In this document: piece by piece, positions 1 through 44,162 of the stretch | Layout: each line of letters opens with the position of its first letter | Numbering within the stretch: position 1 is the stretch's first letter | Assembly: GCA_028288485.1 (NCBI GenBank) | Contig: JAQBNO010000107.1 | Span: 1 to 44,162, forward strand | Length of the DNA stretch: 44,162 nt | Reading direction: 5' to 3' | From: Segetibacter sp. | GTDB lineage: Bacteria > Bacteroidota > Bacteroidia > Chitinophagales > Chitinophagaceae | Notes under the pieces: generated by a model | Databases searched by the model: none | Told to the model about the DNA's origin: nothing | Seen by the model: only the letters and a program-made list of their open reading frames with translations | Translations under genes and position numbers: made by a program

Positions 1-437
1 TAAGGCGCCGGACACTCATACAGACCCAGGGGTATATCGCCGGTTAACTTCAACATTTTATCAAAGTTCTTCAGCAACACATCATCACTGTCTTCGAAGT
101 TAGCATAGTGGCCGGTTATCAATATAACGGCATCAACGCCTGTCTTATAAATTCGCCTGGTAAACTCTGCTTTGTCTTCAATTGTCAAACCAAACGAGCC
201 TGTTGCAACAACCGGCACACGTCCTTTTACATACCTTACAATATGCCTGGTAAGTTCAAGCCTTTCATCTTCGCTGATGCTATACATTTCACTGCTGAGG
301 CAGTTGGCAAAAAAACCTTTTACTCCTGCAGCCAGGTAAAAATCTACCAACCTTGATACCGCATCAAAATCAACCTTAGCTTTCAGGTTGAACGGAGTGA
401 TCATTACCGGGACAAATTTCTTTTCACTGTTACTCAT
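1..437 (-). CDS. DapA/NanA-family aldolase-lyase, N-terminal 145 residues (runs off the left edge)
   Basis: The visible protein starts MSNSEKKFVPVMITPFN, which is the N-terminal TIM-barrel strand of the dihydrodipicolinate synthase / N-acetylneuraminate lyase family. It ends at the family motif LYECPAP, with Y140 as the likely active-site Tyr. The Schiff-base Lys would lie outside the window. The usual GTTGE loop reads CLSSE (residues 46-50), which fits a sugar-acid or keto-acid lyase better than a lysine-pathway enzyme. It is the third gene of a minus-strand set after a sialidase-like protein and an SSS symporter, so a role in cleaving an imported acid sugar such as a sialic acid is inferred. 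The start is the ATG at 437. Family is certain, substrate is not. Confidence 0.85.
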   Translation of the reverse strand, partial: MSNSEKKFVPVMITPFNLKAKVDFDAVSRLVDFYLAAGVKGFFANCLSSEMYSISEDERLELTRHIVRYVKGRVPVVATGSFGLTIEDKAEFTRRIYKTGVDAVILITGHYANFEDSDDVLLKNFDKMLKLTGDIPLGLYECPAP

Positions 438-489
438 ACAATTATTTTTATTTTTTTTGTGACCAGCATTTGTTATTTAATGTAACGTT

Positions 490-512
490 CGTTGCGTCGC
501 ACACTTGTACTG
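490..512 (+). repeat. Dispersed 26-bp motif, copy 1 (GCGTCGCA variant)
   Basis: Reads CGTTGCGTCGCAC then ACTTGTACTG. It lies 53 bp upstream of the lyase start codon. Confidence 0.7.
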
Positions 513-726
513 TTCATACGTTAATCGCCGTTTTTACAAGTTTTAATCGTCAATCGCCAGTTTTTAATCGTCGATCGCCAGTTTTAGTCGTTAGTCGCAA
601 GTAGCAATGCAATGCAAGTCTCAATACCGTTCTGTTAGTCAGCCAACCGGCCAAATAGCCCTTGCGATTTCCGTTTACTTGCTATTAGCGGCCTTTCCCT
701 AAAGCCAAATTAATGAAATGCCGATG

Positions 727-746
727 CAGTGAGTGACACAACGATG
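727..746 (-). repeat. Dispersed 26-bp motif, copy 2 (short form)
   Basis: On the minus strand it reads CATCGTTGTGTCACTCACTG and lacks the TTGTA segment seen in most copies. The copy at 23074-23093 has the same short form. Confidence 0.65.
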
Positions 747-959
747 TTAGTTACAGAACAGCAGCTCGTAACAAACATCTATAAACGCTTCACTATTTAT
801 CAATCATCATTCACCATTGCCCGTTCCAATTCTCTATTGACCCTACCACCGCCAATTACAGCTTTTATCATTGTTCAACTATCCCGTACTATCACGATTA
901 TACCCGGCTAAGTTCTCTCCTTCCATCAACTTAGATCTAAATACCCTGAAATTTATATT

Positions 960-2567
960 TTATACGTATTCGTCAACAGCCGCTTTTACCGGCTCATTTC
1001 CTGGCAAGTTTAAGCTAACCTTTCTTTTCCTTGCGGTCAATAATAAACCTGCGAAAAATATGGTAAGGGTGCCTACAATAATTACCATATTAACATGTAA
1101 TGGATTTCGCAGGAAACCGTATTTCGCAGGCAGGTATTTTGAAAATGTCATCCACAGAATAACTACGATGCCGATTAGTGTTGCTGTAAATGCTTCAGGG
1201 CTTTTTGTTCGCCGGCTGATAATTCCCAATAAAAATAATCCCAGCATTCCGCCGGCAAAAATTCCTGACAGTTCCCACCAAACGTCTAACAGGCTTTTTA
1301 CACCGATCATTGCTATGCCTGTACCTAAACCTAACAATCCAAAAACAATGGTAGCAGCATGAAGTGTAAATAGCTTGCTTCTATCGGACAAGTTTGGCCT
1401 GAAATATCGCTTGTAGATGTCCATGGTAAATACGGTTGCTGAAGCGTTCATGCCTGAACTTATTGTGCTCATGGCTGCAGAAAGAATCGCTGAAACAATT
1501 AAGCCAACTAAGCCGGTTGGGATCTTGGTGACCATAAAATGGGGCATCACCTTATCGCCATAATCAGCGGGGTTAAGTGTTGCGGCAAATGTAGAAATGT
1601 CGCCAGCAGAAGCACTGGCTCCGAGCCGTTCAGCGGCTACCTGTAACTTAACAGTTTCAATTAACTCAGGATGTACCTGGTAATAGGCGAAAAGGCACGA
1701 GCCAATTATAAAAAACAACAACGAAGCAGGAACATATAAAGCAACACAAAACCATACTGATCGCGACGCCTGTTTGGAAGATTTTGCAGTATGGTATCGC
1801 TGGATGTAATTCTGGTCCATGCCGAAATTGTTCAGGTTAATGAAGAAGCCGTAGAACAGAACCACCCAGAAAGTCGATTCGGTGAGGTCGGGAGAAAGGC
1901 TACCTAAACTAAACTTTTGGTTGCTTTTGCCTATTTCCAGTATTTCATTTACACCACCCGGCATTTCAGCAACTACCAGGTACAGTATCAGCAGGGCACC
2001 CAACGTTTTTATGATGCCCTGTACAACTTCGGTCCAGATCACCGCTTCCATTCCACCTAAAACAGTGTATAGAATAATACAGGCACCCATTACGATCATA
2101 ATTGCTGCCATCGGGAAACCGATCAACGCTTGTAAGCTAAGCGCAATACCGAAGAAAATGGAACCCATTCTCGCCAACTGGGTAAGGAGAAAACAAATGA
2201 CAGTATATGTGCGTGCCCAGGGACCAAAGCGATTTTCAAGATGCGTATAAGCAGAAATCTCTCCTGTACCCCGGTAAAAGGGAACAAAGTATTTTGATGC
2301 TACCCATGCAGCAAAAGGCATCGAAATACTAAAAACAAAGGCGTTCCAGTTGCTGCCGAAAGCTTTGCCCGGAACACCTAAAAAAGTGTTACTGCTTAAA
2401 AATGTTGCATAAATAGATAACCCGATAGCCCAACCGGGAATGGAGCCTGAAGCCTTTGTAAACTGGTCGGAGTTTTTATTCTTCCTCGAAAAATAAAAAC
2501 CTACCAGCACCATCGACAACAGGTAAATGAAGATGATCACCAGGTCCAAAATTGGAAGATTTCTCAT
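960..2567 (-). CDS. Sodium/solute symporter (SSS family)
   Basis: The 535-residue integral membrane protein has the SSS/SLC5 pattern of about 13-14 hydrophobic segments from residue 8 on. It opens with a membrane segment ending VGFYFSRKNK, followed by SIPGWAIGLSIYATFLSS, the first-core-helix region with the family's polar residues. The next landmark is GGMEAVIWTEVVQG, which is the GG(M)xAVxWTDxxQ signature. It should couple Na+ entry to uptake of an organic solute across the inner membrane. Between a sialidase-like protein and a NanA/DapA-type lyase, a sialic acid or related acid sugar is the likeliest cargo; this is inferred from context. Length is normal for the family. Confidence 0.9.
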   Translation of the reverse strand: MRNLPILDLVIIFIYLLSMVLVGFYFSRKNKNSDQFTKASGSIPGWAIGLSIYATFLSSNTFLGVPGKAFGSNWNAFVFSISMPFAAWVASKYFVPFYRGTGEISAYTHLENRFGPWARTYTVICFLLTQLARMGSIFFGIALSLQALIGFPMAAIMIVMGACIILYTVLGGMEAVIWTEVVQGIIKTLGALLILYLVVAEMPGGVNEILEIGKSNQKFSLGSLSPDLTESTFWVVLFYGFFINLNNFGMDQNYIQRYHTAKSSKQASRSVWFCVALYVPASLLFFIIGSCLFAYYQVHPELIETVKLQVAAERLGASASAGDISTFAATLNPADYGDKVMPHFMVTKIPTGLVGLIVSAILSAAMSTISSGMNASATVFTMDIYKRYFRPNLSDRSKLFTLHAATIVFGLLGLGTGIAMIGVKSLLDVWWELSGIFAGGMLGLFLLGIISRRTKSPEAFTATLIGIVVILWMTFSKYLPAKYGFLRNPLHVNMVIIVGTLTIFFAGLLLTARKRKVSLNLPGNEPVKAAVDEYV

Positions 2568-2713
2568 TAGCTATAATTCAGCAATCGAAGATTTTATGTT
2601 TACTACCAATCAGTATTTAGACAATTGCAGGCATAACCTGCCGGCCTTGCAACAAACACCGGCGACTAACACAGAAAATGGCAACCTGCTACCGGTAACC
2701 AGAAACCGGCAAT

Positions 2714-3796
2714 TTAATACGGCCACATACCGTTCTTTATTTCCTTCCCCTCTAATTTCTTCAAATCAATTTTTACGTATTTCACTTTTTGCCTTCTCCA
2801 CGTATACACAATGTGCACCATTCCATCATTCGATTGAATAACCGAAGGATAAGAATATTCTTTAATTGGCGAGTCCTCAAGAACAACAGCTGCAAACCAG
2901 GTTTTGCCGTCGGCCGAATAAGATACATTCAAAGGTGAGCGAACGCCGCCTCCATCATTACGAGGACCTGAAATGTGATTATAAACAATGAGCTGCCTTC
3001 CATCCTTCAGCGTAACAGCATCAATTCCCGAGTTATTGTTAGGTAAAGATGTTTTAGCTAAAGGAGTCCATGTCTCTCCCTTGTCAGATGACCACGATTC
3101 CAATATAGACCTGTTTTGGCTACGAGCCAAAATCTGTAATCTTCCATCTTTATGAATTAACACACTAGGTTGAATTGCACTGATCGTTTTGCCATCATTT
3201 ATAGGCCCAACCATCTTCCAGGTTTTACCGAGATCGTTCGATATTTCAAAATGCACCTGCCAGCCCGTATCTTCTTTACTTGAGGGAGCTATAAGTCGTT
3301 GGTCTCCGACTAACACAGGTTTATTCTTTACTGGCCCTATATAGCCTTCTGGTAAAGCCTTAGCTTCCGACCACGTTAAACCGTTGTCTTTCGATGTCTT
3401 CATCCACCCTTTCCATGTTGAGGGGCTTGGGCCCACTTTATAAAACAGCAATAAGTCTCCACCCGGCACCTGGTACAGTACAGGATTCCAGGTTGGATAA
3501 CGAAGGGTATTATTTTGAATTCCGTCGGCTACAGATACGGGCTTTGTCCACGCCTTCCCTTCTTGCCTGCAAAGGTAGATTTCTACGTCGGCGTTTCTTT
3601 CGTGAGTACCACCGAAAAACGCAGTGACCAGGCCTTTAGGGGTTTCAGCAATGGTTGCAGCATGACACTGCGGGAAGGGAGCAATATCGTAAATAAATTC
3701 ATCTTCAATAATCGCGCTTTTAAAAGGCGGAGTTTGAGCTGAAAGTTCTTTACTTTCAAAACACAGGAGGGCTAAGGCAAGCAATACTTTTTTCAT
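2714..3796 (-). CDS. Secreted sialidase-like BNR-repeat propeller
   Basis: The 360-residue protein has a short signal peptide and four Asp-box repeats: SKDNGLTW (135-142), SNDLGKTW (186-193), SSDKGETW (236-243) and SADGKTW (~294-300), typical of six-bladed sialidase propellers. The stretch FPQCHAATIAETPKGLV (41-57) matches the predicted-neuraminidase group often annotated exo-alpha-sialidase (BNR_2). I do not see the classical RIP motif of GH33 sialidases, so real sialidase activity is doubtful and another exo-glycosidase or lyase activity is possible. An upstream extension in frame exists, but MKKVLLALALL at 3796 gives a signal peptide and is the better start. It leads an apparent operon with the symporter and the lyase. 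Confidence 0.8.
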   Translation of the reverse strand: MKKVLLALALLCFESKELSAQTPPFKSAIIEDEFIYDIAPFPQCHAATIAETPKGLVTAFFGGTHERNADVEIYLCRQEGKAWTKPVSVADGIQNNTLRYPTWNPVLYQVPGGDLLLFYKVGPSPSTWKGWMKTSKDNGLTWSEAKALPEGYIGPVKNKPVLVGDQRLIAPSSKEDTGWQVHFEISNDLGKTWKMVGPINDGKTISAIQPSVLIHKDGRLQILARSQNRSILESWSSDKGETWTPLAKTSLPNNNSGIDAVTLKDGRQLIVYNHISGPRNDGGGVRSPLNVSYSADGKTWFAAVVLEDSPIKEYSYPSVIQSNDGMVHIVYTWRRQKVKYVKIDLKKLEGKEIKNGMWPY

Positions 3797-4073
3797 AATG
3801 GTTCTTTGTTTACATTTCCGTGCAGTATTTATGGTGTAAAAAGGCAAATAATTGCCCCTGCTGCAGGACAACCTTACTGCGTTCTTTTTGACGTTTGCAT
3901 TCCAGATTCAGGCAGTTTAGTAAACACCTTTTTAAATTGCGGGATAAGATATAAAATTACAAGCAAAGAAAAATGTTTTATCAACGGTAATACTTCGATA
4001 ACAGTAAAGTCGTGCTCTGTCTCCTTCAATATTTTTCGATTCAGCTTTACATTAAGAACAAACACTAATATTA

Positions 4074-4102
4074 TTGCTGATAAGACAAATGAGTTAACTT
4101 TA
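4074..4102 (+). promoter_or_regulatory. Putative Bacteroidota promoter of the glutathione peroxidase
   Basis: TTG at 4074-4076 (-33 element) and TAACTTTA at 4095-4102 (one mismatch to TAnnTTTG) are separated by 18 bases. They lie just before the start codon at 4125. This matches the Bacteroidota primary-sigma consensus as I know it; it is untested. Confidence 0.45.
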
Positions 4103-4124
4103 TATCTAAAAAACTTATCTCATC

Positions 4125-4643
4125 ATGAAAACATTATTGCTTATTGCGATCTCATCTTTCTTCCTGGCCGGTACCGATATTTATAATTTTAAAGTAACCG
4201 GACTAAGTGGCGATACTATAGATTTTTCGAAATTTAAAGGGAAGAAAATAATGATCGTAAATACAGCGTCTAAGTGTGGCAATACACCGCAATACGGCGA
4301 ATTGGAGCAGTTGTACGAAAAATATAAGGATAAGCTGGTGATCGTAGGCTTCCCGGCAAATAATTTCAGGGAACAGGAACCAGGAACAAATGCCGAGATC
4401 GAGGAATTTTGTAAGAAAAACTATGGCGTTACTTTTCCAATGGCTGAAAAAGTTTCTGTGAAAGGAGATGATATCGCTCCCCTGTATAAATATTTGACAG
4501 AAGAAGCAAGCAAAATGGGTATAGAGGACCCGGTTAAGTGGAATTTCACCAAATTCCTGCTCGACGAAAATGGTAAGCTGATTACGGTGATCCACAACAA
4601 AACGAAGCCTATGAGCGAAGAGGTTTTGAAATATTTCAATTAA
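4125..4643 (+). CDS. Glutathione-peroxidase family thiol peroxidase
   Basis: The 172-residue protein reduces hydroperoxides with a catalytic cysteine. The active-site loop NTASKCGNTPQY carries peroxidatic C51. FPANNFREQEP (76-86) is the family's FPCNQFxxQEP motif with Cys and Gln replaced by Ala78 and Asn80. WNFTKFL (139-145) supplies the conserved Trp and Asn. C96 in the following helix sits where the resolving Cys of thioredoxin-dependent GPx enzymes lies, so a thioredoxin-type two-Cys mechanism is likely. The N-terminus MKTLLLIAISSFFLAG looks like a signal peptide, implying a periplasmic or membrane-anchored enzyme. It stands alone, with its own promoter and terminator. Confidence 0.93.
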   Translation: MKTLLLIAISSFFLAGTDIYNFKVTGLSGDTIDFSKFKGKKIMIVNTASKCGNTPQYGELEQLYEKYKDKLVIVGFPANNFREQEPGTNAEIEEFCKKNYGVTFPMAEKVSVKGDDIAPLYKYLTEEASKMGIEDPVKWNFTKFLLDENGKLITVIHNKTKPMSEEVLKYFN

Positions 4644-4665
4644 CTAAACAGGTTTGAAAAATAAA

Positions 4666-4713
4666 AAATAAAGAGCCGCCACTTTCATTAAAAAGTGGCG
4701 GCTCTTTATTTTT
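4666..4713 (+). terminator. Intrinsic terminator after the glutathione peroxidase
   Basis: A perfect 16-bp stem (AAAGAGCCGCCACTTT at 4670-4685 with its complement at 4692-4707) is closed by a 6-base loop and followed by a T-rich run. It starts 22 bases after the stop codon. The A-run before the stem means it may also terminate from the other side. Confidence 0.92.
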
Positions 4714-5047
4714 ATGATCCTTTATTTCTTTTCGTCCCGGTCAATAGAATCCAGGCTTTGAAGGGTGCGACGCAAGAAACCTTAGGGGGCGGCCCAGGAC
4801 TATCCAAATGAACTTTTGGTTCGATCATTTATAGCTCAGGCCGGTGGCTTCTTATTGCAACGGGACTTTACCCGCTTGTTTCTGAAACCGCTTTGCTGGT
4901 TTCAGAATGCCTTCGCCTTCGCCGGCCACCCAACCAGCTAATGTCACTTATGCAATAACTGTTGCGAGAAGCGAATATTATAACACCAATCTAAAAAAAC
5001 AGACACCAACTTTATTCTTTTGTTGTCACTAGCAATGCAGCCGAATC

Positions 5048-5203
5048 GTACCCTTCGGCTCCGCTCAGGGTACGGTTCGGCTCCGCTCAGGGCACGGTTC
5101 GGCTCCGCTCAAGGTGCGGTTCGGCTCCGCTCAAGGTGCGGTTCGGCTTCGCTTAGGGTACGGTTCGGCAGGCTCAGGGTACCCTTCGGCTTCGCTTAGG
5201 GTA
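5048..5203. repeat. 22-bp tandem repeat array, about seven units
   Basis: Units follow GTACGGTTCGGCTCCGCTCAGG with variants such as GGTGCGG and CTTCGCTTAGG; one unit is 21 bp with CGGCAGGCTCAGG. Each unit is partly palindromic and resembles the CCCTTCGACAAGCTCAGGG-type repeats common in environmental bacteria. Confidence 0.85.
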
Positions 5204-5213
5204 AAAAAAAACT

Positions 5214-5260
5214 GCTACGCTAAGTTCTACCAAAGAATTAAAAGTTGAACTGAGCGTAGC
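5214..5260. repeat. Stem-loop repeat GCTACGCT...AGCGTAGC
   Basis: GCTACGCTAAGTTCTACC pairs with the downstream AGTTGAACTGAGCGTAGC, with G-U and minor mismatches. It is followed by AACGATG, so the right arm reads, in reverse, CATCGTTGCTACGCTCAGTT. That is recognisably related to the dispersed 26-bp motif. Other copies are at 34004-34050 and 42117-42162. Confidence 0.75.
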
Positions 5261-5400
5261 AACGATGATTCTTATAGTACAAAAAGCCGGTATCAAAAAA
5301 AATTAAAAAATCAAGACAGCAAAAACGAGTTCATTAGTAGCAAAGCCGCATTCAGGTACCAGGATGACTAACAAAAAACATAACACAAAGGTGTTAGTTT

Positions 5401-5814
5401 TTAAAAGATCAGCACCAGCGTTCCGGCAATAATCATTAAAGCGCCTATTGCAGTCTTAATGGTTAATGGCTCTCCTAAGAAAGCAACGGATAAGATGATC
5501 GCTATTGCCACGCTCATTTTATCAACCGGTGCCACTTGCGACACTTTTCCTACCTGCAAGGCTTTAAAATAAAAAATCCATGAAAGACCTGTTGCGATAC
5601 CTGACAGGCAAAGAAAAATAAGGTTTTGCTTTGACAAAGTATGAATGGTAGAAACGCCGCCGCGGAAGAAAGCTATGCCCCACGCAAGGATTAAAATCAC
5701 AACAGTTCTTATAGCCGTTGCCAAATCTGTATCTACTCCTTTGATCCCCACCTTTGCAAAGATCGCTGTTAAAGCTGCAAACAAGGCTGAAAGTAAAGCA
5801 TACATCCACCACAT
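5401..5814 (-). CDS. EamA/DMT-type single-domain membrane transporter
   Basis: The 137-residue protein is almost entirely hydrophobic, with about five membrane segments. It starts MWWMYALLSALFAALTAIFAKVG and contains GIATGLSWIFYFKALQVGKVS and LGEPLTIKTAIGALMIIAGTLVLIF, both characteristic of one EamA repeat of the drug/metabolite transporter superfamily. Full EamA proteins carry two such repeats, so this one probably works as a dimer. Substrate unknown. It is monocistronic, next to the long repeat. Confidence 0.85.
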   Translation of the reverse strand: MWWMYALLSALFAALTAIFAKVGIKGVDTDLATAIRTVVILILAWGIAFFRGGVSTIHTLSKQNLIFLCLSGIATGLSWIFYFKALQVGKVSQVAPVDKMSVAIAIILSVAFLGEPLTIKTAIGALMIIAGTLVLIF

Positions 5815-6073
5815 GCTGTTTATTTTAATGATTAATTTATTGAACTCATAGTACCCCGCTTTTGTTCTTCTTATTTTTTTGCGCCTAACTCAATTACTAC
5901 TATTAGTATTTACTGCCCGCCCTATTGGGTCTCTTGTACATTTTTTCTTAACTCGACAAAGAATAAGAGCGCTAAATTAATCTGTTAACGATGATCTGCA
6001 GAACGTGCTTAAATTAGATATTAGTAATTCAATTTGAGATTTTAAAACTTCTCCTGCTTTCCGAAGAGTCACT

Positions 6074-7429
6074 TTACCTATTCACTCCCCCGTCTCTTCT
6101 TTCATGAGCTTTATGATTAAGTTCTTTAATTGTATGCTCGTTGTTATTGCTTTCAGCAAATTTAGAAACCGCTATTCTTTGCGAGCCATAAATACCGGTG
6201 TGGCCGCTGAAATAATAAGCGGTGAAGCAGGCCACCGCATAATACAACACATTTTCAGATCCAAACAATTCGACCCCCATTATTGTGCAAGCTAACGGAG
6301 TATTTGTTGCACCGGCAAAGACAGCAATGAAACCAAGCCCTGCAAATAAGTCAACAGGCGAACCGCTGACAGCCGCCAATGTATTACCTAATGTAGCGCC
6401 AATAAAAAACAGGGGTGTTACTTCTCCACCTTTGAAGCCGGTACTCAGTGTTATTGCCGTTAGCAGCAATTTCCACAACCAGCTCCAGGTAGCAGCTCCG
6501 TTTGGTTCAAAAGCAGAGACAATGCTTACGCCACCGCCAGGATTGGTAACCCCTAAGCCGAGATAATCAAAGGTGCCGAGTGCATAGCTTATAGCAATTA
6601 CTGCAATTCCTCCAAATACAGGAGCAAGCCATTTATTTTGTATGTAGTTAGCTAAAGTACTTTTTATGAAATGCGATGTTTGCGCAAAAAGGTATCCTGC
6701 CAGTCCAAACGCTGCACCTGCTATAATCACCTTCAACAAAAGCCACAAATCAAAAGTTATAAGAGGCATTGACGGTACTGCATTTCCGGCAAAAGCAATA
6801 CTATAATGCGTATGATGAATGCCCCACGAAGAACAGGTGATATCGGCTATAACACTTGCAATAAAGCAAGGGATAAGCGCATCATATTTTATTCTGCCTA
6901 TTGCCAGCACTTCCATTGCGAATATTGCACCAGCGACCGGTGTTCCGAAGACTGCACCAAAGCCCGCCGCCATACCACACATTAGCAGTATTCGTTTGTC
7001 CCGATGCTTTAGCTTGTACCATCCGGAAAATAAAGAGGCCACGCTTCCGCCCATTTGAACCGCTGTTCCTTCACGGCCTGCCGAGCCACCAAACAAGTGT
7101 GTAATGATAGTGCTTATTAAAACGAGGGGCGCCATACGTGTTGGTATACCCCCACCAGGTTTATGAATTTCATCGAGGATCAGGTTATTACCAGCTTCTG
7201 CATTCTTACCCCAGGTTCTATATAGAAAGGTGATCAGTAAGCCAGCCAAAGGAAGCAGGAAAATAAGCCAAAGGTTTTGCCACCTGGCAACAGTTGCGAA
7301 ATCTAAAAGCCATAGAAAAAGAGCAACCAAAGAACCTACAGAAACCGATACGGGAACAATCAGTGTGGTCCAATACAATAAATGCTTTGCAATTTTTACC
7401 TGTTCAAAAGAATAGCGGTATTTATTCAT
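6074..7429 (-). CDS. CLC-family antiporter, probably fluoride-specific (CLC-F type)
   Basis: The 451-residue membrane protein has the CLC landmarks: [14 protein letters not shown] with gating glutamate E120, [14 protein letters not shown] (~160-174) and [18 protein letters not shown]. The first ion-binding motif, GSGIP in chloride CLCs, is replaced by [10 protein letters not shown] (80-89), which I recognise from the fluoride/proton-antiporting CLC-F branch. The upstream leader reads as a fluoride riboswitch, which strongly supports fluoride export as the role. It would sit in the inner membrane and protect against fluoride. The last ~25 residues are charged and poorly conserved. Family is certain; fluoride specificity is inferred. 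Confidence 0.93.
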
Positions 7430-7472
7430 CCTACAAATAGATTTATTGAGTAATACGATTACTATTTGTAGG
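7430..7472 (-). promoter_or_regulatory. Start-codon hairpin: probable expression platform of the fluoride riboswitch
   Basis: A perfect 11-bp inverted repeat (CCTACAAATAG reading from 7472 on the minus strand, and CTATTTGTAGG ending at 7430) abuts the ATG at 7429. The 5' arm overlaps the conserved CUAC end of the aptamer, so aptamer folding and hairpin formation are mutually exclusive. There is no poly-U, so control is probably at translation initiation. Confidence 0.75.
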
Positions 7473-7528
7473 CGCCATTAGTCCCGGAAGGTCGCGGGGC
7501 GGTTGGGTCAGGAAGACACCATTTCCTG
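7465..7528 (-). promoter_or_regulatory. Fluoride riboswitch aptamer (crcB motif)
   Basis: Read 5'->3' on the minus strand, the leader shows AGGAAAUGGUGUCUUCCU (stem AGGA/UCCU with the AUGG element), then CCCAACCGCC, a variable stem, GGGACUAAUGGCGCC and UACA. The order AUGGnnU, AACCGC, (U)AAUG, GCC, UAC matches the crcB/fluoride aptamer, in which GGUGU pairs with GCGCC. UAAUG replaces the common UGAUG. It begins at the predicted transcription start and precedes a CLC gene, a classic target of this riboswitch class. Confidence 0.88.
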
Positions 7529-7537
7529 TTGATGTTG

Positions 7538-7566
7538 CAAACTTAGTTTTTATTTATAAATCCAAA
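7538..7566 (-). promoter_or_regulatory. Promoter of the riboswitch-CLC transcript
   Basis: On the minus strand, TTTG (7566-7563), a 17-base spacer and TAAGTTTG (7545-7538) give a perfect match to the Bacteroidota TTTG/TAnnTTTG promoter. The predicted start, around 7530, is just before the aptamer. Confidence 0.7.
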
Positions 7567-7621
7567 AACACGAATTTTTATTCCACCTACACTAAGCGTG
7601 GTTGCAAAGTGCTTTAGCTGC

Positions 7622-8320
7622 TTACAGCTCGGTAGTAATCATTAGTTGTGCAACATTACTGATTGCAGTGCCGTCTTTCTCTTTCTGTCTCCAATGCATA
7701 TACCCGATCTCCGTATCTATCTTTTTACTCCACCTATATCCTAAAGAAATATAAGACCTGTTTTGGTCGAAAAAGTGGTTGTTCACTTTCTCTTTATGTT
7801 GAATGTTTACGAATAACTCATTTTGCAGGTTGGTGTAGAGGCCTTTGCTAAAATCTTTATTTGCATATAAAGGAATTTGAAAACCCAGGAGACCACGAAA
7901 ACGTTGCGAAAAATCAAAAGCCGCCTCTTCCTTTACAAACCGCTGCTCTAACCTCAACCTTGCAGTTAATTCTGTTCGTTTCAAGTTGCGGTTGTAGCGG
8001 TATTGCTGATAGATCCTATGTTCAAGCTGAAAATCGAATTTACTGATTGCCTCCTCCCAATCACCTTTATACGCATAGCCGAGGGCGACAGCATGTTCAT
8101 CATTAATATTATACGCTAATGCGCCCCGTAACAAAACCGTTTCAATCCGTTTCCATTCGTTAGATGAACGGAACTGAATATCAGCTAAGCCATCCCATTT
8201 CTTTGAAAGCTTCTGGGTGTGTGTCAAAAACAACCAGCCTTTATTTTCGGTTGATTGAGCATTGCCACTTGAATGAAGAATCAAAGAGGCAAGTATGATC
8301 AAAACATGGTTCTCCCTCAT
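7622..8320 (-). CDS. DUF2490 outer-membrane-like protein
   Basis: The 232-residue protein has a signal peptide (to about NAQS) followed by alternating beta-strand segments such as ETVLLRGALAYNINDEHAVALGYAYKG and TARLRLEQRF. It ends in IGYMHWRQKEKDG and AQLMITTEL. This is the DUF2490 pattern, thought to form an outer-membrane beta-barrel of unknown function. Its ATG follows the stop codon of the sorbosone-dehydrogenase-like gene with no gap (TAGATG), so the two are translationally coupled. Confidence 0.8.
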   Translation of the reverse strand: MRENHVLIILASLILHSSGNAQSTENKGWLFLTHTQKLSKKWDGLADIQFRSSNEWKRIETVLLRGALAYNINDEHAVALGYAYKGDWEEAISKFDFQLEHRIYQQYRYNRNLKRTELTARLRLEQRFVKEEAAFDFSQRFRGLLGFQIPLYANKDFSKGLYTNLQNELFVNIQHKEKVNNHFFDQNRSYISLGYRWSKKIDTEIGYMHWRQKEKDGTAISNVAQLMITTEL

Positions 8321-9664
8321 CTATTGCTTCTGGTTTGCGCTTACTCTCCAAATCGTATTACCTGCATCGTCTGCAACCAGCATTGCATCGCTTGTAAATG
8401 CAACACCCACTGGCCTGCCATACGCGTCTGTTTCATGGCCGGTTAAAAACCCGGTTAAAAAGTCTTCCTCTTTGCCCGACGGTTTGCCATTGCTGAAAGG
8501 CACAAATCCAACTTTATAACCTACAAAACTTGACCTGTTCCAGGAGCCGTGTTCGCCAATAAAAGCACCCCCTTTAAACTTGCCGGGAAAGATGTTTTGT
8601 GCATCGAAGGCAAGGCCAAGCGCAGCTGCATGGGCCGACAAAGCAACGTCGGGAACGATCGCACTTTTTACTAACTCAGGCCGTTGCTGGTCTTTCATGC
8701 GCGGGTCTTCGTGCTGCCCGAAATAAGAATAAGGCCAGCCATAGAAACCTCCATCCTTTACACTGGTTATATAATCAGGAACCAGGTCATCGCCTAACTG
8801 ATCTCTTTCATTCACAGCTACCCAAAGCGTATTTGTGCCGGGAGCATAACCCATTCCCTGTGGATTTCGTAAACCGCCTGCATAAATCCTTTCTCCGGAG
8901 CCGTCGGGATTTATTTCTAAGATGGCCGCTCTTTTTACTTCATGTTCCATTCCATTCTCACCCACATTACTACCAGATCCTACTGTTACAAATATCTTCT
9001 TACCATCCTTAGACGCAAAAAGATTTCTTGTCCAATGATTATTATAACCTCCTGCAGGTAACGGCAGTATTTGTTTTCCCTGTGCAGTCATTTTAGTTTG
9101 TCCCGGCTGGTAAGGGTATGCAAGCACACCATCTGTGTTGGCTACATAAAAAGTATTTCCGATAATGGTCATACCAAAAGGTTGATTCAGGTCTTCCAGA
9201 AAGACCGTTTTTAGTTCAGGCGTGCCATCATGATCGGCATCTCTTAACAAGGTGATCCTGTCAGCACTTCCATTGGTATTGCCGGCTTTCGACTTGCCCG
9301 TCACTACTGATTTTATTTGCTTTTTCAGGTTTTTTTCTGTGCTCGCTTCTGAAACAAAGATGTCGCCGTTTGGGGCAACGTAGATCCAGCGGGGATTATC
9401 TAAATCACCGGCAAACTTAGTGACCGTAAAACCTGCAGGAGCTATTGGCGTTTTGCCGTCGGGCCAACCAATAACATTGCTAAGTTTTGTAGATGACCTG
9501 GAAGCAAAGGGAGCAGGTAAATCTACTGTTTGCCCGGTGCCAGTAGCTATTGTAGCTTCCTTGCCTGCGTTTTCTGCTTTTTTTTCTTCTTCTGACGGTC
9601 CGTTTTTGCACGCTGATATGGTACAAACAGAGAGGATAATTGTGGTAAATAACTTCATGTTCAT
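8321..9664 (-). CDS. PQQ-dependent sugar (L-sorbosone) dehydrogenase-like lipoprotein
   Basis: The protein has about 447 residues with lipobox TISAC followed by KNG, so it is a periplasm-facing or outer-membrane lipoprotein. A six-bladed glucose/sorbosone dehydrogenase propeller follows: FAGDLDNPRWIYVAPNGDIF, GGLRNPQGMGYAP, VNERDQLGDDLVPDYITSV, GGFYGWPYSYFG and FIGEHGSWNRS. These are family signatures for a PQQ-dependent aldose or sugar-aldehyde dehydrogenase. Starts at 9664 (MNMKLF) or 9658 (MKLF) both keep the signal; a longer in-frame start at 9691 would spoil it. It is the first gene of a pair with the DUF2490 gene. Confidence 0.85.
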   Translation of the reverse strand: MNMKLFTTIILSVCTISACKNGPSEEEKKAENAGKEATIATGTGQTVDLPAPFASRSSTKLSNVIGWPDGKTPIAPAGFTVTKFAGDLDNPRWIYVAPNGDIFVSEASTEKNLKKQIKSVVTGKSKAGNTNGSADRITLLRDADHDGTPELKTVFLEDLNQPFGMTIIGNTFYVANTDGVLAYPYQPGQTKMTAQGKQILPLPAGGYNNHWTRNLFASKDGKKIFVTVGSGSNVGENGMEHEVKRAAILEINPDGSGERIYAGGLRNPQGMGYAPGTNTLWVAVNERDQLGDDLVPDYITSVKDGGFYGWPYSYFGQHEDPRMKDQQRPELVKSAIVPDVALSAHAAALGLAFDAQNIFPGKFKGGAFIGEHGSWNRSSFVGYKVGFVPFSNGKPSGKEEDFLTGFLTGHETDAYGRPVGVAFTSDAMLVADDAGNTIWRVSANQKQ

Positions 9665-9768
9665 TTTAATTGTTTTTGGTCCGGAATTCAAATTCCTGTA
9701 TTGCGGTTATTACTAACAACTTGTTGCTGTATTTTGTTTTAGAAAAATTGCTGCCACGAGAATCAATT

Positions 9769-9792
9769 GTACAAGGGAGTGACACAACGATG
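9769..9792 (-). repeat. Dispersed 26-bp motif, copy 3
   Basis: On the plus strand it reads GTACAAGGGAGTGACA then CAACGATG. This is a near-consensus copy in the spacer upstream of the dehydrogenase gene. Confidence 0.75.
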
Positions 9793-10155
9793 ACGCCATG
9801 AAAAACATTTGCGGGCAACCAAAAGGCTGGTAACAATACTTCAGCGATTAACTGTTTAAGGCGACTTTAAATTGAGATGGACTGAAGTATTGGCTTGTTG
9901 ATTAACAAACAAAAGTATTGTCGGTTACCGAAACATTGATCTCTTCGTAACCATGAAGTGGGACAATCGCCGTGTTGCGCTAACCTTTACCGACTGTTGT
10001 AGCAAGGGTGAGAATTTTCAGCATTGCAGAAAAACAAGCAGTGCAAAGAAGAACAAAACCGTGTGGGTGGTAACCAATAAAAGCTTTAATCTTTGAACCT
10101 TTTTTAAGAGCCGGGAAAGATTTGTTGTTCCGGCATTTGTTTTTTATTTCGTCGT

Positions 10156-10178
10156 CGTTGCGTCGCACTCTTGTACTG
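10156..10178 (+). repeat. Dispersed 26-bp motif, copy 4 (GCGTCGCA variant)
   Basis: Reads CGTTGCGTCGCAC then TCTTGTACTG. It is the same subtype as the copies at 490-512 and 19091-19111. Confidence 0.75.
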
Positions 10179-10284
10179 TAGCAATTGGCGGAACCGGGAG
10201 TGTGGGAGGTTTGCGATTACCGGATGTTGAGATATAACCGTTGCCTAATTACTGCAACAAAGAGAACGTTTAAAATCCTATTCC

Positions 10285-10644
10285 TTACTTCAAAATCTTT
10301 TCCTTGGCAAGCCTGAATTCCTCGTCTGTCAATCTCCCCTTTTCATTTAGTAAGGCGAGCTTTTCAAGTTCATCTGCCAATGAACCTGTTACCTTATATT
10401 CTGCGGATGGTTCGTTTACTATACTCTCCTTGTATATTTCGTTGTAAATTCCTATTTCCAGAATTTTTTCAAGTTCCCTGATTTGTTTCGTTTTATATTT
10501 TGGGAAGTGCCCCGCTTCTATATTTTGATATTGCCTTAATCCTATGCCGATCTTTTCTGCAACCTGTGTTTGAGTTAATTGCTTCCGCTCCCTTGCACTT
10601 TTAATTTTTTCTAATAATTCAAACATTTCTTGAAAAATTTTCAA
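10285..10644 (-). CDS. XRE-family HTH regulator with C-terminal SHOCT domain
   Basis: The 119-residue protein carries a Cro/C1-type helix-turn-helix (about residues 11-66; RKQLTQTQVAEKIGIGLRQYQNIEAG). It ends in a SHOCT short helical domain (LEKLALLNEKGRLTDEEFRLAKEKI, about 90-118), which usually mediates oligomerisation. It is probably a cytosolic DNA-binding regulator of unknown target. The start at 10644 (MKIFQEMFELL) could equally be the inner Met at 10626. Codon use is AT-rich. Confidence 0.85.
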   Translation of the reverse strand: MKIFQEMFELLEKIKSARERKQLTQTQVAEKIGIGLRQYQNIEAGHFPKYKTKQIRELEKILEIGIYNEIYKESIVNEPSAEYKVTGSLADELEKLALLNEKGRLTDEEFRLAKEKILK

Positions 10645-10969
10645 TGAAACAAATAAAAATTTTCTTAAATAATTTCATATATAATTTCACATTACGAATA
10701 AATAGTTCGTAGATTTACAGTACAATACAAACAAATATAATCGTTCAGGGCGATAGAATTTTCGATGCGTTGTGATTAAGGTGTAAACGTATTAAATTAG
10801 GCCATGAATTAAAAGCTGTGTTTCACAGATCGTCGAAAATTTATTTCAGTGACATGTACTATTAAATACGACCGCTACCCCCGTTGCTGCAGGTGAAGTG
10901 CATGTACTTGCTTAAGACATTGATACAGTAAAACCCCGGTAATTAAACTCGTCATCAACAGCTCACTTT
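10645..10969. other. AT-rich spacer between divergent small genes
   Basis: I see no gene in these 325 bases. TAATTTCATATATAATTTCA around 10668-10690 is a short direct duplication and may be promoter DNA for the XRE gene. Confidence 0.45.
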
Positions 10970-11179
10970 ATGACAGATAAAAAGTTTAGTTCGACCAAAC
11001 AGTTCCTTAAAAGGAACAGGAAGCACCTTAAATTTCTAAAGAAAGCACCAACGGCTTTGCTGGCAAAAATGGCAACAGGCGAACTGGATGTAGTAAGACT
11101 ATCGACGATAGTACTTGCCGGGAGAATGCAGTTAAGAGTGACAAGCCAGGGCGATACAAAAGTAAAAGCAACGGGATAG
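10970..11179 (+). CDS. Small basic hypothetical protein
   Basis: The 69-residue product has a lysine-rich N-terminus (FLKRNRKHLKFLKKAPTALL) followed by MATGELDVVRLSTIVLAGRM. That half vaguely resembles short Bacteroidota proteins with an L(A/D)ANELAxxxLAxRG-type helix, but I cannot name a family. A tRNA-3'-end-like stretch follows directly. It could be a real small gene or a chance frame; nearest neighbours give no clue. Confidence 0.4.
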   Translation: MTDKKFSSTKQFLKRNRKHLKFLKKAPTALLAKMATGELDVVRLSTIVLAGRMQLRVTSQGDTKVKATG

Positions 11180-11189
11180 TTTTGATCCT

Positions 11190-11216
11190 TCAGGGTAGGA
11201 GTTCAATTCCGGCACC
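11190..11216 (+). other. tRNA/tmRNA 3'-end-like remnant
   Basis: GGGTAGGAGTTCAATTCC then GGCACCTCC resembles a T-loop (GTTCAATTC) plus acceptor 3' end. The T-stem does not pair properly and no cloverleaf can be built upstream, so it is not a functional tRNA. Confidence 0.2.
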
Positions 11217-11240
11217 TCCTTTTCAACCCTTTCGTAAATT

Positions 11241-11261
11241 AGCCCCAGGCCGTCCGGGGCT
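11241..11261. terminator. Possible GC-rich stem-loop
   Basis: AGCCCC and GGGGCT flank AGGCCGTCC, giving a 6-bp stem after the small gene at 10970-11179. No clear T-tract follows, so terminator function is weakly supported. Confidence 0.3.
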
Positions 11262-11312
11262 GCTTTCCCCGGCTATTTAACTGCTATCATCATTTACATC
11301 GAGGATAAACTT

Positions 11313-11779
11313 CTATCTCCTGGCCGTTTTGCCGGAGGTATTTTGCAGTTTAATTCTTGCTTTAAAAAGATTTGATTTTGATGTACCTACGGCAATAACT
11401 GACTGGCTATTTCCTGGTGGTCATATCCATCTGTCACACACAGGTTAAATACAGCACGAGATGCAGGTGGCAGTTTTTTTATTAGAAGAATGAGCTCCTT
11501 GTGCAAAAGCAACTGGTCCGATGATCGGCTACGGTCTTCAATCCACCTACTTTCACTAATATGCCCTATCCCAGCTAAAAAATTATCTCTTCTTAACCTG
11601 TCAATCGCGGTATTGATCATAATTGTCTTCATCCAGCCATCAAGATAATTACTATCGTGTGAGGTTGATTGCATTGAAACGGGTCAAGTTTAGAAAAGAC
11701 CTTTACAAAACCACCGACCAACATCTACTGCTTTACATACTGCACGCCTGTCCTACTGGATTTCTCCCTTTAGGGTCAT
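11313..11779 (-). pseudogene. Decayed ECF-type RNA polymerase sigma factor
   Basis: Three reading-frame pieces in order on the minus strand reconstruct one ECF sigma-70 factor. Region 2 reads VQYVKQ, a TAG stop, then MLVGGFVKVFSKLDPFQ. A frameshift leads into LDGWMKTIMINTAIDRLRRD and the linker up to PASRAVFNLCVTDGYDHQEIAS. A second frameshift, near 11395, leads into IAVGTSKSNLFKARIKLQ, the end of region 4. Family order and spacing are normal, so the gene appears to have died by one nonsense and two frameshift mutations. It could alternatively be sequencing error, but three independent defects make that unlikely. No anti-sigma gene is seen nearby. Confidence 0.8.
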
Positions 11780-11909
11780 CGCTTCATTTTAGTCTGTCCT
11801 GCCAATTTTTAGCCTTAAAATATACTATTGGTCACTCATAAGCGTCCATTGGTCAAACTAATTACGTCACCGTTATATGCTGCTATAGTTTTATGACAAA
11901 ATCAAAACT

Positions 11910-13133
11910 ATGCAACAAAACAACCGCCAGAGTTATTTAGACTGGTTACGCATGCTGGCTATTATTGGTGTTTTATTTTTTCATTCGGCACAGCCTTTTG
12001 CAAGCGAAAACGATTGGCATATCATGAATAACAAAACGAGTGATCTCTTTGCCGAGTTCACTTTCTGGCTCAGCCGGTTCCGTATGCCGCTGTTATTCTT
12101 TATTTCAGGTGCTGTTACTTATTTCATTTTAAAAAAGAAAACGGCTACCCAATTTGTTGGCCTGCGTTTTCAAAGGTTGATCATACCGCTCATCTTTGGC
12201 ATGCTGGTAATTGTTCCTCCTCAAATTTACCTCGAACGGCTGAACCAGGATTTCAAGGGAAACTTTTTTGATTTCTACCCATCCATATTTTCCGGTGAGG
12301 CGTATCCCAAAGGCAATACCAGCTGGCACCACCTATGGTTCATTGTTTACCTTTTTGTTTATGATCTTGTAGCCGTTCCATTATTTAGTTGGTTGACGAC
12401 AGCAAAAGCCGCAGGTTTTATTAAAAATCTGGAATGGCTTGCTAAAGGAAAACGCATATACTTACTTACATTGCCATCTATTATCGTGTTCTCGTCGCTG
12501 ATACTTTCCTATCCCCAGACCAACGACCTCGTGCATGATCTTACGTACCTGCCCTATTTCTTTATGTTTTTTGTACCGGGTTTCATTTGCATCTGCAATC
12601 CCAAGTTGATGGATTCGATAGAGCGTCTTCGTCGTACTTCTTTATTGATCGCATTACTATCCATCATACTGATGAACTACCGTCGCTGGAACGATATTGA
12701 TATGCAGAACGTCATCAGTAATTGGGGCACTAATCCGCTCACCTACCTGTATCTGTCCATTTATCCCATTATCGCCTGGGCGTGGGTGCTTGCTCTTGTG
12801 GGATATGGCAAAAAATATCTTAACAAGACGCACAAGGCGCTGTCTTATATAAACCAGGTTGTTTATCCCTTTTATATTTTGCATCAAACAGTTATTGTTA
12901 TCCTGGCTTATTATGTCGTAAAAACTACTGACACTATCGAATCGAAATATTTCTTTATTGTTACTGTTACTTTTATCATTTGTATCGCAGTGTTTCACTT
13001 ACTCATTCGTCCGTATAAGATACTGAGGTTCCTGTTTGGAATGAAAGAACAAAAAGAAGTAGCGGCTAAGAAAATAATTACACCTGTTAACTCAACTTCC
13101 AAAAAGGAAAGTTTAATAGAATCGACGGTTTGA
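11910..13133 (+). CDS. Acyltransferase-3 family membrane protein
   Basis: The 407-residue protein has about ten membrane helices and the acyltransferase-3 start SYLDWLRMLAIIGVLFFHS (residues 8-26), with the conserved R and H. It continues with FWLSRFRMPLLFFISGA and RFQRLIIPLIFGMLVIVPPQIYLER. The layout resembles OpgC-like or sugar O-acyltransferases. It likely moves an acyl group from the cytoplasm onto a cell-surface or periplasmic glycan; the acceptor is unknown. The C-terminal ~35 residues are charged and cytosolic. It stands alone; no terminator is evident. Confidence 0.9.
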   Translation: MQQNNRQSYLDWLRMLAIIGVLFFHSAQPFASENDWHIMNNKTSDLFAEFTFWLSRFRMPLLFFISGAVTYFILKKKTATQFVGLRFQRLIIPLIFGMLVIVPPQIYLERLNQDFKGNFFDFYPSIFSGEAYPKGNTSWHHLWFIVYLFVYDLVAVPLFSWLTTAKAAGFIKNLEWLAKGKRIYLLTLPSIIVFSSLILSYPQTNDLVHDLTYLPYFFMFFVPGFICICNPKLMDSIERLRRTSLLIALLSIILMNYRRWNDIDMQNVISNWGTNPLTYLYLSIYPIIAWAWVLALVGYGKKYLNKTHKALSYINQVVYPFYILHQTVIVILAYYVVKTTDTIESKYFFIVTVTFIICIAVFHLLIRPYKILRFLFGMKEQKEVAAKKIITPVNSTSKKESLIESTV

Positions 13134-13705
13134 AACAACAGCTACGAGAAAGATTTTTTGGGTACCAGCATTTGTCTTTCAATGAAGCTTCCGTTGCCAC
13201 GCTCGCTTGTACTGTAACGCATTATTCGGTGTGGCAGTTTTTACCGTGGGCGTTGTCGAAGGGCACCCTGGGCTCCCCGAAGGGTAACACTCTTGTACTG
13301 ATTGAAGATAGCACCGGCTTGCACTTTACAACTATTAATTGACCGGCATCAATTTATTCAATAAAATCATTTAGCTTATACTGAGCAACCACTAAATGTG
13401 TGACAACAAAATTTATATAAACGACATATATCGCATCTGCCTGCTGCATGGTAGAGGGAATGAGAGTTGGATCTTAAAATCGGCGTGAAGAACTAAAATT
13501 ACAAGAGCGCCACCCTTCGACAGGCCCACGATACCCTTCGGCGAGCTTAGGGTAAAAACTGCCAGGCCGCTATGAAAAACTGAATTTGAACCGAGCGTGG
13601 CAACGGCTGTCTCTTCGTAGCAATACGCCGGCTCAAAAAAAAATAAAATAATATTTTGCCAACGTGCATTGTTACAATAGCCTTTTGCTGAAAAAATTAT
13701 TTACT
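13134..13705. repeat. Repeat-rich spacer with degenerate copies of the long element
   Basis: I find no convincing gene here. A dispersed motif copy is at 13192-13214 and a partial one at 13284-13300. Between them is a CGAAGGGCACCCTGG / CCCCGAAGGGTAAC palindromic stretch. Positions 13508-13620 hold CACCCTTCGACAGGCCC, CTTAGGGTAAAAACTG and GAACCGAGCGTGGCAACG, matching the array-to-hairpin part of the long repeat. Confidence 0.6.
13192..13214 (+). repeat. Dispersed 26-bp motif, copy 5 (intermediate variant)
   Basis: Reads CGTTGCCACGCTCGC then TTGTACTG. The first half matches the hairpin repeat (GTTGCTACGCTCAG) and the second half the dispersed motif, linking the two families. Confidence 0.65.
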
Positions 13706-14731
13706 ATGAAACAATATTGGAAATACATCTTCCCTATTCTATTTGGCCTCATCGTGTACGCAACTGTAAGGTTAGTAAACGACACTACCGATGGGGGCAA
13801 ATTCTGGGAACGTAAATGGCAAACGAATGCTATTGAAATAATTTGCGCCATAGCGGTTACTTATCTTTTACAGTTTGTATTAGACGCCTTTATAAAAAAG
13901 TTTAATGCAGAACAAAAAGGACAAATTAACAGCAAATCAATTTTAAAAGAGTTTGCCACCGTTTTCATCACCTGCTTTATTATTATCAACGCAACCGTAA
14001 TACCGATGGCAGCTTTAACTGACGATGGCCTGCAGTTAAACGACTTTGTAATTTGTAATATTATTCCTGCACTGTACGTGCTGCTTTACTTTGCTATTGC
14101 ACGTGGCAACAATTATTTAAATGCTTATGTAAACCAGCGCTTAAAATTAGAGAAGATTACCAACGATCAGCTACAGACGGAATTGAAATTCTTAAAGGCT
14201 CAATACCATCCGCACTTTCTTTTCAATGCATTAAATACAATCTATTTTCAAATGGACGAAAATGTGCAGGAGGCAAAGAAAAGCGTTGAGAAGTTTTCGG
14301 AATTATTGCGCTACCAGTTGTACGACCAGCAACAAACGGTGCCGATCGGCCAGGAAATACACTACTTGCAAAACTTTATAGAACTGCAAAAAATACGAAG
14401 TTCGGAAAAGCTTCAATCAACAGTTGACTTTGATCGAAAACTTAATGGGCAACACGTATACCCGTTGCTATTTTTACCCCTGGTTGAGAACGCTTTTAAA
14501 TATGTAGGCGGAGATTATAAATTGTGCATTACGGCCAGGCAAGAGGCAAACAATATTATCTTTAAAGTGGTCAATAGTATTCCGGTTACAATCCCATTGA
14601 TAAAAGAAGGAGGGTTAGGGTTAGAAAATCTTAAGAGAAGGCTTGAATTGTTATACCCGAAGCAACACATATTACAGACCGAAAAAGTCGGAAACAGTTT
14701 TATAGCCGAATTAAAAATTTCGCTTTCATAA
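13706..14731 (+). CDS. LytS-type sensor histidine kinase
   Basis: The protein has about 341 residues with four N-terminal membrane helices (to ~residue 135) and a short coiled linker. The kinase core of the His_kinase family (PF06580) follows. QYHPHFLFNALNTI carries the phosphoacceptor, H170 (or H168). LVENAFKY is the N-box and GLGLENLKRRLELLYP the G-box. It has no large sensory domain, so the signal is probably sensed in or near the membrane. The ATG at 13706 (MKQYWKYIF) is preferred over an upstream non-ATG extension. Its stop overlaps the next gene's start by one base (TAATG). Confidence 0.93.
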   Translation: MKQYWKYIFPILFGLIVYATVRLVNDTTDGGKFWERKWQTNAIEIICAIAVTYLLQFVLDAFIKKFNAEQKGQINSKSILKEFATVFITCFIIINATVIPMAALTDDGLQLNDFVICNIIPALYVLLYFAIARGNNYLNAYVNQRLKLEKITNDQLQTELKFLKAQYHPHFLFNALNTIYFQMDENVQEAKKSVEKFSELLRYQLYDQQQTVPIGQEIHYLQNFIELQKIRSSEKLQSTVDFDRKLNGQHVYPLLFLPLVENAFKYVGGDYKLCITARQEANNIIFKVVNSIPVTIPLIKEGGLGLENLKRRLELLYPKQHILQTEKVGNSFIAELKISLS

Positions 14732-15435
14732 TGACTTCCATTAAATGTATAATAACTGATGACGAACCTTTTGCCCGCAAAGGCCTGCAGAGTTATTTAG
14801 AAAAGATAGATTTTCTTGAATTGGTTGCTGTATGCGAAGACGCGGTTCAGTTAAATACAAATATTAAGCAACATGCCGTAGACCTGATTTTCCTCGATAT
14901 TGAGATGCCTTATATGACTGGCATTGATTTTTTAAAATCTGCCGGCAATCCTCCAAAAGTTATTTTCACAACTGCTTACGAGCAATATGCGTTACAAGGC
15001 TACGAGCTTGATGTATTGGACTATTTACTTAAACCCATTTCTTTTGACCGTTTCTTAAAAGCAGCAAATAAGGCATTTGATTATTTTAAATCGAAGCAAA
15101 CAGGTGCGGATGACTTTATGTTTATAAAAGCAGGCAATAAATTAGAAAAAATACGTTTTAACGAGATCTACTTCATTGAAGCAATGGAGAATTATGTTTC
15201 CATCTATTTAGGGGATAAAAAACTGGTAGCCCATTCCACATTAAGAAACATTCAGCAGCAATTGCCTGTATCATCATTTATTCAGCCTCATAAGTCTTAC
15301 CTGGTTAATATCAACGCTATTCAATCTATCGAGGGCAATATCTTAAATATCCATCAATACCAGGTTCCAATAAGCAAATACCAAAAAGAGGAAGTAATGG
15401 AAAGAATCGTCAATAACAAACTGTTGGACAAGTAA
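14731..15435 (+). CDS. LytTR-family response regulator
   Basis: The 234-residue protein has a receiver domain (1-~115; acidic D10/D11, phospho-acceptor D56 in FLDIEMP, Thr in IFTTAY, Lys in LLKPIS). The LytTR DNA-binding domain covers about 135-232 (IYFIEAMENYVSIYL, HSTLRNIQQQL, QPHKSYLVNINAI). It pairs with the overlapping LytS-type kinase and would bind direct-repeat promoters. Target genes are not evident here. Confidence 0.95.
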   Translation: MTSIKCIITDDEPFARKGLQSYLEKIDFLELVAVCEDAVQLNTNIKQHAVDLIFLDIEMPYMTGIDFLKSAGNPPKVIFTTAYEQYALQGYELDVLDYLLKPISFDRFLKAANKAFDYFKSKQTGADDFMFIKAGNKLEKIRFNEIYFIEAMENYVSIYLGDKKLVAHSTLRNIQQQLPVSSFIQPHKSYLVNINAIQSIEGNILNIHQYQVPISKYQKEEVMERIVNNKLLDK

Positions 15436-15436
15436 T

Positions 15437-15654
15437 TTGAGTATTCCAACAATGCTTGCTTTAAGGAGTTCAGGATCAAATTTTACGGAAGACAATGAAA
15501 CAGATCAGTTGTTGTTTGAGGAAGCCTTCTACCTGGCCAAAATCATTAATCAGAATGAGGTAGATACTCCTTTTTACTTTTTCACCTTCAAGGCATCGAA
15601 TAAAATACGAAGTGCGTTTCAGATTATAGGGACTTGCTAGAATCTATATAGCAG
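15437..15654 (+). other. Unidentified gene fragment, related to 42816-42903
   Basis: Directly after the response regulator, 67 codons are open: LALRSSGSNFTEDNETDQ, then LLFEEAFYLAKIIN, then DTPFYFFTFKASNKIR. The stretch LLFEEAFYLAKII...DTPFYFFTF recurs at 42816-42903 as LLFKDASNLTKII...DTYFYFFTF, with most changes tolerated in this frame. I do not recognise the family. It may be the tail of a real gene broken elsewhere. Confidence 0.35.
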
Positions 15655-15670
15655 TTCCTGGTGGTCTCCG

Positions 15671-15705
15671 AGGAGCACGAAGAACACGAAGTACCACGAT
15701 GGGCA
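15671..15705 (+). repeat. Partial copy of the CACGAAG/CACAAAG repeat
   Basis: AGGAGCACGAAGAACACGAA followed by GTACCACGAT is a truncated relative of the repeats flanking the GxxExxY gene. Confidence 0.55.
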
Positions 15706-15711
15706 CTAAGA

Positions 15712-17742
15712 TTACTTATTCTGTTTGCTGTTTACGGCAACATTATCAAATCGAATTGTTGTAGAAATGTTTTCAATTCCTGAAGATGCCGACAAGCCTA
15801 CGAAAACATTTTTCTTTAGACTTACGTCAGCACTTCCAACCGCTGTCCACTCCTCGCCATCATACGAAGTAAAGCCTGTGAAGGCGTTGCCTTTACGCTG
15901 AAGTTTTAGCCAGTGGTGGCCTGTTATACGTCCAAATGTTACTGAAGGTTCTTTGATAACCGGACCAACAGTACTTATCACAGTTTTATCACCCGTTACA
16001 GTTCTTGTCAATAATCTTACATGCCAGTCTGGTGCTTCAATCTGAGTAGTCTTACCGGGGTAAATTAATAAGGAGGCATGAGGCGCATCCGGGGTAAGCG
16101 TTTCACGAAACATTACGCCAAACCTTGAAAACTGTGCGCTCGGTTGCGGAACAAACCTTACTGTAATTATACCATCCCCATTTAAAGGCATATAGGCATA
16201 GTGTAACGCATCATGTGTGCTATCTATGCCCATTCCTGCTGCCTCCAGTTTGTATTCTTTACCATCAAAAGCTGTTGTACCTTTTACTTTTACAGCACCT
16301 ATGTCTTGTTGTTTCCATGAGCCTGGTAAACCGGATGCAATGCCCGCTTCATAAGCATTCGCGCTTTCACCTTTAGCGTTAGAAGCAGATACGGTATAAT
16401 AATAAAGTGCTCCCGGCTTTACCTTTGAATCGGTATAATTTGCCCTCGTTACATTAATGGCTATGGGGGCATAAGGTCCTCCACTTTTCAAAGCCCTTTT
16501 TACTGTATACCTCGTTGCGCCAACAGGTTCAACCCACGATAACAAATTTCCTTTTGCAGAACCAGTAGCTATAATTGCCCCTGGAGGAGCCGGCACAGAC
16601 GTAAGTAAGTCTTCTGCTGTTTGGGCTGGCTTTGTATAAAACAGAGTTCCATATCCGGGGTGGTCAGCTCCCGGCCTTCCCGGTCCTTCAGGTCGTATTT
16701 TTTCTGCAGCCTGTAGAGTGAAAGGAGTGGTTAAACCCATACGTTTTACATAATGATTATACACCTGCTCATACACTGCACGCAATGGCCCCCGGTCTTG
16801 CCTGGCAATTTTTGTATGATGATATTTGCCTGTTCTGTCTAACCATTCAGTAAATGAAACTTCATTACCTACGTTAAACTTAGCAACATATTCGAAGCCT
16901 TTCAATAACCGGTTATTAGCATAGCCATATAGGTTCAAGCCCTGATGCCATGTTATTTCAGAACATTCAGCGAGCATTCCTATGCCTAATTGTGTATGTC
17001 CCTGGTCGCGACCACTTTCCTGTATTTGGCCTTCTTCATTTATTACATAATGGGTGAGCCTACCATTACCATGACCGCTTACATAATACCTTAACGCCCG
17101 TTCAAAAATGTTCCTGTCGTTACAAAAAACGCCAATAGACATCACAGTTTTAATAGCGGCAGCATCCCAGTTACCATTGGCAAAAGGAGCAAAATCTTTT
17201 AATACAGGATAGATAACCTCTTTAAAATGTTTTTCCGTTTGTTTTATATCAGCTTCACCCCAACCTGCATTTGAGTACCTTAATATTTCAGCAGCAAGCA
17301 CCATCTTAAAAGGCCCGAGACCAGCCATCAAAACTGCATCACGACCTGTGATCGATTTCAGCGTTGATGACCACGCGTTGAGTATTTCAATAGCTTTCTG
17401 TGCATGAGCCTTCTCTCCTGTTATAGCCCACATTACCGCGTTTTGATGTGCTGCATTTGCATCGCTGTCATACGTTCCTTGTCCTACAGTAGGGTTTCTT
17501 CCTACCATAGCCATTGGTCCTTGCATCTGGTATGTATGTTGTGATACCGGATTTTGTACAAATACCAGGTATCCCGAATAGATCGGCTCTTCTTTATTAG
17601 CAACAGCTTTTTTCATACGTTCTAAATCATCCTTTGAATGAAGCAGTCCGGGATGCACAAACGATTGAGCAAAGCCAATATCCACTAATAAGATTAACAA
17701 CAGCATTACAACTGTTCTTATAAAAATGATTCTCGTTATCAT
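15712..17742 (-). CDS. Secreted alginate-lyase-superfamily protein (PL38-like) with FN3 and ConA-like modules
   Basis: 676 residues. After a signal peptide (to ~25), an alpha-toroid lyase domain spans ~27-365. It shows AHQNAVMWAITGEKAHAQKA, NGNWDAAAIKTVMSIGVFCN (189-208), GQIQESGRDQGHTQLGIGM (238-256) and NLYGYANNRLLKGFEYVAKF. These are hallmarks of the alginate-lyase superfamily, closest by eye to PL38 glucuronan/alginate lyases. A fibronectin type III module follows (~386-470), then a C-terminal laminin-G/ConA-like domain (~475-676) ending RFDNVAVN. It probably cleaves a uronic-acid polymer by beta-elimination at the surface or in the periplasm, feeding the GH88 upstream. The family number is my judgement. 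Confidence 0.78.
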   Translation of the reverse strand: MITRIIFIRTVVMLLLILLVDIGFAQSFVHPGLLHSKDDLERMKKAVANKEEPIYSGYLVFVQNPVSQHTYQMQGPMAMVGRNPTVGQGTYDSDANAAHQNAVMWAITGEKAHAQKAIEILNAWSSTLKSITGRDAVLMAGLGPFKMVLAAEILRYSNAGWGEADIKQTEKHFKEVIYPVLKDFAPFANGNWDAAAIKTVMSIGVFCNDRNIFERALRYYVSGHGNGRLTHYVINEEGQIQESGRDQGHTQLGIGMLAECSEITWHQGLNLYGYANNRLLKGFEYVAKFNVGNEVSFTEWLDRTGKYHHTKIARQDRGPLRAVYEQVYNHYVKRMGLTTPFTLQAAEKIRPEGPGRPGADHPGYGTLFYTKPAQTAEDLLTSVPAPPGAIIATGSAKGNLLSWVEPVGATRYTVKRALKSGGPYAPIAINVTRANYTDSKVKPGALYYYTVSASNAKGESANAYEAGIASGLPGSWKQQDIGAVKVKGTTAFDGKEYKLEAAGMGIDSTHDALHYAYMPLNGDGIITVRFVPQPSAQFSRFGVMFRETLTPDAPHASLLIYPGKTTQIEAPDWHVRLLTRTVTGDKTVISTVGPVIKEPSVTFGRITGHHWLKLQRKGNAFTGFTSYDGEEWTAVGSADVSLKKNVFVGLSASSGIENISTTIRFDNVAVNSKQNK

Positions 17743-17847
17743 AATACATTATTCAAATAGTGATCGTTTCCCTTTCGTTCCTTGTTATACTATGCCTGTT
17801 AAATAAGTAATATTCTTTTAGGTTATCAGCATTTGCACTTTACTCAA

Positions 17848-17873
17848 CATCCTTGTGTCACTCCCTTGTACTG
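17848..17873 (+). repeat. Dispersed 26-bp motif, copy 6
   Basis: Reads CATCCTTGTGTCACTC then CCTTGTACTG. It lies 106 bp upstream of the lyase start codon. Confidence 0.8.
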
Positions 17874-17929
17874 ACAGTCCTGATATCGGCAGCTTTTAAT
17901 TATATTCCTCGCCTGAATTATCGAAACTA

Positions 17930-19015
17930 TTATTGTTTTGCTTTAATAACATCTCTTACCATCATTGGCAAAACCGGACTTGCATAAAACGAGCTAAAGC
18001 CATTTTTAAAATTTGAAATCCGGGTAAGAAAAAAGCCGTAAACCCCATTCGTTTTATCGATCCAGGGGTAAGCACCAGCCCAACCTGGGCTGCTGATTAA
18101 AACCGCTTCACCTTTTGTACTTACTTCTTCTCTCCATTCACCCAATCCATAAATATCCTTTCGATTAGAACCCCTTGAACACTCTACGTATTCACCAGGA
18201 TTAACAACAGCATTACCTACCTGGTCTGCCTGCATTTCTTTGATGGCTTTGATTGATAATATTCTCTTTCCTTTATACACTCCATTATTAAATATCATTG
18301 AAAGAAAATTTGCATAACCTTGTAAGTCTGTTCTTGCACCACCGCCGAGCATAGGAGCATGACCGCCCTCAATAGTATCAACAGGAGTAAAATGAGTGTG
18401 TGGCATAGCAAGAGGCTTCGCAATCTTTTCCTGGAAGATTGTTTCCCAATCTTTTCCTGTTGCCAGTTCTGCCATTCGCCCTGCAACCTGCATGGCTAAT
18501 CCACCATATTTAAACTTTGTTCCAGGCAATGTATCTGCAGGAAGATCTGCTATATGTTGAACAGATTCTTTTAGCGTTTGATAATTATCTGTATGAGCAC
18601 CTTTAGGTTGATAATCGGGATAACCAGCAGTGTGCGAAAACAATTGTCTTAATGTTGCCTGTCCTTTTACATCTGTAAATCCAGGCAACCACTTAATTAC
18701 CTTATCATCCCATGAAAGTTTACCTTCATCAACAAGCACAGCAATAGTTGCTGCTGCCAACCATTTTCCCGCTGATGCTATATATGCAACTGTTCCTCGT
18801 TTATAATCACCGAAGTAATTTTTATAAATCACCTTGTTATCTTTTACAATAATAATGCTGGCCCCGTTATAGTGTCCACTATCAACCCAACCCTGTATCT
18901 TGTTTGACACCGACGTTAAATCGTACAATAATTTTTGGTTACCATCTTGCGCATTTATAGCTGTTACAAGAAGACAGGCAGTAATTATTAGTAGGTATGC
19001 TTTAATTATTCTCAC
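17930..19015 (-). CDS. Secreted serine hydrolase (class C beta-lactamase / DD-peptidase fold)
   Basis: The 361-residue protein has a signal peptide ending INAQ. The SxxK motif is S81-A-G-K84 in YIASAGKWLAAATIAVLVDEGKL, followed by LRQLFSHTAGYPDY, typical of the beta-lactamase-related (PF00144) family. The second motif, usually YxN, reads KYGG (in GTKFKYGGLAMQVAG), which is atypical. It probably acts as an esterase or amidase in the periplasm; in a glycan-utilization locus a de-acylating role is possible but speculative. Confidence 0.82.
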   Translation of the reverse strand: MRIIKAYLLIITACLLVTAINAQDGNQKLLYDLTSVSNKIQGWVDSGHYNGASIIIVKDNKVIYKNYFGDYKRGTVAYIASAGKWLAAATIAVLVDEGKLSWDDKVIKWLPGFTDVKGQATLRQLFSHTAGYPDYQPKGAHTDNYQTLKESVQHIADLPADTLPGTKFKYGGLAMQVAGRMAELATGKDWETIFQEKIAKPLAMPHTHFTPVDTIEGGHAPMLGGGARTDLQGYANFLSMIFNNGVYKGKRILSIKAIKEMQADQVGNAVVNPGEYVECSRGSNRKDIYGLGEWREEVSTKGEAVLISSPGWAGAYPWIDKTNGVYGFFLTRISNFKNGFSSFYASPVLPMMVRDVIKAKQ

Positions 19016-19090
19016 TGTGTTTTTATTACTACAAAATATTCAATCGCTTCAAAATTCATTGGCTTTTGCCCGCTGATTTAAATGGTAAGA

Positions 19091-19111
19091 GTACAAGAGT
19101 GCGACGCAACG
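19091..19111 (-). repeat. Dispersed 26-bp motif, copy 7 (GCGTCGCA variant)
   Basis: On the plus strand it reads GTACAAGAGTGCGACGCAAC. It lies 76 bp upstream of the serine hydrolase start. Confidence 0.7.
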
Positions 19112-19232
19112 GCAGATGAATAAAGAACATTTGCCGGCTACATAAAAAGAACAACCTTCATCTACTTTGTTACTCTGAAAATACTATTCAATCCCCGGTT
19201 CTTTTTGAATTTTTCCAATGACTAAGTAAATG

Positions 19233-21140
19233 TTAGTTTGCTCCCTTAATCCAAATCGCCTGTCCACCTGAAGGTTGTAATTGTACGTCTAAAATGGTAG
19301 CGGCATCGACTGTTTTCCGGTCGACTTTCACTTTTGTGTTTGTAACTACATTTGGGTCGTCTGAATAAATAGTAGCGGTATATTTCTTCCCTTTGGATAA
19401 AAAGCTCAAGGGGATTTTTACTGAACGTGCATCATTGTTGGTCAGGGTTCCTACAAACCAATCATTTCCTTTCCTTCGAGCTGTTGTAATGAATTGTCCA
19501 GGCTCTCCCTGGAGCACTTTTGTATCATCCCATGAAGTAGGGATTTTGTCCCAAAACTCAAGTTCCGGTTCGTTGTTTGACATCGATGGTTTATCGTACC
19601 AGTACAAGGTTTGTAAAGGACTATAATATACGGCAGCCATTGCCAGCTGATGAGCATGTGTTGTTTTAATACGTTTGTCGTAGTAACAAATGGTATAATC
19701 AGCAGCGCCAGCAATAAATCTCGTAAAAGGTAGCACGGTATTATGTGTTGCATCAGGCATTTCTTCGTTACCACGGATGCCTTCCGCCGTCATTAGGTTA
19801 GGCCATGTTCGTTGCTCGCCTGTCGGTCTCCAGTCGTCATGTACATTAACCATTATTTTATTTTCTGCAGCCTTCTTAAACATCTCTTCTATCCAGGTTG
19901 TCCAGCGATGCGAGCCCGCCTGTACAAAGCCAAACTTCACTCCCTTTACACCCCACTTATTATAAACTCTGAATAAAGAATCTGATTGGGAATAAAGCCC
20001 CTGCAGGTTACAATACAACCACACACCTACTCCTCTTTCTTTTCCATATTTAATGATACCGGGTAAATCAAAATTTGGTATAGCAACTTTAGTAGCATCT
20101 GAACTGAAGCTGAATGCAGGGCCATACCACTTCCAGTCGAATAGAATGTATTGCAGGTTATGCTTGACTGCAAAGTCTATATTCTCTTGTGCATCTGCCG
20201 TTGTTTGGGTCATTACCCGCATAATCTTGCCTGGTTTAATCCAGCTTACATCTTTAATTTTTGACGGTGGATTCAGGTTTAAAATAAGGTGGTTATTTTC
20301 AATTAGATCTCCGGCTTTCTCTGCTACCATTATTACTCGCCAGGGTGTGCCAACGGGGGATATTAAATCAGCAGGTGTATACATGGATGTAACAATAGTA
20401 TTAGGTTTAGTATCACTCAGCTTAAACTTTGTTCGTGCATAATCAACTAAGGCTGCTTCTGCAAGGCAGGCATATAGTCCATTGCTTAACTTTAATGTCA
20501 ATGGTCGTTCTGCTTCGTTAGGCCAGTTGTTCAATGGCAGTTCATTATATTTTGCCTGTGCCCATAATGCATGCCATGCTTTGGTTCCTTCAGGCAGGGT
20601 GAATTCTGTGCTTTCAGATTTTACCCGGTAATAAGTACCCTTTTCATTTTCGGGAAAGAAATACCTTATTGCAACTCCTTCATCATACACCCTTATTTCT
20701 ACATTCACCAGGTAAATGGCATTGCTCTCTTTTACCAATTCAATAGTAGCTGCATTATAATAATCACGAATTATAGAACGCTCGCCGACAACAGGTTTCC
20801 ACACTCCATCTTTGGTAAATTGATTTATCCTTTTAACGGTTAAATCAGATGTCCAGCGGGATAAGGTGTCAACCTTTAATGCCATTGCACTTTCGGAAAG
20901 GCGGTTGTCGAGTTGAATATCTAAAGCTGATTGTTCAATTACTTTTTTTTCTTTGAACTTAACCTCGTAATACAGCATTCTTCTGCCATCTGCATCCTTT
21001 GCCTGGTAAAAATCAAGGGTTAGATTTTTGTTCGGGGATTGGATTGTTACTGATGTTCCTTCGATTTTTGATTGGGCATTTGCCTTAGAACCAAGCAATA
21101 TCAAAAGAAAGGAGAGAATATATTTTAATGTTTTATGCAT
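19233..21140 (-). CDS. GH97 family glycoside hydrolase (first copy)
   Basis: About 635 residues with signal peptide MHKTLKYILSFLLILLGSKANAQ. The N-terminal beta-sandwich (SPNKNLTLDFYQAKD...LYYEV) leads to the TIM barrel (NLQYILFDWKWYGPAF, GVGVWLYCNLQG, WGVKGVKFGFVQAG, VNVHDDWRPTGEQRTWPN, AEGIRGNEE) and a C-terminal beta domain. GH97 enzymes cleave alpha-galactosides or alpha-glucosides from the non-reducing end. The Asp nucleophile expected at the KxDF position of retaining members is Gly (KFGF), as in the inverting branch, while the HE motif of that branch reads HD. Specificity is therefore uncertain. The start at 21140 is preferred over an extension that would precede the signal peptide. 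Confidence 0.9.
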   Translation of the reverse strand: MHKTLKYILSFLLILLGSKANAQSKIEGTSVTIQSPNKNLTLDFYQAKDADGRRMLYYEVKFKEKKVIEQSALDIQLDNRLSESAMALKVDTLSRWTSDLTVKRINQFTKDGVWKPVVGERSIIRDYYNAATIELVKESNAIYLVNVEIRVYDEGVAIRYFFPENEKGTYYRVKSESTEFTLPEGTKAWHALWAQAKYNELPLNNWPNEAERPLTLKLSNGLYACLAEAALVDYARTKFKLSDTKPNTIVTSMYTPADLISPVGTPWRVIMVAEKAGDLIENNHLILNLNPPSKIKDVSWIKPGKIMRVMTQTTADAQENIDFAVKHNLQYILFDWKWYGPAFSFSSDATKVAIPNFDLPGIIKYGKERGVGVWLYCNLQGLYSQSDSLFRVYNKWGVKGVKFGFVQAGSHRWTTWIEEMFKKAAENKIMVNVHDDWRPTGEQRTWPNLMTAEGIRGNEEMPDATHNTVLPFTRFIAGAADYTICYYDKRIKTTHAHQLAMAAVYYSPLQTLYWYDKPSMSNNEPELEFWDKIPTSWDDTKVLQGEPGQFITTARRKGNDWFVGTLTNNDARSVKIPLSFLSKGKKYTATIYSDDPNVVTNTKVKVDRKTVDAATILDVQLQPSGGQAIWIKGAN

Positions 21141-21164
21141 TTTATTTGGTTTATTTTTTTGAAG

Positions 21165-21251
21165 AAGGAACACAAAGGGCATTAAGAACCACGAAGGACA
21201 CAAAGACCTTTCTTCGTGTTCTTTGTGTATCCTTTGTGTTCTTTGTGTTCC
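21165..21251 (+). repeat. Left direct repeat flanking the GxxExxY gene
   Basis: Starts AAGGAACACAAAGGGCATTA and ends CTTTGTGTTCTTTGTGTTCC. It is also internally palindromic (CACAAAG/CTTTGTG arms). It matches 21670-21756 in the same orientation with only a few differences, for example AAAGACC vs AACGACC. Confidence 0.9.
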
Positions 21252-21259
21252 TAATTATC

Positions 21260-21646
21260 CTAAAGCTTTTCAAATCCATTAATTACTCTTTTAATTCCAT
21301 CTTTCAGCAACACTGAATTAAAGTTTAAAATCAATCCAAATCGTAAATTGAGAAATCGTAAATAGGTAAGTATTTGTGCTACTTGTAATGGACCGATAGC
21401 TTCAATGTTCTTGGTGTCTACAACTACACGTTTTTCAACAACTATATCTGCCCGATATCCGCATTCCATTCTTATTTCTTCGAAAATTACCGCTACGGCT
21501 TTTTCGGTTTCTACAAAAAGACCTCTTTGTCTTAGCCGATAAGCAAGGCAAGTTTTATATACACTTTCCAACATTCCAGGTCCAATTGACTTATGGATAT
21601 GGAAGGCTTCGTCAAGAATTACTTTTATAATTTCTTCTTCTGTCAT
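21260..21646 (-). CDS. GxxExxY protein
   Basis: The 128-residue protein has the defining motif GPGMLESVY (about residues 22-30), a predicted nuclease-like core (YRADIVVEKRVVVDTKNIE, with D/VVEKR and KNIE) and VAQILTYLRFLNLRFGLILNFN. The family is widespread, often scattered through genomes and sandwiched in repeats; its function is not known to me. Here it interrupts a PUL between GH97 and GH88 and is flanked by ~87-bp near-identical direct repeats, which suggests it arrived as a unit. Confidence 0.93.
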   Translation of the reverse strand: MTEEEIIKVILDEAFHIHKSIGPGMLESVYKTCLAYRLRQRGLFVETEKAVAVIFEEIRMECGYRADIVVEKRVVVDTKNIEAIGPLQVAQILTYLRFLNLRFGLILNFNSVLLKDGIKRVINGFEKL

Positions 21647-21669
21647 TTTTTACTTTTCGCTTAAGAGAT

Positions 21670-21776
21670 AAGGAACACAAAGGGCATTAAGAACCACGAA
21701 GGACACAACGACCTTTCTTCGTGTACTTTGTGTATCCTTTGTGTTCTTTGTGTTCCCTTTGTGTTCTTTGTGTTCC
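21670..21776 (+). repeat. Right direct repeat flanking the GxxExxY gene
   Basis: Starts AAGGAACACAAAGGGCATTA and, after matching the left repeat to 21756, carries one extra CTTTGTGTTCTTTGTGTTCC unit. Confidence 0.9.
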
Positions 21777-21792
21777 ATCAAACTCATAAAAT

Positions 21793-23016
21793 TCAAAGTT
21801 TTCCGTAGATACTTTTCCCTTCTTTTAGTTTTTTAGCTCTCAGCAAAGCCTCTACATAATAGTAGTCTGCATAAATTATGGAGGCATTTATTTCACTACC
21901 GGCGGGCTTATGCCCTGTAGAGTGCAAAAGGAAAGCATTGTTAACTGAGCCGCTTTGATAAGCGGGCGAAGAAAGCGACTGCAGCATCTGCCTGGCCTTG
22001 GTTCTATACATATTTGCTTTTGCTTTGTCTTGCACAAAGGTCGACAACTCAAGCAATGCAGAGGCAACAACACATGCAGCAGAAGCATCTCGCGGAGCAT
22101 TCGGAATATCAGGTGCATTAAAATCCCAATAAGGAATTAAATCTGCAGGAAGGTCTTTAAGATATACATCAGTAATCTTTTGAGCAAAGTCCAAAAACTC
22201 CTGGTTTTTGCTTTCACGATAACACATCGTAAAACCATAAATAGCCCATGACTGACCCCGTGCCCACATACTGTTATCTGAATATCCCTGGTGAGTAATG
22301 CCTTTTACTTTTTTACCGGTAGCTGTATCATATACCACTACGTGATAAGAAGTATTATCTGGTCTGAAGTGGTTGTTCATCGTTGTTGTTGCATGACTAA
22401 CGGCCATGTCGTATAACTTTTTGCTGCCTCCATTCTTCGACGCCCAGAACAACAGTTCCAGATTGATCATGTTATCCATTATCGTGTTGTGGCGTAAGGG
22501 CCAATCAACACCCGGCACTGGTCGTGGCCACGAAAGTATAGTGCCTACTTTAGGATTAAATAGTGTAGCCAGTGAATCTGCAGCTCTTAACAGAATTCTT
22601 TTATAATCACTATTATTTGTTAACCTGTAGCCATTACCAAAACTGCAGTACAACATAAAGCCAAGATCATGATCAATTGGAGAGGAATCTACAAGTGGAG
22701 TTAATAGGCGTGAAGTAATATCCGCTCTAGCTTTCCAGTTATCGTCTTTGGAGTACTCATACACATACCATTCAACGCCCGGCCAAAATCCACTTGTCCA
22801 ATCTCTGTAATCAACAGTTCTCCATCCTGTTTTACCATTGGCTATACTTCTTGGTATCCTGTTATTACCAGTTATTCCGGTAGCAGTTTTAGTGGCCTGG
22901 GCAACGCAGTAATCCAAAGCGGTAGTGTATTCATCACGTTGCAACTTTCTGTTTGCGCATGATAGGAATGCAAGTGATATGCATAATACCGTCGTGTTTA
23001 TCTTTCCTGTATTCAT
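21793..23016 (-). CDS. GH88 unsaturated glucuronyl hydrolase (lipoprotein)
   Basis: The 407-residue protein removes the 4,5-unsaturated uronate left at the non-reducing end by polysaccharide lyases. The (alpha/alpha)6 barrel carries the two family aspartates: D117 in SPIDHDLGFMLYCSFGNGY and D181 in HNTIMDNMINLELLFWAS. Their 64-residue spacing is as in characterised GH88 enzymes. Also seen are YRDWTSGFWPGVEWY (70-84) and HQGYSDNSMWARGQSWAIYGF. The N-terminus has lipobox FLSC (C20), so the protein is membrane anchored. It is the natural partner of the two lyases in this locus. Confidence 0.95.
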   Translation of the reverse strand: MNTGKINTTVLCISLAFLSCANRKLQRDEYTTALDYCVAQATKTATGITGNNRIPRSIANGKTGWRTVDYRDWTSGFWPGVEWYVYEYSKDDNWKARADITSRLLTPLVDSSPIDHDLGFMLYCSFGNGYRLTNNSDYKRILLRAADSLATLFNPKVGTILSWPRPVPGVDWPLRHNTIMDNMINLELLFWASKNGGSKKLYDMAVSHATTTMNNHFRPDNTSYHVVVYDTATGKKVKGITHQGYSDNSMWARGQSWAIYGFTMCYRESKNQEFLDFAQKITDVYLKDLPADLIPYWDFNAPDIPNAPRDASAACVVASALLELSTFVQDKAKANMYRTKARQMLQSLSSPAYQSGSVNNAFLLHSTGHKPAGSEINASIIYADYYYVEALLRAKKLKEGKSIYGKL

Positions 23017-23073
23017 CTGGATTTCTTTATAACTGTATGTATTTTTGTTACCAACTTTTGTTTATCAATTAAA

Positions 23074-23093
23074 CATCGTTGTGTCACTCCCTG
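23074..23093 (+). repeat. Dispersed 26-bp motif, copy 8 (short form)
   Basis: Reads CATCGTTGTGTCACTCCCTG, without the TTGTA segment. It lies 58 bp upstream of the GH88 start. Confidence 0.75.
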
Positions 23094-23130
23094 CATCTTT
23101 TATATCTATAGTCGTCATTTGGAAAAAAAG

Positions 23131-23213
23131 GTTCACAAAGAACACGATGAACCACAAAGAACACGACGAAAAGCTTTGTGTTCTTTGTGTCAACTCTGTG
23201 TTCTTTGTGCTCC
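23131..23213 (+). repeat. Third copy of the CACAAAGAACACG repeat
   Basis: GTTCACAAAGAACACGATGA through TTCTTTGTGCTCC is an imperfect palindrome of the same family as the repeats flanking the GxxExxY gene. Its right end abuts the GH43 remnant, whose stop begins at 23220. Confidence 0.85.
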
Positions 23214-23217
23214 TGCT

Positions 23218-23479
23218 TTAGCCCCTTTTATTATATGTACAACAGCGCGAACCCTTTGCCGTTGTGTTAAAAGCTTTGGGACCTTCAAGGGTTGGATGAT
23301 TTTCATGACCGTCAAAAACGTGTGTTCCTTCATCTATTACTTTCATTCCATCAGCACTCAGCCGTTTTACAGTTATTACACCGTTAATCTGAGGAGTTGA
23401 TATCAGTTTAGCGGGTGGCTATAGGAAGCTGCTGCAACCAGCAATAAAAAAACCATCCGATAAGTTTTTTACTAGTCAT
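23218..23479 (-). pseudogene. Remnant of a GH43 family glycosidase
   Basis: An ATG at 23479 opens a signal-peptide-like start (MTSKKLIGWFF; with a frameshift VFLLLVAAASYS). A later frame then reads STPQINGVITVKRLSADG followed by VFDGHENHPTLEGPK, which matches the mid-region VxRMSxDGxKLLDDGxxVFDGHxxHPTVEGPKFY of GH43 beta-xylosidase/arabinofuranosidase-like enzymes. The intervening ~200 residues and everything after EGPK are missing, and the 3' side abuts a repeat copy. The gene therefore appears deleted and cut off by repeat activity. It has the same orientation as its PUL neighbours. Confidence 0.65.
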
Positions 23480-23493
23480 TTCTTATCACGTTT

Positions 23494-26361
23494 TTATAAC
23501 TCAATTTCCGAATAAGACATCGCAGGAATAGCAAACGAAATCACTACTTTGCCATTTGCTGAGGCCTTTCTTCCGGCAATGTTTTTACCGCTCACTTTTA
23601 TTGTTGTTTTTCCTACAAACATATCTGCAGGAAAAGTGACTGTCACATTTTGATCGGAGGTAAAGTACCACCCACCTTTTTCTCTTGATAAGGCTGCAGA
23701 AGCACTATCAGTCTTCGCTGTAATGCCATAATCACCTCTTGAAATCTTTCTTCCGTTCCCTAAAAACAGGTAATCCAGTTCATTTGCCCTCTCACTAACC
23801 ACTCCATAAGTTCCGGCAAAAGTTTGTTGGTTATGTCGTATTTCATCTGTTACAACGGTAGTTGAAAAAAGAGTTTGCTTATACCCTGTTTTGCTTTCAA
23901 TTTCAAGACCCACAAAACCTTCTTTGGCTTGTGAAGGAGTAAAGGAACTTATAGAAGTAACCGATCTTGGTTCAACAGATGTAGACGGCTCGAAAACTGC
24001 AACAAATGGACGCTTCCATGCTTCTCCTGATTGCCTTGCAACGATGGTTGGCATAGGAAGATTGGCAATGCTGTCGGGTATCATTGCATTATTTCCGAAC
24101 GCTTTTGATTGCGGTGCTTTTACTGAAAATATTTCACGGTCAGGTGAACCTTTCATCCACATATTCATCAGTACATTTTCTCTGCCGGGAACACTTAATT
24201 TAAATGCAGCATTAAAATCATCTTTTGTTGCGATCGATTTTTTATCCCAGAAATAATCATAGGCAAAAAGGTGCCCGCCGGAAAAGGATAATTTGTCAGT
24301 AGGCTTTAAATCAAGGGCTGTACCGGTATTATTGGTAAGTTCTACCTGCTGTCCAAGGTTGTGATAAAAGTAATCGTGCATTTTATCCTTGCCATCTTTT
24401 CTTTTTGAGCGGAAAATATCTACATAGTAACCTGTTGAATCGCTTGTTCTTATAATGCTGACCAGCCTGTCCTGGTCGCTCATTGTTTCGGGCTCTATAA
24501 AATACATATCACCGTAACTCACCTTAGAAAAATAACCGCTGTTTACACCCGATTTGGGATAACTGCTTAACAAATCAAACCCATGATTGCTTTTCATTAC
24601 AGGGTAATTAGAAATACCGTCAACACCTACTGTATTATGTGCCGGAAACTGCGAATAGTATTCGGCATAATCCTGTTGAAAGTAGGATGTGCCAATGCCA
24701 CTTTCAGGTCCGAGCACCACACCTTTTCCAAATATTTCCATTGAGATACCACCTGCATGCATGTGGTTGCCTTTTGAGCCTGACATAGCCACCATTAAAC
24801 CATCAACGGGGTGAAGACCATTTCGCAATGCCAGGTAACTTACTTTGTTTGAATACAGAACAGGAGTTATGTATTCTTCTGGTTTCCCTGCCGGAACACT
24901 TTCTTTTATATGTGTTTCATTTTCGCGGGATAACAAAGAAGCCAAACCACCTCTACGAGCACTGTGACCGTCCCCTGCCATAGTTGCTCCTCCAGTTTTT
25001 TTATTAAACTCTTCCATTGTTTTAATAAACCTTGTGAGTGTGTCTTCGAGTTGTGGCTTGTTGTTTTTTTGTGCATTAGCTAACAATTCCTCTGCAGCAG
25101 CTGTCGTGATCCGGCGGTAATGAGAATCGCCAAAGGAGCTAGTATAGCCATTGGGGAACAGGTATTGTGCAATAGTTATTGCAGCTTTACTTAACACCGG
25201 CATCTGGGGAAGAATATCGGTATCGAATTGTTTATCAAACTGTGTAACAAAACCAGTGAAGTCGCCAAGCACACCTAACGAATAACCTGGTGATTCATTC
25301 CACAAACCAGTGACAGGATCATAACCTTCGTTCAATAGTTTTGTGATTGACCATTGCCTTTCCGAACTCTTGTTTATTACCTGGTCTATATAATATTGAC
25401 GTCCCTTTTTATCATCGTATTCATTGTTATTATTTAGTATAGAGCCGATACTTAAAATATTTCTTGCCTGCATCAGGTTCCAGTTGTTAAACGCAACGCC
25501 ATTTTGCACCTGAACATCAGCCCACTTTTTAAAAGTTGTAATATAAATGGGCATCTTTTCGGTCGCCCTTTTTTGCAGGTAATCAAACATGTAATCGTAA
25601 ATACCAACCAGGTTGTTGATCATTGTTACTTCCTGTATCACTTCAAAAGTTGAAAGACTTGTAATAGTTTGATGATGCCCGTGGTTTAGATCAAAAGGCA
25701 GTTTACGGTAATACATACCGGTCATGTAAGTATCAAAAAGGTCAAATGCAAAACGGGCATATTTCTCTTCTCCATTAACCCAGTACACCAAAGCTGCTGC
25801 ATTCGCCAACTGCATAATCTGCGTGTTTATCGATTCGAGTATCCTTCCGGTTTTAGAAATCTCTGCCCACTCCATTGGCTGTCCGGGCTTCGTTTTGTTG
25901 ATAAGATACGCCCCCCTCGGATCATCCATATACGGCATTACATCGGCAAGCTTTGGCGCAGTATAAATCGAAACATTATCTCTTGTGCCGGGAAAGCGAA
26001 CGGTGGGCACCGGTGCCTCTCCTTCTGCATGATCATATACCCCTCCTTTAATAAATACATCCGTTGACTTTGTTTTCCAATACATCTGTAAACGCGAAAC
26101 GATCCAGGTTGGATCAGTCTTGTGGCGATCCACCAGCGAATCAATATTGCGCTTCGTTTGTTCGTAAGCCTTACGAGCCAATTCATCTGAAGTTATTCGC
26201 TTTTGTATGGATGCTCTATCACCGTTTCCGGTAACCGCGCGTGGATGAGTGGTTTTTAGACCTGTCGGTAATTGCACCTGCGCTTTAACTACTATTGCCA
26301 GGAAGCAAATAACCATTGCTACTAAAACCGGCTTCACTTTATACGATTTAACCTTTCGCAT
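23494..26361 (-). CDS. Heparinase II/III-type polysaccharide lyase
   Basis: 955 residues with signal peptide to ~27. The N-terminal alpha-toroid (~50-480) includes LNHGHHQTITSLSTFEVIQE, FNNWNLMQARNILSIG (291-306) and ESPGYSLGVLGDF, with a likely catalytic Tyr at 360. The central beta-sandwich heparinase II/III domain has GNHMHAGGISMEIFGKG (531-547, H533/H535) and AHNTVGVDG (574-582). The rest is a C-terminal beta domain. This architecture belongs to uronate-cleaving lyases (PL12/PL15/PL17/PL21 and relatives); I cannot choose the family by eye. Beta-elimination of a uronic acid polymer would supply the unsaturated ends removed by GH88. Confidence 0.85.
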   Translation of the reverse strand: MRKVKSYKVKPVLVAMVICFLAIVVKAQVQLPTGLKTTHPRAVTGNGDRASIQKRITSDELARKAYEQTKRNIDSLVDRHKTDPTWIVSRLQMYWKTKSTDVFIKGGVYDHAEGEAPVPTVRFPGTRDNVSIYTAPKLADVMPYMDDPRGAYLINKTKPGQPMEWAEISKTGRILESINTQIMQLANAAALVYWVNGEEKYARFAFDLFDTYMTGMYYRKLPFDLNHGHHQTITSLSTFEVIQEVTMINNLVGIYDYMFDYLQKRATEKMPIYITTFKKWADVQVQNGVAFNNWNLMQARNILSIGSILNNNNEYDDKKGRQYYIDQVINKSSERQWSITKLLNEGYDPVTGLWNESPGYSLGVLGDFTGFVTQFDKQFDTDILPQMPVLSKAAITIAQYLFPNGYTSSFGDSHYRRITTAAAEELLANAQKNNKPQLEDTLTRFIKTMEEFNKKTGGATMAGDGHSARRGGLASLLSRENETHIKESVPAGKPEEYITPVLYSNKVSYLALRNGLHPVDGLMVAMSGSKGNHMHAGGISMEIFGKGVVLGPESGIGTSYFQQDYAEYYSQFPAHNTVGVDGISNYPVMKSNHGFDLLSSYPKSGVNSGYFSKVSYGDMYFIEPETMSDQDRLVSIIRTSDSTGYYVDIFRSKRKDGKDKMHDYFYHNLGQQVELTNNTGTALDLKPTDKLSFSGGHLFAYDYFWDKKSIATKDDFNAAFKLSVPGRENVLMNMWMKGSPDREIFSVKAPQSKAFGNNAMIPDSIANLPMPTIVARQSGEAWKRPFVAVFEPSTSVEPRSVTSISSFTPSQAKEGFVGLEIESKTGYKQTLFSTTVVTDEIRHNQQTFAGTYGVVSERANELDYLFLGNGRKISRGDYGITAKTDSASAALSREKGGWYFTSDQNVTVTFPADMFVGKTTIKVSGKNIAGRKASANGKVVISFAIPAMSYSEIEL

Positions 26362-26420
26362 GTTCCTTTTTTTATTAGCTGTTATTTTTATTTTGCACTT
26401 AGCCTTATAACCACGTTTAG

Positions 26421-26446
26421 CATAGTTGTGTCACTCACTTGTACTG
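26421..26446 (+). repeat. Dispersed 26-bp motif, copy 9
   Basis: Reads CATAGTTGTGTCACTC then ACTTGTACTG. It lies 60 bp upstream of the heparinase-like lyase start. Confidence 0.8.
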
Positions 26447-26534
26447 TAAAATCAATAAGCAACAGTTTCTAAGTTGCTTTAACAGCATCGCTTTTCTATA
26501 TTGCAATCATTTTTCGTCGGCCATTTCAGTTCAT

Positions 26535-27839
26535 CTATTGTTTACTCTTCTTAAAGTACTTATCAATAAAATGTAAGTACTGTTCCCAATCATATTGAAT
26601 GATACTATGACCACCGGGACGAATATGATAAGCAATTCTTCCTGGAATGGGTTCACTTAATGCCGGCATCTTTTTAGCCGGCAATCCTTCAGTGCCTAAA
26701 AAACGGTAAACGGGATCTGCAGCCAAAGCACTGTAAAATTCCCCTTCAGGATCTGAGTTTTTATCCTCTTCAGCACTAGCTATATAAACCGGTCTTGGTG
26801 CAATTAACGAAATCACCATATGCTGGTCGAAAGGAAGAATTGTATCCTTATCAATGTACTTTCTAAAATTTGAACAGAACCAATGGGGAAATACAGTGCA
26901 AAGACGGCGAATGTTTTCGCCCTTCCCCCGATGGAACAGCTTAGCTCCGCCAGCTCCTGATTGATTGCTTATAACTATAGCAAAACGTTCATCAGTAGCC
27001 CCTGCCCAAAGTGCGGCCTTACCTAAACGTGAAAAACCGAACAATGCTACCTTCTTAGCATCTATATCTTTATCCGTTTGTAAGTAATCCATTGCCCTGC
27101 TTAAACCCCATGCCCATGCACCTACTGTACTAAAATTATTTCCCCGGCCCTGTAATTCAGGGTAAAGGGAATGTACTCCATTCTTAAAACTGTCATTATA
27201 ATCAGGGTCAATATCTCCTCTATAAATTGTTGCAAAGCCATAGCCACGTTCTAATATCATATCCACATCCCAACCACTCGAAGCATTACCCCTGCTGGCT
27301 TCCGTTGCCCTATTGTTAACTACACCGGTTGCTTTTGGTTCCATCCAGCTGGTTGAAAGTCTAATACCCGTATCACTGTTTATTCTATGGTTGCCGTCAA
27401 AATTTAGTTGTAAAATAACTGGGACAGGAGATGGTACATTATTAGGCAGATAGATAAGAACGTCCATTTGCGGCCCACCAGTTTTACCATTAAAATAAAC
27501 AGTGACCTGTTTACGAGTAGCCCTTCCGTTTAATGCCTGTTTGTTTACATCAAACACTTTAAAGGTCATGTTTGCAGGGCGAGCGGGAGACGTTCCGTAC
27601 ATTTCATGTGAGAACAACTCAATCAACTCTTTCCGTCGCTTACTATACCATTGTTTAGAACCAGTTACCTTATTTCCATTATTCATCACTAACGGATCAC
27701 GTAATGTGTAACTCTCCGTGGGCGGCGTTTCACCACCTTGAGCAGATATTTTTATTGAATTGGCAAACAATAAAAAGCCAACCAGTACAAAGGTTTTGAA
27801 GAAAGCGCCTACCGTTCTATATTTTTCAGATACTAACAT
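26535..27839 (-). CDS. CE15 glucuronoyl esterase
   Basis: The 434-residue secreted alpha/beta hydrolase cleaves esters of glucuronic acid carboxyl groups (glucuronoyl methyl or lignin esters). CE15 features in order: GFSRLGKAALWAGATDERFA with nucleophile S270, ISNQSGAGGAKL (the ISNxSGxGGA motif), FPHWFCSNF, LPFDQHMVISLIAPRPVYIASAEED with the acidic triad candidates near 357-363, and PGGHS with H411. The signal peptide covers residues ~1-34. It implies that the target glycan carries esterified (methyl-)glucuronate. Confidence 0.93.
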   Translation of the reverse strand: MLVSEKYRTVGAFFKTFVLVGFLLFANSIKISAQGGETPPTESYTLRDPLVMNNGNKVTGSKQWYSKRRKELIELFSHEMYGTSPARPANMTFKVFDVNKQALNGRATRKQVTVYFNGKTGGPQMDVLIYLPNNVPSPVPVILQLNFDGNHRINSDTGIRLSTSWMEPKATGVVNNRATEASRGNASSGWDVDMILERGYGFATIYRGDIDPDYNDSFKNGVHSLYPELQGRGNNFSTVGAWAWGLSRAMDYLQTDKDIDAKKVALFGFSRLGKAALWAGATDERFAIVISNQSGAGGAKLFHRGKGENIRRLCTVFPHWFCSNFRKYIDKDTILPFDQHMVISLIAPRPVYIASAEEDKNSDPEGEFYSALAADPVYRFLGTEGLPAKKMPALSEPIPGRIAYHIRPGGHSIIQYDWEQYLHFIDKYFKKSKQ

Positions 27840-27914
27840 GCTATGGGTTTATTTTGCTTTTGCCGTTCTGCCCTTTTTATATCTACGCTAGTGCTATAGA
27901 TTAATTTTTAAAAT

Positions 27915-29537
27915 TTATCCTTTACTAATATAAAATGTTCTCTCCACAGGTTCTGCCGATTGTAGCTTTGGTTCTGCGCTTCTTCCATATTGCCAGGCAA
28001 CCACAGTAATTTTTACAGGGAACTTTGACTTAGGAGGTATCTTTGTAAAAGTTATCATTTCTCCATCTACCTCAGCCGGACCTTCCTTTATATAATAGTG
28101 AACGGCCTCATTTGCATCGGATGCAGCAATTAACTTTAATGATTGTATTCCTGCACTTTGGTTGGGTACAACAGGAAAAGTTATTGCCTGTTTTTTCCCT
28201 TCTTTATTCACCAAAGGAAAGCGCATATCAAGTTGCTGGACGGTGCTTTTATATACAGCATCTCCATCGTTAGAGGCAAGCAACCAAATATCATTTGATC
28301 GCTTGGGATTATTGAAACCCATCCTGTAAAAGCGAATTTGAAAAGTAGTATCATTTATTTTTGCAACAGGTCCGCAAATGCGATTAATAACTAATGGTGT
28401 ACTTGCATGATTGTTTACAGGTTTTACTTTTGAAGTATCAGCAAAAAATGCTTTTAACCGGAAACTAATACCGTCACGCAGTGGTATGAATGGAATATTA
28501 AATTGTGCGTGCCCGCCTGCCGGCTTTACCATGTTTGCATGTTGAATAAATCCTAAATACTGGTTTTTCTTTCCTCGTGCCCTTGCATAAAATTGCTCTG
28601 TAGCGGATACCATTTCTTTATCAAAAACCCATGATGTTTCGTAGCTGTTACCGGCAAACTTTTGATAAGGTGCGGCCGTAGCAAGAGGCAAACTATCCTT
28701 TCTCCATCTATCCATTAACCAACCTCTTGATGGGTCTATTGGTTTAAGCTGAATAACTTTATCTGCCTTTATTTTGTCCGGCAAACGATACTTGGCTGCT
28801 TTACGAATGAACAAACTGATGTATTCGATCAGTGCATCTGAATAATCGAAATGACCATGCCCTGCATCTGCAAAAAAGGTAATGGGTGTTTTTGGATACT
28901 TACTTACATAATCTAAACCTGGCTTCATTCTATCTTCCCACCATTCGTATTCGCCCATCACAAACAACCCGGGAACGCCTTCAATAGTACGGCGGCCCCA
29001 ATCAGGATTTGGTCTCCCGCTACCGGTTAATTTGGTAAGTGGTGCATCTCCATGAATGGAAATGGCTGCCAGTGTTCTGCCAGGACTCCAGGCAGCAAAA
29101 TTCCAGGGATAACTTGCTAAAGCAGAGTGACCGATTGGTACAACAGGAGCGGTTGCAAGTTCTGAATAACCCGATGAGTCCGCTAGCTTTTTCATCATTG
29201 CATCAAAGTGATCTCCTGCTCTGTTATTAAAGTCAAAAGTGATAGAAAAATTAGGGCTTACCCAAACCACTGCAAAGTCAAGGTCGCTCATAGCTTTCCT
29301 AAATGAAGCATGTTCAAAAATCCCTTCTTCAATCATATTATGTTGCCCAACAACTACCGCCCTAACGTGCTTACAATTATCCGGAATCCATAAGAAAGCA
29401 GTTGGATGAGCGTTGGTCTCAGGTGATACAACACTATCAACAGCAATAGACCATTGCCATACCTGCGCACCCCCTTTCGCGAAAGAAAATGCGACTAAAA
29501 CGAGTGAGGCAACAGAGATTTTTAAAAATTTGAACAT
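27915..29537 (-). CDS. Secreted alpha/beta hydrolase with C-terminal beta domain, unknown substrate
   Basis: 539 residues. After the signal peptide (MFKFLKISVASLVLVAFSFA) an alpha/beta-hydrolase fold spans ~40-260, with nucleophile elbow PIGHSALASYPW (S138) and a C-terminal-side AGHGHFDYSD that would provide the His. The second half (~290-539) is beta-rich with no family I can name. It sits between GH127 and CE15, so de-esterification of glycan substituents is a reasonable guess. The start at 29537 is chosen over 29573 because it begins a clean signal peptide. Confidence 0.7.
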   Translation of the reverse strand: MFKFLKISVASLVLVAFSFAKGGAQVWQWSIAVDSVVSPETNAHPTAFLWIPDNCKHVRAVVVGQHNMIEEGIFEHASFRKAMSDLDFAVVWVSPNFSITFDFNNRAGDHFDAMMKKLADSSGYSELATAPVVPIGHSALASYPWNFAAWSPGRTLAAISIHGDAPLTKLTGSGRPNPDWGRRTIEGVPGLFVMGEYEWWEDRMKPGLDYVSKYPKTPITFFADAGHGHFDYSDALIEYISLFIRKAAKYRLPDKIKADKVIQLKPIDPSRGWLMDRWRKDSLPLATAAPYQKFAGNSYETSWVFDKEMVSATEQFYARARGKKNQYLGFIQHANMVKPAGGHAQFNIPFIPLRDGISFRLKAFFADTSKVKPVNNHASTPLVINRICGPVAKINDTTFQIRFYRMGFNNPKRSNDIWLLASNDGDAVYKSTVQQLDMRFPLVNKEGKKQAITFPVVPNQSAGIQSLKLIAASDANEAVHYYIKEGPAEVDGEMITFTKIPPKSKFPVKITVVAWQYGRSAEPKLQSAEPVERTFYISKG

Positions 29538-29573
29538 GCTGTTTTTACACTTTTGCGGGTGAAGTAGATCCAA

Positions 29574-31514
29574 TTATTTTATATCCCAATAAACAACATA
29601 TCGTTCCCTGTGTGTATCGTATAGAGGCTTTAAAACCACTCCTTCTTTTACAGTTTTAAAGGTTAGCTTTTCTCCTGCAACCGGTTTTATAGTCGCCTCT
29701 AAATTTTTCACGTCTATACTCAATCCTTTTGTTATGTTTTCAGGAACATTATAGTTGTAGGTGTAATAATCATTGTACAGTTTAGGATTAGAATATGGAG
29801 CAGGATCTGCCATTCCTTCTGTTCCCATTGCTCCGGCCAATACAATTGGACCGTACGTAATAGCAACTTTATTAGGGTTATCATTCGTTTCGATGGTGCG
29901 TAGTGCCATAGCGTAAGTTATTTCTACGCGGTCGCCATTACCCCATTTTCTATTGATGGATATATAACTTCCAGGTGTTCCTTTAACCGGAAAATTTTTA
30001 CCATTAACCTTAACCGAAACACCCGAACGAGCCCACGACGGATACCGTATATTCAGTGTAGTCTGTAAAGTTTTGTTTGTTTCAATCGTTAATTTTGTAG
30101 CACCGTCTTCAGGAAAACTCGTCTCTTGTTTAACCTTTACACCTTTATCTTTCCAGTTAAGCTCCGAAGGAATAAAAAGGTTGACAAAAAGGCCCTCCTG
30201 GTTATGGTAATATATTGCTTCACCATATTTTGCCTGGTTCTCGAAACCACTGCCTACACAACACCAGAACGAACTATCGGGCGTACTGTATACTTTATGC
30301 GCTCCAGGCAACATCGGAAGAAAATAGGAGATCATCCCTGTTGCCGGATCCTGTTGGCCAAGTATCTGGTTATACAAAGCTTTCTCATAATAATCAGCAT
30401 ACTTTACATTAGCAGTATGGGTAAACAAATGCCTCGAGAGTTTAAGCATATTGTACACATTGCAACTTTCTCCTGTGTAGCCAGTAAGGTGTTTCGACAA
30501 CTCGTCCGGCTTAAAAAAATGCTCTTTATCACTATTACTCCCGGTAGCAAATGAATGATGATCCATTACGGTTTGCCAGAAAAAATCTGACATAACATGT
30601 CCGTCACCTTTACCCTCTATTTCATATTCACGGGTTAAGCCAAGAAGTTTGGGAATGAATGTATTGGCGTGTTTGGGATTTAAGATGTCCTTACCTTCTT
30701 TCAATGGGTCGAGCGTTTCGTTGTGATAAAAGAATTCCGCCAGCCATTTATACTCGACATTGGCCGTAATAGCATACAGGTTATAAAACGATTCATTGAT
30801 TCCGCCAAACTCATTACGAAGCATCTTCGTGCGCTGCTCGGGAGTAACGGGCTGCAATTTTTTATAAGCCCATGAGGCCATTTTGGAAACAACATCAAGA
30901 GCCTGTTTGTTATTGCTGTACAGGTATTGGTCTATTAAACCAGAATAAATTTTATGTAGGGTATACCAGGGAGCCCAAACACGTTCACCCCGTAAATTGC
31001 GGTTAATCAATTCCTGGGGAAAGGCGCTTAAATAACCATCCTGGTTTAAAGCTTTTTGCACATCAGCTAAACCAGCCACAAGGCTGTCAGCTTTCATTTT
31101 ATATTTTTCATCGCCTGTTGAAGCATACAACAAAGCAAGACCCGAGAGTATATGACCTGTCGAATGTCCGCGTAATTCACAATCAAGAGATTCCCATCCA
31201 CCCAGTTTTTTCACGGTAAAATAACCGCCTTCACTACCCGCATACACCCCGGCGTTGGTGCGAAAGCTATGCAACAACTGGTTCACATGTATTGACATTA
31301 GCCATTGCTGTTCGCGCTCCATGTTTTGTTTAAAACGACTGTCCAGCAGTTTTACATCATGTAAGTCGAAACTATACACCGCCGGTTTCAGCTTATCCCC
31401 TATTGCAAACATACCAACTTGTTGCCCGGGGTAATGAGATTGTGCTGGCGAAATAACATGGATGAATAATAGAGCAACAAAAGCCGTATGCTTAAAACTT
31501 TGTAATACTTTCAT
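29574..31514 (-). CDS. GH127-type beta-L-arabinofuranosidase (DUF1680)
   Basis: About 646 residues. The (alpha/alpha)6 barrel contains GGWESLDCELRGHSTGHILSGLA (105-127), WAPWYTLHKIYSGLIDQY, TGESCNVYNML and FWCCVGSGFENQAKYGE. E349, C351, C418 and C419 (numbered from the ATG at 31514) reproduce the Glu-x-Cys and Cys-Cys zinc site of characterised GH127 beta-L-arabinofuranosidase, with Cys418 the likely nucleophile. GH146 shares this site, so GH146 cannot be excluded. The signal peptide ends PAQS. It would release terminal L-arabinofuranose from side chains. A GTG at 31523 is a weaker alternative start. Confidence 0.9.
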   Translation of the reverse strand: MKVLQSFKHTAFVALLFIHVISPAQSHYPGQQVGMFAIGDKLKPAVYSFDLHDVKLLDSRFKQNMEREQQWLMSIHVNQLLHSFRTNAGVYAGSEGGYFTVKKLGGWESLDCELRGHSTGHILSGLALLYASTGDEKYKMKADSLVAGLADVQKALNQDGYLSAFPQELINRNLRGERVWAPWYTLHKIYSGLIDQYLYSNNKQALDVVSKMASWAYKKLQPVTPEQRTKMLRNEFGGINESFYNLYAITANVEYKWLAEFFYHNETLDPLKEGKDILNPKHANTFIPKLLGLTREYEIEGKGDGHVMSDFFWQTVMDHHSFATGSNSDKEHFFKPDELSKHLTGYTGESCNVYNMLKLSRHLFTHTANVKYADYYEKALYNQILGQQDPATGMISYFLPMLPGAHKVYSTPDSSFWCCVGSGFENQAKYGEAIYYHNQEGLFVNLFIPSELNWKDKGVKVKQETSFPEDGATKLTIETNKTLQTTLNIRYPSWARSGVSVKVNGKNFPVKGTPGSYISINRKWGNGDRVEITYAMALRTIETNDNPNKVAITYGPIVLAGAMGTEGMADPAPYSNPKLYNDYYTYNYNVPENITKGLSIDVKNLEATIKPVAGEKLTFKTVKEGVVLKPLYDTHRERYVVYWDIK

Positions 31515-31580
31515 ATGTAGCACTTTTCAGAATTAATAACCTTTTTTTCTTATGTAGTCAGCGGTTGTTTTTCAGGTCGT

Positions 31581-31606
31581 CATCGTTGTGTCACTCCCTT
31601 GTACTG
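31581..31606 (+). repeat. Dispersed 26-bp motif, copy 10 (consensus)
   Basis: Reads CATCGTTGTGTCACTC then CCTTGTACTG, an exact match to the consensus. It lies 67 bp upstream of the GH127 start. Confidence 0.85.
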
Positions 31607-31633
31607 ATGGTTCTCTGTGCATCCACCTTACCT

Positions 31634-31668
31634 CTCCGTCTCCCCACCTTTAAAGAAAGGAGACGGAG
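31634..31668. terminator. 10-bp perfect stem-loop downstream of the second GH97
   Basis: CTCCGTCTCC and GGAGACGGAG flank a 15-base loop about 100 bp after the GH97 stop. There is no T-tract on either strand, so it may be a processing or attenuation hairpin, or simply a repeat. Confidence 0.4.
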
Positions 31669-31768
31669 CGGCATTTATTTTATTTTAACCATTGTTCTAA
31701 CAAATTCGCTTTCCAGCCTCGCGGGCACCAGAGAAAACTAGTAGATGTGGAAGAACAATTTGCTTGTA

Positions 31769-33652
31769 CTAACGTAGTTGTACCGCTCCTTTTCCTTTAG
31801 CAGAAGTAGTTGGAGGATGAGGTTTTACCGGTTCAATTATCAGGGCCTGTCCGCCTTTTGCTTTTATATTAATTTGAAGCATATCTCCTTTTTTTAGCTG
31901 TTTAGTCCTTTTACGAATACTGCCATTATCATCATCTTCATAAATGGTTGCTGTATAACTTTTCCCTTTGGTCAGGAAGCTAAGCGCGATGGTGGCCTTC
32001 CAATCTTCTAATCCGGCTGCATTGCCTACATACCAGGTATTTCCTCTTCGCCGTGCAACACTTATGTTCTTACCTATATCACCAGCCAGGTAGTGGGTTT
32101 CGTTCCAGACAGTAGGCACATACTTAAAGAATTCTATCTCTTCCTCGTTTGTGTAATCGTTTGGCTGCCCGTACCAGAATATAGCCTGCAAAGGACTGAA
32201 ATAGACCACCGAAAGTGCTAACTGTTGTCCCATACTTACTTTTAAATTTTTACTAAAACTATTTTTTGAATTCGGATAACAGAAAGTAAAATCAGCAGGA
32301 CCAGCCAGGAAGCGGGTGAAAGGTAAAACAGTAGTATGAAAAGCATCCGGGCTATTTTCATCGCCTCTTATGCCTTCCTGAGTAAGTAGTGCAGGATAAG
32401 TTCTGCTTAAACCTGTAGGTTTATAGTTGTCGTGGATATCAAGGATAAAACCATAATCATTTACTTTCTTAATTGCCGAAGCAAGCCACGTAAGACCTCC
32501 TTGTGTTAATCCATCAACGAAGCCAAACTTCAGTCCGGCTACACCCCATTTTTTATAAAGGGGAAGAATAGTATCGAGCTTTTGTTTAAGTCCCACATAG
32601 TTTACGTACAGGATTACACCAATGCCTTTTTCTTTTCCATAAGCAAGTACTTTAGGCATGTCGATAGCAGGAATAACTTTAGTAGGATCGGAAGTATCAC
32701 GAAATTCCGCACCATACCATCCTGCATCAAACATGATGTATTGGAAATTATGTCTGGCAGCAAAGTTTATACAATCAATTCCCGATTTTGTGTTGAGTTG
32801 AGATCTAATTAGCTTACCAGGTTTTATCCATGCTGGTATTGCATTTACGGGAGGTGGATTAAGTTTTAAGTAAAGCTGGCTATAGTTATGTAAACCAATT
32901 GCATTGTCAGATACACTGATTGTTCTCCAGGGAGTAAAAAAGGAACCTGAAACTTTTACTACTGAGTCTCTTACCAGAGCAACTGCAAGACTATGAGCAT
33001 GAGTTCCTCTTTTTAATTCCGCCTTTGTATAATTTCTATTGTCAGCCTCACCTATACTGATATAAAATTTTCCATTGGTTAAGGTAGCAGGGAAGTCACA
33101 GGTTTTTGAAAAAGTATCTATTGAAACAGGGGTAAATATAGACTCCTGGTTGTATTGATATAATATATAAGATCCTGTAAAGTTAAACTGTGTAATCTCC
33201 TTTTTGATGCTATTAATTACAAGATTAGTTTGGGGAGGTATTTCATATCGAAAAGCAACACTACCATCATAAACTCTTGCTATAAGATTATAATTAAAGA
33301 AAGAATCCCTACACGATAGTTTAATTTCACTGTAGTTATTGGTAATGGTATCATCCTCACCTAAAGACCATGCAAATTTTCCCTTGTTACTTCTTTGAGT
33401 TTTACTTTTTATTACTGTTTTTTCTCCGGCTACAATATCATTTACAGCAAAGCCAAGTGGAGACCATTTTATAATTTCAGTGTTAGCATAAAAAGTGCGG
33501 TACATAAGCTTTCCCTTATCCAAACCAAATTCTAAAAAAGTTTTTTTGTTGGGAGACGCAACTTTATAATTGCTTCGTACGTGTGCAAAAGTGTTAGCAG
33601 AAATTACTAACATAATGAATAAAGCCAAAATTGAAAACCTGATAAATTTCAT
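31769..33652 (-). CDS. GH97 family glycoside hydrolase (second copy)
   Basis: The 627-residue secreted protein has the same three-part layout as the GH97 at 19233: NFQYIMFDAGWYGAEF, IGVILYVNYVG, WGVAGLKFGFVDG, LDIHDNYKPTGLSRTYP and QEGIRGDENSPDAFHTTVLPFTRF. It likewise has KFGF where retaining GH97 enzymes have an Asp nucleophile and HD where inverting ones have HE. The two copies are clearly diverged, so they probably serve different linkages. It is the first enzyme downstream of susD. The extended C-terminus ends PHPPTTSAKGKGAVQLR. Confidence 0.9.
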   Translation of the reverse strand: MKFIRFSILALFIMLVISANTFAHVRSNYKVASPNKKTFLEFGLDKGKLMYRTFYANTEIIKWSPLGFAVNDIVAGEKTVIKSKTQRSNKGKFAWSLGEDDTITNNYSEIKLSCRDSFFNYNLIARVYDGSVAFRYEIPPQTNLVINSIKKEITQFNFTGSYILYQYNQESIFTPVSIDTFSKTCDFPATLTNGKFYISIGEADNRNYTKAELKRGTHAHSLAVALVRDSVVKVSGSFFTPWRTISVSDNAIGLHNYSQLYLKLNPPPVNAIPAWIKPGKLIRSQLNTKSGIDCINFAARHNFQYIMFDAGWYGAEFRDTSDPTKVIPAIDMPKVLAYGKEKGIGVILYVNYVGLKQKLDTILPLYKKWGVAGLKFGFVDGLTQGGLTWLASAIKKVNDYGFILDIHDNYKPTGLSRTYPALLTQEGIRGDENSPDAFHTTVLPFTRFLAGPADFTFCYPNSKNSFSKNLKVSMGQQLALSVVYFSPLQAIFWYGQPNDYTNEEEIEFFKYVPTVWNETHYLAGDIGKNISVARRRGNTWYVGNAAGLEDWKATIALSFLTKGKSYTATIYEDDDNGSIRKRTKQLKKGDMLQINIKAKGGQALIIEPVKPHPPTTSAKGKGAVQLR

Positions 33653-34213
33653 AACCCTTTTTTGTACAAATACATTTCGCTATACGTTACAGGATATAAG
33701 CTAATGGATAAGTATATGAATTGGACATAAAGCAATTGAACAACCGGTGCGCAAGAATAAAGTGTTTAAGTATTGAGTTCGATAACTTTAGACATAGTAC
33801 CAACCCATTTTACTTTAATAGTCAATTTTAAAAATCCGGCCTTTTGAACGCGCCGCATCTCACACACATCTACGGATAATCTTTTCAACTTTTGTAATTT
33901 GTATCCCGCAGGTGAAGAGTGTTCAATTCCTTCTCTAAAGATGAACGGATTGCGCCCTTCGACTTTGCTCACTGTACCCTTCGGCAAGCGCAGGAAAAAA
34001 ACTGCTTCGCTCAGTTCAATTGATAACTAAAAAGTTGAACTGAGCGTAGCAACGATGTTAAACCGAAGATGTTCAGCTGGCACCAAAAAAATACTAAAGC
34101 CGGCAACAGGATATCGACATATTATTTCTCTACGGGAATCAGCGGTTATTCAACCATTGCCTGCCGAATATGGCTGCCCGTAAAGAAATATAGGAAACAA
34201 AAGCTCGTTTTTT
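33653..34213. repeat. Spacer with a partial copy of the long repeat element
   Basis: CCCTTCGACTTTGCTCACTG (33955-33974) and CCCTTCGGCAAGCGCAGG (33978-33995), followed by AAAAAAACTGC and the hairpin at 34004-34050, reproduce the array-to-hairpin part of the long element. A 73-codon minus-strand frame (33766-33987) runs into the repeat and is not convincing as a gene. TGTATTTG 24-31 bases upstream of the GH97 start resembles a -7 promoter element with one mismatch. Confidence 0.6.
34004..34050. repeat. Stem-loop repeat, solo copy
   Basis: GCTTCGCTCAGTTCAAT pairs with GTTGAACTGAGCGTAGC and is followed by AACGATG, the same hairpin as at 5214-5260. Confidence 0.8.
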
Positions 34214-35956
34214 TTACCAGCCTGTATTTTGATTGATCTGTCGATTTAATGCTATTTGTTGTGTAGGAATGGGTAACAGGTAATGTTTTTCTGTCCATTG
34301 CCTTCCGCTACCTTCAATGGTAACAATACCATTCTGAAGCTGGCTTGAAGCGCCAGTCCATCTGGTCTGCCAGCGTGTACCAGTCCATACAACACCCTGT
34401 AAAGGCATCGGCATTTCTGTTTCAGCAGTTTTCCAGCGTTTCAAATCATCTAACCTGAAACCTTCATAATATAATTCAATGTTTCTTTCTCTTCTGATCT
34501 CTGTACGCATGTTCAGGCCGTTAGCTGTAACAAAGCCATTGCTAAGTTTAGGCATCGTTTTGTTCACTCTGCTCCTCACCAAATTTAGTGACTTATCAAG
34601 ATCTGCATCGCTAATGGCATCGTTACGTTCGAAAACGGCTTCCGCATATGTCAGCAATACTTCAGCATAACGTATAACGGGATAATCGTAAGATTCTTCA
34701 TTATCGTTTAACCTTCTTTCAGTTGCCCATTTCTGATTGTGATAACCTGTACCATAAGCTGCGTTATGACGACCTTTTGAATTAGCTATATCTGGCGCAT
34801 CACCGATCCAGGTTGTTCGGGCGCCCGGATTTTCATTATCCCAATGATAGTTTGAGTCGATCATCAGGTTATATTTCATCCTGTTGTCTCTGTTCTCATA
34901 CTCCGATCTTGTTCTTGCATACCCCGCGAAACCAGAATTCGGATGATCGATCGGCAGACCTTTTTGCGTTAAGTACATATCGGCAAGTTTCTTTGTTAAC
35001 CAGTTTACATTTCCGTTACCGTGTACGCCTTGTGTAATATTAATCCGCGATTGCCTTAACGTAAAATCGTATTTGTTTGCTAATATATACTCCTTATTTC
35101 CTGCTTTTGTAATTCCTGCAGGATTAGATTTTTCATTTTCCAGTATGAACATGTATTTCTGGGCAGAGTCTCCTAATGCAGCAGGGGCAAATAACTGGAA
35201 TTGGTTGCCTGTAATTACTGCATTGCTGTTTGCAATCGCTTTATCCAGAAGGGTATTAGCTCGGGCTGCATTATTCCTGAATTTTTGCCATGTACCCTCA
35301 TATAAAGCCACCCTCGCTAAAAAGGCTTGTGCAGCCTCCTTACTTATTCTGCCTTTATTAGCGCCGGATATAGCACTTTCATTTGGAAGAACAGCAATCG
35401 CTTCTTCAAGATCTTTTATAATAAGGTCTGCTACTTCATCCCTGCTGTTTCTTGCTGCCTGCAATTCAGGAGATTCTGTACCAAGAGATTTAGTTACCAG
35501 AGGAACACCGCCGAATTGTTGTAATAAATCAAAGTAAATATATCCTCTGAAAAATTTCGACTCGGCAACATAGTGTGTAATTTCTGCAGGAGTTTGGTAA
35601 GCAGACGCCTTTTCCAACAGGTAATTTATTGACCTAAGTCTTGAGTAAGCTGTATTCCATCCGCCATCTGTTTGAGGGGCGGTATTAGTACCACTGCTGA
35701 ATACGTTACGGTTTGCAGATGTTATAAAATCTGCACGAAGGTCCGAATGTGGGGCATCGCCTATCACATCACTAAATGTTCTTAAATAGGTATAAAATTC
35801 ATTCGCCGCTAACTTGTACTGATCAGCGGTTTTCCAATAATCAACATCGGAAATTTCGTTCAGGGGTTTCATATCCAGAACCTTATTGCAGCCGAACAGC
35901 GAAAAACCAAATATTGCTGCAAGGACCGGTATATATTTTAGATGTATCTTCTTCAT
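34214..35956 (-). CDS. SusD/RagB-family glycan-binding lipoprotein
   Basis: About 580 residues with lipobox FSLFGC (C23). The SusD N-terminus is LDMKPLNEISDVDYWKTADQYKLAANEFY, with helical TPR-like segments (FFRGYIYFDLLQQFGGVPLVT) and the usual C-terminal PIRYAEVLLTYAEAVFERND, ERNIELYYEGFRLDDLKRWK and HYLLPIPTQQIALN. It caps the SusC barrel at the outer membrane and presents glycan. The true start at 35956 lies 19 bases after the susC stop; an upstream in-frame extension overlaps susC and lacks a signal. Confidence 0.96.
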   Translation of the reverse strand: MKKIHLKYIPVLAAIFGFSLFGCNKVLDMKPLNEISDVDYWKTADQYKLAANEFYTYLRTFSDVIGDAPHSDLRADFITSANRNVFSSGTNTAPQTDGGWNTAYSRLRSINYLLEKASAYQTPAEITHYVAESKFFRGYIYFDLLQQFGGVPLVTKSLGTESPELQAARNSRDEVADLIIKDLEEAIAVLPNESAISGANKGRISKEAAQAFLARVALYEGTWQKFRNNAARANTLLDKAIANSNAVITGNQFQLFAPAALGDSAQKYMFILENEKSNPAGITKAGNKEYILANKYDFTLRQSRINITQGVHGNGNVNWLTKKLADMYLTQKGLPIDHPNSGFAGYARTRSEYENRDNRMKYNLMIDSNYHWDNENPGARTTWIGDAPDIANSKGRHNAAYGTGYHNQKWATERRLNDNEESYDYPVIRYAEVLLTYAEAVFERNDAISDADLDKSLNLVRSRVNKTMPKLSNGFVTANGLNMRTEIRRERNIELYYEGFRLDDLKRWKTAETEMPMPLQGVVWTGTRWQTRWTGASSQLQNGIVTIEGSGRQWTEKHYLLPIPTQQIALNRQINQNTGW

Positions 35957-35975
35957 TTTTGTTTCGTTTTTTGAA

Positions 35976-38900
35976 TTAGAAAGTAACGTTAACGCCAAAA
36001 GTGTAATACCGGTAGAATGGGAAACGCTGGCTGAAAGTTTGGATGTTACCATTGTTTGCATCTCCTGAATTTTCAACAGTTCTTGGAGCTTCAGGATCCC
36101 AGCCATCCCGGATCTTCTGGCTTTCCCATAAGTCATTTCCCGAGAAATAAACACGTAAGCGCTGGATTTTGGCTTTCTCAATCAGCTTCTGAGGAAGGCT
36201 ATATCCTATTACCAGGTTTTTTAATCTTATGTAAGAGGCATCTTCTATCACCCAATCAGATGGGAAGTAGTTATAGTTGTTGATAGTACCTGTTGACGAT
36301 ATTCTTGGATAATAAGCATCGGTGCGGGTTGGTGCCCACCATTTGTTTAAAAATGCTTCGTTCTGCGCCTGGAAGATTACTGCTGACGGAATTCTCCAGT
36401 TACCAAGTCTTGCAAGATTTCTTTTACCTACACCCTGGAAGATAACGTTGAAATCGAAGCCGTTCCACTCTGCTCCTGCGTTGAGGCCGAAAGAATAACG
36501 CGGATCATCGGTTCCCAGGAATTTGGCATCTTCAGGGAAGGTAATTTTTCCGTCTCCGTTCAAATCCTTAAACATATTATCGCCGAGTTGTAACCCATTG
36601 TTACGTGCGGTGCCTTGTGGTATTACGTTAGATCCTGTAGCCAGCTTTTTATAATCGTCAATATCCTTTTGTGTTTGAAGACGTCCTGTATATTCGAGCC
36701 CGAAATACGAGTTGATGGGGTAGCCTTCAACAGCACTATTAAAGCCCTGGTTTGCACTTGAGAAAATAGTCTGGTTACCAAATGAAACTAACTGGTTTTT
36801 ACTGTCTGAAATATTCCCACCGACATGATACGTTACATCTCCAATTTTGTCTCTCCAGTTTAACATTGCCTCCCATCCTTTTGCTTCGAGTACCCCGTTA
36901 TTTCCTGCGGGAGCACCGGCACCTAAAACAGCAGGGAATGTTCGTGCGATCAACATATTGTCGTTGCGTTTGATAAAATAATCGAACGTACCGGAAAGGC
37001 GGTTTTTTAACAAAGCAAAGTCAAGACCTATATTTTTAGTAGACACTTCCTCCCAGGTTCTGTCGTATGCAACAAGACCGCCGGGAGCTACTCTTACAAC
37101 CGGTGAACCACCGATTATAGGGAAACCACTGGCCGTAGGGCCGGTTGAGAAGTTGATGTTCATGAACTGTAAATAATCATATAAGCCAATACCGCTTTGG
37201 TTACCTACAGTACCGTACGATGCTCTTAACTTTAAGTCGTTAAGAAAACCGACCTCTTTCATAAAGTTCTCCTGCAAAATTCTCCAGCCTGCCGAAAATC
37301 CATAGAAAAATTTCCACCGGTCTTCCGCTCTAAACCTTGAAGATCCATCGTAACGGCCGCTGGCCTCGAACAGGTATTTGTTTTTATAGGTATAATTCAA
37401 ACGGCTGAAATAACCGCCTAATGCGTAGTGGTTTGCCGCTTCTGAAACAGTTTTTGAAGTAGGATCACCAGTACTTAAATTCAGGGAATTGGGTGCATTA
37501 GGAATAGCATCTAAAGTTCTTCCCAGGTACCTGTTAAATTCGTTTCTTTCAAATTGGCTACCTGCCATAACTCTCAGTTCATGATCATCCTTTATCGTTT
37601 TGCTATATTCGAGGTAGCCATTAAGGTTATAATAAGCTTCCTGTCTTGTACCTCTTTGGTAGGCACTCCTGTTTCCGCCAAAAGGGCCGAGCGTAGCAAT
37701 TAATTGAGTACCTGAATAATCATAAAAAGGAATTAGGTTTTCTGCTGTTCTATAATCTGCATTATGTAGATAATAGCCTGCGCTTCCCACTGCTCTGAAA
37801 CCCTTTGCAATATTGTAGGTAACATTAAAATTGGTATTCACTCTTGTGTTATACTCTTTGTTTTCTCCCCCTAGTTCAGCTATAGCAGCAGTTGAGGCAT
37901 TACCGATACCAGAACCCCAAACGTAAGCTTTACCGTTTTGGGCATAAGCAGGCTGACCAGGTTGAATACCGTTATTTAATATCGATCCAATACCGGTAGG
38001 TTGAAAGATGTCGTTCTTTTCGAGGGAGATGTTCGTTTCTAACTTAAGCCGGGAAGTGATTTGGTAATCGTGCGCAAGCCGAATGTTATACCGCCTGTTT
38101 GTATTTCTGCCATATTGTAACAAACTTCCATCATTCAGATAACCCAGAGAAAGTCGATAACCGCTTTTTTCGGCTCTGCCTGCAACACTTAGCTGGTGCT
38201 CAGTACTGGTAGCCGGCCCCCACAAAATATCCTGCATCGTTCCGTCGAAAAACGGGAAATCTCTCACATCGGTAAAACCTGCAAAACCTGCAGCCTGGTA
38301 TTGCGCCAAAGTCATTACATCGATACCATTTTGTTTTGCATAGATAGCTGCTTTGGCAAGGTTGATAAACCCATCGGTAGAAGCAAACCCGTCTGATTCT
38401 CTTGCTTCCAGTGTCATTGGACCCCATCCGTTGATGTCGACGAGTTTTGGTTGTAAACCAATTGTTTTGCGTGAAACTGAGCCGCTGTATTCTATTGTAG
38501 CTTTTCCCGATCTTGCTCTTTTAGTGGTTACCAATACAACGCCACCTGCGGCTCTTGCCCCATAAATAGCGGCAGCAGCATCTTTTAAAAAGCTGATGTT
38601 GTCAATGTCATTAGGATTGAATGAGTTTAATGCAGCTAAGTTTGGCAATGGCAAACCATCAACAATAACCAGCGGCTCTGTACCATTAACAGAAGTAGCA
38701 CCTCTTACCTGGAAGTTCCAGTTTTCACGGCCCGGTTGTGCAGAACTGCGGGTAACCATTACACCAGGAGCCTGGCCTTGTAAGGCCGCAAGAGGGCTAG
38801 CGAGCGGCCCCCTGTCTGCAAACGTTTTGGCACCTACGGTTGTAACCGAGCCAGTAAGGGTTGCTTTTCTTTGCGTACCATAACCAACAACAACAACATC

Positions 38901-39287
38901 CTGTGTAGTTCCTGCCACTTGCCTTAATATAACGTCAAGAGACTTTCTATTTCCGACAGGCAGCTCCTGTCTTTCGGAACCAACATAACTTACTACAAGT
39001 ACATTGTTGTCTGAAGGCACTGCAATCGTAAACCTTCCGTCTGCCCCGGTAGCCGTTGCATTTTTTGCTCCTTTAACAGAAACTGATACACCTTGTACCG
39101 GCGCACCCGTTGAATCGGTAACGACACCTGTTACTGTTTTTCCCTGTCCATAGCTAACGTTTATGAAAGCAAGCGACAGCAGTAAAAACATGAAGAAAAA
39201 GAACCTCTTAAAGGCGCCCGTGCCTGCAGAACTTCTTTTCTTTTCGTTGCAGTACATAGTACTGCCTGAAAGCCTGTTTTTTTTCAT
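35976..39287 (-). CDS. SusC/RagA TonB-dependent outer-membrane transporter
   Basis: About 1103 residues. An N-terminal signal and extension (to ~48) precede a carboxypeptidase-regulatory-like domain (GVVTDSTGAPVQGVSVSVKG...VSYVGSERQEL, ~55-120), the TonB box and start of plug (VVVVGYGTQRKATLTGSV), the plug (VDGLPLPNLAALNSFNPNDI, SFLKDAAAAIYGARAAGGVV) and a long barrel ending in FGVNVTF. It imports oligosaccharides with SusD using TonB energy. It is first in the PUL. A palindromic LacI-type operator lies ~56-73 bp upstream. The ATG at 39287 is used rather than a TTG three codons earlier. Confidence 0.97.
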   Translation of the reverse strand: MKKNRLSGSTMYCNEKKRSSAGTGAFKRFFFFMFLLLSLAFINVSYGQGKTVTGVVTDSTGAPVQGVSVSVKGAKNATATGADGRFTIAVPSDNNVLVVSYVGSERQELPVGNRKSLDVILRQVAGTTQDVVVVGYGTQRKATLTGSVTTVGAKTFADRGPLASPLAALQGQAPGVMVTRSSAQPGRENWNFQVRGATSVNGTEPLVIVDGLPLPNLAALNSFNPNDIDNISFLKDAAAAIYGARAAGGVVLVTTKRARSGKATIEYSGSVSRKTIGLQPKLVDINGWGPMTLEARESDGFASTDGFINLAKAAIYAKQNGIDVMTLAQYQAAGFAGFTDVRDFPFFDGTMQDILWGPATSTEHQLSVAGRAEKSGYRLSLGYLNDGSLLQYGRNTNRRYNIRLAHDYQITSRLKLETNISLEKNDIFQPTGIGSILNNGIQPGQPAYAQNGKAYVWGSGIGNASTAAIAELGGENKEYNTRVNTNFNVTYNIAKGFRAVGSAGYYLHNADYRTAENLIPFYDYSGTQLIATLGPFGGNRSAYQRGTRQEAYYNLNGYLEYSKTIKDDHELRVMAGSQFERNEFNRYLGRTLDAIPNAPNSLNLSTGDPTSKTVSEAANHYALGGYFSRLNYTYKNKYLFEASGRYDGSSRFRAEDRWKFFYGFSAGWRILQENFMKEVGFLNDLKLRASYGTVGNQSGIGLYDYLQFMNINFSTGPTASGFPIIGGSPVVRVAPGGLVAYDRTWEEVSTKNIGLDFALLKNRLSGTFDYFIKRNDNMLIARTFPAVLGAGAPAGNNGVLEAKGWEAMLNWRDKIGDVTYHVGGNISDSKNQLVSFGNQTIFSSANQGFNSAVEGYPINSYFGLEYTGRLQTQKDIDDYKKLATGSNVIPQGTARNNGLQLGDNMFKDLNGDGKITFPEDAKFLGTDDPRYSFGLNAGAEWNGFDFNVIFQGVGKRNLARLGNWRIPSAVIFQAQNEAFLNKWWAPTRTDAYYPRISSTGTINNYNYFPSDWVIEDASYIRLKNLVIGYSLPQKLIEKAKIQRLRVYFSGNDLWESQKIRDGWDPEAPRTVENSGDANNGNIQTFSQRFPFYRYYTFGVNVTF

Positions 39288-39342
39288 TTTTGGCAATTTT
39301 GAATTATTATAAAAGTTGGGTTATATGGTGTAAGGGGGTGAG

Positions 39343-39360
39343 TACTAAATCGATTAAGTA
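39343..39360. promoter_or_regulatory. LacI-type operator upstream of susC
   Basis: TACTAAATCGATTAAGTA is an imperfect palindrome (TACTnAATCGATTnAGTA) centred ~64 bp before the susC start. It is identical to the site at 40597-40614. Confidence 0.75.
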
Positions 39361-39438
39361 ATTATTGAAGATGTATGTGCTGGTTTCCAATTTTGTTTTC
39401 GGTTATTGCTGACTTAAATGTTGAATTAGGGAAATGCT

Positions 39439-39462
39439 GTACAAGTGAGTGACACAACGATG
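39439..39462 (-). repeat. Dispersed 26-bp motif, copy 11
   Basis: On the plus strand it reads GTACAAGTGAGTGACA then CAACGATG. It lies upstream of susC, beyond the operator. Confidence 0.8.
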
Positions 39463-39519
39463 TTTATAGTAGTTCTCCTGTTTGTCAATAAAAAAAATAT
39501 AAAAACAACCGGATTTCTT

Positions 39520-40560
39520 TTAAACAACAAGCCTTTTCTTGGTTTTCTTAGCTGAAGAATTTCTTATAATAAATTCCGTTTCTAAAACAATTGTTTCCGT
39601 TTTTGAGTTTGCTATCGGATCGTATAAACAAGTCATCAATCGTTTTATTACTGCCTCTGCTATATTTTCAATCGGTTGTGCAACCGCTGTAATTGTAGGT
39701 GAGATTAAACGGAAAATCGGGCTATCATCAAAACTAATCACCGCAATATCCTCAGGTACTTTAATTTGTAAAGCATTAATTGCTTCGAGGCCATTTGATG
39801 CCAGGTAATTTGTTCCAAATAACACGGCATCCAAAACGCTGTTTTTATTTAAAAAATCTTTGATATGGTTTAAAATGTCAGGGTCGGTAAGGGAATAAGG
39901 AACTTTTAAAACATAACTGGTTTGATTGTTCCCTTTGATCGCATCCAAATACCCTTTCATCCGGTCCTCCATCTGACTTTGAGAAGACTCCAATGTGACA
40001 AAGCCAATATTCACATATTTATTTTGCTGCAAATACCTTATTGCCTGGTAGGAGCCATCGTAATTATTTACTATTATATTATTGGTATTAACCGAAGGAT
40101 AATACCTGTCGAAAAGTATTACAGGCGTTTCATCTTCAATTAACGACCGTATGTCATCTTCTATACCTGGCGGAGGCGCAATTATATATGCATCAACCTG
40201 TCTCTCCCTGAAAACCTTAATTAAATCCTTCGCTTTGTTGGTATCGTTATCGGTACTGGCAAAAAATATTTTATATCCCAGCTTGTACGCTCTATGTTCA
40301 ATACCTTTTGCAATGGCAGCAAAAAAGGGATCTGAAATTCCTTCTACCAACATGCCTATTATCCTGGTCTTGCCTGTTCTTAAACTTTTTGCAACATGAT
40401 TGGGTGTGTAGTTTACTTCCTTAACATAATCAAGAATTTTATCTGCTACTTCTTTCCTTATTTTGTTTTCACCTGCTTTATTGTTTAATACAAAAGAAAC
40501 AGTGGTAGAGGAAACGTTGCAATGCCGCGCAATATCATGTATGGAGATCTTTTTCTTCAT
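39520..40560 (-). CDS. LacI-family transcriptional regulator (minus strand)
   Basis: 346 residues. The N-terminal HTH (SIHDIARHCNVSSTTVSFVLN, 6-26) and hinge helix (VAKSLRTGKTR) are followed by a periplasmic-binding-protein-like sensor domain (IIGMLVEGISDPFFAAIAKGIEHRAYKLGY, PVILFDRYYP, AVLFGTNYLASNGLEAI, DIAVISFDDSP). It ends with the basic KKTKKRLVV. It should bind the 18-bp palindrome found upstream of itself and susC, repressing or activating the PUL until a sugar is present. It is divergent from the second LacI gene. Confidence 0.95.
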   Translation of the reverse strand: MKKKISIHDIARHCNVSSTTVSFVLNNKAGENKIRKEVADKILDYVKEVNYTPNHVAKSLRTGKTRIIGMLVEGISDPFFAAIAKGIEHRAYKLGYKIFFASTDNDTNKAKDLIKVFRERQVDAYIIAPPPGIEDDIRSLIEDETPVILFDRYYPSVNTNNIIVNNYDGSYQAIRYLQQNKYVNIGFVTLESSQSQMEDRMKGYLDAIKGNNQTSYVLKVPYSLTDPDILNHIKDFLNKNSVLDAVLFGTNYLASNGLEAINALQIKVPEDIAVISFDDSPIFRLISPTITAVAQPIENIAEAVIKRLMTCLYDPIANSKTETIVLETEFIIRNSSAKKTKKRLVV

Positions 40561-40596
40561 CTTACTTTATTTCTAAAAATACCTTTCAAACAGTAA

Positions 40597-40614
40597 TACT
40601 AAATCGATTAAGTA
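40597..40614. promoter_or_regulatory. LacI-type operator upstream of the minus-strand lacI
   Basis: TACTAAATCGATTAAGTA, identical to the susC site over 18 bases and the following AAT. It lies 37-54 bp from the start codon at 40560, consistent with autoregulation. Confidence 0.75.
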
Positions 40615-40790
40615 ATCCTGGTAAAAAAATCTGTCGTTATATAGATAAGGTCAGCGGAAAAACAACGGGAGTGTAAGGAGTTTAACATACAATCGTTTTT
40701 ATATTTTTAAGTTTTAAAACAAGAAAGTTTTGCGTTTTCACAGGCGACATTAATAGCAGGAATTAATTAGATGATAAAACTAGGATTATT

Positions 40791-40808
40791 TAGTTAATCG
40801 ATTTAGTA
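40791..40808. promoter_or_regulatory. LacI-type operator upstream of the plus-strand lacI
   Basis: TAGTTAATCGATTTAGTA matches the reverse complement of the other two sites except at one base. It lies 87-104 bp before the TTG start. Confidence 0.7.
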
Positions 40809-40833
40809 AACGCAATTATTTATTTGTGCAAAC

Positions 40834-40843
40834 GTGTGCACAC
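40834..40843. promoter_or_regulatory. Second palindrome near the plus-strand lacI
   Basis: GTGTGCACAC is a perfect 10-bp palindrome within TGTGCAAACGTGTGCACA, about 50 bp before the start. It may be a different operator or coincidental. Confidence 0.3.
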
Positions 40844-40894
40844 ATTACTTACTAACTTTATTTTTACGGTTATAACCAACATTAAAAGCAAAAT

Positions 40895-41926
40895 TTGAAA
40901 GCTGTAACGATTACGGATATTGCCAAAGCATTGAATTTGTCAACGTCAACTGTTTCAAGGGCTTTAAAAAGCAGTTATAAAATAAGCGAAGAAACCCAGC
41001 AAAAGGTAAAGGAATATGCGGCCAAATATAACTATAGACCTAACCTTTTAGCCCAGGGACTCAAAAGCATGGGAAGCCGAAGTATCGGCGTGATTTTGTG
41101 CGCCATTCCAAACAGTTTTTTTGCGGAAGTACTGAATGGCATCGAATTCATAGCAGCGAGTAATAATTATCATATTATCATAACCCAGAGCCATGAATCG
41201 TATGAAAAAGAATTAAACAACCTTGAACAATTGTTATGGAAATCGGTTGACGGACTATTGGTATCACTTTCGTGTGAAACATGCGATGTTGAACATTTCA
41301 GAAACGCCCAATCGGAAGGAACGCCTGTAGTATTTTTTGACCGTGTTACAAACTTAATAGACACACACACGGTGGTAGCAGATAACGCGAAAGGAACTTA
41401 TGAAGGCACTGTACATTTAATTAAAAGCGGTTGCAAGAGAATAGCCCACATAACCAGTGCTCCTAATGTCTCGATATCAAAAGAAAGGCTGGCAGGATAC
41501 ATTCAGGCGCTCAAAGAGTTTCACTTGCCGGTAAGAGAAGAATATATAAAATACTGCAATCATGGTGGCATGATAAGCGACGAAGTGGAAAAGGCAGTAA
41601 ATGAGTTATTGGTATTAGATGAAACACCTGATGCGATCCTAACTGCATCTGACAGGATAACAATTGAATGTTTCGCTATGTTGAAAAAGAGGAATATTAA
41701 AATTCCCGGCGATATTGCGCTTACCGGGTTCAGTAACTTCAGTGCTCCCCAATTATTTAATCCCGCTCTTACAACCTTAAAACAACCTGCATTTGAAATG
41801 GGGAAAGTGGCCACCGGGTTATTGCTGCAATTAATAGAAAATAAACGACTGCCGAAAGACTTTGAAAAACGGGTTTTGCCGATCGAGTTGCATATAAGGG
41901 AGTCTACCGTAAGGAGCCAAATGTAA
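40895..41926 (+). CDS. LacI-family transcriptional regulator (plus strand)
   Basis: 343 residues. HTH VTITDIAKALNLSTSTVSRAL (4-24), hinge LLAQGLKSMGSRSIGVILC, sensor domain with IPNSFFAEVLNGIEF, PVVFFDRVTN, DAILTASDRITIECF and DIALTGFSNFSAP. The start is TTG: the first in-frame ATG is after the HTH, so the TTG is required for a DNA-binding protein. It is transcribed away from the PUL but shares its operator type, so the two LacI proteins may cross-regulate or bind as alternatives. Confidence 0.93.
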   Translation: MKAVTITDIAKALNLSTSTVSRALKSSYKISEETQQKVKEYAAKYNYRPNLLAQGLKSMGSRSIGVILCAIPNSFFAEVLNGIEFIAASNNYHIIITQSHESYEKELNNLEQLLWKSVDGLLVSLSCETCDVEHFRNAQSEGTPVVFFDRVTNLIDTHTVVADNAKGTYEGTVHLIKSGCKRIAHITSAPNVSISKERLAGYIQALKEFHLPVREEYIKYCNHGGMISDEVEKAVNELLVLDETPDAILTASDRITIECFAMLKKRNIKIPGDIALTGFSNFSAPQLFNPALTTLKQPAFEMGKVATGLLLQLIENKRLPKDFEKRVLPIELHIRESTVRSQM

Positions 41927-42116
41927 CCCTTCTGTATTTTAAAAATACAAGCTTGAATTTGCGTTGAACACGGCAAATTTAAGGTTGTTAAGTCAATCGT
42001 TTTTGGAGCCGGGCGATGGTTCTTCCAGCTTCTTTACTGCTAATTAACTCGTTTTTGCTGTCTTGATTTTTAATGTTTTTTAGTTACCGGCTTTTTATAC
42101 TATAAGAATCATCGTT

Positions 42117-42162
42117 GCTACGCTCAGTTCAACTTTTAATTCTTTGATAGAACTTAGCGTAC
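42117..42162. repeat. Stem-loop repeat within the right long element
   Basis: GCTACGCTCAGTTCAACTTT with partner GAACTTAGCGTA, the mirror of 5214-5260. Confidence 0.75.
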
Positions 42163-42174
42163 CAGTTTTTTTTC

Positions 42175-42290
42175 CCCTGAGCGAAGCCGAAGGGCACCCT
42201 GAGCGTGCCGAACCGCACCTTGAGCAGAGCCGAACCGTACCCTGAGCGGAGCCCAACCGTACCCTGAGCGGAGCCGAAGGGTACGGTTCG
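42175..42290. repeat. 22-bp tandem repeat array, about five units
   Basis: Units follow CCCTGAGCGGAGCCGAACCG plus TA, the complement of the left array. Any open frame through it (for example 42154-42369) is an artefact of the repeat. Confidence 0.85.
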
Positions 42291-42519
42291 ACGGCATTGC
42301 TGGTGGCAACAAAACAGTAGAGTGCTGTCTGTTTTTATGTATTGGTGTTATAATATTCGCTTCTGGCAACAGTTATTGCATAAGGGACATCAGCCGGTTG
42401 GCTGCCGCGCGAACAAGCAGGTGGAGTCCCGTAGCAATAACGAAGTCATACGGCTTGAGCTATAAATCATTGCATTAAAGGTTCATTTTGGATGGTTCGG
42501 GCACAACCCCTAAGGTTTC

Positions 42520-42540
42520 TTGCCTGGCACCCTTGTACTG
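42520..42540 (+). repeat. Dispersed 26-bp motif, copy 12, at the edge of the long repeat
   Basis: TTGCCTGGCACCC then TTGTACTG, a degenerate copy that forms the outer end of the right long element. Confidence 0.6.
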
Positions 42541-42815
42541 AAGGTAATTCTACTCTAGCATAGCATTCTTGCTCGCCTAAACGGGTCAATGGGAACCACG
42601 TTTAGGTCCAACTCACCTTGAACACCTTCATTGATGAAAATATTATGCGTAGTGGCGATCAATACTTTTTTTCAAAGGTGACGCAGGCGATTTACCGGAA
42701 GCCAATTAAACTTCGCTTTTATCCAACCAAAATCTTTAAAAACGAAACGCATACCCGTATAATTCTGACTTTTAAAAAATTGTCCTTTTTTACCCTGTCT
42801 ATAGTACTTGTTCCT

Positions 42816-42903
42816 TTCCTTGCTGTTTAAGGACGCCTCAAACCTGACCAAAATCATTACTGCGAATGACCCCGATACTTATTTTTACTTTTTCACCTTC
42901 ATA
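42816..42903 (+). other. Fragment related to the reading frame at 15437-15654
   Basis: TTGCTGTTTAAGGACGCC onward encodes LLFKDASNLTKIITANDPDT then YFYFFTF, about 75% identical in DNA to ~15508-15593. The upstream frame is closed by TAG and there is no downstream continuation, so it is a fragment. Confidence 0.45.
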
Positions 42904-43006
42904 CTTTTGTTGTAATAATAATAAGTCTTTCAAAATCTGAATAGAGACAATATAAGCTATTAGCATATGAAAGTGGTTATCAATAACGATTATAAGACGC
43001 TTGAAT

Positions 43007-43363
43007 ATGGAAAATAATAGTAAAGAAATAACAATAGACAGGGATAGCCTTGTTATTAATATCCAAAAAGAATTTACCTTATTTTATCCCTTCCTCAAAA
43101 TAGAATTTTCATCAAATACAAAAAGGTTTCATTCTTCCTCATTCGAAACCGAAAATCCAACTAACGTGAAATTAAATGTAAATGAAGATAGAACGATAGC
43201 TGAAATTGAAAAAGACTGCGTGGAATTGTTAGGACTATTTATACAAGTATTTCGAAAATCAGGAAATGTGTGGAACGTAATTTCTCTCACTAAAAGCTGG
43301 ACATTACAAAGCCAGAACCTGGCTGGAGAATTTATAAGTACAGAGATGCAAAAAGCGTCGTGA
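43007..43363 (+). CDS. Hypothetical protein upstream of a cupin gene
   Basis: The 118-residue protein (MENNSKEITIDRDSLVINIQ) is rich in charged residues and has no signal peptide or membrane segment. Pattern: beta-rich start (KEFTLFYPFLKIEFSS), a charged middle, a helical EIEKDCVELLGLFIQVFRK and a C-terminal SWTLQSQNLAGEFISTEM. I do not recognise the family. It lies 59 bases upstream of the cupin in the same direction, so they are probably one transcript. The ATG at 43007 is preferred to a TTG two codons earlier. Confidence 0.7.
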   Translation: MENNSKEITIDRDSLVINIQKEFTLFYPFLKIEFSSNTKRFHSSSFETENPTNVKLNVNEDRTIAEIEKDCVELLGLFIQVFRKSGNVWNVISLTKSWTLQSQNLAGEFISTEMQKAS

Positions 43364-43422
43364 TATTCGTAAGAAACGGAATAATAAAAGAATAAACCAT
43401 CATATCAATTTTAAACAGGACA

Positions 43423-43719
43423 ATGACAATAACAGAAGTAATCAAACAACTTGAAACCGCTACACATCCAATAGCGAAAGTGTTGCATAAAGGAGAAAAT
43501 TGTAAAGTATTGGTTCTTGGTTTTAAAAAAGGGATGAAGCTGAAAGAACACGCGGCACAGGTACAATCGAAAGTAACAGTGATAGCAGGAAAGGTCATTT
43601 ACAAACAAGGAGAACAGGAAACTGAATTACACAAGTTCGATGAAATAGACATTCCAATTAATATCATTCACTCTGTTGAAGCCTTAGATGATAGCTTGTG
43701 TTTACTTACCCAAGGTTAA
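43423..43719 (+). CDS. Small single-domain cupin
   Basis: The 98-residue protein has the cupin barrel layout: LGFKKGMKLKEHAAQVQSKVTVIAGKVIYKQG resembles motif 1 (G(X)5HXH...E...G) but with only one His, and DEIDIPINIIHSVEALDDSLCLLT is motif 2 with a His. Metal-binding ligands are therefore reduced. It probably binds a small ligand or metal as a stress-response protein. Similar cupins often sit next to Crp/Fnr regulators; one starts at the right edge here. Confidence 0.85.
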   Translation: MTITEVIKQLETATHPIAKVLHKGENCKVLVLGFKKGMKLKEHAAQVQSKVTVIAGKVIYKQGEQETELHKFDEIDIPINIIHSVEALDDSLCLLTQG

Positions 43720-44047
43720 ATACGGGGAGAAATTATACCTATGTAAAACATGGAAAGTATAAAATTCGTTTTTCCATGTTGCTTCTTCAACAACGCTGTC
43801 CAAACCGATCCTTTGGTGATGTCACCTACTTTTATTACTTGTGTGTATTCTGTTCACCAACAAAATATAGTGCAATTCACGTTTGAGGCAAACATGTTAA
43901 TGTATGTTGCAACCGCCATTCAAATTAACATGATAGAAATCAGTTTTAAAGATACTTACGTGCTCCTACAAGATCAGCAGATGAACGGATCCGCCGCGGC
44001 CGGACCATGATGCCATGAAATGCTTCAGATGGTACCAAAATAAAAAA
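43720..44047. other. Spacer, no supported gene
   Basis: An 86-codon plus-strand frame (43750-44010) exists, but its composition (many Cys/Phe/Met, no family pattern) does not support a gene. GGATCCGCCGCGGCCGG at 43987-44003 is an unusually GC-rich patch. Confidence 0.45.
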
Positions 44048-44162
44048 TCAATAAGGAAGGATTCTTAATTTGTTTTCATCTAAAATAATCACTCTGCCAG
44101 TTTGAAGGTCAATCAGTTTTTCATCTTTAAAGTCGCCTAATGTTCTTATAAGCGACTCCGTG
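44048..44162 (-). CDS. Crp/Fnr-family regulator, C-terminal end (runs off the right edge)
   Basis: The final 37 residues, TESLIRTLGDFKDEKLIDLQ then TGRVIILDENKLRILPY, match the recognition helix and wing of the Crp/Fnr winged helix. Its direction converges with the cupin. The sensing domain lies outside the window, so the signal (oxygen, NO or redox) cannot be read. Confidence 0.8.
   Translation of the reverse strand, partial: TESLIRTLGDFKDEKLIDLQTGRVIILDENKLRILPY

Follow-up and report, generated by a model that had tools for sequence, protein, structure and literature searches.

How does a fluoride riboswitch control a gene whose start region offers no Shine-Dalgarno (SD) sequence to be hidden? 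This question is raised by the leader of an exporter gene in Segetibacter sp. (contig JAQBNO010000107.1), from which a stretch of 44,162 nt, referred to as the window, was analysed. In the usual account of translational riboswitches, it is the SD sequence that is hidden. Bacteroidetes, according to passages of PMC6847099 and PMC3155529, largely lack SD sequences. The features at issue, all on the minus strand of the window, are the following:

7566-7427, minus strand: leader, in the order promoter, aptamer, hairpin and ATG
7538-7566, minus strand: promoter of the Bacteroidota type by its sequence, TTTG (7566-7563), N17 and TAAGTTTG (7545-7538)
7462-7535, minus strand: fluoride riboswitch aptamer RF01734 (cmscan), with P1 formed by CAGGAA (7528-7523) and UUCCUG (7514-7509)
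7516-7520, minus strand: pseudoknot 5′ strand GGUGU, complementary to 7475-7471
7471-7475, minus strand: pseudoknot 3′ strand GCGCC, whose last two C (7472-7471) double as the outer pairs of the hairpin
7462-7472, minus strand: hairpin 5′ arm CCTACAAATAG (CCUACAAAUAG in RNA form), doubling as the aptamer tail, with covariation in 106 CLC leaders
7441-7461, minus strand: hairpin loop of 21 nt, by sequence
7430-7440, minus strand: hairpin 3′ arm CTATTTGTAGG (CUAUUUGUAGG in RNA form), running up to the AUG
6074-7429, minus strand: CLC-F type fluoride/proton antiporter gene, 451 aa, with ATG at 7429-7427 and the motifs GNNLI and GREGT

The 451-aa protein matched Pfam Voltage_CLC (PF00654) with an E-value of 6.8e-76, and its closest PDB relative was 6d0j, a CLC-type fluoride/proton antiporter (E 7.4e-65), followed by two more entries of the same antiporter and then by the chloride antiporter ClcA 3ejz at 1.8e-8. 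GNN replacing the motif of the chloride type, together with GREGT, is what we take to be the signature of CLC-F, and the protein carries both GNNLI and GREGT. The gene encodes a CLC-F type antiporter, with fluoride transport as its predicted function. Its best 80 named relatives come from many Chitinophagaceae genera, including Lacibacter cauensis (80%) and Flavisolibacter nicotianae (78%), both within the group of family genomes compared below, and also from unnamed Bacteroidetes, other Bacteroidota, four Verrucomicrobiota and one Pseudomonadales record. One second CLC match was found in the genome, at a locus without a riboswitch, and a search of the genome for CrcB gave no match. The genes 5′ of the leader (7622-9691, minus strand) encode a DUF2490 protein and a GSDH-type sugar dehydrogenase-like protein, with no obvious link to fluoride.

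The covariance model RF01734, whose gathering score is 34 bits, matched 7535-7462 over its full length (1-64) with a score of 44.2 bits and an E-value of 3.8e-9, and this was the single match detected in the genome. The conserved aptamer elements AUGG (7522-7519), AACCGC (7504-7499), UAAUG (7480-7476) and UAC (7470-7468) were located, as was a pseudoknot between the P1 loop (GGUGU, 7520-7516) and the 3′ strand (GCGCC, 7475-7471), which is of the kind described in passages of PMC11077080, includes two G-U pairs and is assigned by complementarity alone. The aptamer precedes a gene of the CLC-F type, and the leader contains a fluoride riboswitch aptamer whose binding of fluoride is itself predicted. 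The promoter conforms to the Bacteroidota consensus as given in part of PMC7366714. The initial annotation had proposed the ordered crcB aptamer elements with their GGUGU/GCGCC pairing, a TTTG-N17-TAAGTTTG promoter just 5′ of them and a perfect 11-bp hairpin that abuts the ATG and overlaps the aptamer UAC with its 5′ arm, and had named the Rfam model as a check; the model score bears out the first, the promoter is present at 7566-7538, and the hairpin not only exists but, as described below, recurs and co-varies in relatives.

The two arms of this hairpin (7472-7462 and 7440-7430) form 11 perfect base pairs, and the ATG at 7429-7427 follows without a gap. The 5′ arm contains the CCUAC tail of the aptamer, which makes hairpin and aptamer mutually exclusive by sequence; an arm that reaches the AUG and a CCUAC shared with the aptamer are what a translational riboswitch masking the start region would be expected to have. 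The hairpin is A-U rich, with a predicted energy of -11.8 kcal/mol, and the fold of the leader had a z-score of -2.74 against shuffled sequences, 2 of 200 shuffles being equally good. For comparison, 165 ORFs of at least 150 aa from the window and 20 further stretches of the same genome, with the first ATG taken as the start, were ranked by the length of their best perfect stem with an end no more than 6 nt from the start. The window gene ranked at the top with 11 bp, the runners-up had 10, 9 and 8 bp once each, and all the rest had 7 bp or less. A TPP riboswitch of the same genome was also inspected for a start hairpin, and the first long ORF begins 59 nt downstream of it.

We consider it highly probable that the leader works as a riboswitch which fluoride turns on, and that what it controls is translation of the CLC-F fluoride exporter. 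RNA polymerase would start just 5′ of the aptamer. Without fluoride, the aptamer 3′ tail CCUACAAAUAG would quit the pseudoknot and pair with CUAUUUGUAGG up to the AUG, and the helix would occupy the site needed by the small ribosomal subunit, so that initiation would be blocked; with fluoride bound, the aptamer would keep its CC and UAC, the hairpin could not fully close and the start region would be open. The target would be the start region itself, an SD sequence playing no part. We infer that the RNA binds fluoride, which way it switches, and that it acts on translation rather than on the RNA. In Bacillus cereus, the platform can disrupt the pseudoknot only once the A40-U48 linchpin of the apo RNA is broken (PMC11077080, in part); by analogy, the hairpin would zip up to the AUG in the absence of fluoride and be kept from doing so in its presence. 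Structure near the start is described to tune translation in Flavobacterium johnsoniae (a passage of PMC6847099), and SD pairing to aid initiation through 5′-UTR structure, with SD sequences generally missing in Bacteroidetes (a passage of PMC3155529); on that account, an A-U-rich hairpin may suffice.

The arrangement was then compared across Chitinophagaceae. Of 394 family genomes, 130 had an RF01734 match at E ≤0.001, and in 122 of them it was above the cut-off; all 133 family places over the cut-off, the window included, made up the leader set, and 14 family and 12 wider matches below it were left out before counting. Assigned with five query proteins, the genes downstream of the 133 aptamers were 107 CLC, 16 CrcB, 5 MFS and 1 Na/H exchanger genes, with 4 unassigned. 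GREGT was present in 106 of the 107 CLC genes, and GNNL or GNNM in 101. The 107 CLC leaders are all distinct sequences; their start codons were picked by protein length, independently of the hairpin, with more than one candidate in 14. In 97 of the 107, the aptamer tail can form a stem of at least 6 bp with an arm that stops 0-6 nt short of the start, and the distance from arm to start was 0 nt in 27 and 1 nt in 37 of these. The ten exceptions comprised seven leaders without the outermost C-G pair (4-10 pairs kept), two with 5 bp and one (L127) whose start had been wrongly chosen, which was counted as a miss among the 107 and excluded from the sets of 106 leaders used for covariation and folding. 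Loop length varied from 13 to 150 nt (99 family leaders). A leader of the same genus (L087) has about 125 extra loop nucleotides and its start 157 nt past the aptamer, and the 11-nt arm still reaches the AUG; in that of Chitinophaga rupis (L211), with a similarly long loop, the arm stops 3 nt before the ATG. Within the loops, a tentative inner inverted repeat of at least 5 bp was seen in 58% of 99 cases (mean 4.8 against 4.0 in shuffled loops; only 26% conspicuous when taken singly). The promoter type recurs as well: TAnnTTTG lies 4-18 nt 5′ of the aptamer core in 87 of the 133 family leaders (mean of 2.4 in shuffles), and just 25 of these 87 also have a -33 TTTG or TTG at a suitable distance.

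None of the 107 CLC leaders carries AGGAG, GGAGG or GAGGA at -18 to -5, and nine have an SD 4-mer there. In the genome sample, an SD 5-mer precedes 1 of the 165 ORFs, so that the earlier suggestion of start-region occlusion in a host with weak SD use agrees with both counts. Masking of an SD sequence as such was rejected as the class of the switch, with SD 5-mers in 0 of 107 leaders and a window arm that reads CUAUUUGUAGG. The sequence just before the start is atypical of the genome, the 3′ arm supplying U and G where other ORFs are A- and U-rich.

A different reading is that the hairpin acts on transcription, through an intrinsic or factor-dependent stop near the start codon that fluoride would prevent. 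A known transcriptional switch likewise overlaps its hairpin with the pseudoknot strand of the aptamer (PMC11077080, in part), Rho-type stops are conceivable, and U-tract-like platforms were scored, by a rough script, in 6 of 26 leaders from other classes of the phylum. The window hairpin is followed, however, by AUGAAUAAAUACC without a U run, which disfavours a transcription terminator there; the same rough script placed none of the 107 family CLC leaders in the U-tract class, the 8 of 133 family leaders so scored being others; and the arm is kept 0-6 nt from the start despite loop growth, a spacing that termination does not need. We therefore hold a transcriptional switch to be unlikely.

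It is still less probable that the aptamer is genuine and the hairpin a roleless by-product of a conserved tail in an A+T-rich leader. The aptamer does constrain the 5′ arm, and related leaders are similar: in the 107 CLC leaders, arms swapped between leaders still formed a mean stem of 6.82 bp (sd 0.13, maximum of 300 swaps 7.20). Their own arms formed 8.65 bp, however, against 1.30 bp for shuffled ones. This swap control ignores the kinship of the leaders; since relatedness is thereby left in, a quick tree of 106 CLC proteins was added. At the fourth pair, the 106 leaders have A-U in 62, G-C in 28 and G-U in 16, whereas A-C occurs in none, and the tree requires no fewer than 21 substitutions on the 5′ side and 12 on the 3′ side. 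In independent pairs on well-supported branches, the partner at this pair co-moved in 3.8 of 10 and never in the opposite direction, a count too small for significance by itself and one in which unmatched changes are tolerated; pairs 5 and 6 had one to three changes only. The arms of the predicted hairpin co-vary with compensatory changes in the family, and the tight spacing to the start and the arms retained across a long loop insertion likewise speak against a by-product. A chance hairpin was ruled out by the swap and shuffle controls, the 165-ORF comparison and the covariation. Control of mRNA stability by the hairpin, through 5′-end cleavage or protection in place of or beside initiation control, is equally improbable, for although some riboswitches are known to act on decay (PMC12121620, in part), it explains neither the tight start-codon spacing nor the CrcB leaders whose arm contains the AUG.

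For the preferred translational switch, the folding of the 106 leaders was computed with a nested-only model, which cannot represent the pseudoknot. With the aptamer tail locked, the mean openness of positions -12 to -1 rose from 0.19 to 0.44 (0.007 for a control lock), with a gain of more than 0.1 in 83 of the 106 leaders and a loss in 8. The openness of the AUG itself fell from 0.61 to 0.45 with the tail locked, and in the window RNA the arm and AUG were still predicted to pair, with the coding sequence. The model thus backs switching only in part, and the AUG that the predicted lock does not open, together with the re-pairing of the window arm, is the main weakness of the mechanism. In all, the analysis bears out the initial interpretation, in which the freeing of the start codon by fluoride is the predicted part.

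How far the start-abutting form extends was assessed with a rough classifier, which mis-scored some leaders (L140, L158) and excluded L173 and L174, at 7 nt, by its limit. It sorted 133 leaders of the family, 19 belonging to the remaining families of its class and 26 belonging to the phylum's other classes. A start 0-6 nt after the arm and no SD was scored in 101 of 133, 8 of 19 and 1 of 26 leaders, respectively; a U-tract-like platform in 8, 3 (including the mis-scored L140) and 6; AGGAG within the arm in 2, 0 and 3; a start inside the arm in 7, 0 and 4; and another arrangement in 14, 8 and 11, with 1 family leader and 1 from the other classes stemless. By eye, the class leaders L140, L158, L173 and L174 resemble the start-abutting group. 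Because of these counts, a start directly behind the arm seems to characterise the family and part of its class, and not the aptamer itself. Within the class, L145 has an 8-codon ORF that begins at the hairpin and whose stop overlaps the next start (ATGA), which suggests translational coupling. Two other leaders, L164 and L165, have TATTGTAGGTG as the arm, and its end is overlapped by a GTG codon, possibly a GTG start within the hairpin arm.

In front of most CrcB genes of the family, the start codon appears to lie inside the arm. Twelve of 17 CrcB-type leaders (the 16 assigned and the truncated L010) have a 3′ arm with AUG-NNC-AGG, read as the start codon followed by codons two and three, and the predicted folds of these 12 pair the whole AUG in 8 cases, two of its bases in 3 and a single base in 1. 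In L004 and L024 the start is uncertain because an additional ATG directly follows the arm. The same arm occurs in the Na/H exchanger leader L056 and in the unassigned L103, and an equivalent AUG-in-arm arrangement in L171, outside the class.

In the leaders L047, L063, L120 and L026, the riboswitch hairpin and ATG are retained and followed by short ORFs of 47, 32, 35 and 2 codons, respectively. By eye, the short ORFs in L047 and L120 look like decayed CLC-F N-termini, and a crcB gene comes next in L047, L063 and L026. This looks like replacement of CLC-F by CrcB beneath one switch, perhaps with translational coupling. Five aptamers (L059, L065, L074, L083 and L100) precede MFS transporter genes, and four of these leaders fall outside the start-abutting group.

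A separate observation concerns Verrucomicrobiota. Four Opitutia loci (L190, L202, L206 and, at about 1138-1190, L257) have CLC-F genes without an RF01734 match and share a conserved element with sharp boundaries, GAGGCTTTACAG-N7-GAATCAAGCC, 17-19 nt 5′ of the likely ATG (three by eye). With further loci (L284-L291), a single copy of the element was found in each of 7 genomes, out of 273 in the order, and in the genome of L257, and it precedes an ORF with GREGT in 8 of 8 cases. An Rfam search with the element returned no family match, and it may regulate fluoride export as an element not recognised so far.

The fluoride platforms of Pseudomonas syringae and Burkholderia pseudomallei mask an SD sequence. 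These riboswitches share the aptamer class with the leader in the window and are translational, with termination unchanged by fluoride, according to passages of PMC13273304; the window leader differs in that no SD sequence was found and that the arm ends at the start codon. The covariation model in the same paper, as far as its section on the model goes, likewise joins the aptamer to a downstream hairpin, for which its authors see transcriptional and translational forms, whereas that section does not describe the start-abutting form; the string "Bacteroid-" occurs nowhere in the main text. In the B. cereus crcB switch, as parts of PMC11077080 describe it, the platform likewise competes for the pseudoknot at the aptamer 3′ end after the linchpin break, but it is an intrinsic terminator, and that of the window leader a start-codon hairpin without a U-tract. 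In the literature searched, mostly by title, abstract opening or passage, no description of a fluoride riboswitch platform in Bacteroidota turned up, nor of an SD-less start-abutting or start-embedding geometry kept in one lineage. Bacteroides TPP riboswitches, in a preprint by Costliow et al., reportedly control transcription or translation; they share the SD-poor phylum and the predicted translational control with the window leader and differ in ligand and aptamer.

The aptamer, the gene, translational control and a hairpin that follows the aptamer and is linked to its end are already known. Since translational fluoride riboswitches have precedents, what stands out is a platform that abuts the start without an SD sequence, together with how widely it has spread, a new platform variant of moderate interest. 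Chitinophagaceae and part of their class probably own an SD-free translational platform in which the aptamer tail masks the start, with the arm 0-6 nt before the start of CLC-F genes and, in most family CrcB leaders, AUG-NNC-AGG as the arm, a form that is also found in a few leaders of other classes. If this is true, the riboswitch would dictate the first amino acids of a protein in the CrcB form. A conserved and covarying start-region switch would offer a ligand-controlled system for the cost of structure at an SD-free start, with the tolerated distance already sampled by nature, from 0-6 nt to an AUG inside the arm and across loops of 13 to 150 nt.
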